45,866 nucleotides of DNA. Source: Anaeromyxobacter sp. (GTDB taxonomy: Bacteria; Myxococcota; Myxococcia; Myxococcales; Anaeromyxobacteraceae). The notes under the pieces are model-generated. The model made no database searches, was not told where the DNA came from, and worked only from the letters and a program-made list of their open reading frames with translations. Below are positions 1 to 45,866 of this stretch, piece by piece (position 1 is the stretch's first letter; each line of letters begins with the position of its first letter). The position numbers and the translations under genes were made by a program. The DNA lies in contig JANYBC010000164.1 in the NCBI GenBank assembly GCA_025360965.1, forward strand, positions 1 through 45,866, in the 5' to 3' direction.

Positions 1-443
1 CCGGCCTCCTCGACGGCCCGGCGGGCGTCGACCAGCGGCAGGGTCAGCGGGCGGAAGCCCTGCGCCGCTGAGCCGTGCAGCAGCGCCACCTCGTCGTCGC
101 CGCGCAGCAGCCCGTCGCGGAAGCCGGCGAAGATCCGGCCCACCCCCACCACGCCGAAGGGCTGGAGCTCGGCGGCCCGCAGTGCCCCCATCGAGGCGCC
201 GCCGAAGACCTGCACGCCGGCCGCCTGCGCCGCCAGCAGCTCGTGGTGCCAGACCGAGGGGGCGGCGTCGAAGAGGCCGTCGACGAGGGCGATGGCCAGG
301 GGCCGCGCCGGGAGCAGGGCGTGGACGTCGCCGGCCCGGGCCGGCGGGCGGAGCGCGACCGGCCCGAGCGCCAGCGCCTCGCCGGCCGGGAGCGAGGGGC
401 CGAGGAAGGCGACCACGTCACCGCCGCGGAGGCGGGGCGTCAT
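1..443 (-). CDS. TfuA-like protein (partial, C-terminus beyond the window)
   Basis: The reading frame on the minus strand starts at an ATG (441-443) and stays open to the left edge, so only the first ~147 residues are seen. The sequence contains VWHHELLAAQAAGVQVFGG, then ASMGALRAAEL and GVVGVGRIF, the conserved block of the TfuA-like family. The start codon overlaps the YcaO stop by 4 bp (ATGA), so the two are translationally coupled. In known systems TfuA partners a YcaO enzyme to make thioamides (thioglycine in methyl-CoM reductase, thioviridamide-type peptides). That this pair thioamidates something is inference from the family. The substrate is not visible here. Confidence 0.85.
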   Translation of the reverse strand, partial: MTPRLRGGDVVAFLGPSLPAGEALALGPVALRPPARAGDVHALLPARPLAIALVDGLFDAAPSVWHHELLAAQAAGVQVFGGASMGALRAAELQPFGVVGVGRIFAGFRDGLLRGDDEVALLHGSAAQGFRPLTLPLVDARRAVEEA

Positions 444-1558
444 CCGAGCAGCTCCGAGCGGGCCAGGCCCGGGGCCAGCACCTTCACGACGGCGAGGCCG
501 GGCGGGCCGTCGAGGTCGGCGACCAGCGGCCTCGAGCCGGCCGCCGCCAGCCGGCGCACCACCCCGGCCACCTGCTCGGCCGGGGGACGGGGCGGGTGCG
601 AGGGCAGGTCCGCGGCGCGGCGGCCGGGGCGCGCGGCGTCGCACCAGCGCCGCAGCGGTTCGGCCGCCTCGCGGTCGCCGTGGAGGACGTCCTCTCTGGC
701 GCCGTGGATCTCGGTGAGGCGCGACTGGGCCGCCTCGAGGAGCGCCGCCAGCAGCGCCTCGTCGCGCGAGAGCCGGCAGGCGTAGCCGGCCGTGAGCGGC
801 ACCGGTCCGCCGTCCCGGTCGCAGAGCAGCGCCGCGGCGACCGGGAGCCGAAGGGGGCCGGAGAGGTCGAGCAGGTGGACGGTGAAGCCGCGTGCCTCGA
901 GCGCCGCGCGCCAGGCCGCGGTGCGGGGCGCGCTGCGCGGGAGCGAGGCCGGGTCGAGCAGGAGGCGCCTCACGGCGGCCGGCGTGAAGCCGTCCGGCAG
1001 GGCCCGGGCCAGCTGATCGCGCTCGCAGAGCTCGAGCAGGGCGTGGAGGAGGGCGGCGTCGCGGTCGGGGTGGGCGGCCAGGCCGGAGGAGGTCCAGGGG
1101 ACCACCGCCAGCCCGAGCGGCTCGCTGCCGGGCGGAGGGCAGTGGACGGCGTGGGCCGGGACCAGCCGGGAGGCGCCGCCGGAGAGCTCGCTCGCCTCCC
1201 GCCAGGCGAGCCGCAGGTCGCGCCAGGCCGGGACCGCGTCGCCCGGAGCGAGGCTGGCCGGATCGACCACCGCGTCGCCGAACTGCACCGAGAGCGCGGC
1301 GAAGCTGCCGCGGGCGTCGACGCGAGGCCGCTCGGCGCACCAGAGCTCGGCCGCCTCGGAGAGCGCGCCGCGGGCGGCCGCCTCCCAGCTCTCCCCCTTG
1401 CCCGCCGAGACCTGCAGGACGTGGCCGCCGGGCCGGATGGCCGCCGCCACCTCGAGGCCGGCCCGGTCGAGCCCGGTGATGCGGGCCAGGCGGGTGACGC
1501 CGATGGCCTCGCCGAGGCGCCGGAGGTCACGCTCCAGAAGGGTTCGTGAGGCGGGCAT
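440..1558 (-). CDS. YcaO-family ATP-dependent peptide-backbone modifying enzyme
   Basis: YcaO proteins use ATP to activate a peptide amide for cyclodehydration or thioamidation. The 372-residue product shows the family pattern: [19 protein letters not shown] (N-terminal ATP-site helix), [17 protein letters not shown] (the ALxExxERD signature) and a C-terminal [16 protein letters not shown]. It lacks the proline-rich C-terminal tail of azoline-forming YcaOs, as is usual for TfuA-associated members. The start at 1558 is chosen over an upstream ATG at 1582 because TATAAG lies 7 nt before it and the 1582 start would overlap the divergent gene's start. The next gene downstream is tfuA, overlapping by 4 bp. 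No E1-like partner, dehydrogenase or obvious precursor peptide is in the window. They could lie past the left edge. Confidence 0.88.
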
Positions 1559-1565
1559 CCCCCGC

Positions 1566-1573
1566 CTTATATC
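1566..1573. promoter_or_regulatory. Shared symmetric -10 element for divergent ycaO and M20 peptidase
   Basis: The 22-bp gap between the two divergent starts contains CTTATATC. Read on the plus strand it gives TATATC, 7 nt before the ATG at 1581. Read on the minus strand it gives TATAAG, 7 nt before the ATG at 1558. Neither gene has room for a Shine-Dalgarno leader, so both transcripts would be leaderless. Confidence 0.5.
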
Positions 1574-1580
1574 CCGACGC

Positions 1581-2981
1581 ATGCACGAAGACCCCCTCGC
1601 CCTCGCCCTGGCGCACTACGAGCGCAACGCCGCCATCTATCTGGACGAGCTGAAGCGGCTGGTCCAGATTCCCTCGGTCTCCTTCCCCGGCTTCCCCGAG
1701 GCCGAGGTGAAGAGGAGCGCCAGGTCGGTGGCCGACCTGCTGCGACGCCGCAGCTTCACCAAGGTGGAGGTGCTGGAGGTGGAGGGGGCGCACCCCTACG
1801 TCTTCGCCGAGCGGATCGAGGACCCGTCCCTGCCGACCCTTCTGCTCTATGCCCACCACGACGTGCAGCCGGCCGGCGACGCCGAGGCCTGGAAGAGCCC
1901 GCCCTTCGAGCCGGTCGAGCGGGACGGCCGGCTCTACGGGCGGGGCGCCGCCGACGACAAGGCCGGCATCCTCACCCACGTCGCCGCGGTCGACGCCTGG
2001 GTCCGCGGTGCCAGGCGGCTCCCGGTCAACGTCAAGCTGGTGGTCGAGGGGGAGGAGGAGACCGGCTCCGAGCACCTCGGCCTCTTCCTCGACACCTACC
2101 GGGACAGGCTCGACGCCGACGCCATGGTCCTGACAGACACCGCCAACGTCGAGACCGGCGTCCCATCGATCACCGTGGCGCTGCGCGGCCTGGTCTGCGT
2201 CGAGGTCGAGGTGCGGGCCCTCGACCAGTCGATCCACTCCGGCATGTGGGGAGGTCCGATCCCCGACCCGGTGCTGGCGCTGGCCAAGATGCTGGCCGGG
2301 CTCGTGGACGCCGACGGCGCCATCGCCATCCCCGGCATCCTCGAGAAGGTCCGGCCGCTCACCAGCGCGCAGCGCGCCGCCATCGAGGGGCTGCCGGTGA
2401 CGGTGGCCGACTTCCGCGCGCAGGCCAGGCTGCGACCCGGGGTGAAGCTGCTGGGAGGCCGTCACCCGCTCGAGACCACCTGGTGGCAGCCGACGCTCTC
2501 GGTCAACGCCATCCAGGCCTCCAACCGGAAGGACGCCCGGAACATCATCAACGACGTGGCCTGGGCGCGGGTCGGCGTCCGGCTGGTGCCGGACCTCGAG
2601 CCGGAGGTGGTGCGCCGGCAGCTGGAGGCGGCGCTGCGCGCGGCGGCGCCGTGGGGCGTCGAGGTGACCATCACCCGGGTGGCGGAGGGCGCCCCCTGGA
2701 TCACCGACCTCGGCCACCCGGCCTTCGCGGCGGCCTTCACGGCGCTGGAGAAGGGGTTCGGCGCCAAGGCGCTGGCCATCGGCTGCGGCGGCTCCATCGG
2801 CTTCGTCGAGCCCTTCGCCAGGGCGCTGGGGGGCGCCCCGGCCCTGCTCATCGGCGTCGAGGACCCCTACACGAACGCCCACTCCGAGAACGAGAGCCTC
2901 CACCTCGGCGACTTCCAGAAGGCGATTCGCAGCGCCATCCACCTCTACTCCGAGCTGGCAACCGCGCTGAAGAAGGGCTGA
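1581..2981 (+). CDS. M20 family zinc di-/tripeptidase (dipeptidase)
   Basis: 466-residue cytoplasmic metallopeptidase of the M20/ArgE-DapE-carnosinase type, hydrolysing short peptides with two metal ions. Visible metal and catalytic motifs are [12 protein letters not shown] (His and the catalytic Asp near residue 92), [10 protein letters not shown] (bridging Asp), [10 protein letters not shown] (catalytic Glu plus metal Glu) and ENESLH near the C-terminus (metal His). A dimerisation/lid domain lies between about residues 205 and 325, with the family's IHSG motif at its beginning. It lacks a signal peptide. The gene is divergent from ycaO and convergent with the S9 peptidase 17 bp downstream. 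The ATG at 1581 has no Shine-Dalgarno sequence but follows TATATC by 7 nt. Its closeness to a RiPP-type enzyme pair may be chance. Confidence 0.9.
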
Positions 2982-2984
2982 GGA

Positions 2985-2998
2985 CCGGCCGGGGCCGG
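2985..2998. terminator. Possible bidirectional hairpin between convergent peptidase genes
   Basis: CCGGCC-GG-GGCCGG fills the 17-bp gap between the two stop codons. It can fold on either strand but has no T-run, so a terminator role is only a guess. Confidence 0.25.
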
Positions 2999-5230
2999 CT
3001 ACTTCGAGAGCTGCTCCTTCAAGAACCCGAGCGACCGCTCCCAGAGCCGCGCCACGTAGGCCGGGTCGCCCGAGGCCTGGGCCAGGTGGGTCATGCCGGG
3101 GAGGGTGAGCAGCTCGAAGCGCTTGCCGGAGCGCAGCAGGGCGTCGGCCAGCTTGAGCGAGTTGAAGTAGTAGACGTTGTCGTCGGCGGTGCCGTGGATG
3201 ATCAGGAGCGGCCGCTCCAGCTTCGGGGCCCAGGTGAGCAGCGAGGAGCGCCGGTAGGCCTCCGGCTGCTCGGCGGGCAAGCCGAGGTAGCGCTCGGTGT
3301 AGGCGGTGTCGTAGTCGCCCCAGTCGACCACCGGGGCCCCGGCCACCGCCGCCTTGAAGAGCTCCGGGTAGCGCATCACCGCCATGGCCGCGAGGTAGCC
3401 GCCGAAGGACCAGCCCTCCACGCCGACGCGGGTCAGGTCGAGCTCGGGGACCATGGCGCCGAGCGCCTTCAGGGCCGCCACCTGGTCCTCGAGCGCCGGC
3501 CCGGCGAAGTCGCCGCGGATGGCCCGCTCCCAGTCGCGCCCGCGCCGGGGAGTGCCGCGGCCGTCGATGGTGACGTGGATGAACCCCTGGTCGGCGATCC
3601 ACTGGGCCAGGTGGTCGGGGCGGGTGCCGACCAGCTGCAGGTGCGGACCGCCGTAGACCGAGAGGTAGACCGGCAGCTTCTGGCCAGGCCTGGCGCTGCG
3701 GGGCCTGATCACCGAGGCGTAGAAGCCCGGGGCCGGCCCGACCTTGTAGAGCTCGGTCCTCGGCTCGAAGGGGGGCCTCTCGGCCACCGAGGGGAGCTCG
3801 GCCAGCCGGCGGCCATCGACCCGGTAGGCGGTCGGGCTCGAGCTGGCGTTCATGGTGGAGCGGGTCACCAGCAGGGCCTCGCCGTTGCGGGAGAGCTGGG
3901 CGCTGGTCGAGACCGGAACCACCGGGGCCAGCCACTCCTCCGGCGCCGCCCCGTCCTTGACCACGTAGAGCCGGGTCTGCGTCGGCTCGGGGCCCCCGGT
4001 GAACCAGAGCCAGCGCCGCTTCTCGTCGTAGCCGACCAGGGCGGCCAGGCCGGCGCTCCCGGTGATCCAGATCGAGGCCTGCGAGCCGTCGGGCCGGTGC
4101 AGCGAGACCTCCGGCCAGCCGCTCCGCTCGGAGAGCCAGAAGAAGCCCGAGCCGTCCTCCTTCCAGCGCGGGTAGCTTTGCACCAGGTTGACCCAGGCCG
4201 CGTCCCTCTCGGTGAGCAGCAGCCGGGTGGCGCCGGTGGCCGGGTCGGCGGTGAGCAGCGCCAGGGCGTCCTGCGTCCGGTTGAGGACCACCAGCGAGAG
4301 CGGCGCCCCCTCGGTCCAGCGCACCGCGCCCAGGTAGGGGTACCGCTCGCGGTCCCAGCTGACCCAGACCGGTGGGCCGCCGGCCACCGGTGAGACCGCC
4401 AGCCGGACCGTGGCGTTGGCCTGGCCGGCGCGCGGGTAGCGGAAGGTGTCGGCCGGGCGCTCGGGGTGGAGCGGATCGTGGATGGTGAACTTCTCCACGG
4501 CGCGCTGGTCGGTCTCCTGCCAGGCCACCAGCCTCGAGTCGGGGGACCACCAGGCGCCGGTGAAGCGCCCCAGCTCCTCCTGGGCGGCGAACTCGGCCTC
4601 ACCGTGCGGGACCTCCTCGGTGCCGCCGCTGGTCAGGGGCCGCTCCAGGTTGCTGGCGAGGTCGAGCAGGCGCAGGTCGTGATCGACCACGTAGGAGAGG
4701 GTCGAGCCGTCGGGCGAGAAGTGCAGGTCGGTGGGGCGCCCGCCCGGCTTGAGCGGGGTGATGGCGCCACTGGCGCGGTCGACCAGGTAGAGCTTGCCCC
4801 CCACCGTCACCGCCAGCCGCCTGCCGTCGCGGGAGAGCTCGAAGGCGGTGATGCCGCGGGTGGTGATCCGCTGCCGCTCCAGCCGCGCCCGCTCGTCGGC
4901 GGTCAGGGCGGCGGCGCCGCCGGCCAGGAGCTGCTCGGCGGTGGCCAGCTCGCGGGTCTCCCCGGTCTTGAGGTCGGTGGCGTAGAGGGCCGAGACCGGC
5001 GAGCGGGGCGGGGAGCGCAGGAAGAGCGCGGCGTCGCCCTCGGGCGTAAGCACCGCGCGCGCGGGTCGGCCTGCGCTGAAGCGGCGGGTCTCGAGGTAGC
5101 GCTTCAGGAACGGCTCGGCCTCGACGGCGGTGGCGGCGGCAGTGGCGGTGGCGGTGGCGGCGCCGGGCGGGGCAGCGGCTGGCGTGGCGGCCGTGGCGGC
5201 GAGGAGGAGGGGGGCGAGCAGGGCGAGCAT
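2999..5230 (-). CDS. S9 family prolyl oligopeptidase (dipeptidyl-peptidase IV type), exported
   Basis: 743-residue secreted serine peptidase. An N-terminal signal peptide (MLALLAPLLLAATAAT) is followed by a beta-propeller region to about residue 480, with WD-like segments such as GWPEVSLHRPDG, and a C-terminal alpha/beta-hydrolase domain. The nucleophile motif GWSFGGYLAAM places Ser at about residue 608. The acid lies in HGTADDNVYY (residues 683-684) and the base in MTHLAQ near residue 715, giving the expected Ser-Asp-His order. Family members remove N-terminal dipeptides, often Xaa-Pro, in the periplasm. The length matches DPP IV-like bacterial enzymes. It is monocistronic, with its own start 26 bp after the preceding minus-strand gene. 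The Ala/Thr-rich stretch after the signal peptide is low complexity. Confidence 0.93.
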   Translation of the reverse strand: MLALLAPLLLAATAATPAAAPPGAATATATAAATAVEAEPFLKRYLETRRFSAGRPARAVLTPEGDAALFLRSPPRSPVSALYATDLKTGETRELATAEQLLAGGAAALTADERARLERQRITTRGITAFELSRDGRRLAVTVGGKLYLVDRASGAITPLKPGGRPTDLHFSPDGSTLSYVVDHDLRLLDLASNLERPLTSGGTEEVPHGEAEFAAQEELGRFTGAWWSPDSRLVAWQETDQRAVEKFTIHDPLHPERPADTFRYPRAGQANATVRLAVSPVAGGPPVWVSWDRERYPYLGAVRWTEGAPLSLVVLNRTQDALALLTADPATGATRLLLTERDAAWVNLVQSYPRWKEDGSGFFWLSERSGWPEVSLHRPDGSQASIWITGSAGLAALVGYDEKRRWLWFTGGPEPTQTRLYVVKDGAAPEEWLAPVVPVSTSAQLSRNGEALLVTRSTMNASSSPTAYRVDGRRLAELPSVAERPPFEPRTELYKVGPAPGFYASVIRPRSARPGQKLPVYLSVYGGPHLQLVGTRPDHLAQWIADQGFIHVTIDGRGTPRRGRDWERAIRGDFAGPALEDQVAALKALGAMVPELDLTRVGVEGWSFGGYLAAMAVMRYPELFKAAVAGAPVVDWGDYDTAYTERYLGLPAEQPEAYRRSSLLTWAPKLERPLLIIHGTADDNVYYFNSLKLADALLRSGKRFELLTLPGMTHLAQASGDPAYVARLWERSLGFLKEQLSK

Positions 5231-5256
5231 GGGCCCTCAGCTTCGCACGAACGACC

Positions 5257-5850
5257 TCAGCCGCGGACGATCCAGTGAGCGGCCAGGCGCGAGAAGGCCC
5301 GCTCCCGGCGCGCCAGGGGCCGGAGGCCGTCGCAGCGCGGCCCGGGGGGCGCCTGGGGGCAGGTGACGCAGGGGCTCCGGTTCGGGCCGCGACGCCGCCA
5401 GGCGAGGAGTCCGAGCGCCACCAGGGCGCCGGTCACGGCGGCCGCGCCTGCCCCCGACCAGTCGCCCGGCTCGGCGGCGGCGGCGGCGCGCAGCCCGGCT
5501 ACCACCAGGAAGGCCGCCAGGGCGCACGGCCCGGCGCGGGTCAGCAGCTTGGAGCTGCGGCGCCCGCCGCGAGGGGCCAGCGCCAGCGCCGCCCAGCCGG
5601 TCAGGAGCGCTGGGCCGAGCAGCAGCGGCTCGGGCGGGAGCCGGGGGGAGAGCAGGCCGAGCAGCGTGCCGGCCAGCGCGCCGAGCGTCGCCAGGGTGCA
5701 GCCGCGGCAGAGCCTGGTGCGGCGTCCCAGCCGGATCACCTCGCCGGCGTAAGCCTCGCAGAGCGGGTGGTGGGCGAAGCGGTGGAAGCGGTGGGCGTGG
5801 CGCGCCAGCCGGTCGAGCCGGCGGGCCACGGCGGGAGGGATCCTGCTCAT
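5257..5850 (-). CDS. Small polytopic membrane protein with Cys clusters, unknown function
   Basis: I do not recognise a named family with certainty. The 197-residue product has a basic, His-rich N-terminus (RLARHAHRFHRFAHHPLCEAY). A Cys motif RLCRGCTLATLG leads into three or four hydrophobic helices (about residues 50-150). The C-terminal tail has CVTCPQAPPGPRCDG. Two CxxC motifs plus further Cys suggest metal or iron-sulfur binding next to the membrane, but this is inference. It lies 49 bp downstream of the UPF0145 gene on the same strand and may be cotranscribed with it. The start ATG at 5850 is the only good start and has no clear Shine-Dalgarno sequence. Confidence 0.65.
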   Translation of the reverse strand: MSRIPPAVARRLDRLARHAHRFHRFAHHPLCEAYAGEVIRLGRRTRLCRGCTLATLGALAGTLLGLLSPRLPPEPLLLGPALLTGWAALALAPRGGRRSSKLLTRAGPCALAAFLVVAGLRAAAAAEPGDWSGAGAAAVTGALVALGLLAWRRRGPNRSPCVTCPQAPPGPRCDGLRPLARRERAFSRLAAHWIVRG

Positions 5851-5899
5851 GAGGTCGGGCCTGGCCAGGCGCCGTCGGGGCGCGCCGGGGCCGTCCAGG

Positions 5900-6250
5900 T
5901 CAGGCCGTGGGGCGGATCACCACCGCCGTGCCGTAGGCCACGATCTCGTTGGTGTTCTGCATCAGCTCGGAGCTGTCGAAGCGGAAGCCGAGCACGCAGT
6001 TGGCCCCCATCTCGCGGGCGTGCTGCTCGAGCCGGTTCATGGCCTCGTTGCGCGTGTCGTTGGCCAGCTCGGTGAACATGGTGATCTCGCCGCCGAAGAT
6101 GGTCTGCAGGCCGGCGCAGGTGGTGCCGATGACGCTGCGGCTGCGCACCGTGATCCCCCAGCAGGGCCCGATGATCCGCTCCACGGCGTTGCCGGGGGGC
6201 GGGTCGAAGGTGGTCTGGATGGGGATGGCGTGGCGGAGGATGGTGGTCAT
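5900..6250 (-). CDS. YbjQ/UPF0145 family protein
   Basis: 116-residue cytoplasmic protein of the YbjQ (UPF0145, putative heavy-metal-binding) family. Characteristic segments are GPCWGITVRSRSVIG, GGEITMFTELANDTR, EAMNRLEQHAREMGAN and NEIVAYGTAVVI, all in family order and at normal length. The fold is known to form a pentamer, and the biochemical role is not established. The start at 6250 is supported by AGGAG six bases upstream. The fuller upstream frame (to 6391) reads through promoter-like sequence and is rejected. A -10 (TAGCAT) sits 25 nt before the start. Confidence 0.9.
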   Translation of the reverse strand: MTTILRHAIPIQTTFDPPPGNAVERIIGPCWGITVRSRSVIGTTCAGLQTIFGGEITMFTELANDTRNEAMNRLEQHAREMGANCVLGFRFDSSELMQNTNEIVAYGTAVVIRPTA

Positions 6251-6275
6251 CGAAGGCTCCTGGTGGATGGCGCCG

Positions 6276-6281
6276 ATGCTA
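6276..6281 (-). promoter_or_regulatory. Candidate -10 (TAGCAT) for the YbjQ-family gene
   Basis: TAGCAT on the minus strand leaves a leader of about 18 nt carrying AGGAG. A 7-bp inverted repeat, ACCTCCG-n5-CGGAGGT (6286-6304), lies just upstream where the -35/spacer would be, so it could be an operator. Confidence 0.4.
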
Positions 6282-6340
6282 CCCCACCTCCGGGCGGCGG
6301 AGGTGTGACTTGCGAGGGGCGCCACCCGGCGATCTCGCGC

Positions 6341-6346
6341 TAGGAT
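6341..6346 (+). promoter_or_regulatory. Candidate -10 (TAGGAT) for glgP
   Basis: TAGGAT in the context CTAGGATGCGCG, identical to the 12 bases found before rph at 26892-26903. It would give a leader of about 74 nt before glgP, which has a strong Shine-Dalgarno. No convincing -35 is visible. Confidence 0.35.
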
Positions 6347-6427
6347 GCGCGCTCTCGGGCCGGCGGCAGGCCCAGGTCGGTCGCAGGTCACGGTCGGTCG
6401 CAGGTCACGCGCAGCAGGAGGAGCCAG

Positions 6428-8953
<2,526 letters not shown>

Positions 8954-9227
8954 GGAAGGGGTGCTGTCGTCAACATCGCGAGGATACGGCGCGGTCCGGT
9001 CGTAGCGAGATTCCCAAGGACCAGCGACCCGTCAACGATGATGTTGCCCAGCGCGGGCCATCCCGGCGTGGCTCGACCCTCGCGGGGGGCGCGATTGGCG
9101 TTTTGGACGTCCCAAATGACCCTGGGTCCGTGTTCTGCGCTGCAGCCTTGGCCAGCTCGCCCATGGTGCTCAGGCAGAGCTCCCGTTCGATGAACGAAAC
9201 CGGTCGTGGTGGCCTCGCCGCCGCGCC
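8954..9227. other. Intergenic stretch with no gene I can support
   Basis: About 270 bp between convergent glgP and the ATL gene. It is visibly less GC-rich than its neighbours and has minus-strand open frames (for example 8970-9164) without family resemblance or ribosome site. It may be a decayed gene or an imported fragment. Nothing else is seen. Confidence 0.4.
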
Positions 9228-9722
9228 CTACCTCTTCGCCGCCACCCGCCTCCACCCGAACCGCTCCAGCTCGACCCGCCCCAGCGCGTCGACCACCACC
9301 CCCTCGCGCTCGAGCAGCGCCCGCTGGGCCGCGGCGCCGATCGGGTCCCGCAGAGAGATGCCGGCCCGCCCCGCGCCGCGGGCGCCGAGCACCCGCTGCC
9401 ACGGTACGTCGTGCACGGTGCCGCGCAGCGCCGAGAGGGCGTAGCCGCAGAGCCTGGCGCCGCGGGGGCGGCCAGCCAGCGCCGCCACCTGGCCGTAGGT
9501 GGCGACCCTGCCGCGCGGGACGCGCCTGACCACCTGGTAGAAGGGCTCGAACTTGACCACCAGGCCGCCCGCGCCGCGGCCACCGGCCCCGCGGCCACCG
9601 GACCTGCCGCCAGCTTCATCGCCGTCCGGCGCGGTCCCTGCGGGCCCGGGACGCCCGGCGGGCTTCTCGGATCCTGCCGCCGTTCCGCGGTCTTTGGCCG
9701 CGCCACCACGACGTCGCTGCAT
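9228..9722 (-). CDS. Alkyltransferase-like (ATL) DNA-lesion sensor, MGMT family without the catalytic Cys
   Basis: The 164-residue product ends in a 110-residue MGMT DNA-binding domain: FYQVVRRVPRGRVATYGQVA, then AGRPRGARLCGYAL and VPWQRVLGARG. In true O6-alkylguanine methyltransferases the active site is PCHRV. Here it is PWQRV, the hallmark of ATL proteins, which bind O6-alkylguanine and hand it to nucleotide-excision repair rather than repairing it themselves. The N-terminal 55 residues are Gly/Ala/Arg-rich and probably disordered, unlike short ATLs of about 110 residues. The start at 9722 has GGAGGAGG seven bases upstream, supporting the extension. A GTG before VKFEPFY would give the compact form. 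Confidence 0.88.
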   Translation of the reverse strand: MQRRRGGAAKDRGTAAGSEKPAGRPGPAGTAPDGDEAGGRSGGRGAGGRGAGGLVVKFEPFYQVVRRVPRGRVATYGQVAALAGRPRGARLCGYALSALRGTVHDVPWQRVLGARGAGRAGISLRDPIGAAAQRALLEREGVVVDALGRVELERFGWRRVAAKR

Positions 9723-9786
9723 CCCGCCTCCTCCATGGCATCTTCGCCCGACCCGACCGGGGCGTCACACGCCCCCGGATCGTGGT

Positions 9787-9792
9787 TAGGTT
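9787..9792 (+). promoter_or_regulatory. -10-like TAGGTT immediately before lemA start
   Basis: TAGGTT ends 7 nt before the ATG at 9800, and no Shine-Dalgarno is present. This is the arrangement of a leaderless transcript. Confidence 0.45.
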
Positions 9793-9799
9793 ACCCGCC

Positions 9800-10381
9800 A
9801 TGACCAACCCCCGCACCGTCTTCGCCGTCGCCGCCGCCCTCCTGCTGGGCGGCTGCGGCTACCAGTCGATCCCCCGCGCCGAGAACTCGGTCACCGCCTC
9901 CTGGGCCGAGGTCGAGAACCAGTACCAGCGCCGCGCCGATCTCGTCCCCAACCTGGTCGAGACCGTCAAGGGCTACGCCTCGCACGAGAAGGCGACGCTC
10001 GAAGGCGTCATGGAGGCCCGCGCCAAGGCCACCTCGGTGCAGATCTCGGCCAATGACCTGACTCCTGAGAAGCTCAAGGCCTTCGAGGCGGCGCAGGGGC
10101 AGCTGCGCGGTGCGCTGGGGCGGCTGCTGGCGGTCGCCGAGAACTACCCGCAGCTCAAGGCCAACGAGAACTTCCGCGACCTGCAGGTCCAGCTCGAGGG
10201 GACCGAGAACCGCATCACCATCGCGCGCCGCCGCTTCATCGAGTCGGTGCAGGGCTTCAACGACCTGGTGACGGTGCCCCCCACCTCCTGGACCAACTCG
10301 ATGTTCTACAAGAAGCAGCCCAAGCCGCAGTTCCAGGCCACCACGCCCGAAGCCGCCACCGCACCCAAGGTGAAGTTCTAG
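9800..10381 (+). CDS. LemA family lipoprotein
   Basis: 193-residue LemA-domain protein. The N-terminus MTNPRTVFAVAAALLLGGCG is a lipoprotein signal with the lipobox Cys at about residue 18. The family core follows: SWAEVENQYQRRADLVPNLV, ETVKGYASHEKATLE, ENYPQLKANENFRDLQ, TENRITIARRRF and PPTSWTNSMFYKKQPKPQF. LemA proteins form coiled helical bundles and are almost always encoded with TPM-domain proteins, as here. Their function is unknown, with proposed roles in membrane protein stress or processing. The ATG at 9800 is preferred to the GTG six codons upstream because the latter would add residues before the signal peptide and lies inside the -10-like TAGGTT. Confidence 0.93.
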   Translation: MTNPRTVFAVAAALLLGGCGYQSIPRAENSVTASWAEVENQYQRRADLVPNLVETVKGYASHEKATLEGVMEARAKATSVQISANDLTPEKLKAFEAAQGQLRGALGRLLAVAENYPQLKANENFRDLQVQLEGTENRITIARRRFIESVQGFNDLVTVPPTSWTNSMFYKKQPKPQFQATTPEAATAPKVKF

Positions 10382-10389
10382 CGGGCCCG

Positions 10390-11142
10390 GTGCGAGCGCT
10401 CCTCCTCGCCGCGCTGCTCGCCGCGCTCCCTGTTTTGGGAGTGGCGCGGGACGTGCCGCGTCTCGCCGGTCCGGTCGTCGACGAGGCCGGCGTCCTGTCG
10501 GGCGGCGACCTGAGCCGGCTCGAAGCCCTGTCGCGGGCGGCCCACGACCTGGAGGGGCGCCGCGGCGTCCAGCTCCAGTACCTGCTCGTGAAGGTGCTGG
10601 ACGGGGAGCCGATCGAGACCTTCGCCATCCGGGTGGCCGAAGCCTGGAAGCTGGGCGACGCCACCACGGACAACGGCGTGCTGGTGCTGGTGGCGGTCGA
10701 CGACCGAAAGGTCCGCATCGAGGTCGGCAACGGCATCGAGGGCGGGCTGACCGACGCCCAGGCCTCACGCATCATCCGCGCCACCATCGCCCCGGCCTTC
10801 CGCGTTGGCCGCTATGGCGATGGACTCTACGAGGCCGGCGTCCAGGTGCTGCAGACCCTCGGCGCGCTGCCCGAGGGTGCCAGGTCGCGGCCGGAGGCCC
10901 GCGCCGGCAAGGTGGGGAGCCGGTTCGGCGGGCTGCTCATGGCCGCGCTGGTCGTCGTCTTCATCGTGCTCCGGGCCCTCTTCGGCCTCGGGCGCCGCGG
11001 CTTCTGGGGCGGGCGAGGCGGCTGGGGCGGCGGCGGGTTCGGCGGGGGCGGCTTCGGAGGTGGCTTCGGCGGCGGCGGCGGTGGTGGCTGGAGCGGTGGC
11101 GGCGGCGGCTTCTCCGGCGGCGGCGCCTCGGGAAGCTGGTAG
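10390..11142 (+). CDS. TPM-domain membrane protein (YgcG/Psb32-like) with Gly-rich tail
   Basis: 250-residue protein with a signal peptide (MRALLLAALLAALPVLGVAR), then a TPM domain at about residues 25-155: VVDEAGVLSGGDLSRLEALS, GVLVLVAVDDRKVRIEVGNG, SRIIRATIAPAFRVGRYGDG. One transmembrane helix follows near residue 185 (LLMAALVVVFIVLRALFGL). The tail consists almost only of Gly with Phe, Trp and Ser, ending in GGGASGSW. TPM domains act as acid-phosphatase-like or thylakoid/photosystem repair modules in plants. In bacteria the role is unsettled. It starts with GTG 8 bp after lemA and is followed 8 bp later by a second TPM gene, so the three form one operon. Confidence 0.93.
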   Translation: MRALLLAALLAALPVLGVARDVPRLAGPVVDEAGVLSGGDLSRLEALSRAAHDLEGRRGVQLQYLLVKVLDGEPIETFAIRVAEAWKLGDATTDNGVLVLVAVDDRKVRIEVGNGIEGGLTDAQASRIIRATIAPAFRVGRYGDGLYEAGVQVLQTLGALPEGARSRPEARAGKVGSRFGGLLMAALVVVFIVLRALFGLGRRGFWGGRGGWGGGGFGGGGFGGGFGGGGGGGWSGGGGGFSGGGASGSW

Positions 11143-11150
11143 GAGGCGTC

Positions 11151-11792
11151 ATGGTGCTGGAGAAGAGCTTCGACGAGGCGGCGCGCGCCCGGGTGGCCGA
11201 GGCGGTGCGCCTGGCCGAGGCCGGTTCGCGCGGGCAGGTGGTCCCGGTGGTGGTGGCACGGAGCGATGGGTACCCGGAGGCCCGGCTGCGCGGGGCGCTG
11301 CTCGGCGCGGCGGTGGTCACCGCGGCCCTGCTGCTCTCGCCGCTGCCGTTCCCGCTGACGCCCGGCGAGCTGCCGCTCGGACAGCTGGCCGGGGCCCTGC
11401 TCGGGTGGGGGCTCTCCTGGCTGGCGCCGCTGGAGCGGTTCCTGGTCGGCCACCAGCACCTCGACCGCGTCGTGAAGGCCCGGGCCATGCGCGCCTTCCT
11501 CGAGCACGGCCTGCACCAGACCAGCGAGGGGATCGGCGTGCTGGTCTTCGCCTCGCTGCTGGAGCGACAGGCGGTGGTGCTGGGCGATCACGGCATTCAC
11601 GCCCTGGTCGGCGACGGCGAATGGCAGGCGACCGTCGACGCGCTGGTGGCCGGGATGAAGCGCGGCGCACCGGCCGACGGCTTCGTCGAGGCCGTCACCC
11701 GCTGCGGCACCCGGCTTGCCGAGCACTTCCCGCGCGGCGCAGCCCCGCGGGCGAACGAGTTGCCGGACGCGCTCAAGCTCGATCGAGGCTGA
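11151..11792 (+). CDS. Second TPM-domain membrane protein
   Basis: 213-residue protein whose first 40 residues (FDEAARARVAEAVRLAEAGS, GQVVPVVVARSDGYPEARLR) and last 90 residues (GIGVLVFASLLERQAVVLGD, VDALVAGMKRGAPADGFVEA) form a TPM domain split by two transmembrane helices at about residues 48-100. This is the usual architecture of the companion gene to LemA-TPM1 pairs. There is no signal peptide. The AGGAGG at 11141-11146 supports the ATG at 11151. It is the last gene of the lemA operon, ending 9 bp before the convergent ABC gene. Confidence 0.88.
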   Translation: MVLEKSFDEAARARVAEAVRLAEAGSRGQVVPVVVARSDGYPEARLRGALLGAAVVTAALLLSPLPFPLTPGELPLGQLAGALLGWGLSWLAPLERFLVGHQHLDRVVKARAMRAFLEHGLHQTSEGIGVLVFASLLERQAVVLGDHGIHALVGDGEWQATVDALVAGMKRGAPADGFVEAVTRCGTRLAEHFPRGAAPRANELPDALKLDRG

Positions 11793-11801
11793 GGGACCGG
11801 C

Positions 11802-13310
11802 TCAGGCGTCCACGGTGAAGCGCCCGGCCGCCATCCGGGCCCGCCGGTCCACCACCCCGGCCAGCTCGTCCTCATGGTGGCTCACCAGCACCAGCGTGGT
11901 GCCCTCTCCACGCTGCCGGGCGAGCGTCTCGCGCAGGGCACGGCGCGCCTCGGGAGAAAGTCCGGCGAACGGCTCGTCGAGCAGCAGCACCGCCGGGCGG
12001 GCCACCAGCGCCCGCGCCAGCAGCAGCAGCCGCTGCTCGCCGTAGGAGCAGGAGAGGAAGCTCCGTGCGCGCAGGGAGGCCAGGCCGAGCAGGTCGATCA
12101 GCGCCGTCACCTCCTGTCGCTGCCGGTCGCTGGGGCGCTCGGCCAGCCCGACGGTGCCGAGGAACCCGGAGTGGACCACCGCCTCGCCGGCGACGTCGAG
12201 GCGGTGCCGGGCCTGCAGCTCGGGTGAGACCTGGCCGACGCGCCGCCGGACCTGGTCGGCGTCGGCGCGGAGCCCAAGGTCGAGCCGCGCGATGCTGCCG
12301 GTGGCCGGCTGCTCCTCGCCGGCCAGCAGCCGCAGGAGCGTCGACTTGCCGGCGCCGTTGGGGCCGGTGATGCCCCAGGACTCGCCGGCCCGGATGGTCC
12401 AGCGGACCCGGTCAAGGACGGCGTGGCCGTCGACCAGGACGGTGACGTCCCGCAGGTCGAAGAGGGGCAGACGGTCCGCGCCGCGATCGCCTGCCGGGCC
12501 GCCAACCGTCTCGCGACCGCCCGTCGTTCGACCGCCCGGGTCGCGGGCGGCCGGGGAACAACCGTCCGCGAGCCGGTCGCTCGCGGCGCGGCTGTCCGCG
12601 GCGCGGTCGTCCACCACCCGGCCACCGGCCAGCCGGACCATCCGGGTCACTCCATCGAAGATCTCCTCCTCCCGGTGGGTGGCCGTCACCACCGTGACTC
12701 CTGCCGCGGCCACGGCGACGAGCCGCTCCAGCAGCCCGGCGCGGCCGGCGGCGTCGAGCCCGTCGCAGACCTCGTCGAGCAGCAGCACCTCGGGGCCCGG
12801 CGCCAGCGCCCGCGCCACCAGCACCCGGCGCGCCTCGCCGCGCGAGAGGGCGAGGAAGCGGCGCCCCAGCAGCGGTTCGACCCCGAGCGGGGCGGCGGCC
12901 CGCTCCACCAGCGCGCTCCGGGCCGGCGTGGCCGGCAGCACCGGGTAACGCTCGCCGTCGAGGCCAGAGCGGATCACCGCCTCCACCGGGAGGTCGAGGC
13001 CGGCGCGGGCATAGGCGTCCTGCCCTTCCGGACCGACCAGGGCCATCCGCTCGCGGACGCCGATGGGGCTCGCCGAGGGTTCGCCGTCCGGCCCGTGGAA
13101 GAGCCGCCGCCCCGGCAGGAAGGGATCGAGCCACTGGTCGCCGCGCAGCAGGCGCAGCAGCGTGGACTTGCCCGAGCCGTTGGCGCCGACCACCGCCCAG
13201 CGATCCCCGGTCGAGAGGGTGAGCGTCACGTCGCGCAGCACGGCCGCCCCGCCCAGGGTCACCGAGGCCTGCTCCAGCACCACCAGCGGTCGATGGCGCG
13301 GCCCGGTCAT
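11802..13310 (-). CDS. Tandem ABC ATPase, ModF/PhrA-like
   Basis: 502-residue protein with two ABC nucleotide-binding domains and no membrane segment. Domain 1 has GANGSGKST (Walker A), LSRGEARRVLVARAL (signature) and VLLLDEVCDG (Walker B). Domain 2 has GPNGAGKST, CSYGEQRLLLLARAL and VLLLDEPFAGLSP. The H-loops are TATHREEE and LVSHHEDE. The signature motifs are degenerate in both halves (LSRGE, CSYGE instead of LSGGQ), as in ModF. The domains are joined by a ~50-residue linker (about residues 230-280) of Arg/Ala/Asp/Gly low complexity. ModF-type proteins are linked to molybdate or DNA photorepair loci, but their role is unproven. It starts 2 bp after the stop of the upstream Cache gene, so the two are cotranscribed. 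Confidence 0.9.
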   Translation of the reverse strand: MTGPRHRPLVVLEQASVTLGGAAVLRDVTLTLSTGDRWAVVGANGSGKSTLLRLLRGDQWLDPFLPGRRLFHGPDGEPSASPIGVRERMALVGPEGQDAYARAGLDLPVEAVIRSGLDGERYPVLPATPARSALVERAAAPLGVEPLLGRRFLALSRGEARRVLVARALAPGPEVLLLDEVCDGLDAAGRAGLLERLVAVAAAGVTVVTATHREEEIFDGVTRMVRLAGGRVVDDRAADSRAASDRLADGCSPAARDPGGRTTGGRETVGGPAGDRGADRLPLFDLRDVTVLVDGHAVLDRVRWTIRAGESWGITGPNGAGKSTLLRLLAGEEQPATGSIARLDLGLRADADQVRRRVGQVSPELQARHRLDVAGEAVVHSGFLGTVGLAERPSDRQRQEVTALIDLLGLASLRARSFLSCSYGEQRLLLLARALVARPAVLLLDEPFAGLSPEARRALRETLARQRGEGTTLVLVSHHEDELAGVVDRRARMAAGRFTVDA

Positions 13311-13312
13311 GC

Positions 13313-14353
13313 TCAGCCGCCAGGTGGCCGCTGGCCGGGTGGGAGTCCGTCGGTGCGCCCGAAGACCAGCCCTCTGGCCGCAGCCACCATCAGCCCGGCC
13401 GCCAGCGCCGAGAGCAGCAGCATGGTCGCCCAGGCCTGGCGCCGGCCTTCCCGCACGGCGCGGTGGTGTGCCGTGAAGTCGTGGACCACGTAGAGGGCGG
13501 CGACCTTGCGGCCGGTCGCGTCCGACACCGGGAAGATCCCCCGGATCGAGACCCGCCCGGCCCGCTCCGCCTCGCCGAGGAACTGCCCAGCCTCGGGCAG
13601 GTGGTCGATGTCGCCGCTGAAGGACGCCAGGCCGTCGGCCGGGTCGGTGGCGTCCACCACCAGCAGGTCGGCGCGGGCGTTCCAGCTGTTGACGCGCGGG
13701 CCGAGCACCGCCGCCCAGGCCTGCTCGTCGATGAAGCGCTTCTGCACCAGCAGCCCGTAGTCGTCGCCGGTTCGACCCTTCAGCGCGGTGAGGAAGTGGT
13801 CGATCTCCTCGGCCAGCTCCATGAAGCCGATGAGCTGGCCGTCCACGACCCAGGGGCGGACCACGCGCAGGGCGAAGGCGGTGCGGCCCAGCTCCAGGCC
13901 AGCGCCGAGGTCGCCGGTCTCCGCAGCGCGGCGCCGGGTGAACCTCTCGACGGTGTCGCCGAAGAGTTCCGGCTTGTGGACCCGCAGGAAGACCTGGCGT
14001 CCGGCGCCGGCCTCGTGGAAGTACCAGTGCGTGATCCGTTCGCGCTCGCGCAGCGCGGCCAGCACCGGCGCCGCCAGCCGCTGCAGCCCGGCGCGGTCGC
14101 GCGCCAGGAAGGCGGTGCGCAGCTCCCGCGACGCCATCAGGGCGTCGAGGGTGGCGGCCAGCTTCTCCTGCTCCGCCGCCTGCTGGCCGCGGAAGGCCTC
14201 GGCCGCCCCGGCCAGCACCGTGGCGCCGACCGCCTCGACCCGCTCCTCGAAGCCGCGGCTGATCAGCTCAGCCCCGACGACGCCAGACAGGAGGCTGAGC
14301 GCGACCAGCGCGAGGACCAGCTTGGTTTCGGCGGAGCGCGGCGCCAGGAGCAT
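13313..14353 (-). CDS. Membrane-anchored double-Cache sensor lacking an output domain
   Basis: 346-residue protein: transmembrane helix at residues 12-32 (LVLALVALSLLSGVVGAELI), a periplasmic double-Cache region (about 35-300), a second helix near 312-332 (MLLLSALAAGLMVAAARGLV), then a short Pro/Gly tail. Recognisable Cache segments are HWYFHEAGAGRQVFLRVHKP, VVRPWVVDGQLIGFMELAEE and GIFPVSDATGRKVAALYVVH. There is no HAMP, kinase, GGDEF or methyl-accepting region, so the ligand signal has no output in cis. It may work with a partner or be a truncated receptor. TAGTTT lies 10 nt before the ATG. The downstream gene is the ABC ATPase. Confidence 0.82.
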   Translation of the reverse strand: MLLAPRSAETKLVLALVALSLLSGVVGAELISRGFEERVEAVGATVLAGAAEAFRGQQAAEQEKLAATLDALMASRELRTAFLARDRAGLQRLAAPVLAALRERERITHWYFHEAGAGRQVFLRVHKPELFGDTVERFTRRRAAETGDLGAGLELGRTAFALRVVRPWVVDGQLIGFMELAEEIDHFLTALKGRTGDDYGLLVQKRFIDEQAWAAVLGPRVNSWNARADLLVVDATDPADGLASFSGDIDHLPEAGQFLGEAERAGRVSIRGIFPVSDATGRKVAALYVVHDFTAHHRAVREGRRQAWATMLLLSALAAGLMVAAARGLVFGRTDGLPPGQRPPGG

Positions 14354-14363
14354 GGGTGGCAGA

Positions 14364-14369
14364 AAACTA
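14364..14369 (-). promoter_or_regulatory. -10-like TAGTTT before the Cache-sensor start
   Basis: TAGTTT ends 10 nt before the ATG at 14353. The short gap and lack of Shine-Dalgarno suggest a leaderless or nearly leaderless transcript. Confidence 0.4.
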
Positions 14370-14521
14370 GCACGCTGGCGGCGTTACATCAGCCCGGCTG
14401 GCACCTTCCGGGTAGGACGGCGTCCGGCGCCGGGGGCAGGGCTGACACGGCTGCGGCCAATCGTCCTGCGACATTTCGGCGAGCTATTGAATAGACGGGG
14501 CATGAGGCGCATCTTCAGGCC

Positions 14522-14944
14522 ATGCGCAAACTGCTCATCCTCGCCGCTGTCGTCGCAGCCCCGCTGCTCCTCCCCCGTTCCGCCACCGCCCAGGTGTCGG
14601 TCGCGATCCACTTCGACCTCCCGGTGGTCCTCCCGACGCTGGTGGTGATCGAGCCGGGCATCCAGGTGGTCCCCGACGTCAACGAGGAGGTCTTCTTCGT
14701 CGACGGCTTCTACTGGGTGAGGCGCGACACCCGCTGGTATCGGTCGCACGATCACCGGAAGGGCTGGGTGATCGTCGAGGCGCGCGGCGTGCCGGGGCGG
14801 CTGGTCACCTACCCGCCCGGCCACTACCGCAAGTGGAACCAGCAGAAGGAGAAGCACGGCAAGAACGAGGGGAAGCACGACCACGACCAGGGCGACCACG
14901 GTGACAGCGGGAAGGGGAAGGACAAGGGGAACAAGAAGGACTGA
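14522..14944 (+). CDS. Exported small protein with charged Lys/His/Asp tail, unknown function
   Basis: 140 residues. A clear signal peptide (MRKLLILAAVVAAPLLLPRS, cleaved near SATAQ) precedes a compact domain (about 25-105) with EEVFFVDGFYWVRRDTRWY, GWVIVEARGVPGRLV and PPGHYRKWNQQKE. Similar short periplasmic proteins with YWVRR-W and PPGHYRKW motifs are common in Myxococcota. I know of no function. The last 35 residues are Lys, Asp, His and Gly only, which could bind metal or polyanions. The gene stands alone between divergent and convergent neighbours, with TATTGAAT about 30 nt upstream as a possible -10. Confidence 0.8.
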   Translation: MRKLLILAAVVAAPLLLPRSATAQVSVAIHFDLPVVLPTLVVIEPGIQVVPDVNEEVFFVDGFYWVRRDTRWYRSHDHRKGWVIVEARGVPGRLVTYPPGHYRKWNQQKEKHGKNEGKHDHDQGDHGDSGKGKDKGNKKD

Positions 14945-14976
14945 GTCCCGGGCGCCGGGCCGAACGGTCCTTCACG

Positions 14977-14990
14977 GCGCCGGCCGGCGC
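14977..14990. terminator. Palindrome between convergent genes, possible terminator
   Basis: GCGCCGGCCGGCGC is a perfect 14-bp palindrome in the 52-bp gap between two converging stop codons. There is no T-tract, so the function is uncertain. Confidence 0.3.
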
Positions 14991-14996
14991 GATCCC

Positions 14997-15443
14997 TCAG
15001 TACGCCAGCTTGAGCGGCACCACCGCCTCGCCGGCCCGGCATTCGAACTTCGCGTCCTCCCAACTGGGTGGCCCGGTCCGGCTGGTGGCGCAGTTCGACG
15101 CGCCGATCCCCTCGGTCGGACCGGGGAGCGGGAACCAGCCCATGTCGAGCTTGCCGTTGCCGTTCTCGTCGTGGAAGACCAGCACGGCGCACTCACCGGT
15201 CGCCAGCCCCTCCATCACCGCAAAGATCCGGCCGACCCGCGGCGCGAGCTTGATCACCTTGGCGGCGCGCGCCAGGTCGAGCCACGTGGCCTTGCTGGTG
15301 TAGACGGCGATGATCAGCTTCCCCTTGACGCTCTTCACCCCTTCGACGGCGAAGGCCAGCGTGGCCAATGACTCGGCCGGCGACGTCGCGGCGGGCAGGG
15401 GAGGAGTGACGGCCAGGAGCAGGAGGAGGGTGGTGGCGAACAT
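14997..15443 (-). CDS. DUF2141 exported protein
   Basis: 148-residue protein with a signal peptide (MFATTLLLLLAVTPPLPAA) and a DUF2141 domain: VKGKLIIAVYTSKATWL, GECAVLVFHDENGNGKLDMG (the conserved HDxNxNGKxD segment that resembles a Ca-binding loop) and a C-terminal AVVPLKLAY. The family is periplasmic and of unknown function. Unusually it has two Cys in the C-terminal third (SNCATSR, FECRAGE) that could form a disulfide. The start at 15443 has AGGAG about 8 nt upstream. Longer upstream frames lack a signal peptide at their N-terminus and are rejected. Confidence 0.85.
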   Translation of the reverse strand: MFATTLLLLLAVTPPLPAATSPAESLATLAFAVEGVKSVKGKLIIAVYTSKATWLDLARAAKVIKLAPRVGRIFAVMEGLATGECAVLVFHDENGNGKLDMGWFPLPGPTEGIGASNCATSRTGPPSWEDAKFECRAGEAVVPLKLAY

Positions 15444-15562
15444 GTGGCTTCTCCTAGCACGACCTCCGTGGAGGGCGCTCCGCTCGTCGGGCCGGCCGGG
15501 ACCCTGGTCGGGAATCCCCGACAGGCGCCTTGCCAACCCCTCGGAATCCCGGGTCCCCTGAC

Positions 15563-15578
15563 TGGCAAGCCACGTGCA
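15563..15578 (+). promoter_or_regulatory. Sigma-54-type promoter candidate
   Basis: TGGCAAGCCACGTGCA matches the -24/-12 consensus TGGCACGnnnnTTGCW at all but two fixed positions. The GG and GC are exactly 10 bases apart. It predicts transcription from about 15590 and a ~38-nt leader carrying GGAGG before the ATG at 15628. Confidence 0.5.
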
Positions 15579-15627
15579 CATGGTGGGATCGGCTGCCGAT
15601 GAACGGCACCACCCAGCGGAGGACGCC

Positions 15628-15960
15628 ATGACCACCACCCGGAAGAACACCAGCAGGACATTCACCCTCGTCGGCGCCGGCCTCGGTCTCGCCCTCTTCC
15701 TGGCCATCGGGCTCCTCCCCTCGGTCCTCTACGGCGGCTACGCCGGCGTGCTGTTGGCTGGCGGGATCTTCGGGACGCCGCTGGAAGGGACCTTGCTGGT
15801 CCGCGCCTTCATCGTCGCCGGCATGGTGGTCGGCGTCGCCAGCTGCGGCTCGCTCTTCGCGGTTCTCGGCGCTGTGGGTGGCTCGGGCGTCGCCGCGCTC
15901 ACCCGCTCCGCCGGCAAGGCCGGAGTCGAGGCTGCCCCCGCCGCCGCGCCGAAGGCCTAG
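15628..15960 (+). CDS. Small two-helix membrane protein, unknown function
   Basis: 110 residues with a basic Thr-rich N-terminus (MTTTRKNTSRTFTLVG) and hydrophobic segments at about 12-52 and 60-93, with an Ala/Lys tail ending PAAAPKA. I do not recognise a family. The single Cys (VASCGSL) is in the second membrane segment. The start is chosen at 15628 because GCGGAGGA lies 6 nt upstream. An in-frame ATG 54 nt earlier would add a soluble leader and falls within a predicted sigma-54 promoter region. If that promoter is real, the gene belongs to an enhancer-binding-protein regulon. Confidence 0.7.
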   Translation: MTTTRKNTSRTFTLVGAGLGLALFLAIGLLPSVLYGGYAGVLLAGGIFGTPLEGTLLVRAFIVAGMVVGVASCGSLFAVLGAVGGSGVAALTRSAGKAGVEAAPAAAPKA

Positions 15961-16043
15961 CCAGCAGGCTCCACCAGGTCGCGGACTTCGCGGCGCCCCG
16001 GCCCACCGGCTGGGGCGCTTCGCTATTGGGGGAGGGCGCGTGG

Positions 16044-16049
16044 TAGAGC
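16044..16049 (+). promoter_or_regulatory. -10-like TAGAGC before the RluA-family gene
   Basis: TAGAGC ends 6 nt before the GTG at 16056, with no Shine-Dalgarno between, as expected for a leaderless transcript. Confidence 0.4.
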
Positions 16050-16055
16050 CGGGCC

Positions 16056-16946
16056 GTGGCCGAAGAACCGCTCACCGTTCCCTTCTCCGACGCCGGCGCC
16101 CGGCTCGATCGCTGGCTGGCGGCCCACTCCGGTCAGACCCTGGAGCGCGCCCGCTGGCTCATCGAGCAGGGCCGCGTCCGCATCCGCGGCAAGGCCTGCT
16201 CGCCGGTCCGCAAGCTCTTCGGCGGCGAGGAGATCGAGGTGGTGCTGCCGCCACCGCGCACCATCCGGCCGGGCGACGCGGCCGGCCCCGACCTGGCGCT
16301 GCTCCATGACGACGCCGCCTGCCTGGTCGTGGACAAGGTGGCCGGGCTGCCGGTCGAGCCGGTCAAGCCGGGCGGGGTCTCGGTGGTCTCGGCGGTGAGC
16401 CGCCTCGGCGGCTTCGACGTGGGTGGCCGCAACCTCCCCGGCCTGCCGCACCGGCTCGACGCCCAGACCAGCGGCTGTCTCATGCTGGCCCGCACCGACC
16501 TGGCGCTGGCGGCGCTGCGCCGGGCCTTCGACGAGGGGCAGGTCGAGAAGGAGTACCTGGCGCTGGTGGCCGGGGCGCCACCGGACGAGCTGGCGCTCGA
16601 CCAGCCGTACGGCCGGGATCCGAAGGACCAGCGGCGCTTCACGACCCGCGTCCACTCGGCGCGGCGGGCCCGCCTATCGTGGCGGGTGGAGCGGCGGCTG
16701 CGCGACGCGGCCCTGCTGCGGGTCCGGCTCGACACCGGGCGGACCCACCAGATCCGCGTGCAGCTGGCCGAGGCCGGCTTCCCGGTGCTGGGCGACGTGG
16801 TCTACGGCGTCCCCTCTGAGGGGATCTCGCGGCAGGCGCTCCACGCGGCGCGGCTCGCCTTCCCATCGCCGCTCGGTCCCAGGGTCGACGTGACGGCGCC
16901 GCTCCCGGGTGACCTGGCAGCGGCGCTGGCGAAGCTCTCGGAGTAG
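16056..16946 (+). CDS. RluA-family 23S rRNA pseudouridine synthase
   Basis: 296-residue enzyme converting specific uridines in structured RNA, usually 23S rRNA, to pseudouridine. It has an N-terminal S4 RNA-binding domain (residues ~8-65: GARLDRWLAAHSGQTLERAR) and a catalytic domain with LPHRLDAQTSGCLMLART, whose Asp (about residue 135) is the nucleophile. LDTGRTHQIRVQLAEAGFPV and VLGDVVYG complete the family core. Length is normal for RluA/RluD-type enzymes. The exact target cannot be told from sequence. It starts with GTG right after a TAGAGC box. The stop is convergent with the Cys-rich mini-protein 39 bp away. Confidence 0.93.
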   Translation: MAEEPLTVPFSDAGARLDRWLAAHSGQTLERARWLIEQGRVRIRGKACSPVRKLFGGEEIEVVLPPPRTIRPGDAAGPDLALLHDDAACLVVDKVAGLPVEPVKPGGVSVVSAVSRLGGFDVGGRNLPGLPHRLDAQTSGCLMLARTDLALAALRRAFDEGQVEKEYLALVAGAPPDELALDQPYGRDPKDQRRFTTRVHSARRARLSWRVERRLRDAALLRVRLDTGRTHQIRVQLAEAGFPVLGDVVYGVPSEGISRQALHAARLAFPSPLGPRVDVTAPLPGDLAAALAKLSE

Positions 16947-16985
16947 GGCAGCCCGCCCGCGCAGGCGCGGCGGCCGCCCGGCGGT

Positions 16986-17192
16986 TCAGGCGTGCGCCGC
17001 CTCGGGGGCGACGTCGAGCGAGCGGCCGTTCGGCAGCAGGTGCGCGGGGACCTTCTGGCCGCACTCGCCGAGCGCGTGCCGGGCGCAGTGCTGGTACCGC
17101 CCCTCGCAGTACCAGGTGGTCCAGACCTGGAGCGACGGCTTGGAGCCGAAGACCTGGTAGAGCGGGCAATTGAAGGCGTGGTTGCAGGCCAT
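16986..17192 (-). CDS. 68-residue Cys-rich protein, sigma-54-preceded
   Basis: Small soluble protein beginning MACNHAFNCPLYQVFG, then WTTWYCEGRYQHCARH and GECGQKVPAHLLPNG. Its six Cys and several His (C-x5-C, C-x6-C, C-x7-C) suggest a metal-bound or iron-sulfur fold. Short proteins and domains with the YCEGxxxxCAR-LLPNG pattern occur in delta-proteobacteria near signalling genes. I cannot assign a function. A close sigma-54 -24/-12 match lies on the same strand with its -12 GC 37 nt before the ATG, and GGGGG precedes the start. Frames extending to 17309 would cross this promoter and are rejected. Confidence 0.75.
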   Translation of the reverse strand: MACNHAFNCPLYQVFGSKPSLQVWTTWYCEGRYQHCARHALGECGQKVPAHLLPNGRSLDVAPEAAHA

Positions 17193-17227
17193 GGTTCCCC
17201 CGATGAGTCTCGAACGAGGGCTTTCCA

Positions 17228-17243
17228 TGCAACGGGCCGGCCA
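17228..17243 (-). promoter_or_regulatory. Sigma-54 promoter for the Cys-rich mini-protein
   Basis: Minus strand reads TGGCCGGCCCGTTGCA, a near-ideal -24 TGGC / -12 TTGCA pair with exact GG-n10-GC spacing. Transcription would begin near 17217, giving a ~25-nt leader. Confidence 0.6.
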
Positions 17244-17368
17244 GACGACCCATCCCAGCAAGATCGAGATCTTCGAAGGGGAGGTGGAAGAGCTCCCCAT
17301 CAATTCCACGGAGCCGCTGTCAAGCCTTGTGGGGCGTCCCCTGTCGTGTGAGAACCGCGCCCCGCCCG

Positions 17369-19396
17369 ATGTTCGACCTCTCCACGCTCAACGCCCCGCA
17401 GCTCGACGCCGTCAAGACCACCGACGGGCCGCTCCTGGTCCTGGCCGGCGCCGGCTCGGGCAAGACCCGCGTCATCGCCCACCGGGTGGCCTGGCTCATC
17501 CAGCAGGGGCTCGACCCGGCCGCCATCCTCGCGGTCACCTTCACCAACAAGGCGGCCTCCGAGATGCGCGAGCGGGTGGCCGACCTGGCCGGGCACGCCG
17601 GGACCGAGGTCTTCGTCTCCACCTTCCACGCCTTCGGCCTCTGGCTGCTCAGCCAGGAGCACACCGCGGCCGGCCTGCCCAGGCGCTTCGCCATCTGCGA
17701 CGCCGGCGACCAGCAGTCGCTCGTGAAGCGCTGCATGCGCGAGGTGAAGGTGGACGACCGGGCCTTCGATCCGCGCCGGGTGCTCTGGCAGATATCCAAG
17801 GCCAAGAACGCCCTCAAGAAGAAGATCGTGCCGAGGCCCGAGGGGCAGGGCGACGACTACGACCTGATCGCCGCCGAGGTCTTCCCGCGCTACCAACTGG
17901 CGCTCCGGGCCCAGCGGGCCGTCGACTTCGACGACCTGATCGCGCGCCCGGTGGAGCTGCTCAAGAAGGACGCGGCGTTGCGGGCGAAGTACCAGGCCCG
18001 CTTCAGCCACCTGCTGGTCGACGAGTACCAGGACACCAACCTCTGCCAGCTCGAGCTGCTCAAGCTGCTGGCCGGCGAGCGCAAGAACGTCTGCGCGGTC
18101 GGCGACGACGACCAGGCCATCTACGGCTGGCGCGGCGCCGAGGTGAAGAACATCCTGCGCTACGACCGCCACTTCCCCGGGGCCAAGGAGGTGCGGCTGG
18201 AGCAGAACTACCGCTCCACCGGCCACATCCTCGCCTGCGCCAACGGCGTCATCTCGAAGAACGCCGCCCGCAAGCCGAAGAAGCTCTGGACCAGCGCCGG
18301 CCCGGGCGACCCGGTGCGGGTGGCCGCCTGCGAGGGCGAGGAGGAGGAGGCCCGCTTCGTGGCCTCGGAGATCACCCGGCTGCGCGGCGAGGGGCGGCCC
18401 TGGAGCCACTTCGCGGTGCTCTACCGCCTCAACGCACAGTCACGGCCCATCGAGGAGGCGCTACGCGAGGCGCAGATGCCGCACCAGGTCCACGGCGGCT
18501 CTGCCTTCTTCGACCGGGCCGAGGTGCGCGACCTGCTCGCCTACCTCAAGCTGGTGGCCTCTCCCGAGGATGAGAACTCCCTGTCACGAATAGTCAACGT
18601 GCCGCCCCGCGGCATCGGCGACACCTCGGTGGAGAAGGTGCACGCCCACGCCGTGGCCCACGGCCTGCCGCTGCTGGAGGCCTTCCGCCAGGCCGAGCGG
18701 GTGGAGGGGCTGACCCGCGGCGCCCCGGAGAAGATCGCCGAGTTCGTGGCCCTGCTCGATCGGACCCGGGCCGCCTTCACAGGCGGTGAGCTGGTGGCCG
18801 CCGCGCGGCGGCTGGTGGAGGAGCTCGACCTCTACGCCTACGCCCGCAGCTCGGTCTCCTCGGCCGAGGCCGGGCAGCGCAAGGTGGACGGCATCGACGG
18901 CATCCTGCGTTCGCTGGAGTGGTCGCAGGGGCGCGACCGGAAGGTCTCGCTGGCCGCCTGGCTGCAGCGGCTGGCGCTCGACAGCCGGGAAGAGGAGGAC
19001 CCTGCGGCCGAGGAGGGGATCTCGCTCATGACGCTGCACGCCTCCAAGGGGCTCGAGTTCCCGGTGGTCTTCCTGGTCGGCGTCGAGGAGGACCTGCTCC
19101 CTTGCGCCGGCATCCAGGGCGAGGCCCGCGACCTCGACGAGGAGCGGCGGCTGGCGTACGTGGGCGTGACCCGCGCCCGCGAGCTGCTCTTCCTGACCCG
19201 CGCCAAGCAGAGGGTGAAGCGCGGCAAGGTGCTGCCGCGGACCCCCTCCCGCTTCATCGAGGACCTGCCGGCCGACTCGCACGTGGTGGTCGACCCCAAC
19301 GCCCAGGCGGCGACCCCAGCGGAGATCGCGGCCCACACCTCGAGCGGGCTGGCCGACCTGCGGGCCCGGCTGGCCGCGGCGGGCGGGACCGGCTGA
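17369..19396 (+). CDS. Rep/UvrD-type 3'-5' ATP-dependent DNA helicase
   Basis: 675-residue superfamily 1A helicase. All motifs are present: AGAGSGKTR (I), FTNKAASEMRERV (Ia), LLVDEYQDTN (II), VGDDDQAIYGWRGA (III), QNYRST (IV), TLHASKGLEFPVVFLVG (V) and YVGVTRAREL (VI). The 2B/1B spacing and the segment FFDRAEVRDLLAYLKLVASP resemble E. coli Rep (673 residues) more than UvrD, and the C-terminus lacks the PcrA/UvrD RNA-polymerase-interacting Tudor tail. Such enzymes clear proteins from DNA at stalled forks or excision-repair gaps. The start at 17369 fits the family N-terminus (LNAPQLDAV). An upstream in-frame GTG would add unrelated residues. Confidence 0.95.
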   Translation: MFDLSTLNAPQLDAVKTTDGPLLVLAGAGSGKTRVIAHRVAWLIQQGLDPAAILAVTFTNKAASEMRERVADLAGHAGTEVFVSTFHAFGLWLLSQEHTAAGLPRRFAICDAGDQQSLVKRCMREVKVDDRAFDPRRVLWQISKAKNALKKKIVPRPEGQGDDYDLIAAEVFPRYQLALRAQRAVDFDDLIARPVELLKKDAALRAKYQARFSHLLVDEYQDTNLCQLELLKLLAGERKNVCAVGDDDQAIYGWRGAEVKNILRYDRHFPGAKEVRLEQNYRSTGHILACANGVISKNAARKPKKLWTSAGPGDPVRVAACEGEEEEARFVASEITRLRGEGRPWSHFAVLYRLNAQSRPIEEALREAQMPHQVHGGSAFFDRAEVRDLLAYLKLVASPEDENSLSRIVNVPPRGIGDTSVEKVHAHAVAHGLPLLEAFRQAERVEGLTRGAPEKIAEFVALLDRTRAAFTGGELVAAARRLVEELDLYAYARSSVSSAEAGQRKVDGIDGILRSLEWSQGRDRKVSLAAWLQRLALDSREEEDPAAEEGISLMTLHASKGLEFPVVFLVGVEEDLLPCAGIQGEARDLDEERRLAYVGVTRARELLFLTRAKQRVKRGKVLPRTPSRFIEDLPADSHVVVDPNAQAATPAEIAAHTSSGLADLRARLAAAGGTG

Positions 19397-19437
19397 GCGG
19401 GGAGCACGGAGCGGGACGGAGCGGTGCGCGGCGAGCC

Positions 19438-19680
19438 TCAGCCGACCAGGCGCAGCGCCGGCCCTATGGCGCGACCGCGGCAGAGCTGGACGCAGAGGCC
19501 GCAGCCGGTGCAGGTGGCCTCGTCGATCACCAGCGCCTCGCCGCCCACGTCGGCGATGGACCCGCAGGCCAGCTTCAGGCAGCTCCCGCAGCGGTTGCAG
19601 CGGCGCTCTTCGATGGAGATCGGGGCCTCGCTGGAGGTCTCTTCGGGCTGCGGCCGGGGGACGGGGAGGGGGAGGCTCAC
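19438..19680 (-). CDS. Two-[4Fe-4S] ferredoxin resembling the C-terminal tail of IorA
   Basis: 80-residue protein starting at a GTG (VSLPLPVPRPQPEE). It has two cluster motifs: RRCNRCGSCLKLACGSI (C-x2-C-x2-C-x4-C, lacking the usual x3-CP) and ATCTGCGLCVQLCRGRAI (C-x2-C-x2-C-x3-C with Arg replacing the following Pro). The unusual first motif and the ID-x3-C linker resemble the ferredoxin tail of indolepyruvate:ferredoxin oxidoreductase alpha subunit, here as a free protein with no IorA domain. Longer upstream frames run antisense through rplM/rpsI and are rejected. It is convergent with the helicase. Confidence 0.8.
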   Translation of the reverse strand: MSLPLPVPRPQPEETSSEAPISIEERRCNRCGSCLKLACGSIADVGGEALVIDEATCTGCGLCVQLCRGRAIGPALRLVG

Positions 19681-19686
19681 CGGGAG

Positions 19687-19692
19687 GACATA
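19687..19692 (-). promoter_or_regulatory. -10-like TATGTC before the ferredoxin start
   Basis: TATGTC on the minus strand ends 6 nt before the GTG at 19680, with no ribosome site. It helps choose this start. Confidence 0.35.
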
Positions 19693-19825
19693 GCCAGCCG
19701 GCCGGGTTCCCGCCAGGGGCGGGCGGCGTGACCACGGCGGGGCTGGCGTTCGGCGGGGCACCCGTATAGATTGCGCCTCCCTCGCGGGCGACGGCGCAGC
19801 GCGCCGCTCCGTGGGGTGGCGACCC

Positions 19826-19854
19826 TTGACAAGGGCTCGTCGTTCCTCTACAAC
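19826..19854 (+). promoter_or_regulatory. rplM: Sigma-70 promoter of rplM-rpsI
   Basis: A perfect -35 TTGACA (19826-19831), a 17-bp spacer and -10 TACAAC (19849-19854). Transcription would start near 19861, giving a leader of about 30 nt. Confidence 0.7.
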
Positions 19855-19890
19855 GCGCCTTCCAATTTTCCGGGAAAAGCAGGTCCTTAC

Positions 19891-20337
19891 ATGTCCAGAA
19901 CGACGCACAGCGCCACTCGCGACGAGGCCCTCAAGGGCCGCGCCTGGTGGATCGTCGATGGCAGCGACCAGACGGTCGGCCGTCTCGCCACCCGCCTCGC
20001 TACCATCCTCAAGGGCAAGCACAAGCCCCTCTACACCCCGTCGCTCGACACCGGCGACTTCGTGGTGGTGGTCAACGCCGACAAGGTCCGCTTCACCGGC
20101 AAGAAGGAGACCGACAAGGTCTACTTCACCCACACCATGCGCCCGGGCGGCGAGAAGCTCACGCCCCCCGACAAGCTCCGCCAGAAGCACCCCACCGGTC
20201 CGCTCGTCAACGCCGTCAAGCGCATGCTGCCGAGGAGCGCGCTGGGCCGGCAGATGATGACCAAGCTGAAGGTCTACGCGGGCGCCACCCACCCGCACGC
20301 GGCGCAGAAGCCGCAGCAACTCGTCCTTTCGAAGTGA
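19891..20337 (+). CDS. rplM: 50S ribosomal protein L13
   Basis: 148-residue L13. Recognised from [59 protein letters not shown], the [20 protein letters not shown] block and [19 protein letters not shown]. It binds 23S rRNA early in 50S assembly. Length matches the bacterial family (~142-148). It is the first gene of the conserved rplM-rpsI operon, 7 bp before rpsI, driven by a consensus-like promoter. The ATG at 19891 fits the family start, with a short N-terminal extension ([16 protein letters not shown]). Confidence 0.98.
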
Positions 20338-20344
20338 GGAACTG

Positions 20345-20737
20345 ATGGCTACCCAGGTCCAGATCAACGTCGGCCGCCGCAAGGAGTCCGTGGCGCGGGT
20401 GCGCCTCATCCCCGGCACCGGCAACGTCACCATCAACGGCCGGCCCATGGACGAGTACTTCGGCCGTGAGACCTCCAAGATGATCCTGATCGAGCCGCTC
20501 AAGCTGGTCGACCAGCTCGGCAAGGTCGACGTCCTGGTCAACGCCAATGGCGGCGGGCTCTCCGGCCAGGCCGGCGCCATCCGCCACGGCATCAGCCGCG
20601 CCCTGGTGCGGATGAACGAGGAGTACCGGCCGGCCCTGAAGAAGGCCGGTTTCCTGACCCGAGATGCCCGCGCGGTCGAGCGCAAGAAGTACGGCCGCCC
20701 CGGCGCCCGCAAGCGCTTCCAGTTCTCGAAGCGCTAG
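20345..20737 (+). CDS. rpsI: 30S ribosomal protein S9
   Basis: 130-residue S9: [80 protein letters not shown] split across the conserved core, and the basic tail [19 protein letters not shown] ending in the invariant SKR that reaches the P-site tRNA. It is cotranscribed with rplM, with GAGGA 7 nt before the start. A strong hairpin 34 bp downstream ends the operon. Confidence 0.98.
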
Positions 20738-20770
20738 CGCGCTCCACCGGGCCAGGTTCGGCTCGCTCTC

Positions 20771-20802
20771 GACGGCCGGCGCCCCCTGGGTGTCCGGCCG
20801 TC
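20771..20802 (+). terminator. Rho-independent-like terminator of rplM-rpsI
   Basis: Perfect 9-bp stem GACGGCCGG / CCGGCCGTC with a 14-nt loop, 34 bp after the rpsI stop. A short T-run (GTTT) occurs 5 nt downstream. Confidence 0.55.
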
Positions 20803-20824
20803 TGGCGTTTCGGTGGCCAGGCGG

Positions 20825-20842
20825 TATCGGCCGGCGCCGATA
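20825..20842. repeat. Inverted repeat just upstream of the pilT promoter
   Basis: TATCGGC-CGGC-GCCGATA: perfect 7-bp arms, ending directly before a TTGGAC -35-like box (20843-20848). The position suits an operator for pilT. Confidence 0.4.
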
Positions 20843-20867
20843 TTGGACCGGCGCGGGAGGGGGGTGC

Positions 20868-20873
20868 TACCCT
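20868..20873 (+). promoter_or_regulatory. pilT: -10-like TACCCT before pilT
   Basis: TACCCT ends 9 nt before the ATG at 20883. TTGGAC 19 bp upstream may serve as the -35. The transcript would be nearly leaderless. Confidence 0.45.
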
Positions 20874-20882
20874 CCCGGGGCG

Positions 20883-22172
20883 ATGGAACTGAACGAGATC
20901 CTCCAGGTCGCCCTCCGCGCCGGCGCCAGCGACATCCACCTCAAGGCCGGCCTCCCGCCCATGTTCCGGGTGGACGGCGGGCTGGTGCCGCTCAAGGACG
21001 CCCGGCGGCTGCCCCCGGAGGAGATCCAGCGGATGGCGCTCGGGATCATGAACGAGTACCAGCGCGAGAAGTACAAGCAGACCAACGAGGTCGACCTGGC
21101 CTACGGCGTCCCCGGGCTGGGACGCTTCCGCGTCAACATCTTCCAGCAGCGCGGCACCATCGGGGTGGTGCTGCGGGTCATCCCCTTCAAGATCCAGTCG
21201 ATCGAGCAGCTCATGCTGCCCAAGATCCTGGAGAAGATCGCCGGCGAGCAGCGCGGCCTGGTGCTGGTCACCGGCACCACCGGCTCGGGCAAGTCGACCA
21301 CGCTGGCAGCCATGGTCGACCACGTCAACGCCACCGAGACCTGCCACATCATGACCATCGAGGACCCCATCGAGTTCCTCATCCGCGACAAGCGCTCGAT
21401 CGTGAACCAGCGCGAGGTGGGCGTCGACACCATGAGCTTCGGGCAGGCGCTCAAGAGCGCCCTGCGCCAGGACCCCGACGTGATCCTGGTGGGCGAGATG
21501 CGCGACCTCGAGACCATCGAGACGGCGCTCACCGCAGCCGAGACCGGCCACCTGGTGATGTCGACCCTCCACACCCTCGACGCCACCGAGACCATCAACC
21601 GGATCATCTCCGCCTTCCCCCCGTACCAGCAGAAGCAGGTGCGGCTGCAGCTCGGCTCGGTCCTGCGCGGGGTCATCTCGCAGCGGTTGGTGCCGCGCGC
21701 CGACGGCAAGGGGCGCGTGCCGGCCATCGAGGTGCTGCTCTGCACCAGCCGCGTCCGCGAGATGATCGAGGACAAGGACCGCACCAAGGAGATCACCGAC
21801 GCCATCTCCCAGGGGCACGTCAGCTACGGGATGCAGACCTTCGACCAGTCGCTGATGTCCCTGCTCAAGTCGAACCTCATCAGCTACGACGAGGCACTCC
21901 GCCAGGCCACCAACCCCGACGACTTCGCGCTGCGGGTCTCCGGCATCAGCAGCACCAGCGACTCGAAGTGGGACGGGTTCGAGACCAGGGCCGAGCCGCT
22001 GGCGCCGGCCGCCGCCGCGCCGCGCCCGCCGGCCCCGCGCCCCACCCCCGGGCCGCCAGCCCAGCCCGGGATCGCCCTGGGCCGGGTGCAGCCGGCCAAG
22101 GCGCCGGCCCCCGAGACCCCTGGCGGTGGCGCAGCCGGTGGCGACGACGACTTCCAGATCGAGCGCTTCTAG
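20883..22172 (+). CDS. pilT: Type IV pilus retraction ATPase PilT
   Basis: 429-residue hexameric secretion-superfamily ATPase that depolymerises type IV pili and powers twitching (social) motility. Motifs: N-terminal PAS-like domain beginning MELNEILQVALRAGASDIHL, Walker A GTTGSGKSTT, Asp box TIEDPIEF, Walker B QDPDVILVGEMRD, His box TGHLVMSTLHT and the AIRNLIRE-region equivalent SRVREMIEDKDRTKEI. PilT is usually 345-375 residues. This one has a ~55-residue Pro/Ala-rich C-terminal extension ending in GDDDFQIERF. The start fits the family exactly. It is followed by recX, 34 bp downstream. No other pilus genes are in the window. Confidence 0.96.
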   Translation: MELNEILQVALRAGASDIHLKAGLPPMFRVDGGLVPLKDARRLPPEEIQRMALGIMNEYQREKYKQTNEVDLAYGVPGLGRFRVNIFQQRGTIGVVLRVIPFKIQSIEQLMLPKILEKIAGEQRGLVLVTGTTGSGKSTTLAAMVDHVNATETCHIMTIEDPIEFLIRDKRSIVNQREVGVDTMSFGQALKSALRQDPDVILVGEMRDLETIETALTAAETGHLVMSTLHTLDATETINRIISAFPPYQQKQVRLQLGSVLRGVISQRLVPRADGKGRVPAIEVLLCTSRVREMIEDKDRTKEITDAISQGHVSYGMQTFDQSLMSLLKSNLISYDEALRQATNPDDFALRVSGISSTSDSKWDGFETRAEPLAPAAAAPRPPAPRPTPGPPAQPGIALGRVQPAKAPAPETPGGGAAGGDDDFQIERF

Positions 22173-22206
22173 GCGCCCCCGCGGGCCGCCGGAGGCGTCG
22201 CCGCTG

Positions 22207-22683
22207 GTGCGCGCCCGCGAGGTGGCGGTGCGCTATCTCGCCGCCGCGGCCCGCACCGAGCGCCAGGTGCGCGCCCGGCTCCAGAAGGCCGAGCTCTCCG
22301 ACCAGGCCGACGCCGTGGTCGCCTGGCTGCGCGAGCTGCGCTACCTCGACGATGACGCCTACGCCCGGGCGCGGGCCCGGACGCTGGTCGCCTCCGGGCG
22401 GGTCGGACCGCGCACCGCCGAGCGGCGGCTGCTCCAGGCCGGGATCGCCGCTGGCGCCGCCCGGGCGGCGGTGGCCGGGGCCCTGGTCGAGGAGGCGCCG
22501 GGTGGCGAGGCGGCGCAGTGCCGGGCGCTGGCGCTGCGGCGAGCCCGGGGGACCCCACTCGAAGCGCTCGACGCCCGGGCGCGCGGCCGCCTGGCCCGCT
22601 TCCTCCTCGGCCGCGGCTTCTCCGGCAGCGCCGTGGCCAGGGCGCTGGGGGGCTTCGAGGACCGGGACCTCGAGGAGGACTGA
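22207..22683 (+). CDS. recX: RecX-family regulator of RecA
   Basis: 158-residue RecX-like protein, a chain of three-helix repeats that binds and modulates RecA filaments. Diagnostic segments: VAVRYLAAAARTERQVRARL, VVAWLRELRYLDDDAYARA and GRVGPRTAERRLLQAGI, then ARFLLGRGFSGSAVARAL. The GTG at 22207 is taken as start because GGAGG lies 11 nt upstream and only a few residues precede the family core. A GTG at 22126, overlapping pilT, is possible and would add 27 residues. RecA is not in the window. Ala/Arg-rich composition reflects the GC content. Confidence 0.88.
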   Translation: MRAREVAVRYLAAAARTERQVRARLQKAELSDQADAVVAWLRELRYLDDDAYARARARTLVASGRVGPRTAERRLLQAGIAAGAARAAVAGALVEEAPGGEAAQCRALALRRARGTPLEALDARARGRLARFLLGRGFSGSAVARALGGFEDRDLEED

Positions 22684-22738
22684 CCCTACCCGGCGGCGGC
22701 AGGGCCCCCGGAGTGATGCACGGGGCGGGGTTCCAGGC

Positions 22739-22744
22739 TATGTT
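22739..22744 (+). promoter_or_regulatory. bamD: -10-like TATGTT before bamD
   Basis: TATGTT ends 10 nt before the ATG at 22755, which then becomes the natural start for the lipoprotein signal. An earlier in-frame ATG (22740) lies inside the box. Confidence 0.4.
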
Positions 22745-22754
22745 CCGGCCCCTC

Positions 22755-23531
22755 ATGCGCTCCCGGATCCTCCTCGCCGTCCTGCTCCCGCTGCTGGCCT
22801 GCGCCAGCGGCCGCGTCTCGTTCACGGGCGAGATCCGGTACGCGAAGACGCCCGAGGAGAACTACGACGCCGGGCTCGACGAGCTCAAGCACGAGAACTG
22901 GGTCGAGGCCGGCAAGTTCCTCGAGCACGTCCGGACCAAGTACCCCTTCTCGAGGTTCGCCGCCCTGGCCGAGCTGGCGCAGGCCGACTCCAGGTTCCTG
23001 CAGAGCCGGTTCCCCGAGGCGGCCGAGGCCTACGCCGCCTTCGTCACCGCCCACCCGACCCACGAGCAGGCCGACTACGCCGCCTTCCGCGCCGCGCTCT
23101 CCCGCTTCAGCGACGCGCCCACCGACTTCATCTTCTTCCCGCCCGCCATCGAGAAGGATCAGAAGGCGCTGCGCGCCGCGGCCGACCTGCTCACCGCCTT
23201 CCTCAAGGAGCGGCCCAACGCCAAGCAGGCGCTCGAGGCGAAGAAGCTGCTCGGCGAGGCCCAGGCCAAGCTGGCCGGGCACGAGCTCTACGTCGCCGAG
23301 TTCTACTGGAAGCGGGAGCGCTGGGCCGGGGCCGCCATGCGCTACGAGGGGCTGGTGCGCGACTACCCGGGCACGCCGCAGGAGCCGGAGGCGCTGCTGC
23401 GGATGGGGCAGGCCTACGCCCGGCTCGAGGAGAAGTTCCGCTCCCAGCAGGCCCTGCAGAAGCTCATCGCCCGCTATCCGCAGGACAAGCGCCGCGGGGA
23501 CGCGGAGAAGCTGCTCGAGCAGCTCAGGTAG
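22755..23531 (+). CDS. bamD: Outer-membrane assembly lipoprotein BamD
   Basis: 258-residue lipoprotein of the BamABCDE machine that folds beta-barrels into the outer membrane. Signal MRSRILLAVLLPLLACAS carries the lipobox Cys at residue 16. TPR-like repeats follow: AGLDELKHENWVEAGKFLEH, VRTKYPFSRFAALAELAQAD, FPEAAEAYAAFVTAHPTHEQ, and the C-terminal repeats EFYWKRERWAGAAMRYEGLV and YPGTPQEPEALLRMG. The KYPFS segment and FIFFPPAIEKDQ loop resemble BamD of delta-proteobacteria. Length (245-290) is normal. A single-helix protein gene follows 11 bp downstream, likely in the same operon. Confidence 0.9.
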   Translation: MRSRILLAVLLPLLACASGRVSFTGEIRYAKTPEENYDAGLDELKHENWVEAGKFLEHVRTKYPFSRFAALAELAQADSRFLQSRFPEAAEAYAAFVTAHPTHEQADYAAFRAALSRFSDAPTDFIFFPPAIEKDQKALRAAADLLTAFLKERPNAKQALEAKKLLGEAQAKLAGHELYVAEFYWKRERWAGAAMRYEGLVRDYPGTPQEPEALLRMGQAYARLEEKFRSQQALQKLIARYPQDKRRGDAEKLLEQLR

Positions 23532-23542
23532 CAGGGCACCGG

Positions 23543-24313
23543 ATGCGTCCCGGCTCGGGTCGACGCGCCCTCGGAAGGCTGCTCCAGGCACGCCAGGGCG
23601 CCCCCTACCTCTTCCCGCTACTGCTGGTGCTGCTGGTGCTCGGCGCCGGCTGGTGGCTGCGGGACCTCACCCCGCGGCTGGCCGGCGCGGTGGCCGACCC
23701 CGAGACCCGGGTGCGCGCCGCGCTCTCACGCCAGCGGAGCCTCCACCTCTCCGACGTCTACGGCTTCAAGGCCGGCGGCACGCTCGAGCTGGCGCCGGTC
23801 CGCTTCGGCGATCTCGCCATCACAGTGGAGAATGAGCGGGCCCAGGTGGTGGCCATGGTCGAGGGCGACGGGGTCATCGAGTGGCGGCGCGGCCGGATCA
23901 AGGTCGGCTACATCGGCCGCGAGAAGTTCTCCATGACGCCGTGCGATCTCGGCGGCTGGTGCGCCGACGGGCGGCAGCTGGCCGAGCTGCGGCGGGTGCT
24001 ACCGCTCCTCTTCCGGCGCATCGACGCCTTCAACGCCCGCGACGCGGCGGGTTACGGGCGGCTGGTGGGGGAGGGGTACCGGGGGCCGGGCGGCAAGGCG
24101 GCCGTGCTGGCACAGCTCGCCCGCGACTTCGGCCCCGGCCCGGGTGGCACCCTCACCGTGACCGCCTGGCAGCTCCGCATCGAGGCCGGGCGGGTGGTGG
24201 TCGGAGAGGACGAGCGGGTGCGCGTCGGCGACGGCCCCGAGGTGGCGCTGCGGGCCCGGCTGGAACTCAAGGAGGAGGGCGGGCGATGGGTCATCGTCGA
24301 CGGCCTGATGTAG
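23543..24313 (+). CDS. Membrane-anchored protein with C-terminal NTF2-like region, unknown function
   Basis: 256 residues: basic N-terminus, one transmembrane helix at about 23-42 ([16 protein letters not shown]), then a periplasmic part. The section [20 protein letters not shown] followed by a beta-rich end ([38 protein letters not shown]) looks like an NTF2/SnoaL-type cone fold, often used for ligand binding or as an assembly module. This is pattern resemblance only. There are two Cys (PCDLGGWC) six residues apart. It follows bamD closely, so a role in envelope assembly is a reasonable guess. Its TAG stop is part of the next gene's -10-like element. Confidence 0.75.
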
Positions 24314-24316
24314 AGT
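24311..24316 (+). promoter_or_regulatory. -10 (TAGAGT) overlapping a stop codon, for the TPR-selD operon
   Basis: TAGAGT includes the TAG stop of the preceding gene. It predicts an ~18-nt leader with GGGAGG 9 nt before the ATG at 24342. Confidence 0.4.
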
Positions 24317-24341
24317 CGGACATCCCGGGAGGACGGTCGAC

Positions 24342-25055
24342 ATGGACGAGACCCTGAAGCAGGCCCTGACGCTGGGGCGCGGCTACTACCTGAAGCGGGA
24401 GTACGCGCTCGCCGAGCAGTACCTCACCGAGGTGGTCGAGAAGAACCAGTCGTTCGCCGACGTCTACAACATGCTCGGCGTCATCTATCACGACCAGGGG
24501 CAGTACCAGAAAGCGCAGCGCTCCTTCGAGGCGGCGCTTCGCATCAACCCCGGCTACACCGACGCCGCGCTCAACCTCGCCGTCACCTACAACGACACCG
24601 GCCGCTACAAGGACGCGCAGGAGACCTACCGCCACGCCCTCTCCCGCTCCGGCGCCACCGAGACCAAGCTCGACCGCTTCGTGGCCGGCAAGCTGGCCAA
24701 CATGTACGCCGACATCGCCGACGTCTACCTCTCCTCCGGGCTCTACACCGAGGCGGTGGCCGAGTACCGCCGGGCCCTGACGCTGGGGCCGACCTTCGTC
24801 GACATCCGGGCCCGGCTGGCCGGGGCCCTGCGCGACTCCGGTGAGCGCGACGCCGCCATGGCCGAGTACCAGGCGGTCATCAAGCAGAGCCCGACCTACG
24901 TGCCGGCCCGGCTCAACCTCGGCCTGAGCCTGCTGGCGGCCGGGCGCAAGGAGGAGGCGGCCGAGCAGTGGAAGGCGGTGCTGGCCATCAGCCCCGGCAA
25001 CCGCAACGCCACCATGTACCTGGAGCTGGCCGAAGGACAGAAGCCGCAGGCATGA
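24342..25055 (+). CDS. Tetratricopeptide-repeat protein
   Basis: 237-residue protein made almost entirely of TPR units: [100 protein letters not shown] and [20 protein letters not shown], about six repeats. No signal peptide or membrane segment, so it is a cytoplasmic scaffold. Partners cannot be told from sequence. Its stop overlaps the selD start by 4 bp (ATGA), coupling the two genes. GGGAGG precedes the start. Confidence 0.9.
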
Positions 25056-26101
25056 GCGAGCAGGAGAAGACCGTCCGGCTCACCACGCTCAGCCACGGCG
25101 CCGGTTGAGCCTGCAAGATCCGCCCAGCGGACCTGGCGCAGGTCCTGCGCCACCTGAAGCCCGTGCATGACGCCAACGTCCTGGTCGGCACCGAGACCGG
25201 CGACGACGCCGCCGTCTATCGCCTCTCGGCAGACCAGGCCATCGTCGAGACCGCCGACTTCTTCACGCCGGTGGTCGACGACCCCTACTGGTTCGGCCGC
25301 ATCGCGGCCGCCAACGCCTTCTCCGACATCTGGGCCATGGGGGGCCGCCCGCTCTTCGCGCTCAACCTGGTCGGCTGGCCGGTCAAGACGCTCCCCCTCG
25401 AGCAACTGGCCGAGGTGCTGCGCGGCGGCGCCGAGACCGCGGCCCTGGCCGGCGCGCCGGTGCTGGGCGGCCACTCCATCGACGACCCGGAGCCGAAGTA
25501 CGGCATGGCGGTCACCGGCCTGGTCCACCCCGACCGGATCCTGCGCAACGTCGGGGCCCGCCCCGGCGACCGGCTGCTCCTCACCAAGCCGCTCGGCTCG
25601 GGCATCGTCACCACCGCCATCAAGCGCGGGGTGGCGCTGGGCGGCCTGCTCGACGCGGTGACGCGGCTCATGGCTGAGCTCAACCGGGCGGCCGGCGAGG
25701 CGCTGGCGCAGAGCGGCGCGGTCCACGCCCTGACCGACGTGACCGGCTTCGGGCTGCTGGGGCACGCCTGGGGGATGGCCAGCGGCTCGGGCGTGGCCCT
25801 GCGCATCCGCTCGCAGGCGGTGCCGGTGCTCGACGGCGTCGTCGATCTGGCCGCCGCCGACGTGGTGCCGGGCGGCTCGCGGGCCAACCTGGCCTGGGTG
25901 CTGCCGCACCTTCGCGCCGACCCCGACGCGGCCCTGCCGCTCATCGTGCTGGCCGACGCCCAGACCAACGGCGGGCTGCTGGCGGCGGTGGCGCCGGAGC
26001 GCTCGGCCGGGCTGCTGGCGGCGCTGGCGGCGGCCGGCGTCAAGGCGACCGACATCGGCGAGGTGCTGCCCGGGTCACCGGCTCGCATCGAGATCGTCTA
26101 G
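25052..26101 (+). CDS. selD: Selenophosphate synthetase, itself a selenoprotein (in-frame TGA = Sec)
   Basis: 349-residue SelD, which makes selenophosphate from selenide and ATP for selenocysteine and selenouridine synthesis. Translation from the ATG at 25052 reads TTLSHGAG, then TGA (25106-25108), then ACKI. Selenocysteine 19 aligns with the catalytic Cys17 of E. coli SelD (HGAGCGCK). Downstream the frame is unbroken: [14 protein letters not shown] (ATP/metal site), [50 protein letters not shown] and [10 protein letters not shown] stem-loop suited to a bacterial SECIS follows the TGA. Ordinary gene callers would start it at 25163 and lose the active site. The start overlaps the TPR stop. The organism must encode selA, selB and selC elsewhere. 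Confidence 0.95.
25106..25152 (+). promoter_or_regulatory. Bacterial SECIS element in selD
   Basis: From the Sec TGA, an 8-bp stem TGGCGCAG / CTGCGCCA (25134-25141, 25145-25152) closes a small GTC loop, so the apex reads GCAGGTC as in the E. coli fdhF SECIS. The loop lies about 33 nt after the TGA. A second small hairpin (TCCGC-CCA-GCGGA) lies between. Confidence 0.75.
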
Positions 26102-26107
26102 CCCGCC

Positions 26108-26872
26108 ATGATGTCCGCCCCGCTCCTCGCCGCCGCGCTGGCGCTCTCCGCCCCCACGCCCCCGGTGGCGCCGAAGCCGCCCGCCTTCGTGGTGGTGGTC
26201 GACCCGGGCCACGGCGGCGACCAGGACGGCGCCCTCTCGCCGGGCGGCGTGAAGGAGAAGGACGTGGTGCTGCAGATCGCCCGCCGGCTCCGGCCCAGGC
26301 TGGAGCAGCTCGGGGCCAGGGTGGTGCTGACCCGCACCGGCGACATCGGCGTGCCGCTCACCACCCGGGCCGCGGTGGCCAACGGCCTCAAGGCCGATCT
26401 CTTCGTCTCCATCCACTTGAACTCGATGCCGACCGCCGAGGGGCGGCGGCTCTCCACCGGCGTCGAGACCTACTTCCTCTCCGCCGACGCCAGCGACGCC
26501 AACGCCGCCGCGGCCGCGGCCCGCGAGAACGCCGACCGGCTGGCGGGTGAGCCGCTGCCTGACCCGGGTGACCCGGTGGCCGGCATCCTCCAGGATCTGG
26601 AGCAGGCCGCCGCCCTGGCCGGGTCCTCGCGGCTGGCCTACGCGCTCCACGAGCGGCTGGTGACGGCGCTCGGCTCCGAGGACCGGGGGGTCAAGCAGGC
26701 CCCCTTCTACGTGCTGGCCGGGGCCCGCATGCCGGCGGTGCTGCTGGAGGTCGGCTTCCTCTCCAACGCCGCGGAGTCGCAGAAGCTGCTCAGCGCCGCG
26801 CACCAGGAAAAGGTGGCCGGGGCCATCGCCGCCGGCATCAAGGTCTGGCGCGAGGCGGAGCGACGCAGGTAG
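26108..26872 (+). CDS. N-acetylmuramoyl-L-alanine amidase (Amidase_3)
   Basis: 254-residue zinc amidase cleaving the muramic acid-peptide bond of peptidoglycan. Motifs: VVVDPGHGGDQDGAL (Zn His), KEKDVVLQIARRL (Zn Glu), DLFVSIHLNSMP (Zn His) and AVLLEVGFLSNAAE (catalytic Glu). A weak signal peptide lies in MMSAPLLAAALALSAP, implying export. There is no AMIN or SPOR targeting domain, so it is a bare catalytic amidase of AmiA/AmiC type. The region between the second and third motifs carries an Ala/Asp-rich insert (about 130-150). It starts 6 bp after selD and is probably cotranscribed. The start could also be the adjacent ATG at 26111. Confidence 0.93.
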   Translation: MMSAPLLAAALALSAPTPPVAPKPPAFVVVVDPGHGGDQDGALSPGGVKEKDVVLQIARRLRPRLEQLGARVVLTRTGDIGVPLTTRAAVANGLKADLFVSIHLNSMPTAEGRRLSTGVETYFLSADASDANAAAAAARENADRLAGEPLPDPGDPVAGILQDLEQAAALAGSSRLAYALHERLVTALGSEDRGVKQAPFYVLAGARMPAVLLEVGFLSNAAESQKLLSAAHQEKVAGAIAAGIKVWREAERRR

Positions 26873-26892
26873 CGCGCTTCCCCCGGCCCGAC

Positions 26893-26898
26893 TAGGAT
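26893..26898 (+). promoter_or_regulatory. rph: -10-like TAGGAT before rph
   Basis: TAGGAT ends 10 nt before the ATG at 26909. An ATG at 26897 overlaps the box and is therefore unlikely as start. Confidence 0.4.
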
Positions 26899-26908
26899 GC
26901 GCGACCCT

Positions 26909-27622
<714 letters not shown>

Positions 27623-27637
27623 CTGGGGACGGCGGAC

Positions 27638-28285
27638 GTGGAGCTCTTCTTCGGGACCGGCAACGACGGGAAGCTGCGCGAGCTGCGGCGGCTGGTGGCC
27701 GGGCTGCCGGTGGTGGTGGTGACGCCCGCGGCACTGCCCGGCGGCCTGCCCGAGGTGGTCGAGGACGGCGCCAGCTTCCTCGAGAACGCAGAGAAGAAGG
27801 CCCGCGCCTTTGCCAGCGCCTCGGGGAGGGTCGCGCTGGCCGACGACTCGGGGCTCTGCGTCGACGCCCTCGACGGCGCGCCGGGGATCTTCTCGGCCCG
27901 CTGGTCGGAGGACGAGCTGCCCGGCCCGTTGCCGCGCGGCGAGCGCGACCTTCGCAACAACCAGAAGCTGCTGGCGGCGCTGGCCGGCCAGCCCAAGGAG
28001 CTCCGCGGGGCGGCCTACCTGGCGGTGCTCTGCCTGGCGGCGCCGGACGGGACCATCCTCGCCAGCGTGGAGGGGCGCTGCCGCGGGCGGATCGGGAGGG
28101 CGCCGCGCGGCGAGGGCGGCTTCGGCTACGACCCGCTCTTCGTGGCCGAGGGGAGGGCGCTCACCATGGCCGAGCTCCCGCCGTCCGAGAAAGACGCCCT
28201 GTCGCACCGCGGGGCGGCCTTTCGTGAGCTGAGGCCGGTGCTGGAGCGGCTCGCCGCCCTTGACGAAGCCAGGGAGAACCGCTAG
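27638..28285 (+). CDS. rdgB: RdgB/HAM1 dITP/XTP pyrophosphatase
   Basis: 215-residue house-cleaning nucleotidase that hydrolyses dITP, ITP and XTP to monophosphates, preventing base-analogue incorporation. Motifs: FFGTGNDGKLRELRRL, DGASFLENAEKKARAFA, ALADDSGLCVDALDGAPGIF (catalytic Asp pair), GEGGFGYDPLFV and PSEKDALSHRGAAFREL. It begins with GTG, giving MELFFGTGNDGK, the family's usual start. Residues 90-115 contain a loop (WSEDELPGPLPRGERD) shorter than that of E. coli. Same operon as rph. Confidence 0.95.
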   Translation: MELFFGTGNDGKLRELRRLVAGLPVVVVTPAALPGGLPEVVEDGASFLENAEKKARAFASASGRVALADDSGLCVDALDGAPGIFSARWSEDELPGPLPRGERDLRNNQKLLAALAGQPKELRGAAYLAVLCLAAPDGTILASVEGRCRGRIGRAPRGEGGFGYDPLFVAEGRALTMAELPPSEKDALSHRGAAFRELRPVLERLAALDEARENR

Positions 28286-28303
28286 TTACCACCCCCTCGG
28301 AGT

Positions 28304-28320
28304 GACCGGCTCGACCGGTC
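28304..28320 (+). terminator. Short hairpin between rdgB and tRNA-Pro
   Basis: GACCGG-CTCGA-CCGGTC forms a 6-bp stem 19 bp after the rdgB stop. No T-run is seen, so a terminator role is tentative. Confidence 0.3.
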
Positions 28321-28333
28321 GGCCGGTAGGTTC

Positions 28334-28407
28334 CGGGGCGTAGCGCAGCCTGGTAGCGCGCCTGCCTTGGGCGCAGGAGGTCGTCGGTCCGAATCCGGCC
28401 GCCCCGA
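28334..28407 (+). tRNA. tRNA-Pro (TGG)
   Basis: Cloverleaf with acceptor CGGGGCG/CGCCCCG, anticodon stem CCTGC/GCAGG around loop CTTGGGC (anticodon TGG), T-arm GTCGG/CCGGC and discriminator A. CCA is not encoded. First of four tandem tRNA genes. Confidence 0.92.
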
Positions 28408-28485
28408 TTCTTTGACAGACATGGAGGTGGCCGGGCCGCTGGTCGCACGCGGCGCCGGGGCAGCAACGTGGTCGCCTAATTTTAC

Positions 28486-28559
28486 GGTGGGTATAGCTCA
28501 ATCGGTAGAGCACTGGACTGTGGATCCGGGGGTCAAGGGTTCGAACCCCTTTACTCACC
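28486..28559 (+). tRNA. tRNA-His (GTG)
   Basis: Acceptor GTGGGTA/TACTCAC, the extra 5' G(-1) at 28486 and discriminator C typical of tRNA-His. The anticodon loop CTGTGGA gives GTG. The upstream gap has an AT-rich TAATTTTA stretch directly before it. CCA is not encoded. Confidence 0.92.
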
Positions 28560-28575
28560 CTTTCTTGTCACTGAA

Positions 28576-28652
28576 GCGCCCGTAGCTCAGATGGACAGAG
28601 CAGCGGCCTTCTAAGCCGCTGGTCGGGGGTTCGACTCCCTCCGGGCGCGCCA
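28576..28652 (+). tRNA. tRNA-Arg (TCT)
   Basis: Acceptor GCGCCCG/CGGGCGC, anticodon stem GCGGC/GCCGC around CTTCTAA (anticodon TCT) and discriminator G. Unlike its neighbours it encodes the CCA end (28650-28652). Confidence 0.92.
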
Positions 28653-28686
28653 CTCGTGGCGCTGGCCCGCCAGCGCGGCGGTACCG

Positions 28687-28715
28687 TTGACAGCCCGGTC
28701 GGGCGCTGGTAGATC
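28687..28715 (+). promoter_or_regulatory. Sigma-70 promoter of tRNA-Lys
   Basis: Consensus -35 TTGACA (28687-28692), 17-bp spacer and -10 TAGATC (28710-28715), placed about 27 nt before the predicted mature 5' end of tRNA-Lys. Confidence 0.6.
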
Positions 28716-28748
28716 CGCGCCCCTTCGGCCATTCCGCAGAAGGTAGAC

Positions 28749-28821
28749 GGGCGCGTAGCTCAACTGGCAGAGCAATGGACTCTTAATCCATAGGTTGAAG
28801 GTTCGATTCCTTCCGCGCTCA
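28749..28821 (+). tRNA. tRNA-Lys (CTT), integration site
   Basis: Acceptor GGGCGCG/CGCGCTC (one G-T pair), anticodon stem ATGGA/TCCAT around loop CTCTTAA (anticodon CTT) and discriminator A. Its 3' half from the anticodon arm onward is duplicated 2189 bp downstream, marking it as the attachment gene of an integrated element. Confidence 0.92.
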
Positions 28822-28877
28822 CACAAGCAGGACCGAAGAACTCGAGGGCCCCCTGGACAACCAGCGGGGCCCTTCGT
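28778..28877 (+). repeat. Left direct repeat (attL-like), 100 bp
   Basis: Starts at the anticodon arm of tRNA-Lys, covers the T-arm, the 3' end and the downstream hairpin. It is identical to 30967-31066 at 99 of 100 positions (only 28860 differs). Confidence 0.9.
28846..28872 (+). terminator. tRNA-Lys terminator hairpin
   Basis: GGGCCCC-CTGG-ACAA-CCAG-C-GGGGCCC folds into an 11-bp stem with one bulge, 24 nt after the tRNA end, followed by TTCGTTCGTTCTC. The same hairpin (loop ACAT) recurs at 31035-31061. Confidence 0.5.
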
Positions 28878-29024
28878 TCGTTCTCTCCCCACACGAGAAG
28901 AAGGGGGTAGGGGATCTCCTTCGAATCCAGCGGGAAGGACATCTCCAAGGGTCCCTGCAGGCTGTGGCCAGCCACGCGGAACCAAAGGTTCTAGTCATTA
29001 CAGGCATTTATGCCGATCCGCCCT

Positions 29025-29048
29025 GTAAGGTAAAGGAGATTACCTTAC
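29025..29048 (+). promoter_or_regulatory. Perfect inverted repeat with Shine-Dalgarno in the loop
   Basis: GTAAGGTAA-AGGAGA-TTACCTTAC: 9-bp arms and a 6-nt spacer carrying AGGAG, ending 9 nt before the ATPase ATG. It could be a repressor operator or an RNA hairpin presenting or masking the ribosome site. A smaller palindrome GGCAT-TT-ATGCC lies at 29003-29014. Confidence 0.5.
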
Positions 29049-29057
29049 GGTTGCGCC

Positions 29058-30536
29058 ATGCCTTGGGGCTTCTACGGCCGGAACGACGAGCTCAACCGCC
29101 TCCAGGCGATCCTGGCGCGCAACCGTTGGTACTTCGTCAAGGTCACCGGGCGCCGGCGCATCGGCAAGACCGCCCTCATCCAGCGCGCACTCCAGAGCGG
29201 CCAGCGGGTCTTCTACGTCCAGGTCCCCGACTCCGGGCCGGTGGGCGTGCTCTCCGCCGTGGCCGACCAGATGGATACCTTCGAGATCCCGGCCTCCGAC
29301 TTCCCGAGGCCGCGGTCCCTCCCGGAACTGGCGAAGCTCGTCGGCAACCTGGCGCGGGCCGGGTACGCCGTGGCGCTCGACGAGTTCCAGTATTTCAACC
29401 GCGAACGGCTGCGGGACTTCTGCTCCCTCCTCCAGGCCGAGGTGGACCTGCTCTCGGCCCGGGCCTCGCGCGTACCCGGCGGTCTCCTCGTGCTCGGCTC
29501 CATCCACACGGAGATGGCGGCGCTGCTCCAGGAGCGCAACGCTCCCCTCTACAACCGGACGACCGACGAGTTGGAGCTTGGCCACCTCGATGTGGCGTCG
29601 GTGCTCGAGATACTGGATCAGCACGCGACGGTCGAGCCCGAGCGGCTGCTCTTCCTCTGGTCCCTCTTCGAGGGGGTCCCGAAGTTCTACAGGGACTGCT
29701 TCGAGCAGGGCGTGCTGGGCAAGCCGCGTCGCGACCTGCTGGAGAAGGCGTTCTTCGCCTCCTCGTCGCCGCTGCGCACCGAGGCGGACAACTGGTTCCT
29801 CAAGGAGCTGCACGGCAGGTACGACGTCATCCTCAAGTTCGTGGCGCGCAGGCCCGGCTGCACAAATGGCGAACTGCTGGACCACGTCCGGCAGATGAGC
29901 GCGGACACCAAGGAGCAGGTTGGCGGCTACCTGAAGGTCCTCATAGAGAAGTACCGGATCATCGAGAAGCGGCTACCCATCTTCGCCAGGAAGACGCAGC
30001 GGCAAGGGCGCTACTACCTCACCGACAACTTCCTCCGCGCCTGGCTGGCTGCGCTCGCTTCGCCGGTCTCGGCCATGGCGTTCCGGCCGCTGGAACTCGT
30101 CGTGCGCCAGGCCGACGAGCGGCTCGCCGACGTGGAGGGGCCGGCGCTGGAGAAACTGGTGGGCACGCTCTACGAGGAGCGGAGCCGCAAGGGGATCGGC
30201 GACTTCGGCCTCACGGAGCGCGTCCAGGGCTACTGGGACCGCGCCGACACCGAGATCGACCTCGTTGCGGTCGCTGGGGAAGACCACGTCCTGCGGCTGG
30301 TGACCTGCAAGCGGTCGCCCGAGAAGCTGGTGGCCGACCTGCCGCGCTTCGACGGCCACATCACCAGGTTCGTGAGCGCCTCGCCGAAGTTCGGGGGGTG
30401 GAAGATCGAAAAGGTCGCCGTGTCGCCTGTGCTCGATCAGTCGGCCCGCCGGCGCATCGGGGAGCGCGGGTATGTCGCCCAGGACCTGGCCGATCTCACG
30501 GCCGGCCTCCGCGGCCACGGAAGGGGTGCGACGTGA
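29058..30536 (+). CDS. Archaeal-type AAA ATPase with C-terminal DUF234 nuclease-like domain
   Basis: 492-residue cytoplasmic protein. Residues ~1-240 form an ATPase_2-type P-loop domain: FYGRNDELNRLQAIL, TGRRRIGKTALIQRAL (Walker A, Lys37) and AVALDEFQYF (Walker B, sensor region near 115). The middle has a winged-helix-like segment (KFVARRPGCTNGELLDHV to GRYYLTDNFLRAWLAAL). Residues ~330-470 resemble DUF234, a PD-(D/E)xK nuclease fold, with RADTEIDLVAV (Asp401) and LVTCKRS (Lys418). The usual Glu of the ExK pair is Thr here. Such proteins are frequent in thermophilic archaea and scattered in bacteria, and their role is unknown, with mobile or defence functions suspected. It is the only intact gene in the tRNA-Lys element and has its own unusual hairpin leader. 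Confidence 0.85.
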   Translation: MPWGFYGRNDELNRLQAILARNRWYFVKVTGRRRIGKTALIQRALQSGQRVFYVQVPDSGPVGVLSAVADQMDTFEIPASDFPRPRSLPELAKLVGNLARAGYAVALDEFQYFNRERLRDFCSLLQAEVDLLSARASRVPGGLLVLGSIHTEMAALLQERNAPLYNRTTDELELGHLDVASVLEILDQHATVEPERLLFLWSLFEGVPKFYRDCFEQGVLGKPRRDLLEKAFFASSSPLRTEADNWFLKELHGRYDVILKFVARRPGCTNGELLDHVRQMSADTKEQVGGYLKVLIEKYRIIEKRLPIFARKTQRQGRYYLTDNFLRAWLAALASPVSAMAFRPLELVVRQADERLADVEGPALEKLVGTLYEERSRKGIGDFGLTERVQGYWDRADTEIDLVAVAGEDHVLRLVTCKRSPEKLVADLPRFDGHITRFVSASPKFGGWKIEKVAVSPVLDQSARRRIGERGYVAQDLADLTAGLRGHGRGAT

Positions 30537-30754
30537 CCCAAGGATCTTGCCTCGCCTGGCTTGCCCGACGTGGACCGGGCCGATGAGGGCAGTTACTCGT
30601 CGAAGGACAGCGTGCTGAAGACAGCGTGCTGAAGGTCACCAACACCATCAACATGTGGCTCTCGATGAGCTTCGGGATGCTGGGCGGTGCGGACATGAAG
30701 AAGAAGCCGGTGGTCGCCCCCGACCGCTTCACCGCGAGGTGGTCGGCGGATTAG
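30537..30754 (+). pseudogene. Broken ORF with a 14-bp tandem duplication
   Basis: Two in-line coding-like pieces in different frames: ADEGSYSSKDSVLK up to 30620, then VTNTINMWLSMSFGMLGGAD and KKKPVVAPDRFTARWSAD ending at TAG 30752-30754. They are joined where ACAGCGTGCTGAAG is repeated twice in tandem (30607-30634), shifting the frame. Deleting one copy restores a continuous C-terminal fragment. I do not recognise the family. It lies directly after the ATPase gene, whose stop overlaps a possible GTG start. Confidence 0.45.
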
Positions 30755-30785
30755 GGTGGTTGGCGGCAACTTCACGGAGGAGTGA

Positions 30786-30968
30786 CCAGGTAAGGGCCAG
30801 TTCGGCAAGGTCGCTGCTCGAGCGACCGAGCTCATGGCCGCAGGCAAGTGCGGAGCAGCGACTGAAGCTTGGAAGGTTGCGGTGAAGAGCGAGTTCCCAG
30901 GGAAGACGGCCGCCCAGAAGAAGTCATCGCTACGGGACGACGTTGAAGTCCCAGCTGGCCTGGCCTGA
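30786..30968 (+). pseudogene. Startless small ORF ending at the right repeat
   Basis: An open frame without a start codon reads GQFGKVAARATELMAAGKCG, then AATEAWKVAVKSEFPGKTAA, and ends in QKKSSLRDDVEVPAGLA with its TGA formed at the repeat boundary. The AW-x2-A-x4-FP-x3-A-xKK pattern resembles small DUF6979-like proteins truncated by the att sequence, a weak guess. A GTG with a nearby GGAGG (30782) is in another frame, suggesting a one-base indel at the N-terminus. Confidence 0.4.
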
Positions 30969-31010
30969 CTCTTAATCCATAGGTTGAAGGTTCGATTCCT
31001 TCCGCGCTCA
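30967..31010 (+). pseudogene. tRNA-Lys 3'-half remnant (attR side)
   Basis: 44 nt identical to tRNA-Lys from the anticodon arm to the discriminator base. It has no 5' half, so it cannot be a functional tRNA. Confidence 0.85.
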
Positions 31011-31066
31011 CACAAGCAGGACCGAAGAACTCGAGGGCCCCCTGGACATCCAGCGGGGCCCTTCGT
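30967..31066 (+). repeat. Right direct repeat (attR-like), 100 bp
   Basis: Second copy of 28778-28877, including the terminator hairpin at 31035-31061. Identity decays beyond 31066, defining the edge. Confidence 0.9.
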
Positions 31067-31110
31067 GCGTCCTCCCCCAGGAGGCCCTCCAGCGACATAG
31101 GCGCGGCATG

Positions 31111-32184
31111 CTACCCGCCCCCCGTCTCCTCGTGACCGTGGCCGTGCCCGTGGTGAACATCCGGAGCATGTTCGTGCCCGTGAGTCACCGGAGCGTGGGC
31201 GTGCGCGTGGGTATGCTCGCCGGTGATCCTCGGCTCGTGGTGGTGGTCATGGTGCCCATCGCGGTGGTCGTGGGCGTGATCGTGGACCAGCGCCTCGTGA
31301 CCATGCGGGTGCGCGTGTCGCTCGGTGGCGTGGAGCACCACGCCGGCGAGGAATGCCGCCGACGCCAGCCAGGTGGAGGCGCCGCCACGGTCGCCGAGGA
31401 CCCAGCCGAGCGCCGCGCCGAGGAAGGGGCCGGCGGCGAAGACCGAACCGGTCCGCGCCGCGCCAATCCGGCGCTGGGCCAGAAGGTAGAAGCGCAGCGA
31501 CAGGCCGTACCCGCTCGCGCCCAGGGCCAGGAGCGCGGCTGCCGCCACGGGTAAAGGCATCGGCTCCCCGATGATCACGGCGAGCCCGCCCGTGATCAGG
31601 CCGCCGATTCCACCCTTGGCGAGGACGACATCGAGCGGATCGGCCTCGGCGAGCCCCCTGGAGAGCGTGTTGTCCGCGGCCCATCCCGCGGTCGCCGCGA
31701 CGACCAGGGCGACTCCGGTGAACGAGGCGGCCTCGCCACCGGCGCCGCCTGCGACCAACGCGCCGCCGGCCAGCATCAGGAGCATGGCGAGTCCGACTCG
31801 CCTGCCGACCGGCTCCCGGTAGAGCAGCCAGGCCAGGCCCGCGGTGAAGACGGCCTCGAAGTTGAGTACCAGGGAGGTGGCCGTGGGACCGGCCCGGCCG
31901 AGGCCCGCCACGTAGAGCGTGGGGGCGAGCACGGCGCCGAGCAGCACCACCAGACCGAGGCGCGACGCGTCGGTCCTCGCCAGCCGGCGGCCGGACCGCG
32001 GGACGAAGGGACGGGCCAGGAGGGAGATCGCCGCGGCTCCCAGGTAGAGCGCGGCGGCCACCGTCAACGGGCCGAGCCCCTGGCCGGCCCGGGCCACCAG
32101 CGGCGTCGTGAAACCAAACGTCACCGCGGCCAGCGCGGCGAGGCCGACGCCGGTGGCCATGGGGGAGCGCGTGTGGCTGGGCAT
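31111..32184 (-). CDS. EamA/DMT-family transporter with a His-rich cytoplasmic tail
   Basis: 357 residues. Ten hydrophobic helices (about 8-285) with the two EamA repeats: LAALAAVTFGFTTPLVARAG, VLNFEAVFTAGLAWLLYREP and FYLLAQRRIGAARTGSVFAA, the last two being the conserved helix-end signatures. After residue ~288 comes a ~70-residue tail with about 25 His mixed with Asp/Glu/Gly (HAHPHGHEALVHDHAHDHRD and similar), a typical Ni/Co/Zn-binding or sensing extension seen in some metal transporters. The direction of transport and the metal are unknown. It lies 44 bp from the right att repeat, next to other metal-related genes. The ATG at 32184 is chosen since upstream frames run antisense to the CNNM gene. 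Confidence 0.88.
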   Translation of the reverse strand: MPSHTRSPMATGVGLAALAAVTFGFTTPLVARAGQGLGPLTVAAALYLGAAAISLLARPFVPRSGRRLARTDASRLGLVVLLGAVLAPTLYVAGLGRAGPTATSLVLNFEAVFTAGLAWLLYREPVGRRVGLAMLLMLAGGALVAGGAGGEAASFTGVALVVAATAGWAADNTLSRGLAEADPLDVVLAKGGIGGLITGGLAVIIGEPMPLPVAAAALLALGASGYGLSLRFYLLAQRRIGAARTGSVFAAGPFLGAALGWVLGDRGGASTWLASAAFLAGVVLHATERHAHPHGHEALVHDHAHDHRDGHHDHHHEPRITGEHTHAHAHAPVTHGHEHAPDVHHGHGHGHEETGGG

Positions 32185-32259
32185 GCGGCCAGGAGTCTGC
32201 CACGAGCAGGGGAGCGTGGAGGGGTACCCGAGGCTCGGCGCGAGCGGCGGGCCTTCGGG

Positions 32260-32265
32260 TAGAGT
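32260..32265 (+). promoter_or_regulatory. -10-like TAGAGT before the CNNM gene
   Basis: TAGAGT ends exactly 6 nt before the ATG at 32272, with no Shine-Dalgarno. It is one of the clearest leaderless arrangements in the window. Confidence 0.5.
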
Positions 32266-32271
32266 CGGTCG

Positions 32272-33568
32272 ATGCTCATCGAGCTGGCCATCATCCTCGT
32301 GCTCATCGCCCTGAACGGCGTCTTCGCAGGCGCGGAGATATCGATCATCTCCATCCGGCGCAGCCGCCTCCAGCAGCTCGTCGAGGAGGGGCGGGTCGGG
32401 GCTCGGGCGGTCCAGGCGCTGCGAGACGTTCCGGAGCGGTTCCTCGCGACGGTCCAGGTGGGCATCACCGTGGTCGGCGCGACGGCGGCAGCCTTCAGCG
32501 GCGCCTCCATTGCTACCCGCCTGGCACACGTCCTCGAGGGCTTCGGATGGGGTGCCGAGACCGCAGAGGAAGTGGCCCTGGCCATCGTCATCGCCGGCGT
32601 GTCCTACCTCTCCCTCATCTTCGGGGAGCTGGTGCCGAAGTCGCTCGCTGCGCGCCGGGGAGGCCTATGCGCTCCTGGTGGCGCGGCCGCTCCAGGCGCT
32701 CGCCTGGTTCGGGCGCCCGCTGGTCTGGGTCCTCACGGCCAGCTCCAACGTCGTGCTGAAGCCCTTCGGGGACGCCACCTCGTTCACCGAGGCGCGTCAC
32801 TCGACGGAGGAGTTGCAGCAGCTGGTGGAGGAGGCCGCGCAGGCGGGCTCGCTCGACGCCAAAAGCAGCGAGATCGCGGCACGGGCGCTCGACTTCGGCG
32901 ATCTCTCGGCCGCCGCGGTGATGGTGCCGCGCAACCGCATCGTCGCGGTCCCGCGCAACGCGAACCAGGCCGAGCTGCGCCAGATCGTGCTCGGGGCGCA
33001 CTTCTCGCGGATGCCCGTCTACGAGGGGACGCTCGACAACGTGGTCGGCTACATCACGATGCGCGACGTCCTGGCGGTGGCGTGGGAGAGGGAGGAGGTC
33101 GTGCTGGCGGACATCCTGCGGCCGGCGTTCTTCGTCCCCGAGTCCTCCAGCGCCGGGAAGGTGCTGCAGGAGATGCAGCGGCGGCGAGTCCCCTTGGCCA
33201 TCGTCGTGGATGAGCATGGTGGCGTGGCCGGGCTCATCACGCTGGAAGACCTCGTCGAGGAGCTGCTGGGAGACCTGGCGAGCGAGGACGAGCGCTCCGA
33301 CAGCCCGGTGCGGGTCGAGCCCGATGGGAGCGCGCTGGTCAGGGGCGCCATGGCCATCCGCGACGTCAACCGCGAACTCGGAATCGAGCTCCCCGAGGGA
33401 GACGGGTGGACCACCATCGGTGGGCTGTGCGTCGCCCTCGCCGGTGGCATCCCGCAGGCGGGCACTCGACTTCAGTCGGGCGACCAGACCCTGGAGGTCG
33501 TCGAGGCGAGCGCGCGAGCCGTCGGCCTGGTGCGCGTCAGGCACCGGGCGCCAGTCGCTCCCGTGTGA
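32272..33568 (+). pseudogene. CNNM/CorC (DUF21-CBS) family protein, frameshifted
   Basis: The gene reads as a hemolysin-like CNNM transporter in two frames. Frame one (32272 to ~32660) gives MLIELAIILVLIALNGVFAG, VGITVVGATAAAFSGASI and LIFGELVPKSLAARRG. Frame two continues GEAYALLVARPLQALAWFGR, two CBS domains (AAAVMVPRNRIVAVPRNANQ; IVVDEHGGVAGLITLEDLVE) and a CorC_HlyC domain ending at 33568. The shift is at a GGGG run (32657-32660). One G fewer gives an unbroken protein of about 431 residues. Everything else is well preserved, so the break is recent or a sequencing error. CNNM proteins export Mg/Co or bind AMP. Confidence 0.8.
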
Positions 33569-33613
33569 GCACACTGTTGCCGGTCGCCGGAGTCCTCACC
33601 AGGCAGGTCGACG

Positions 33614-33712
33614 CTCATCCTCTGGACCGGGGTGGAGAGCGCTGACATCGTGCTGATGGGGAGCGACCTCCTGAAGCTCGTCGAGACGGTGCGGGTCGCC
33701 AACAGAATACCG
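33614..33712 (+). pseudogene. C-terminal fragment of a heavy-metal P-type ATPase
   Basis: An in-frame stretch reads TGVESADIVLMGSDLLKLVE then TVRVANRI, matching the hinge after the GDGxND loop of P1B ATPases (ADIVLM-SDLLKLV). The catalytic loop, membrane helices and start are missing. It is a short relic. Confidence 0.6.
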
Positions 33713-33737
33713 AGTGCGCCTCGGTCTTTCCCCGTGC

Positions 33738-33743
33738 TACCAC
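33738..33743 (+). promoter_or_regulatory. -10-like TACCAC before the BlaI-type gene
   Basis: TACCAC ends 8 nt before the ATG at 33752. It is a weaker match than the others but has the same leaderless spacing. Confidence 0.25.
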
Positions 33744-33751
33744 CTGCCACC

Positions 33752-34156
33752 ATGACCCCGCAGCGCTCTCTCTTCCTCGGTGACCTGGAGCAGGCCGTGA
33801 TGGCCCGCCTCTGGTCGAGTGGTCCGCAGGACGTGAAGGCGTGCCACCTGGCCATCGGGAGGAGCCGGCGAATCACCCACAACACGGTCCAGTCCACGAT
33901 GGAGCGGCTCTTCCGCAAAGGGCTGCTGCGCAGGGACAAGGTGAGCCACGCCTTCGTCTACTCGGCCATCCTCTCGCGCGAAGAGTACGGCGCCCAGCTG
34001 GCCCGCGACGGGGTCGCCGCTGCCGTGGGGAGCGCGGCGCCCGGTTCCCTGCTGGCGGCGTTCGTGGATCTGGCCGAGCGCATTGGCGACGAGGGCCTGA
34101 GCCGGCTCGAGCAGCTCATCGCCGCCCGCCGCGCGGCAGCCAGGGAGCGCCCGTGA
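33752..34156 (+). CDS. BlaI/CopY-family winged-helix repressor
   Basis: 134-residue DNA-binding protein. [20 protein letters not shown], then [20 protein letters not shown] (recognition helix and wing) and [20 protein letters not shown] match the penicillinase-repressor family. The C-terminal half forms the dimer helices ([20 protein letters not shown]). Members repress beta-lactam or copper genes and are released by cleavage by an M56 membrane protease. The partner M56 gene begins at the overlapping GTGA, but is broken. The repressor itself looks intact, so the regulatory pair is probably not inducible by that route. Confidence 0.88.
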
Positions 34157-34551
34157 GCCCCCTGCTCCGGCTCGGCTTCCTGTCGGCCACCACGGTGGTC
34201 CTGTGTGGTGGCGCGGTGGCCCTGCTGGCCTCCCTCGCCTACCCGAGGGTCCGGGCACACCTGGTGGCGCTGCCGCCCGAAGCCCGCGCCCGCTCGCCAC
34301 CCGGTGGCATGGCTGGAGTGGGTGCTCCTCGCCGCAGCGGCACTTGGTGTCGGCGTCGTGGCGCTTCGTATCCTTCGGGCTCAGTTCGCCACCTGCGCGC
34401 CGTCTCGGCGCTGCTGAGGATCGCTGGCCAGGGGGTCCACGAGGGCGGGCCAGTGGCGTCGACCGAGCCGCTCTCCGTCACGGCCGGCCTGCTCTGGCCG
34501 CTGGTGCTGGTGTCCGCGGAGCCCTGGAGCGGCTCTCTCCCATCCTCATGA
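34153..34551 (+). pseudogene. Truncated M56 (BlaR1-like) sensor protease remnant
   Basis: Starts with GTG overlapping the BlaI stop. The first ~45 residues ([40 protein letters not shown]) look like the N-terminal helix and linker of M56 peptidases. The frame then turns into Arg/Pro/Gly noise with no HExxH zinc site. Another frame near 34310-34380 encodes a lone hydrophobic helix ([19 protein letters not shown]). A rearranged remnant. Confidence 0.5.
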
Positions 34552-34763
34552 CGGCGCTGGCCACCGGCCTGGGGCTCGTCCCGCTGGCCCTCTCCGGCGG
34601 CAGCGCCGGCAGCGAGATCGAGACCCCCATGGCCATCGTCATCCTCTGTGGCCTGCTCACCGCGACGGCGCTCAACATGTTGGTGGTGCCGGCGCTCTAC
34701 CTGCGCTTCGGCGGGGTGAAGGAGCGCATCGCACGGCTCGCGCAGAGCGGGGTGGCGCCGTAG
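34509..34763 (+). pseudogene. C-terminal fragment of a CusA/CzcA-type RND metal efflux pump
   Basis: The frame reads [20 protein letters not shown], then [40 protein letters not shown] and ALYLRFG, the last two membrane helices of heavy-metal RND pumps. The other ~950 residues are absent. The stop at 34761-34763 is natural for the family, so this is a 5'-deleted gene, not a new protein. Confidence 0.75.
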
Positions 34764-34800
34764 GCGGCAGCCTTCTCACTCCCGGAAGCAGCACCGATTC

Positions 34801-34810
34801 CGAAGCTTCG
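34801..34810. repeat. 10-bp palindrome upstream of dedA
   Basis: CGAAGCTTCG, 48 bp before the dedA start and about 36 bp upstream of its -10-like box. A possible operator, but short. Confidence 0.2.
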
Positions 34811-34845
34811 AAGGCCTCCCTGGGGTGGATTCGGTCCGGGCGGGA

Positions 34846-34851
34846 TATCTT
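34846..34851 (+). promoter_or_regulatory. -10-like TATCTT before dedA
   Basis: TATCTT ends 6 nt before the GTG at 34858. An ATG at 34853 is in another frame. Leaderless arrangement. Confidence 0.45.
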
Positions 34852-34857
34852 CATGCC

Positions 34858-35487
34858 GTGATCCAATCCCTCCTCGCCCACTTCGGCCACCTGGCGCTCT
34901 TCGGTCTGCTGGTCCTGGGGGGCCTGGGGGTCCCCGTGCCCGAGGAGATCCTCCAGCTCACGGCCGGCTATCTGGCGCGCCGCGGCGTGCTGCAATTCTG
35001 GCCCACGGTGGCGGCCGCCTGGCTCGGCATCGTGGCGGGCGACGGCCTGTACTTCCTGGTGGCGCGCCGGCACGGGCCACGGCTGCTGGAGAGCCGCCAG
35101 GTGGCGCGCTGGCTGACGCCCCGGCGGCGCGCCTTCCTGGAGCGCCACTTCGCCCGGCACGCCGTGCTCACCATCATGGTGGCCCGCCACGCCTCCGGCT
35201 TCCGGCTGCCGGCCTACGCGCTGGCGGCCGTGCACGGGGTCGGGCTCCGCACCTTCCTGCTCGCCGACGGGCTCTCGGCGCTGGCCTCGGTGCCGCTGGT
35301 GGTCTGGCTCGGCTGGTTCTTCGCCGGCCACATCGAACAGCTGAAGCGCGACCTCCACGAGGCCGAGCTGCTGGTCGCGGCCGGGGTCGTCGTCCTCCTC
35401 GCCGCCTGGTGGATCCTCCGGTCGGTGCAGGCGCGGCGCGCGGCACGGGAGCGCGCCGAAAAGGAGCGCGCTGAAGGGGAGCTCTAG
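34858..35487 (+). CDS. DedA family membrane protein
   Basis: 209-residue polytopic protein of the DedA/SNARE-associated family, which includes undecaprenyl-phosphate and phospholipid translocases. Marks: LLVLGGLGVPVPEEILQLTA (the conserved Glu near the re-entrant loop), YFLVARRHGPRLL and LTIMVARHASGFRLPAYALA (family R-x3-G-x-R motif altered to R-H-A-S-G-F-R). Four or five hydrophobic segments and a charged, Glu/Arg-rich C-terminal helix (ARRAARERAEKERAEGEL) are visible. It stands alone, convergent with the respiratory operon. The start at GTG 34858 is favoured by the -10-like box. Upstream frames add non-conserved residues. Confidence 0.88.
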   Translation: MIQSLLAHFGHLALFGLLVLGGLGVPVPEEILQLTAGYLARRGVLQFWPTVAAAWLGIVAGDGLYFLVARRHGPRLLESRQVARWLTPRRRAFLERHFARHAVLTIMVARHASGFRLPAYALAAVHGVGLRTFLLADGLSALASVPLVVWLGWFFAGHIEQLKRDLHEAELLVAAGVVVLLAAWWILRSVQARRAARERAEKERAEGEL

Positions 35488-35535
35488 CCAGGTCGCATCG
35501 CGACACCCCAGGCAGGAGCCATTCCGTCCCGCGGC

Positions 35536-36324
35536 TCAGCGCGCCGTCGCAGAGGCGCTGTCGGCGGGCGGCGCCGGCAGATCGACGCCGAGCAGGTCGA
35601 GGAGGCCGGTGATGATGGTGAGCGGATGGGGCGGGCAGCCGGGGACGTAGAGGACCGGAACCTCTCGCCCCAGGAACTCCCGGGCCAGCACCGTCGAGCC
35701 GGCATAGGGCCCGCCGGAGATGGCGCAGGCGCCGACGGCGATGACGAACTTCGGCGCCGGCATCCCCTCCCAGGCCAGCTCGAGCGCGCCCCGCATGTTG
35801 GCGGTGAGCGGTCCGGTGACGACCAGCCCGTCGGCGTGGCGGGGCGAGGCCACGAACTCGATGCCGTACCGGCCCAGGTCGAAGTTGACGTTGCCGAGCG
35901 CATTGAGCTCGAGCTCGCACCCGTTGCAGCCGCCGCTGGAGACCGAGCGAAGCTTGAGCGAGCGGCCGAACAGGTCGGCCAGCGCCCTGGCCACGGCAAC
36001 GGCCGGGCGCCCCGGGCGCCTCTCCTCGAGGACCAGTCCGGTCGGCGAGTCGCAGGCCATGCGGTGTTCGGGCGTGAACTCGATGCGGCCCTCCGGGCAG
36101 GCCAGCGCGCACTCCTCGCAGAAGATGCAGCGCCCCAGGTCGAGCCTCAGCGGGGCCAGGGTGATTGCGGTGGTCGGGCAGACGTCGAGGCAGGCGCGGC
36201 AGCCCTCCGGGCAGGGGTCACCCTGCAGGACCGGGAGGCCCCGGAAGCCGCTCGGCACGGCGGCCCGCAGGTCGGGGACGTACTGGCGTCCTTGCGAAGC
36301 TCGAACCCTGATCGCCTTCAGCAT
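35536..36324 (-). CDS. Ferredoxin/NuoB-like fusion, small subunit of the hydrogenase-related complex
   Basis: 262 residues combining two normally separate subunits. Residues ~30-90 are a 2[4Fe-4S] ferredoxin like HyfH/NuoI (Cys 38, 42, 45, 49 in a C-x3-C-x2-C-x3-CP motif; Cys 66, 69, 72, 76). Residues ~115-250 are HyfI/HycG/NuoB-like, with GGCNGCELE (Cys 133, 136), AVGACAISGGPY (Cys 200) and VPGCPPHP (Cys 230) binding the proximal cluster. It would carry electrons from a donor to the large subunit at the membrane face. It is the last gene of the operon, 15 bp after the large-subunit stop. The separate HyfH-type gene is absent, which fits the fusion. Confidence 0.9.
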   Translation of the reverse strand: MLKAIRVRASQGRQYVPDLRAAVPSGFRGLPVLQGDPCPEGCRACLDVCPTTAITLAPLRLDLGRCIFCEECALACPEGRIEFTPEHRMACDSPTGLVLEERRPGRPAVAVARALADLFGRSLKLRSVSSGGCNGCELELNALGNVNFDLGRYGIEFVASPRHADGLVVTGPLTANMRGALELAWEGMPAPKFVIAVGACAISGGPYAGSTVLAREFLGREVPVLYVPGCPPHPLTIITGLLDLLGVDLPAPPADSASATAR

Positions 36325-36339
36325 GGAGCGGTCACCTGG

Positions 36340-37806
36340 TCAGAGATCATGGCCACAGTAGGAGAGGTCGAAGCTCTTGTTGCAGATGGGGAAGTCCGAG
36401 ATCTCGTTGCCTCGGACCGCCAGGGCCAGCCCGTGCCAGTTGCGCAGCGACGGGTCCTGCACCTTGTAGGTGCGCAGCGTCCCCTCGGCGGTGGTCTCCA
36501 GGGCGTGGACCACCTCGCCTCGCCAGCTCTCGCGGAGGCCGATGGCGAGGGTCCGCGGCGCCAGCGGTCCGATCGGCCGGGCCGAGCGCACCACCCCCGG
36601 GTGGGCGTCGAGCGCGGCTCGGATCCAGCCGATCGAGGCGTCGATCTCCCGCATGCGGACCAGCGCCCGGGCCAGGCAGTCGCCCACCGGCTCGACCACC
36701 GTGGCGATGGGGAGCCGCGCGTAGAGCGCGCCCGGCAGGTCGCCGCGCAGGTCGACCTCCAGACCGCTGGCCCTGGCCGTGGCGCCGACCATCCCGAGCT
36801 CCAGCGCCTGGGCGTGCGTCAGCGTCCCGACCCCGGCGAGGCGGTGGCGCACGCTGGAGGAGGAGCGCATCCGGTCGTTGATGATGCCGACGTCCTGCTT
36901 GAGGAGGCCCAGCGCGGCGCGGACGGCGTCGGCCACGCCACCGGCCAAGGCCCCGCGGATGGCGCCTGGCCTCACCCAGCCGCGCCCGAAGCGGCTGCCG
37001 CAGACCAGCATGGTGGTGTTGATGATGGTGGTCCGCAGCCGGCCATAGGTGGCGGCCCCCTGGAGGAAGGCGACGTCGTTGGCCATCCCCGAGAGGCCGG
37101 CCAGGTGCATGGCGATGCGCTCCAGCTCCAGGCCGATGCCGCGAGAGGCATCGACGTCGGGAGCTGCGGCCAGGCCGGCCAGGGCCTCGAGCGCGTCCGC
37201 GGAGGCCCAGGCGTGGGCCACGCTGGCGTCGCCGGCGATGGTCTCCACCAGCGGGGTCAGCATCCTGGGATCGGCGCGCAGCAGCAGCGCCTCGACGCCG
37301 CGGTGCTGGTAGCCGAGGTGGACCTCCAGGTGGTGCACGGTCTCGCCGAGGCACATGAAGCGGAAGTGGCCCGGCTCGATCACGCCGGCGTGGATCGGCC
37401 CGACCGCGACCTCGTGCACCTCCTTCCCGTCCAGCGAGTAGAAGGGGTAACCGGTCATGCCGGAGGGGCCGGGCGAGGGGAAGCGGACCGGCTTGAGCCA
37501 GGGGTGGGAGTGCGGCACCACGCCGTGCTGCTCGTGGATCTCGCGCTCGAAGACGTGGAGCGCCGGGTAGGCGGGGGTGAGCGCGCGGAAGCCCTGGCTC
37601 CGCGGAACGTCGGTCCGGAGCACCTCGATCCGGCCACCGGCCTCCAGCGCCAGCGTCAGGGTCAAGGCGGCCGGATCGTCGGCCGGCTGGCCGAAGAAGG
37701 CCAGGGCCCTCGCCCCAGCGCCCAGGCGAATGGCGGCGGCGTCGAAGAAGGGGCCGGTGGGGAGCCCGAGCGAGGCCACCGGGGCGATGAAGGTGGCGGT
37801 GGTCAC
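36340..37806 (-). CDS. NuoCD/HyfG-like large subunit lacking [NiFe] ligands (Ehr type)
   Basis: 488 residues. An N-terminal NuoC-like domain (to ~125) has FEREIHEQHGVVPHSHPWLK. The NuoD/hydrogenase large-subunit domain follows (IEPGHFRFMCLGETVHHLEV, LGYQHRGVEALL, MHLAGLSGMAND). In [NiFe] enzymes the first Cys pair lies in RICGICxxAH. Here it is VETIAGDASVAH (187-198) with no Cys. The C-terminal DPCxxC becomes DFPICNKSFDLSYCGHDL. Thus no Ni site exists and hydrogen chemistry is not expected. This is the pattern of energy-converting-hydrogenase-related (Ehr) complexes, whose substrate is unknown. The GTG start overlaps the hyfF-like stop (GTGA). No hydrogenase maturation protease site is needed or seen. 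Confidence 0.9.
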   Translation of the reverse strand: MTTATFIAPVASLGLPTGPFFDAAAIRLGAGARALAFFGQPADDPAALTLTLALEAGGRIEVLRTDVPRSQGFRALTPAYPALHVFEREIHEQHGVVPHSHPWLKPVRFPSPGPSGMTGYPFYSLDGKEVHEVAVGPIHAGVIEPGHFRFMCLGETVHHLEVHLGYQHRGVEALLLRADPRMLTPLVETIAGDASVAHAWASADALEALAGLAAAPDVDASRGIGLELERIAMHLAGLSGMANDVAFLQGAATYGRLRTTIINTTMLVCGSRFGRGWVRPGAIRGALAGGVADAVRAALGLLKQDVGIINDRMRSSSSVRHRLAGVGTLTHAQALELGMVGATARASGLEVDLRGDLPGALYARLPIATVVEPVGDCLARALVRMREIDASIGWIRAALDAHPGVVRSARPIGPLAPRTLAIGLRESWRGEVVHALETTAEGTLRTYKVQDPSLRNWHGLALAVRGNEISDFPICNKSFDLSYCGHDL

Positions 37807-39248
37807 GGGGCCCCCAGCGTGAAGGCGACCTGGCGGAAGAGGGCGTTGACCGGCGCCGGCAGGTAGATGCCCATCGCCAGCAGGGCGCAGAGGAAAGCCA
37901 CCTTGGGGAAGACGGTGGCGATGGTCTGGCTGGCCCAGTTCACCTTCTTCTTCGGCTCGCCCCAGATCATGGGGAAGACCGAGCGGCCGGTGGCGATGAA
38001 GGTGACGGTGAGGATGGCGCAGAAGGCGGCGAAGACCACGAAGTGCCCGGCGCTGATCAGCCCGCTCATGATGATCAACTCGCCGAGGAAGCTGCCGAAG
38101 GGCGGGAAGCCGAGCAGGGCGAAGGTGCCGACCGTGAAGAAGAGGCCGCTGTAGGGCATGTCCTTGATGAGGCCGGAGACCTCGGTGACGTCCTCGGTCT
38201 TGTAGTGGGCCTCGATCTTGCCGGCGGTGAGGAAGAGGATGGCCTTGATGAAGGCATTGCTGACCGCGTAGAGCACCACGCCGTAGGCGGCGCTCCCGCC
38301 GATGGCCAGGCCGACCGCGATGACGCCGCCGTGGTTGAGCGAGGCGAAGGCGATGAGCTTGACGTAGTTGCGGGTGGTGATGATCCCGAAGGCCGAGAGC
38401 CCCATGGTGGCGAGGCCGAGGGTGAGCAGGATGGGCCCGACCAGGGCCCGGTCGGTGGCGCCGTAGGCCTGCAGCAGCCGGAGCACCGCCACCAGGGCCA
38501 CGTTGAACTGCACCGCGCCCAGCAGCGCAGTCACCGAGGGTGAAGAGGCGTGGTAGGTCTCGGGGAGCCAGGTGTGCATGGGCGCCAGGCCGAGCTTGGT
38601 CCCGTAGCCGAGCAGCAGCAGCGCCAGCCCGACCCGCCGCCAGGTCTCGGGGGGTTGGCGGGCCGCCTCGCCCAGGCCGTCGAGGAAGAAGGAGATCTCC
38701 TGTCCGCCCCGCGTCTCCAGGCCGTGCGCCAGGCAGGCGAAGCCGAGCAGGCTCAGGGCCAGGCCGACCGAGGAGAAGAGGAAGTAGCGCCAGGAGGCGC
38801 GGAGGCGCACCGGCGTGGAGCGGAACTGGATCAGCGGCACGGCCGCCAGGGTGGTCCCCTCCACCAGCGCCCACATGGCGACGGCGTGGTTGGAGAGGAT
38901 GGCGAGGTTGGCGGCGGCGATGAAGAGGAGCGAGAAGCCGGTGAGCCGCTCGATTCCTTCGCGCAGCTCGGGGGTGTCGCGGACCCGCGTCCAGAGGTAG
39001 GTGGCGACGCCGAGGAAGACCAGGTTGACCACCAGCAGGAAGAGCCTGGAGGTGGCGTCGAGGACGAAGTAGCCGGCGCCGAAGACCACGGTCTCGGCGG
39101 CCGGCGACGCGAAGGCCAGGTAGAGGGCCAGCGTCACGTTGGCGGCCCCGACCATCAGCAGCAGGTTGAGGATCCATGGGCGGTAGGGGTGGGCCTCGGC
39201 CCGGAGCGCTCCTCCGCCGGGGAGCATGCTGGCGATCAGTTCCTTCAC
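37803..39248 (-). CDS. hyfF: HyfF/NuoN-like antiporter subunit
   Basis: 481-residue membrane protein with about 14 helices, homologous to Mrp antiporter and complex I proton-pump subunits. Channel residues are kept: Glu in MWALVEGTTLAAVPL, Lys in GYGTKLGLAPMHTWLPETYH, Lys in NYVKLIAFASLNHGG and Lys in NAFIKAILFLTAGKIEAHYK. So it should translocate H+ or Na+ when driven by the redox module. It begins with GTG overlapping the hyfE stop and its stop overlaps the large-subunit start, tight coupling on both sides. The hydrophilic C-terminal loop (MIWGEPKKKVNWASQ) is typical of HyfF. Confidence 0.92.
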   Translation of the reverse strand: MKELIASMLPGGGALRAEAHPYRPWILNLLLMVGAANVTLALYLAFASPAAETVVFGAGYFVLDATSRLFLLVVNLVFLGVATYLWTRVRDTPELREGIERLTGFSLLFIAAANLAILSNHAVAMWALVEGTTLAAVPLIQFRSTPVRLRASWRYFLFSSVGLALSLLGFACLAHGLETRGGQEISFFLDGLGEAARQPPETWRRVGLALLLLGYGTKLGLAPMHTWLPETYHASSPSVTALLGAVQFNVALVAVLRLLQAYGATDRALVGPILLTLGLATMGLSAFGIITTRNYVKLIAFASLNHGGVIAVGLAIGGSAAYGVVLYAVSNAFIKAILFLTAGKIEAHYKTEDVTEVSGLIKDMPYSGLFFTVGTFALLGFPPFGSFLGELIIMSGLISAGHFVVFAAFCAILTVTFIATGRSVFPMIWGEPKKKVNWASQTIATVFPKVAFLCALLAMGIYLPAPVNALFRQVAFTLGAP

Positions 39249-39862
39249 GCCGCCCGCTCCCGCGTCGGCCGGTCCGGGCCCTCGGCGCCGACCGTGCGCA
39301 GGAAGCCGCCCAGCGTCAGGACCGAGAGGAAGAGGACCGCGGTCACCCCGAGTTGGACCGGGAGCCCGGGCTCGGACCCGGCCGCCAGCTCGAAGAGGGC
39401 GATGGCGTACTCCACGCGAAGCAGGCCGAGGACCTGCCCGAAGGTGCTGGTCTGGGTGGCCAGCACCAGCAGGCCGAGCAGCAGGCCGGAGGTGGCGACC
39501 GCCACGTGGGTGGTCATCACCCCGCCGGCCGGATGGAGCATGACCGCGAAGCGGAAGCCGACCAGCACCAGCGCGCCGGCGATGGTCCAGGAGAGCAGGT
39601 TGGCAGGGATGGCGTCGCGCCGATCCGGACCGCCCTGCTCGCGCATGGTGGCGAAGAGGTGGCGGGGGACGAACCAGGTGCGGAGCACCAGCAGGTCGAG
39701 CAGCAGCAGCAGGCTGGGGAGCGAGAAGTTCCAGCCGTGCTGCGCCACCACGGCGGTCATGAGCAGGCCCTGCAGGCCGAGCCCGACCAGATTGAGCCGC
39801 CAGGAGGAGGTCAGGAGCGGCAGGACCATCACCACCAGCAGGGTGATGAGCAGGTAGGTCAC
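39245..39862 (-). CDS. hyfE: HyfE-like membrane subunit
   Basis: 205-residue all-helical protein of the hydrogenase-4 HyfE type, related to NuoK-like subunits. Segments: VTYLLITLLVVMVLPLLTSS, LNLVGLGLQGLLMTAVVAQ, LLDLLVLRTWFVPRHLFATM (conserved RTWFVPRHL), GGVMTTHVAVATSGLLLGLL, FGQVLGLLRVEYAIALFELA (membrane Glu in LLRVEYAIALFE, as in NuoK). It contributes to ion translocation at the junction between the pump modules. GTG start within the overlap with the hyfC stop. Length is close to E. coli HyfE (216). Confidence 0.9.
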   Translation of the reverse strand: MTYLLITLLVVMVLPLLTSSWRLNLVGLGLQGLLMTAVVAQHGWNFSLPSLLLLLDLLVLRTWFVPRHLFATMREQGGPDRRDAIPANLLSWTIAGALVLVGFRFAVMLHPAGGVMTTHVAVATSGLLLGLLVLATQTSTFGQVLGLLRVEYAIALFELAAGSEPGLPVQLGVTAVLFLSVLTLGGFLRTVGAEGPDRPTRERAA

Positions 39863-40788
39863 CGGCTCCCCCCCTGCATCCAGGCCGTGGCCAGCAGCGC
39901 CACGGCCGCCGAGACTCCGCCCACCAGCACGTACTGGGGGATGACCTTGAGCTTGAGGCGGGCCACCAGCGACTCGACGAAGCCGACCGCCACGGCCACC
40001 CCGAAGGTCAGCACCAGGTTGACCGCCACCGCCAGGGCCGGCGCGCCGGCGGCTCGCACCGGGTTGAGCAGGCCGGCGATGAGGGCCGCGCAGAGTGTCA
40101 GCTTCATGGCCGAGGCGTACTGGACCGCGGCGAGGTCGGGGCCTGAGTGGTCGAGGACCATCACCTCGTGGACCATGGTGAGCTCGAGGTGGGTGGCCGG
40201 ATCGTCCACCGGCACCCGGGCCGTCTCCACCTGCAGCACGATGAAGAGGGTGAGCAGGGTCCCCAGGCTGGTGACGGCCTGCGCCGGCGAGCCGAAGCCG
40301 ACGTCGAGGAGCCCGGCGAAGGAGGTGGTGCCGGTGGCCGCCGCCAGCGTGCCGAAGGCGAGGAAGAGGGCCGGCTCGAGGAGGGCGGCGTAGGTCGCCT
40401 CCCGGCTGGCCCCCATCCCCTCGAAGGAGCTCCCGGTGTCGAGCGCCGAGATCATCAGGAAGATGCGCCCCAGCCCCCAGAGGTAGGCGAAGACCACGAA
40501 GTCGTACGGGAAGGAGAGCGGGGCAAAGCCGCCCAGCAGCGGCGCCAGCAGGCCGGAGACCAGCGTGGTCGCCAGCAGGACCAGCGGCCCGGCGGCGAAG
40601 AGCCCGGTGGTGACGGCGCTGTAGACGGGGCGCTTCCGCAGCAGGCGGCGCAGGTCCGAGAAGCCCTGCAGCAGGCGGGGCCCCTTGCGCCCGGCCCAGA
40701 GCGCCTTGGTCCGGTTGATCACCCCCACCATCGGGACCGGGAGCAGCAGCAGCGCGGCGAGGTGCGCCAGGGTGACCAGCGGGGTCAT
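39859..40788 (-). CDS. hyfC: HyfC/NuoH-like membrane anchor subunit
   Basis: 309-residue membrane protein that links the peripheral redox arm to the pumps, corresponding to HyfC/HycD/NuoH. Marks: VINRTKALWAGRKGPRLLQG, ISALDTGSSFEGMGASREAT, LVQVETARVPVDDPATHLEL-type segment and MVHEVMVLDHSGPDLAAVQY. The conserved acidic loop (E..R.P.DDP.TH.E) that forms the quinone-like or proton entry is intact. The start ATG overlaps the hyfB stop (ATGA). A paralogue with the same motifs lies in the divergent cluster at 44986. Confidence 0.93.
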   Translation of the reverse strand: MTPLVTLAHLAALLLLPVPMVGVINRTKALWAGRKGPRLLQGFSDLRRLLRKRPVYSAVTTGLFAAGPLVLLATTLVSGLLAPLLGGFAPLSFPYDFVVFAYLWGLGRIFLMISALDTGSSFEGMGASREATYAALLEPALFLAFGTLAAATGTTSFAGLLDVGFGSPAQAVTSLGTLLTLFIVLQVETARVPVDDPATHLELTMVHEVMVLDHSGPDLAAVQYASAMKLTLCAALIAGLLNPVRAAGAPALAVAVNLVLTFGVAVAVGFVESLVARLKLKVIPQYVLVGGVSAAVALLATAWMQGGSR

Positions 40789-42785
40789 CGCCCGCCTCCC
40801 GCCCCGGTGACCAGCATGCCGACCACCACCACCACCACCACCAGCCCGGCCGCCAGCGAGAAGCGCGGCTCGACGGGGATGCGGCGCGCCAGCCGGACCA
40901 CCAGGTTGTCCCCGTCGCCGATCGCCTCCAGCATCCGGTGCTCCACCACGTCGATGCTCTGGGTCTGGAGCAGATCGCCGGCTCCGGGGAACGGGCCGGA
41001 GGGGAGCCGCTCGCGCCGCCGCTGCTGCAGCACGGTGGAGAAGACCCCGGCGAACTGCGCCGAGAAGGAGGCGCCGGTGTACTGCATGCGCGGCGTGGCG
41101 CCGACGTAGCCGCAGCCCCAGGTGACGTGGCGCGGCGCCGGGGCGCCCCGCAGCAGCCAGCGGCGAAGCAGGAAGAGGGCCGCCAGGACCAGCAGCAGCA
41201 GCAGGGCGACCCGCTGGACCGGGTCGAGGAGCCGGGCCGCCTCGAGCGTCGCCGCCGGCCCGGCGCCACTCGCGCCGGCGAGGAAGAGACGGACCGGGCG
41301 GTCGACGAGTGCGAGCCCGAGCCCTGGCAGCAGGCCGAGCGCCAGCAGCCCGGCGGCGTGCGCCAGCATGGGCAGGCGCATCCAGGCCGTGACCTCGCCG
41401 TCGCAGTGGACTGCCGGATCGCGCGCCGTGCCGAGGAAGACCAGCCCGAAGGCGCGCGTCATGGCCAGGGCCGAGACCCCACCCACGAAGGCCAGCAGCG
41501 CCGCCGCGGCGATGAAGGTCCCGCGCTCGATGCCGGCGGGCGCGGCCTCGTTGACGAGCCCGCCGTAGATGAGGAACTCGCTGATGAAGCCGTTGAAGGG
41601 CGGCAGCCCGGAGATGGCCAGGCCACCGAGCAGGAAGAGGCCGGCCGTCCAGGGCATGCGCCGGGCCAGTCCCCCCAGCCGCTCCAGGTCGACCGAGTGG
41701 GTGGACCGGTAGACGGCGCCCGCCGCGTAGAAGAGCAGGCACTTGAAGAAGGCGTGGTTGAGGAGGTGGAGGATCCCGCCGGTGAAGCCGAGCGCCACCA
41801 GCGCCGGCTGGTGCCAGGCCAGCCCCAGGTAGCCGACGCCGAAGCCGATGCCGGCGATGCCGACGTTCTCGGTGGAGGAGTAGCCGAGCAGCCGCTTCAG
41901 GTCGCGCTGGCTGGTGGTGTAGAGCGCACCCATCAGCGCCGAGAGGGCAGAGAACCCGATCACGTACCAGCCCATCCAGGCGTCGGGGGTGCCGAGCAGC
42001 AGGGTGAAGCGCAGCAGTCCGAAGAGGCCGGCCTTGTGGATGACCCCCGACATCAGCGCCGAGACGTGGGCGGGGGCGGCGGCGTGGGCCCGCGGCAGCC
42101 AGGTGTGGAAGGGGAAGAAGGCCGACTTGAGCCCGAAGGCGGTGACCAGCAGCACGAAGGTGACGTCGCGCAGCGAGCTCGGGACCCGCAGGAAGGCCTC
42201 GAACTGCTGGAAGTCCATCGACCCGGTCTGACTGTGCATCACCATGAAGGCGGCCAGCAGGAAGAAGAGGCCGATGTGGGTCGAGACCAGGTAGTTGAAG
42301 CCGGCGAAGCGGACCTTCTGGTTGCGGTAGTCCCAGACCACCAGCAACCAGGCGGCCACCGCCGCGATCTCCCAACCCAGCAGGAAGGCGAAGGCGCTCT
42401 CCAGCGTGTAGATCATCACGAAGGAGAGCGAGGTGACGTTGAGGAGCGCGAACTGCACGCCGGCGTTGCGGGTCTTGAACCAGGGCCGCAGGTAGCCGAA
42501 GGCGTAGACGGTCCCCAGCAGCGTCATGGGCAGCGACCAGGCCAGGAAGAAGGCGCCCAGCGGATCGAGGTGCACGGCGATCAGGTCGACGGGGTAGGAC
42601 CAGGCGGCGCTGCGCCGGAAGTCGCCGCCACCCAGCAGCACCGGGAGCACCCTGGCCAGCACCAGGACGGTGGCGACCGACTGCGAGGCGATGGCGGCCC
42701 AGGCGCGCTGGTGATTGTCGCGCAGCGCCAGGACCAGCGCGGCGCCGAGGAGGAGCACCAGGGCGCCAGCCAGGATCAGGGTCAT
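40785..42785 (-). CDS. hyfB: HyfB/NuoL-like antiporter subunit
   Basis: 666-residue membrane protein with about 16 helices, the first gene of the minus-strand operon. Pump residues are retained: Glu in FLLGWEIAAVAAWLLV, Lys in TAFGLKSAFFPFHTWLPRAH, Lys/His in SGVIHKAGLFGLLRF, RDLKRLLGYSSTENVGIAG and NHAFFKCLLFYAAGAVYRST. The C-terminus has the HyfB-specific WGCGYVGATPRMQYTGASFS, followed by a last helix. It should translocate ions as part of the hydrogenase-related complex. The ATG at 42785 opens a 206-bp divergent intergenic region shared with the second hyfB. Confidence 0.94.
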   Translation of the reverse strand: MTLILAGALVLLLGAALVLALRDNHQRAWAAIASQSVATVLVLARVLPVLLGGGDFRRSAAWSYPVDLIAVHLDPLGAFFLAWSLPMTLLGTVYAFGYLRPWFKTRNAGVQFALLNVTSLSFVMIYTLESAFAFLLGWEIAAVAAWLLVVWDYRNQKVRFAGFNYLVSTHIGLFFLLAAFMVMHSQTGSMDFQQFEAFLRVPSSLRDVTFVLLVTAFGLKSAFFPFHTWLPRAHAAAPAHVSALMSGVIHKAGLFGLLRFTLLLGTPDAWMGWYVIGFSALSALMGALYTTSQRDLKRLLGYSSTENVGIAGIGFGVGYLGLAWHQPALVALGFTGGILHLLNHAFFKCLLFYAAGAVYRSTHSVDLERLGGLARRMPWTAGLFLLGGLAISGLPPFNGFISEFLIYGGLVNEAAPAGIERGTFIAAAALLAFVGGVSALAMTRAFGLVFLGTARDPAVHCDGEVTAWMRLPMLAHAAGLLALGLLPGLGLALVDRPVRLFLAGASGAGPAATLEAARLLDPVQRVALLLLLVLAALFLLRRWLLRGAPAPRHVTWGCGYVGATPRMQYTGASFSAQFAGVFSTVLQQRRRERLPSGPFPGAGDLLQTQSIDVVEHRMLEAIGDGDNLVVRLARRIPVEPRFSLAAGLVVVVVVVGMLVTGAGGGR

Positions 42786-42991
42786 CGCTCCAGACCCTTC
42801 GAGGGCGCCATTAACAGGCCATGCCGATACTTCCGCATCTCATCACTTTCTCCGGGAGCGGCACTCTAGTGCCTCCGGGGTCCGCAGACCAGATCGCCGC
42901 GGCGCAGGCCCGGCAGCCCGTGCACTTCGCCTTGGCGCGTCCTGCCGGAGTCCGGTAGCGTCTCACCCGGAGAGCGAGGGCTGGGCGCACC
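42786..42991. promoter_or_regulatory. Divergent regulatory region between two hyfB-type operons
   Basis: 206 bp with no gene. It holds an inverted repeat GGCACT-CT-AGTGCC (42860-42873) flanked by CCGG on both sides (42852-42855, 42875-42878), a candidate operator placed between both starts. TAGCGT at about 42956-42961 could be the -10 of the plus-strand operon, leaving a leader with GGAGAGCGAGGG. No clear promoter is seen for the minus operon. Confidence 0.4.
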
Positions 42992-44989
42992 ATGAGCCTG
43001 TTCCTGATCGTCGCGGCAAGCTGCGTGGCCGCGGCCAGCGGGGGGTGGGCCCTCGCGCTGCGCCGCCGCCCGGCCCTGGCGCAGCGGCTCGCCACCGGCA
43101 CGCTGGGGCTCGGCGCCCTGCTCGGCCTGGCCGGCGCGGTGCTGGCGCTCTCCGGGCAGGAGGCGGCCTGGTCGGCGCCCTGGCCGGCGGTGCGCGCCTC
43201 CTTCTCGCTCCGGGTCGACGCCCTCTCCGCCCTCTTCCTGCTGCCGGTCCTCGGGCTCCCGGCGCTGGCCTCGGTCTACGGCCTGGGGTACTGGCCGCAG
43301 GCCGCGCACGGCGCCAGGTCGATCCGGCTCCAGCTCTCCTTCGGGCTGGTGACGGGGGCCATGACGCTGGTCTGCGTGGCCGCCAACGCGGTGCTCTTCC
43401 TGGTGGCCTGGGAGGTGATGGCGCTGGCCGGCTTCCTGCTGGTCCTCACCGAGCATGAGAAGCCGGAGGTGCAGCGCGCCGCCTTCGTCTACCTGGCCTC
43501 GGCGCACGCCGGGAACCTGGCGCTCTTCGCCCTCTTCGCCCTGCTGGGACGCCTGGCCGGCTCCTTCGAGTTCGCCGCCATGGCCGGGCTCGACGGCGGC
43601 GGGCCGCTGGCCGGCTGGGTCTTCGGGCTGGCGCTCTTCGGCTTCGGGCTCAAGGCCGGCCTGGTGCCATTCCACTTCTGGCTGCCCGGCGCCCACGCCG
43701 TGGCGCCGAGCCACGTCTCGGCGATCCTCTCCGGGGTGCTGCTCAAGACCGGCATCTACGGGCTGCTGCGGGTCACCGGCTTCTTCGAGGCGACGCCGGC
43801 GGCCTGGGGGGGCACGCTGCTGGCGGTGGGGGCGGCGTCGGCGATCCTCGGCGTGGCCTTCGCGCTGGCCCAGCACGACGTGAAGCGGCTGCTGGCCTAT
43901 CACTCGGTGGAGAACATCGGAATCATCGCCATGGGGCTCGGCCTGGCGCTGCTGGGGCGCGCCAGCGGGAGCCCGGCGCTGGTGGTGCTCGGCTTCTCCG
44001 GCGCGGTCCTCCACGTCGTGAACCACGCCCTCTTCAAGGGGCTGCTCTTCCTCGGCGCCGGCGCCGTCCACCACGCCACCGGGACCCGTGAGCTCGACCA
44101 GCTCGGCGGCCTCGGGCGCAGCATGCCGATCACCGCGGCGCTCTTCCTGGTCGGCGCGGTGGCCATCTCCGGCCTCCCACCGCTCAACGGCTTCGTCTCG
44201 GAGTGGCTGGTGTTCCTCGCCGCCTTCCAGGCCGTGCTGGCCCCGGGTGCTGGGGTCGGACCGCTGGCCGGCCTGGCGGCGCCGGCGCTGGCGCTGGTCG
44301 GCGGGCTGGCCGCCGCCTGCTTCGCCAAGGTCTACGGCACCGCCTTCCTCGGCCACGCCCGCTCGCCCCACGCCGAGCGGGGGCACGAGGCCTCGCCCGC
44401 CATGCTGGTCGCGATGGGCGCGTTGGCGGCGTCCTGCCTGTCGATCGGCCTCCTCCCGGCCGCCTGGCTCCCCGCCTTGACCCGCGCGGCCGGTGACTGG
44501 TCGCGCCTCCCCGCCGCAGCGCTGGGCGGCCCGGCCCAGGAGGCCGCGCGGTCGGCCTGGCGGGTGAGCCTGGTCGCGCTGCTGTTGCTGGCGCTGGTCG
44601 GGCTGCTGGCGGCGTGGCGCCGGGTCCGACTCGGCAGCGTCCAGCCGTCGGCGCCGACCTGGGGCTGCGCCTACGCGCACCCGACGGCCCGCATGCAGTA
44701 CACCGGGTCCTCCCTCGCCGAGCAACTGGTGGTCCGCCTCGGCTGGTTCTTCTTCCCCCGCATCCAGGTCGAGCCGCCGGCGGGGCTCTTCCCGCGCCAC
44801 GCCTCCTTCGGCTCCCAGGTGCCCGACACGGTCCTCGACCTGGCCATCCTCCCGGCCCTCGACTCGGGCGTCCGCGGCGCCGATCGGCTGCGGGCCCAGT
44901 TCGGCGGCCGGGTGCAGTCGAAGGTCATGCTGGTCATGCTCGGCGTGCTCGGCCTGCTCGCCTGGCTGGCGCTCGGGGGGCAGGGGTGA
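42992..44989 (+). CDS. hyfB: Second HyfB/NuoL-like antiporter subunit
   Basis: 665-residue paralogue of the minus-strand HyfB. Membrane channel residues are again present: Glu in FLVAWEVMALAGFLLVL, Lys in FGFGLKAGLVPFHFWLPGAH, ILSGVLLKTGIYGLLRVTG, DVKRLLAYHSVENIGIIAMG and NHALFKGLLFLGAGAVHHAT. It has the HyfB-type tail (WGCAYAHPTARMQYTGSSLA). The two proteins differ widely outside these motifs, so this is not a recent duplication. It begins a second, divergently transcribed complex whose remaining subunits lie past the right edge. The next gene overlaps by GTGA. Confidence 0.94.
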   Translation: MSLFLIVAASCVAAASGGWALALRRRPALAQRLATGTLGLGALLGLAGAVLALSGQEAAWSAPWPAVRASFSLRVDALSALFLLPVLGLPALASVYGLGYWPQAAHGARSIRLQLSFGLVTGAMTLVCVAANAVLFLVAWEVMALAGFLLVLTEHEKPEVQRAAFVYLASAHAGNLALFALFALLGRLAGSFEFAAMAGLDGGGPLAGWVFGLALFGFGLKAGLVPFHFWLPGAHAVAPSHVSAILSGVLLKTGIYGLLRVTGFFEATPAAWGGTLLAVGAASAILGVAFALAQHDVKRLLAYHSVENIGIIAMGLGLALLGRASGSPALVVLGFSGAVLHVVNHALFKGLLFLGAGAVHHATGTRELDQLGGLGRSMPITAALFLVGAVAISGLPPLNGFVSEWLVFLAAFQAVLAPGAGVGPLAGLAAPALALVGGLAAACFAKVYGTAFLGHARSPHAERGHEASPAMLVAMGALAASCLSIGLLPAAWLPALTRAAGDWSRLPAAALGGPAQEAARSAWRVSLVALLLLALVGLLAAWRRVRLGSVQPSAPTWGCAYAHPTARMQYTGSSLAEQLVVRLGWFFFPRIQVEPPAGLFPRHASFGSQVPDTVLDLAILPALDSGVRGADRLRAQFGGRVQSKVMLVMLGVLGLLAWLALGGQG

Positions 44990-45866
44990 TCCTCGCCGTG
45001 CTCCAGCTCGTCGCCTTCCTGCTCCTGGCGCCGCTCCTCCCCGGGGTGGTGGGCCGGGTCAAGGCCCTGGTGGCGGGGCGCCAGGGGCCGCCGCTGCTCC
45101 AGCCCTGGCGCGACCTGGTCCGGCTGGCCGGGAAGGGGGCGGTCTACAGCCGCACCGCCACCTGGGTCTTCCGGGCCGGCCCGGTGGTCGGGCTGGCGGC
45201 GATCCTGGCGGCCGGGCTGCTCCTGCCGCTCGGGGCGCCCGCGGCCACCATCGCCTTCGCCGGCGACTTCGCCCTGCTGGCCGGGCTGCTCGGGCTGGCG
45301 CGCTTCGTCACCGTGGTCGCGGCGCTCGACACCGGCTCCTCCCTGGAGGGCATGGGGGCGGCCCGCGAGGTCACCTTCTCGGCGCTGGCCGAGCCGGCCC
45401 TCTTCCTCGGGTTCCTCTCCCTGGTGCGCTCGACCGGGGGGCTCGACCTGACCCACCTGCTCGGCGATGGCCTGGCGGCCGCCTGGCAGGCCGACAGCTC
45501 GGCGCTCCTGCTGGTGGCGCTCTCCATCTTCGTGGTGGCGCTGGCCGAGAACTCGCGCATCCCGGTGGACGACCCGGCCACCCACCTCGAGCTCACCATG
45601 ATCCACGAGGTGATGGTGCTCGATCACTCCGGCCCCGACCTGGCCCTCATCCAGTACGGCGCGGCGCTCAAGCTCTACCTGTTCGGCGCGCTGGTAGTGA
45701 AGCTGGCGCTCGGCGCGCGCTTCGCCGACCCGGGCGCCGCCTTCACCGCCTTCCTGGCCAGACAGCTGGTCTTCGCGCTGGTGCTCGGCCTGGTGGAGTC
45801 GACCATGGCCCGGCTGCGGCTGGTGCGCGTGCCGCAGCTCCTCATCGGCGCCTCGGTCCTCTCCGG
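44986..45866 (+). CDS. hyfC: Second HyfC/NuoH-like subunit (partial at right edge)
   Basis: 293 residues visible, frame open at the window end. The GTG start overlaps the hyfB stop. Motifs: GRVKALVAGRQGPPLLQPWR, VVAALDTGSSLEGMGAAREV, ALAENSRIPVDDPATHLELT and MIHEVMVLDHSGPDLALIQY, in the same order as the minus-strand HyfC. Where that protein has INRTKALWAG, this one has GRVKALVAG. Only the last helix or so should be missing. It would anchor a second HyfB-driven membrane module. Whether it has a true [NiFe] large subunit cannot be decided from this window. Confidence 0.92.
   Translation, partial: MILAVLQLVAFLLLAPLLPGVVGRVKALVAGRQGPPLLQPWRDLVRLAGKGAVYSRTATWVFRAGPVVGLAAILAAGLLLPLGAPAATIAFAGDFALLAGLLGLARFVTVVAALDTGSSLEGMGAAREVTFSALAEPALFLGFLSLVRSTGGLDLTHLLGDGLAAAWQADSSALLLVALSIFVVALAENSRIPVDDPATHLELTMIHEVMVLDHSGPDLALIQYGAALKLYLFGALVVKLALGARFADPGAAFTAFLARQLVFALVLGLVESTMARLRLVRVPQLLIGASVLS

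Follow-up and report, generated by a model that had tools for sequence, protein, structure and literature searches.

Background

How single defence genes move without integrases or transposases remains a largely open question, and the locus described here raises it directly. In the window (the whole stretch of DNA that was analysed, i.e., 45,866 nucleotides of contig JANYBC010000164.1 from an Anaeromyxobacter sp.), the gene of a candidate phage-defence protein, PDC-S27, lies between two nearly identical copies of the 3′ half of a tRNA-Lys gene. Was it brought there by an element that integrates at the tRNA, as an earlier note made from the sequence alone had proposed, or did it arrive by another route? 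Our results suggest that PDC-S27 probably moves as a lone gene, with an insertion that duplicates a long stretch of its target, rather than within an integrase-driven tRNA element.

The repeat pair at the tRNA-Lys gene

The features of the locus are as follows.

28749..28822, + strand: intact tRNA-Lys, anticodon CTT (ARAGORN), the last of a Pro-His-Arg-Lys tRNA cluster 3′ of rdgB
28778..28889, + strand: repeat copy T1, tRNA-Lys 3′ half and terminator (direct-repeat search); single copy in family relatives
28890..28992, no strand: left spacer, without similarity to other PDC-S27 loci among the blastn matches listed
28993..30539, + strand: conserved unit of leader, palindrome and gene to about the stop codon (blastn limits: left 28993, 28994 or 29014; right 30499 or 30539)
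29025..29048, + strand: palindrome GTAAGGTAA-AGGAGA-TTACCTTAC with a central Shine-Dalgarno-like AGGAGA, a probable operator (survey of upstream regions, 57 loci)
29058..30536, + strand: PDC-S27 candidate phage-defence protein, 492 aa (PADLOC PDLC04985; AlphaFold; Foldseek)
30605..30632, + strand: 14-bp tandem duplication (acagcgtgctgaag twice), approximate place, in the broken stretch (sequence reading)
30789..30965, + strand: DUF6979 gene fragment, profile positions 3–46 of 127, ending at T2 (Pfam PF22399, E 6.5e-6; 26.7 bits, just under the cut-off of 27)
30967..31078, + strand: repeat copy T2, remnant of tRNA-Lys 3′ half and terminator (direct-repeat search; no tRNA by ARAGORN)

The direct-repeat search paired 28778–28889 with 30967–31078 over 112 nt at 96% identity, with a start-to-start spacing of 2189. 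Within this pair, 28778–28877 and 30967–31066 are equal at 99 of 100 bases, the sole difference being ggacaacc in the first copy against ggacatcc in the second, so that the match described in the earlier note was confirmed both on the sequence and by the repeat search. The repeat starts at nucleotide 30 of tRNA-Lys, in the anticodon stem, and extends across the tRNA 3′ end and the terminator. Indeed, ARAGORN finds a tRNA at the first copy and none at the second, in agreement with the earlier view that the first copy completes a whole tRNA and the second is a remnant. The pair is far longer than the next-longest one in the surrounding 8 kb (42 nt at 71%), and T2 is the only other strong match to T1 in its own genome (3.83 Mb, 259 contigs), where neither a third strong copy of the repeat nor a second copy of the element was found.

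A misjoin of the contig at the 100-bp repeat has to be considered for such a structure, as the assembly is fragmented and the repeat is about as long as a typical assembly k-mer. We regard this artefact, which the earlier note had named as a possible refutation of its own reading, as very improbable, because unique flanks stand on both sides within one contig, a third repeat copy is missing from the genome, and the same architecture recurs in independent genomes with clearly diverged repeats (79–98%), which are not simple assembly errors.

Comparison within the family, which the earlier note had suggested as a check, agrees with an insertion. A match to tRNA-Lys was present in 22 of the 24 family genomes searched (own genome included), and its 3′ half was duplicated only in the own genome; the empty site of the relatives is thus a single 3′ half, as judged by repeat copy number. 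The upstream genes (AIR-synthase-like, amidase, rph and rdgB) and the tRNA cluster are conserved across the family, and the side downstream of tRNA-Lys is not. At 99% identity, the window repeats point either to a recent event or to gene conversion of T1 and T2, and the recent insertion put forward earlier is probable. The earlier note had also counted relatives sharing the ATPase gene at the same place without repeats as evidence against itself, and one such case was half found: genome G023, of the same genus, keeps a 114-bp remnant of the ATPase 3′ end, 1.1 kb 3′ of tRNA-Lys, with no second tRNA repeat. This remnant is 86.8% identical to the window and 82.5% to G023's own copy at an ABC-F gene, suggesting that the tRNA-Lys site held a PDC-S27 gene more than once or for long. 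At this G023 site (L097:6700–7600), a gene pair on the − strand between tRNA-Lys and the remnant reads as an HTH antitoxin and a HigB/RelE-like toxin, and a restriction-enzyme-like fragment lies 3′ of the remnant.

Contents of the insert

As the earlier note described, the cargo between the repeats consists of one intact ATPase gene (29058–30536) followed by a stretch with broken reading frames, and a search for an integrase or transposase gene within the insert found none. Nor do the 25 longest inverted-repeat pairs include one that connects the two ends of the insert, as terminal inverted repeats would. The insert is not a bare gene, for it holds ~430 bp extra that include the truncated DUF6979 gene; when compared by blastn with PDC-S27 loci, neither the left spacer nor these right-hand 430 bp had a relative among the matches listed. 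Farther downstream (32272–34551) lie a CNNM-domain (hemolysin-like) gene and, after it, overlapping ORFs that have no Pfam match and may represent a frameshifted neighbour.

The product of the intact gene matches the PADLOC PDC-S27 model over residues 2–483 (E 2.8e-209), i.e., nearly the full length of the family profile. It is a candidate single-gene phage-defence protein by database prediction, with an AAA+ ATPase, a winged helix and a PD-(D/E)XK-like C-terminus. Its AlphaFold model is of good quality (pLDDT 88.8) and has the Pyrococcus ATPase 2qen as best Foldseek match (E 1.1e-9), the predicted fold being similar to that of ORC/Cdc6-type and STAND-type AAA+ ATPases; a search of solved structures by sequence matched designed repeat proteins alone. 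The C-terminus looks like a PD-(D/E)XK nuclease whose motif has changed to (T/S)CK. Carrier genomes have, as a rule, one full copy of the gene. Its occurrence is patchy: it was present in 8 of 195 Myxococcota genomes and in 8 of the 392 from the phylum of a Planctomycetes strain. Four relatives were found on plasmids and none on phages. The distribution and evolution of PDC-S27 are the subject of PMC12988326, and our literature search found no record of its repeat-bracketed context.

Repeats around PDC-S27 at other loci

Long direct repeats bracket the gene not only in the window but also in about a quarter of its relatives. In a strict test, in which a repeat had to measure 45 bp or more and lie no farther than 600 bp from the start and stop, 14 of 54 PDC-S27 loci were bracketed compared to 0 of 122 neighbouring genes used as control (p = 1.8e-8), with repeats of 57–747 bp (median 103 bp) and a median insert of 1730 bp. 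A looser test gave 16 of 63 PDC-S27 loci, against 2 of 26 in the sister clade, 0 of 26 DUF4143 ATPases, 1 of 26 PDC-S01 genes and 1 of 93 neighbours (pooled p 3e-7). Nine further PDC-S27 loci, some of which overlap the first set, included no bracketed one. Overall, ~ three quarters of the loci show no repeat, and these may be old, decayed or inserted otherwise. The positives with a named record all come from metagenome-assembled genomes, among them Myxococcota, Planctomycetota, Bacteroidetes, Elusimicrobia and Proteobacteria.

The positives are not of equal value. In six of the 14 (L004, L024, L027, L032, L048 and L056) the repeat is present at least three times in its own locus, and dispersed repeats may thus explain these six. 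L004, which comes from genome G016, was discarded as a clean case, its repeats being dispersed in a defence/toxin-antitoxin island. Clean two-copy cases are the window, L005, L009, L015, L047 and L050, and L003 is a tandem case. The G016 island itself (contig C161, locus L230, 1–10800) has ~110-bp dispersed repeats with the palindrome GTCCTACCGGTAGGAC between its genes, which include the PDC-S27 gene and a DUF4143-type ATPase.

What is repeated is sequence of the locus, not of the element. Apart from one 17-nt match, the repeats are unrelated between loci, each having the sequence of its own target. As examples, the repeats around the gene in G023 (L005) are 103-bp copies of an ABC-F gene 3′ end, and those in G015 (L003) come from the 3′ end of a gene whose translation reads as homogentisate dioxygenase; here there is also a third copy, and behind it a second island. 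At L047 the repeat is a whole methyltransferase gene. At L044 and L048 the repeats lie directly 3′ of the upstream stop codon, and other repeats are intergenic DNA. The ABC-F gene end is present throughout the family and duplicated solely in G023. The second island (L003:2151–4499 and L011/L231) is flanked by a further two copies of the homogentisate dioxygenase gene end. It appears to encode a HigB-like toxin and an HTH/ImmA-like protein and is ~99% identical between G015 and G017. In the own genome of the window, a PDC-S01 ATPase gene (contig C208 of G000, locus L244) stands between 396-bp copies (752–1147 and 3461–3856, 88%) that read as a VapC-type toxin gene region, perhaps from the same kind of insertion.

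These observations bear on the reading of a tRNA-Lys integrative element, in which a tyrosine integrase would have joined an attP to an attB in the anticodon arm, its gene would have been lost or would act from elsewhere, and the ATPase would be mere cargo. Integrases that target the anticodon loop produce a repeat running from the anticodon arm and restore the tRNA, and this arm is a classic integrase position. The window repeat begins in that arm and leaves a whole tRNA, and the broken genes at the right end of the insert would suit a decayed element. However, the same gene, at ~84% DNA identity, is found between unrelated repeats at protein genes, and thus its relatives share no att site (tRNA-Lys, ABC-F, homogentisate dioxygenase and the other repeats being unrelated), and a second att-like copy occurs in no other family genome. 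Nor was a site-specific integrase found in or near the element: with our small home-made profile, which makes for an insensitive search, none of 19 tRNA-Lys loci of the family showed an integrase-like ORF, and the PDC-S27 loci showed one clear integrase (L025) and one marginal (L014). Where the tRNA beside an integrase of the own genome could be identified, it was tRNA-Gly(GCC), tRNA-Gly(CCC) or tRNA-Arg(CCG), and never tRNA-Lys, beside another copy of which the earlier note had advised looking. We therefore judge a decayed or trans-mobilised tRNA-Lys element to be rather unlikely. What stands of the earlier proposal is an accessory-gene insertion with a duplicated tRNA 3′ half; an element with a tRNA att site that is served by an integrase in trans is not supported.

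The conserved unit and its upstream palindrome

The limits of the shared unit agree with those of the gene. For the copies at ~84% DNA identity (window, G015 and G023), blastn similarity runs from ~65 bp 5′ of the start codon to the stop codon or slightly short of it, and the G016 copy, also at ~84%, has similar limits. In the pair L015/L016, the unit begins 127 bp upstream, continues for ~15 bp beyond the stop codon and is 95% identical within flanks that are 78–83% identical, and at L009 the second repeat begins 2 bp past the stop codon. An older PDC-S27 leader remnant with palindromes (78% to L016) was noticed 3′ of the second repeat of L015 (5142–5231), as if displaced by the new copy.

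Of 57 upstream regions, 32 have a palindrome 5′ of the start codon (3.2 expected), and it is conserved in several phyla. Its mismatches are more often A.C (10) than G.T (4). This speaks for a DNA site and against an RNA hairpin, a reading that was rejected on this ground, and 29025–29048 is probably a DNA operator, as predicted from its sequence.

Origin of the repeats

We consider it likely that a lone PDC-S27 gene with its leader and operator (~1.55 kb) was inserted 3′ of tRNA-Lys in an event that duplicated ~100 bp of resident sequence. The gene would have entered directly 3′ of the tRNA, one copy of the duplicated resident DNA still completing the tRNA and its terminator and the other remaining as a scar on the far side. 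The copies would have arisen at the insertion itself, e.g., through template switching or the capture of a linear fragment at nicks set far apart, and later recombination between them could delete the gene cleanly. One site in the window and two in L005 are informative as to direction; at these, the gene-attached copy is ancestral and the scar copy derived, which fits a duplication of resident DNA; this direction has small weight, because a working gene is held constant by selection.

Homologous recombination offers another way to two copies. In this case, an incoming circle or fragment from another strain would carry PDC-S27 beside a homologous gene end, and one crossover (or one crossover and one illegitimate join) would leave the donor and the resident repeats. 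Repeat pairs indeed differ by 1–21%, as donor and resident would, G015 and G017 share nearly the same island and inner repeat but diverge more in the gene-attached copies, and the L015/L016 unit is far closer than its flanks. However, such exchange accounts for spread at one locus and not for the same gene beside many different gene ends, and the informative sites, one or two at each locus, also count against it, as they make the gene-attached copy ancestral, so that we hold it unlikely.

The sole intact gene of the insert encodes an AAA+ ATPase with a nuclease-like end, in which the (D/E)xK motif position reads T-C-K or S-C-K. Conceivably, PDC-S27 drives its own insertion, its AAA+ and PD-(D/E)XK-like domains making nicks far apart at gene 3′ ends; it would then be both a defence gene and a mobile element, a one-gene element with target duplications of 60–750 bp and no terminal repeats. 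We regard this idea as doubtful.

Comparison with known systems

PDC-S27 resembles tRNA-integrated genomic islands and integrative mobilisable elements in that a tRNA 3′ half is duplicated and the tRNA is whole, and it differs from them in that the unit has no integrase and its insertions share no attachment site. The case also warns against taking a long tRNA repeat on either side of a gene as proof of an integrase-type island. The architecture agrees with insertion with long target duplication, which was put forward for the restriction-modification genes of Helicobacter pylori (Nobusato et al. 2000, Gene 259:99-108; via PMC1643837, PMC3031569 and PMC4978471). As these later papers present them, such insertions likewise place an accessory gene unit between long, variable direct target repeats. 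The features expected of this architecture were found here: bracketing is above chance (14/54 vs 0/122), the repeat sequence is specific for the target, and the repeated segment is single in relatives for both the tRNA-Lys 3′ half and the ABC-F gene end, as judged by repeat copy number. In contrast to the Helicobacter restriction-modification genes, as described in those sources, the unit here is a single AAA+ ATPase/nuclease-like defence candidate that occurs in several phyla. The long-target-duplication architecture thus appears, from the sequences compared, to extend to a single candidate defence gene across phyla, and PDC-S27 insertions in different phyla, in which the duplicated target can be read, make this route testable outside the restriction-modification genes of Helicobacter.

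Follow-up and report, generated by a model that had tools for sequence, protein, structure and literature searches.

PDC-S27, one of the most frequent unvalidated defence candidates, is described in the accessible text of PMC12988326 as a fusion of an ATPase with a PD-(D/E)XK member, with counts of 3503 in archaea and 4562 in bacteria; validation is said there to be pending for most such PADLOC candidates, and a promoter dyad is not mentioned in that part of the paper. A system with a similar principle of control is the RptR restriction-modification island (PMC12255303, accessible part), in which a repressor at promoter palindromes keeps the defence genes down, and in which regulator and site are conserved together; the arrangement proposed below would be alike in both respects.

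The locus analyzed here lies in the window, a stretch of 45,866 nucleotides from Anaeromyxobacter sp., and is centered on one gene:

29058..30536, + strand: ATPase gene, 492 aa, PADLOC PDC-S27 (AAA+, winged helix, PD-(D/E)XK-like/DUF234)
29817..30026, + strand: winged helix, about residues 254-323 in the AlphaFold2 model; proposed reader of the dyad
30210..30509, + strand: PD-(D/E)XK-like domain, about residues 385-484; D401 and K418 kept, canonical Glu 416 replaced

PDC-S27 comprises PDLC04985 and PDLC04984, and the window protein matches the former over nearly its whole length (residues 2-483 of 492, 694 bits, 2.8e-209); all 57 aligned relatives match as well. The Pfam signatures of AAA+ and DUF234 are mostly just under their cut-offs, with AAA_22 just above. 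The initial annotation had spoken of a defence-like gene, and the PDC-S27 match supports this as far as candidacy goes. The domain limits are our own reading of an AlphaFold2 model built from 57 sequences (mean pLDDT 88.4, pTM 0.86), in which the AAA+ part takes up about residues 1-190. The best solved structural matches are PABY2304 (2qen; VIA-align Z 18.8, rmsd 3.7, 306 aligned) and SSO1545 (2fna; Z 17.9, rmsd 3.6, 303 aligned); in Foldseek, PABY2304 is followed by ORC/Cdc6 proteins, and TnsC and MuB rank lower. In the nuclease-like part D401 is present in 55 and K418 in 56 of 57 proteins, while the Glu of the ExK motif at position 416 is replaced by Ser (39), Thr (17) or Asn (1) throughout this branch of PDC-S27, leaving the motif incomplete. 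E399 is invariant (57/57) and might stand in for the lost catalytic Glu. The loss, within residues 399-418 (window 30252-30311), applies to this branch; the sister proteins of PDLC04984 retain the Glu in 29 of 29 cases.

Just before the ATPase start lies an inverted repeat:

29025..29048, no strand: inverted repeat, very probably a dyad operator; arms 29025-29033 and 29040-29048

Its arms, GTAAGGTAA and TTACCTTAC, are perfectly complementary. AGGAGA forms the dyad centre (29034-29039) and the 22-bp core spans 29026-29047; the single AGGAG within 28890-29057 sits at 29034-29038, and GC content is 43% across 29022-29051 against 72% for the window. A perfect 9-bp repeat in an AT-rich island, with the only AGGAG of the leader in its loop, is what the initial annotation had reported, and all three points were confirmed. 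As a bare hairpin, the repeat is unremarkable and not beyond chance expectation. The window holds five perfect 9-bp arms with loops of 3-10 nt, and the mean of 12 shuffles is 5.3; the local fold at the dyad is an 11-pair stem with z = -0.89 relative to shuffled sequence; and in Rfam the dyad has no match above the gathering score, the only matches of the window being four tRNAs. The sole odd property of the bare hairpin is its AT-rich composition (arms with at least six A/T of nine occur at one site in the window and at none in the 12 shuffles), and what truly sets the repeat apart is its conservation.

When genome contigs were searched with the protein, 62 relatives came up, with 41-90% identity over the best segment; they belong to Myxococcota, Planctomycetota, Cyanobacteria, Pseudomonadota, Bdellovibrio and other groups. 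Three loci without a usable start (L010, L050, L063) were excluded, so that the analyzed set consists of 59 loci and the window. The same dyad does stand before homologous ATPase genes, where the initial annotation had proposed to look for it: 42 of these 60 loci, from several phyla, score at least 14/16 against TAAGRTAA-N6/7-TTAYCTTA no more than 160 bp upstream of the gene, with the reservation that this consensus was derived from the scored loci themselves and favours their scores. Shuffles of the same upstream DNA give mean scores from 8.6 to 11.2, and in 51 of 60 loci the observed score is matched by at most one shuffle in 100. A symmetry score blind to the consensus is 9 or higher at 25 of the 60 loci; among 215 other genes from these loci, 14 attain it. 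The arms vary jointly, for example GTAAGTTAAAA/TTTTAACTTAC in L007 and TAGCATAAAA/TTTTATGCTA in L049. A group of Planctomycete and Bdellovibrio loci has a spacing of 7 nt, several of them with two tandem dyads; three loci (L026, L051, L059) have weak dyads only, and L033 has a different one. With the 200 bp before the gene set aside, no more than four dyads scoring at least 14/16 remain in the 590,887 bases scanned. In L014, a second tandem pair of the same dyads (5183-5230) lies 256 and 281 bp past the end of the ATPase gene. We found no recognised description of the operator in the literature on DUF234 ATPases, STAND/MNS (a classification reportedly due to Leipe, Koonin and Aravind in 2004), PDC-S27, antiphage autorepression, and phage operators or decoys.

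The dyad occupies a fixed position relative to putative promoter elements. With L062 left out of the counts (its upstream DNA is identical to that of L002), TTG begins at offset -18 from the left arm in 24 of 55 loci and at any other offset in five at most; for TT the figures are 35 loci at -18 and at most 11 elsewhere. If the spacer is 17 bp, the -10 element (TAAAAA, TAAAGT and similar) is provided by the left arm. In the window this phase gives two further features:

29008..29013, + strand: weak -35-like hexamer TTATGC, beginning 18 bp before the 22-bp core
29031..29036, + strand: predicted -10 hexamer TAAAGG, within the dyad; 17-bp spacer to the -35

The window promoter, TTATGC-17-TAAAGG, would thus be a weak one with a poor -35, and a consensus promoter scan at the window found no promoter. 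Its transcript is predicted from sequence to start near 29043. Among the loci with 6-nt spacing, the predicted leader is at most 20 nt in 30 of 37, with a median of 16; in six loci, the best-scoring dyad implies a leader of more than 60 nt. The ATPase ATG is at 29058, the first in-frame stop upstream is the TAA at 29031-29033, and no further in-frame ATG, GTG or TTG lies between the two.

These data bear on the proposal that the repeat acts as an RNA hairpin which presents or hides a Shine-Dalgarno sequence. The 11-pair stem does fold in the window, but with the z-score given above it is not exceptional, and since the -35-like TTG is in fixed phase with the dyad, transcription should start inside the right arm, leaving no RNA hairpin. 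The loop is not conserved: AGGAG is found there in one of 59 loci, the window alone, and there it precedes the ATG by 19 nt, farther than is normal for a ribosome binding site. Mismatches in the arms show no G-U bias either (19 G-U vs 21 A-C among 448 arm positions in 56 dyads). Conservation, spacing, the G-U comparison and the predicted start thus led us to reject the hairpin, whose probability we put close to nil, and RNA-level control in general is very unlikely. The initial annotation had offered a choice between a dyad operator and RNA-level control: the operator part held, the dyad being conserved, in fixed phase with the -35, free of G-U bias and in most tested genomes the only such site (see below), and the Shine-Dalgarno part did not, its AGGAG lying upstream of the predicted start and recurring in no other locus.

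We favour, with reasonable though not firm confidence, an operator that overlaps the -10 element of the ATPase promoter, is bound by a dimer and mediates autorepression. That the dyad is an operator is very probable in itself, and autorepression by the ATPase is likely. A dimer would bind the two half-sites, most likely via the ATPase's own winged-helix domain, and would block RNA polymerase, so that the candidate defence protein would hold its own level low. Derepression would follow entry of the gene into a naive cell, or withdrawal of the protein from the promoter. The start of transcription would fall in the right arm or immediately behind it, and the resulting leader, some 15 nt long, would lack a Shine-Dalgarno sequence.

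The distribution of the dyad within genomes suggests who may read it. In the 3.83-Mb genome of the window it was found once at up to three mismatches. Among 20 other genome entries searched at up to two mismatches, 15 had a match and 13 (12 genomes, as G182 and G198 look identical) had it in front of the ATPase, this being the sole match in 11 of the 13; extra sites were found in one Planctomycete (one further) and one Bacteroidetes genome (six). Two genomes had an unrelated site alone. In the five genomes without a match, the ATPase dyad is off-pattern or has the other spacing. An adjacent regulator gene was considered as the reader and rejected: an all-against-all comparison of flanking ORFs found no neighbour family in more than five loci among the 25 largest clusters, and the large clusters represent four cyanobacterial loci of common context. 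The reader should thus travel with the ATPase gene, which itself encodes a winged helix.

The sister subfamily PDLC04984 (30 loci, L208-L237, with L229 excluded for an internal stop codon and a contig end) shows gene-specific dyads of its own. Most sister genes are preceded by a dyad of their own or by repeated half-sites, and an inverted-repeat score of at least 9 within 100 bp upstream is found for 23 of 29 vs 14 of 215 control genes of the main loci. Paralogues of one genome differ in their dyads (L218 vs L233 in G003; L211 vs L227 in G175), which argues against one host repressor. The L227 half-site occurs exactly in G175 solely at that promoter, in two copies.

We also compared domain identities with the site by partial Mantel tests, the other domains being removed. 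Winged-helix identity correlates with the half-site (r 0.17, 1/500 permutations) and with half-site spacing (0.30, 0/500), and so do the linker with the half-site (0.18, 4/500) and the AAA domain with spacing (0.16, 0/500); the change in spacing probably happened once, in one clade. In the sister set, upstream similarity follows the AAA domain (0.24, 0/500) ahead of the winged helix (0.12, 6/500). The tests are thus consistent with reading by the winged helix, but not cleanly. ORC/Cdc6 proteins use both AAA+ and winged helix to read DNA, so the correlation with the AAA domain does not contradict self-binding. The dyad could instead be the operator of an unlinked host repressor, not of the ATPase; the correlation of linker and AAA domains with the site leaves some room for this, but the same dyad follows the gene across several phyla without a common neighbour, most tested genomes have no second copy, and paralogues in one genome carry different dyads. 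We therefore regard a host repressor as decidedly improbable.

The genomic setting of the window gene is local in character:

28778..28889, + strand: left copy of a 112-bp direct repeat (96% identity), covering the 3' portion of tRNA-Lys and adjoining downstream bases
30967..31078, + strand: right copy of the 112-bp direct repeat; the two copies bracket the ATPase
30789..30968, + strand: small ORF similar to the DUF6979 N-terminal part, 0.3 bits under the Pfam cut-off

The ATPase segment has the look of a 2.2-kb element integrated at a tRNA gene; no integrase was seen among the ORFs. A related genome (G053, L247 2762-2875) has, after the same tRNA-Lys, 114 bp left over from the 3' end of this ATPase. 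tRNA insertion was dismissed as a trait of the gene at large: a scan of the 60 loci showed tRNA genes in 3, none of them arranged as in the window, which makes the tRNA-Lys setting a local one. The position of the gene between repeats at a tRNA gene would suit a recombination site (Xer/dif-like or an element end), as would some dyad variants, TAACATAA-N6-TTATGTTA, which resemble one arm of the bacterial dif site. However, the dyad lies outside the repeats and its promoter phase is fixed, and the scarcity of dyads away from the promoter means that a partner site at the other end is generally missing. A recombination site is accordingly very hard to credit.

Elsewhere the gene can keep company with defence genes. 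It lies in BREX loci between BrxC and PglX (L038, 1439-10050) and between PglX and PglZ (L018, 458-9304); the cyanobacterial ATPase genes are inside an apparent BREX operon and could be co-transcribed with it, which counts against the preferred reading. In L047 it adjoins PDC-S01 genes, and on a plasmid of Synechococcus elongatus UTEX 3055 a homologue (WP_126148346.1) stands beside Abi and restriction genes, with the upstream dyad TAAGATAA-AAATAA-TTATCTAA. Of 40 neighbour proteins picked, 20 from 10 loci were tested: eight from three loci had strong PADLOC matches, one in L009 had a weaker restriction-enzyme match, and the other 11 had no PADLOC match at 1e-10. Carriage of the PDC-S27 gene by phages or plasmids was rejected, as it was found in none of 50,697 phage records at 1e-20 and in four of 72,556 plasmids at 1e-40.

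The ideal 22-bp palindrome, TAAGRTAAAANNTTTTAYCTTA, occurs in 63 IMG/VR stretches that represent 34 distinct contexts, while control palindromes occur there zero times (reversed pattern), once (one-base-pair change) and twice (scrambled). Examples are found in unrelated phage contigs (L110 1852-1873, L095 4133-4154, L148 3232-3253). The GC content of the flanks ranges from 24 to 63%. The inner 16-mer alone has 116 viral sites, 15 of them with TAA and TTA on both sides; symmetry fades beyond TAA/TTA, so the viral site has sharp limits at 22 bp. Five viral stretches contain the form with 7-nt spacing, and at least 120 contain a loose 22-mer (8-bp arms, 6-nt free centre). Open frames of at least 120 codons contain 33 of the 63 ideal sites. 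In one such case, a phage helicase gene, five of 20 relatives at least 80% identical have a perfect site and the remaining 15 have at most five of ten symmetric pairs, an all-or-none pattern; an inserted cassette was rejected as its cause, the closest of four annotated helicases being of the same length and the other three off by two residues. In bacterial genome sets the ideal site was found in 0 of 398, 1 of 193 and 0 of 340 (the first and last sets overlap), which are probably a far smaller body of DNA than the viral set, so that rates set side by side do not settle the matter, and the matched palindromes serve as the sounder control.

Several explanations of the viral sites were tried and rejected. 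They do not look like promoters, TTG being at -18 in 2 of 68 flanks; they are not due to a common phage gene, the largest ORF cluster covering 4 of 34 contexts; and a distant PDC-S27 homologue is not responsible, as hmmsearch found none in the viral stretches with the ideal site and tblastn no relative in the 120 stretches listed for the loose 22-mer. The viral occurrences are therefore not fully accounted for by the explanations tried. A tentative reading, which we consider rather doubtful, is that TAAGRTAAAANNTTTTAYCTTA is the recognition site of PDC-S27 and that unrelated phages have repeatedly acquired it, in coding and non-coding DNA, as a counter-defence decoy, which would keep the ATPase operator-bound or in its self state. 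Operator copies in unrelated phage genomes may thus be part of an arms race, and such a decoy, if real, would be a counter-defence made of DNA and not of protein. No long match to the ideal site was found in named phages (50,697 records, best 17 bases) or in 72,556 plasmids, and this absence counts against the decoy being general.

The viral sites also bear on the possibility that the dyad serves the ATPase for docking or self-marking, much like an ORC/Cdc6-type origin box, with transcription control secondary. Ideal sites in phage DNA without a promoter signature would fit this, as does the rank of ORC/Cdc6 proteins directly after PABY2304 among the Foldseek matches; the strict -35 phase, however, is expected for promoter control and not for docking alone, and we consider docking unlikely as the main function.

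Under the preferred reading, an autorepressing operator, a one-gene system would travel with its operator and so bring along the means of its control; this would account for the movement between phyla of an ATPase that may be harmful. The dyad also offers a short DNA duplex as a binding target, and an inducing condition to seek.

Among solved structures, ORC/Cdc6, PABY2304 (2qen) and SSO1545 (2fna) are alike in having AAA+ followed by a winged helix; their matches stop near residue 334, and the PD-(D/E)XK-like part of the window protein lies outside them. With respect to regulation, RptR is, in the accessible part of PMC12255303, a separate small regulator, whereas the ATPase loci share no common regulator gene and the part would be played by the effector's own winged helix.
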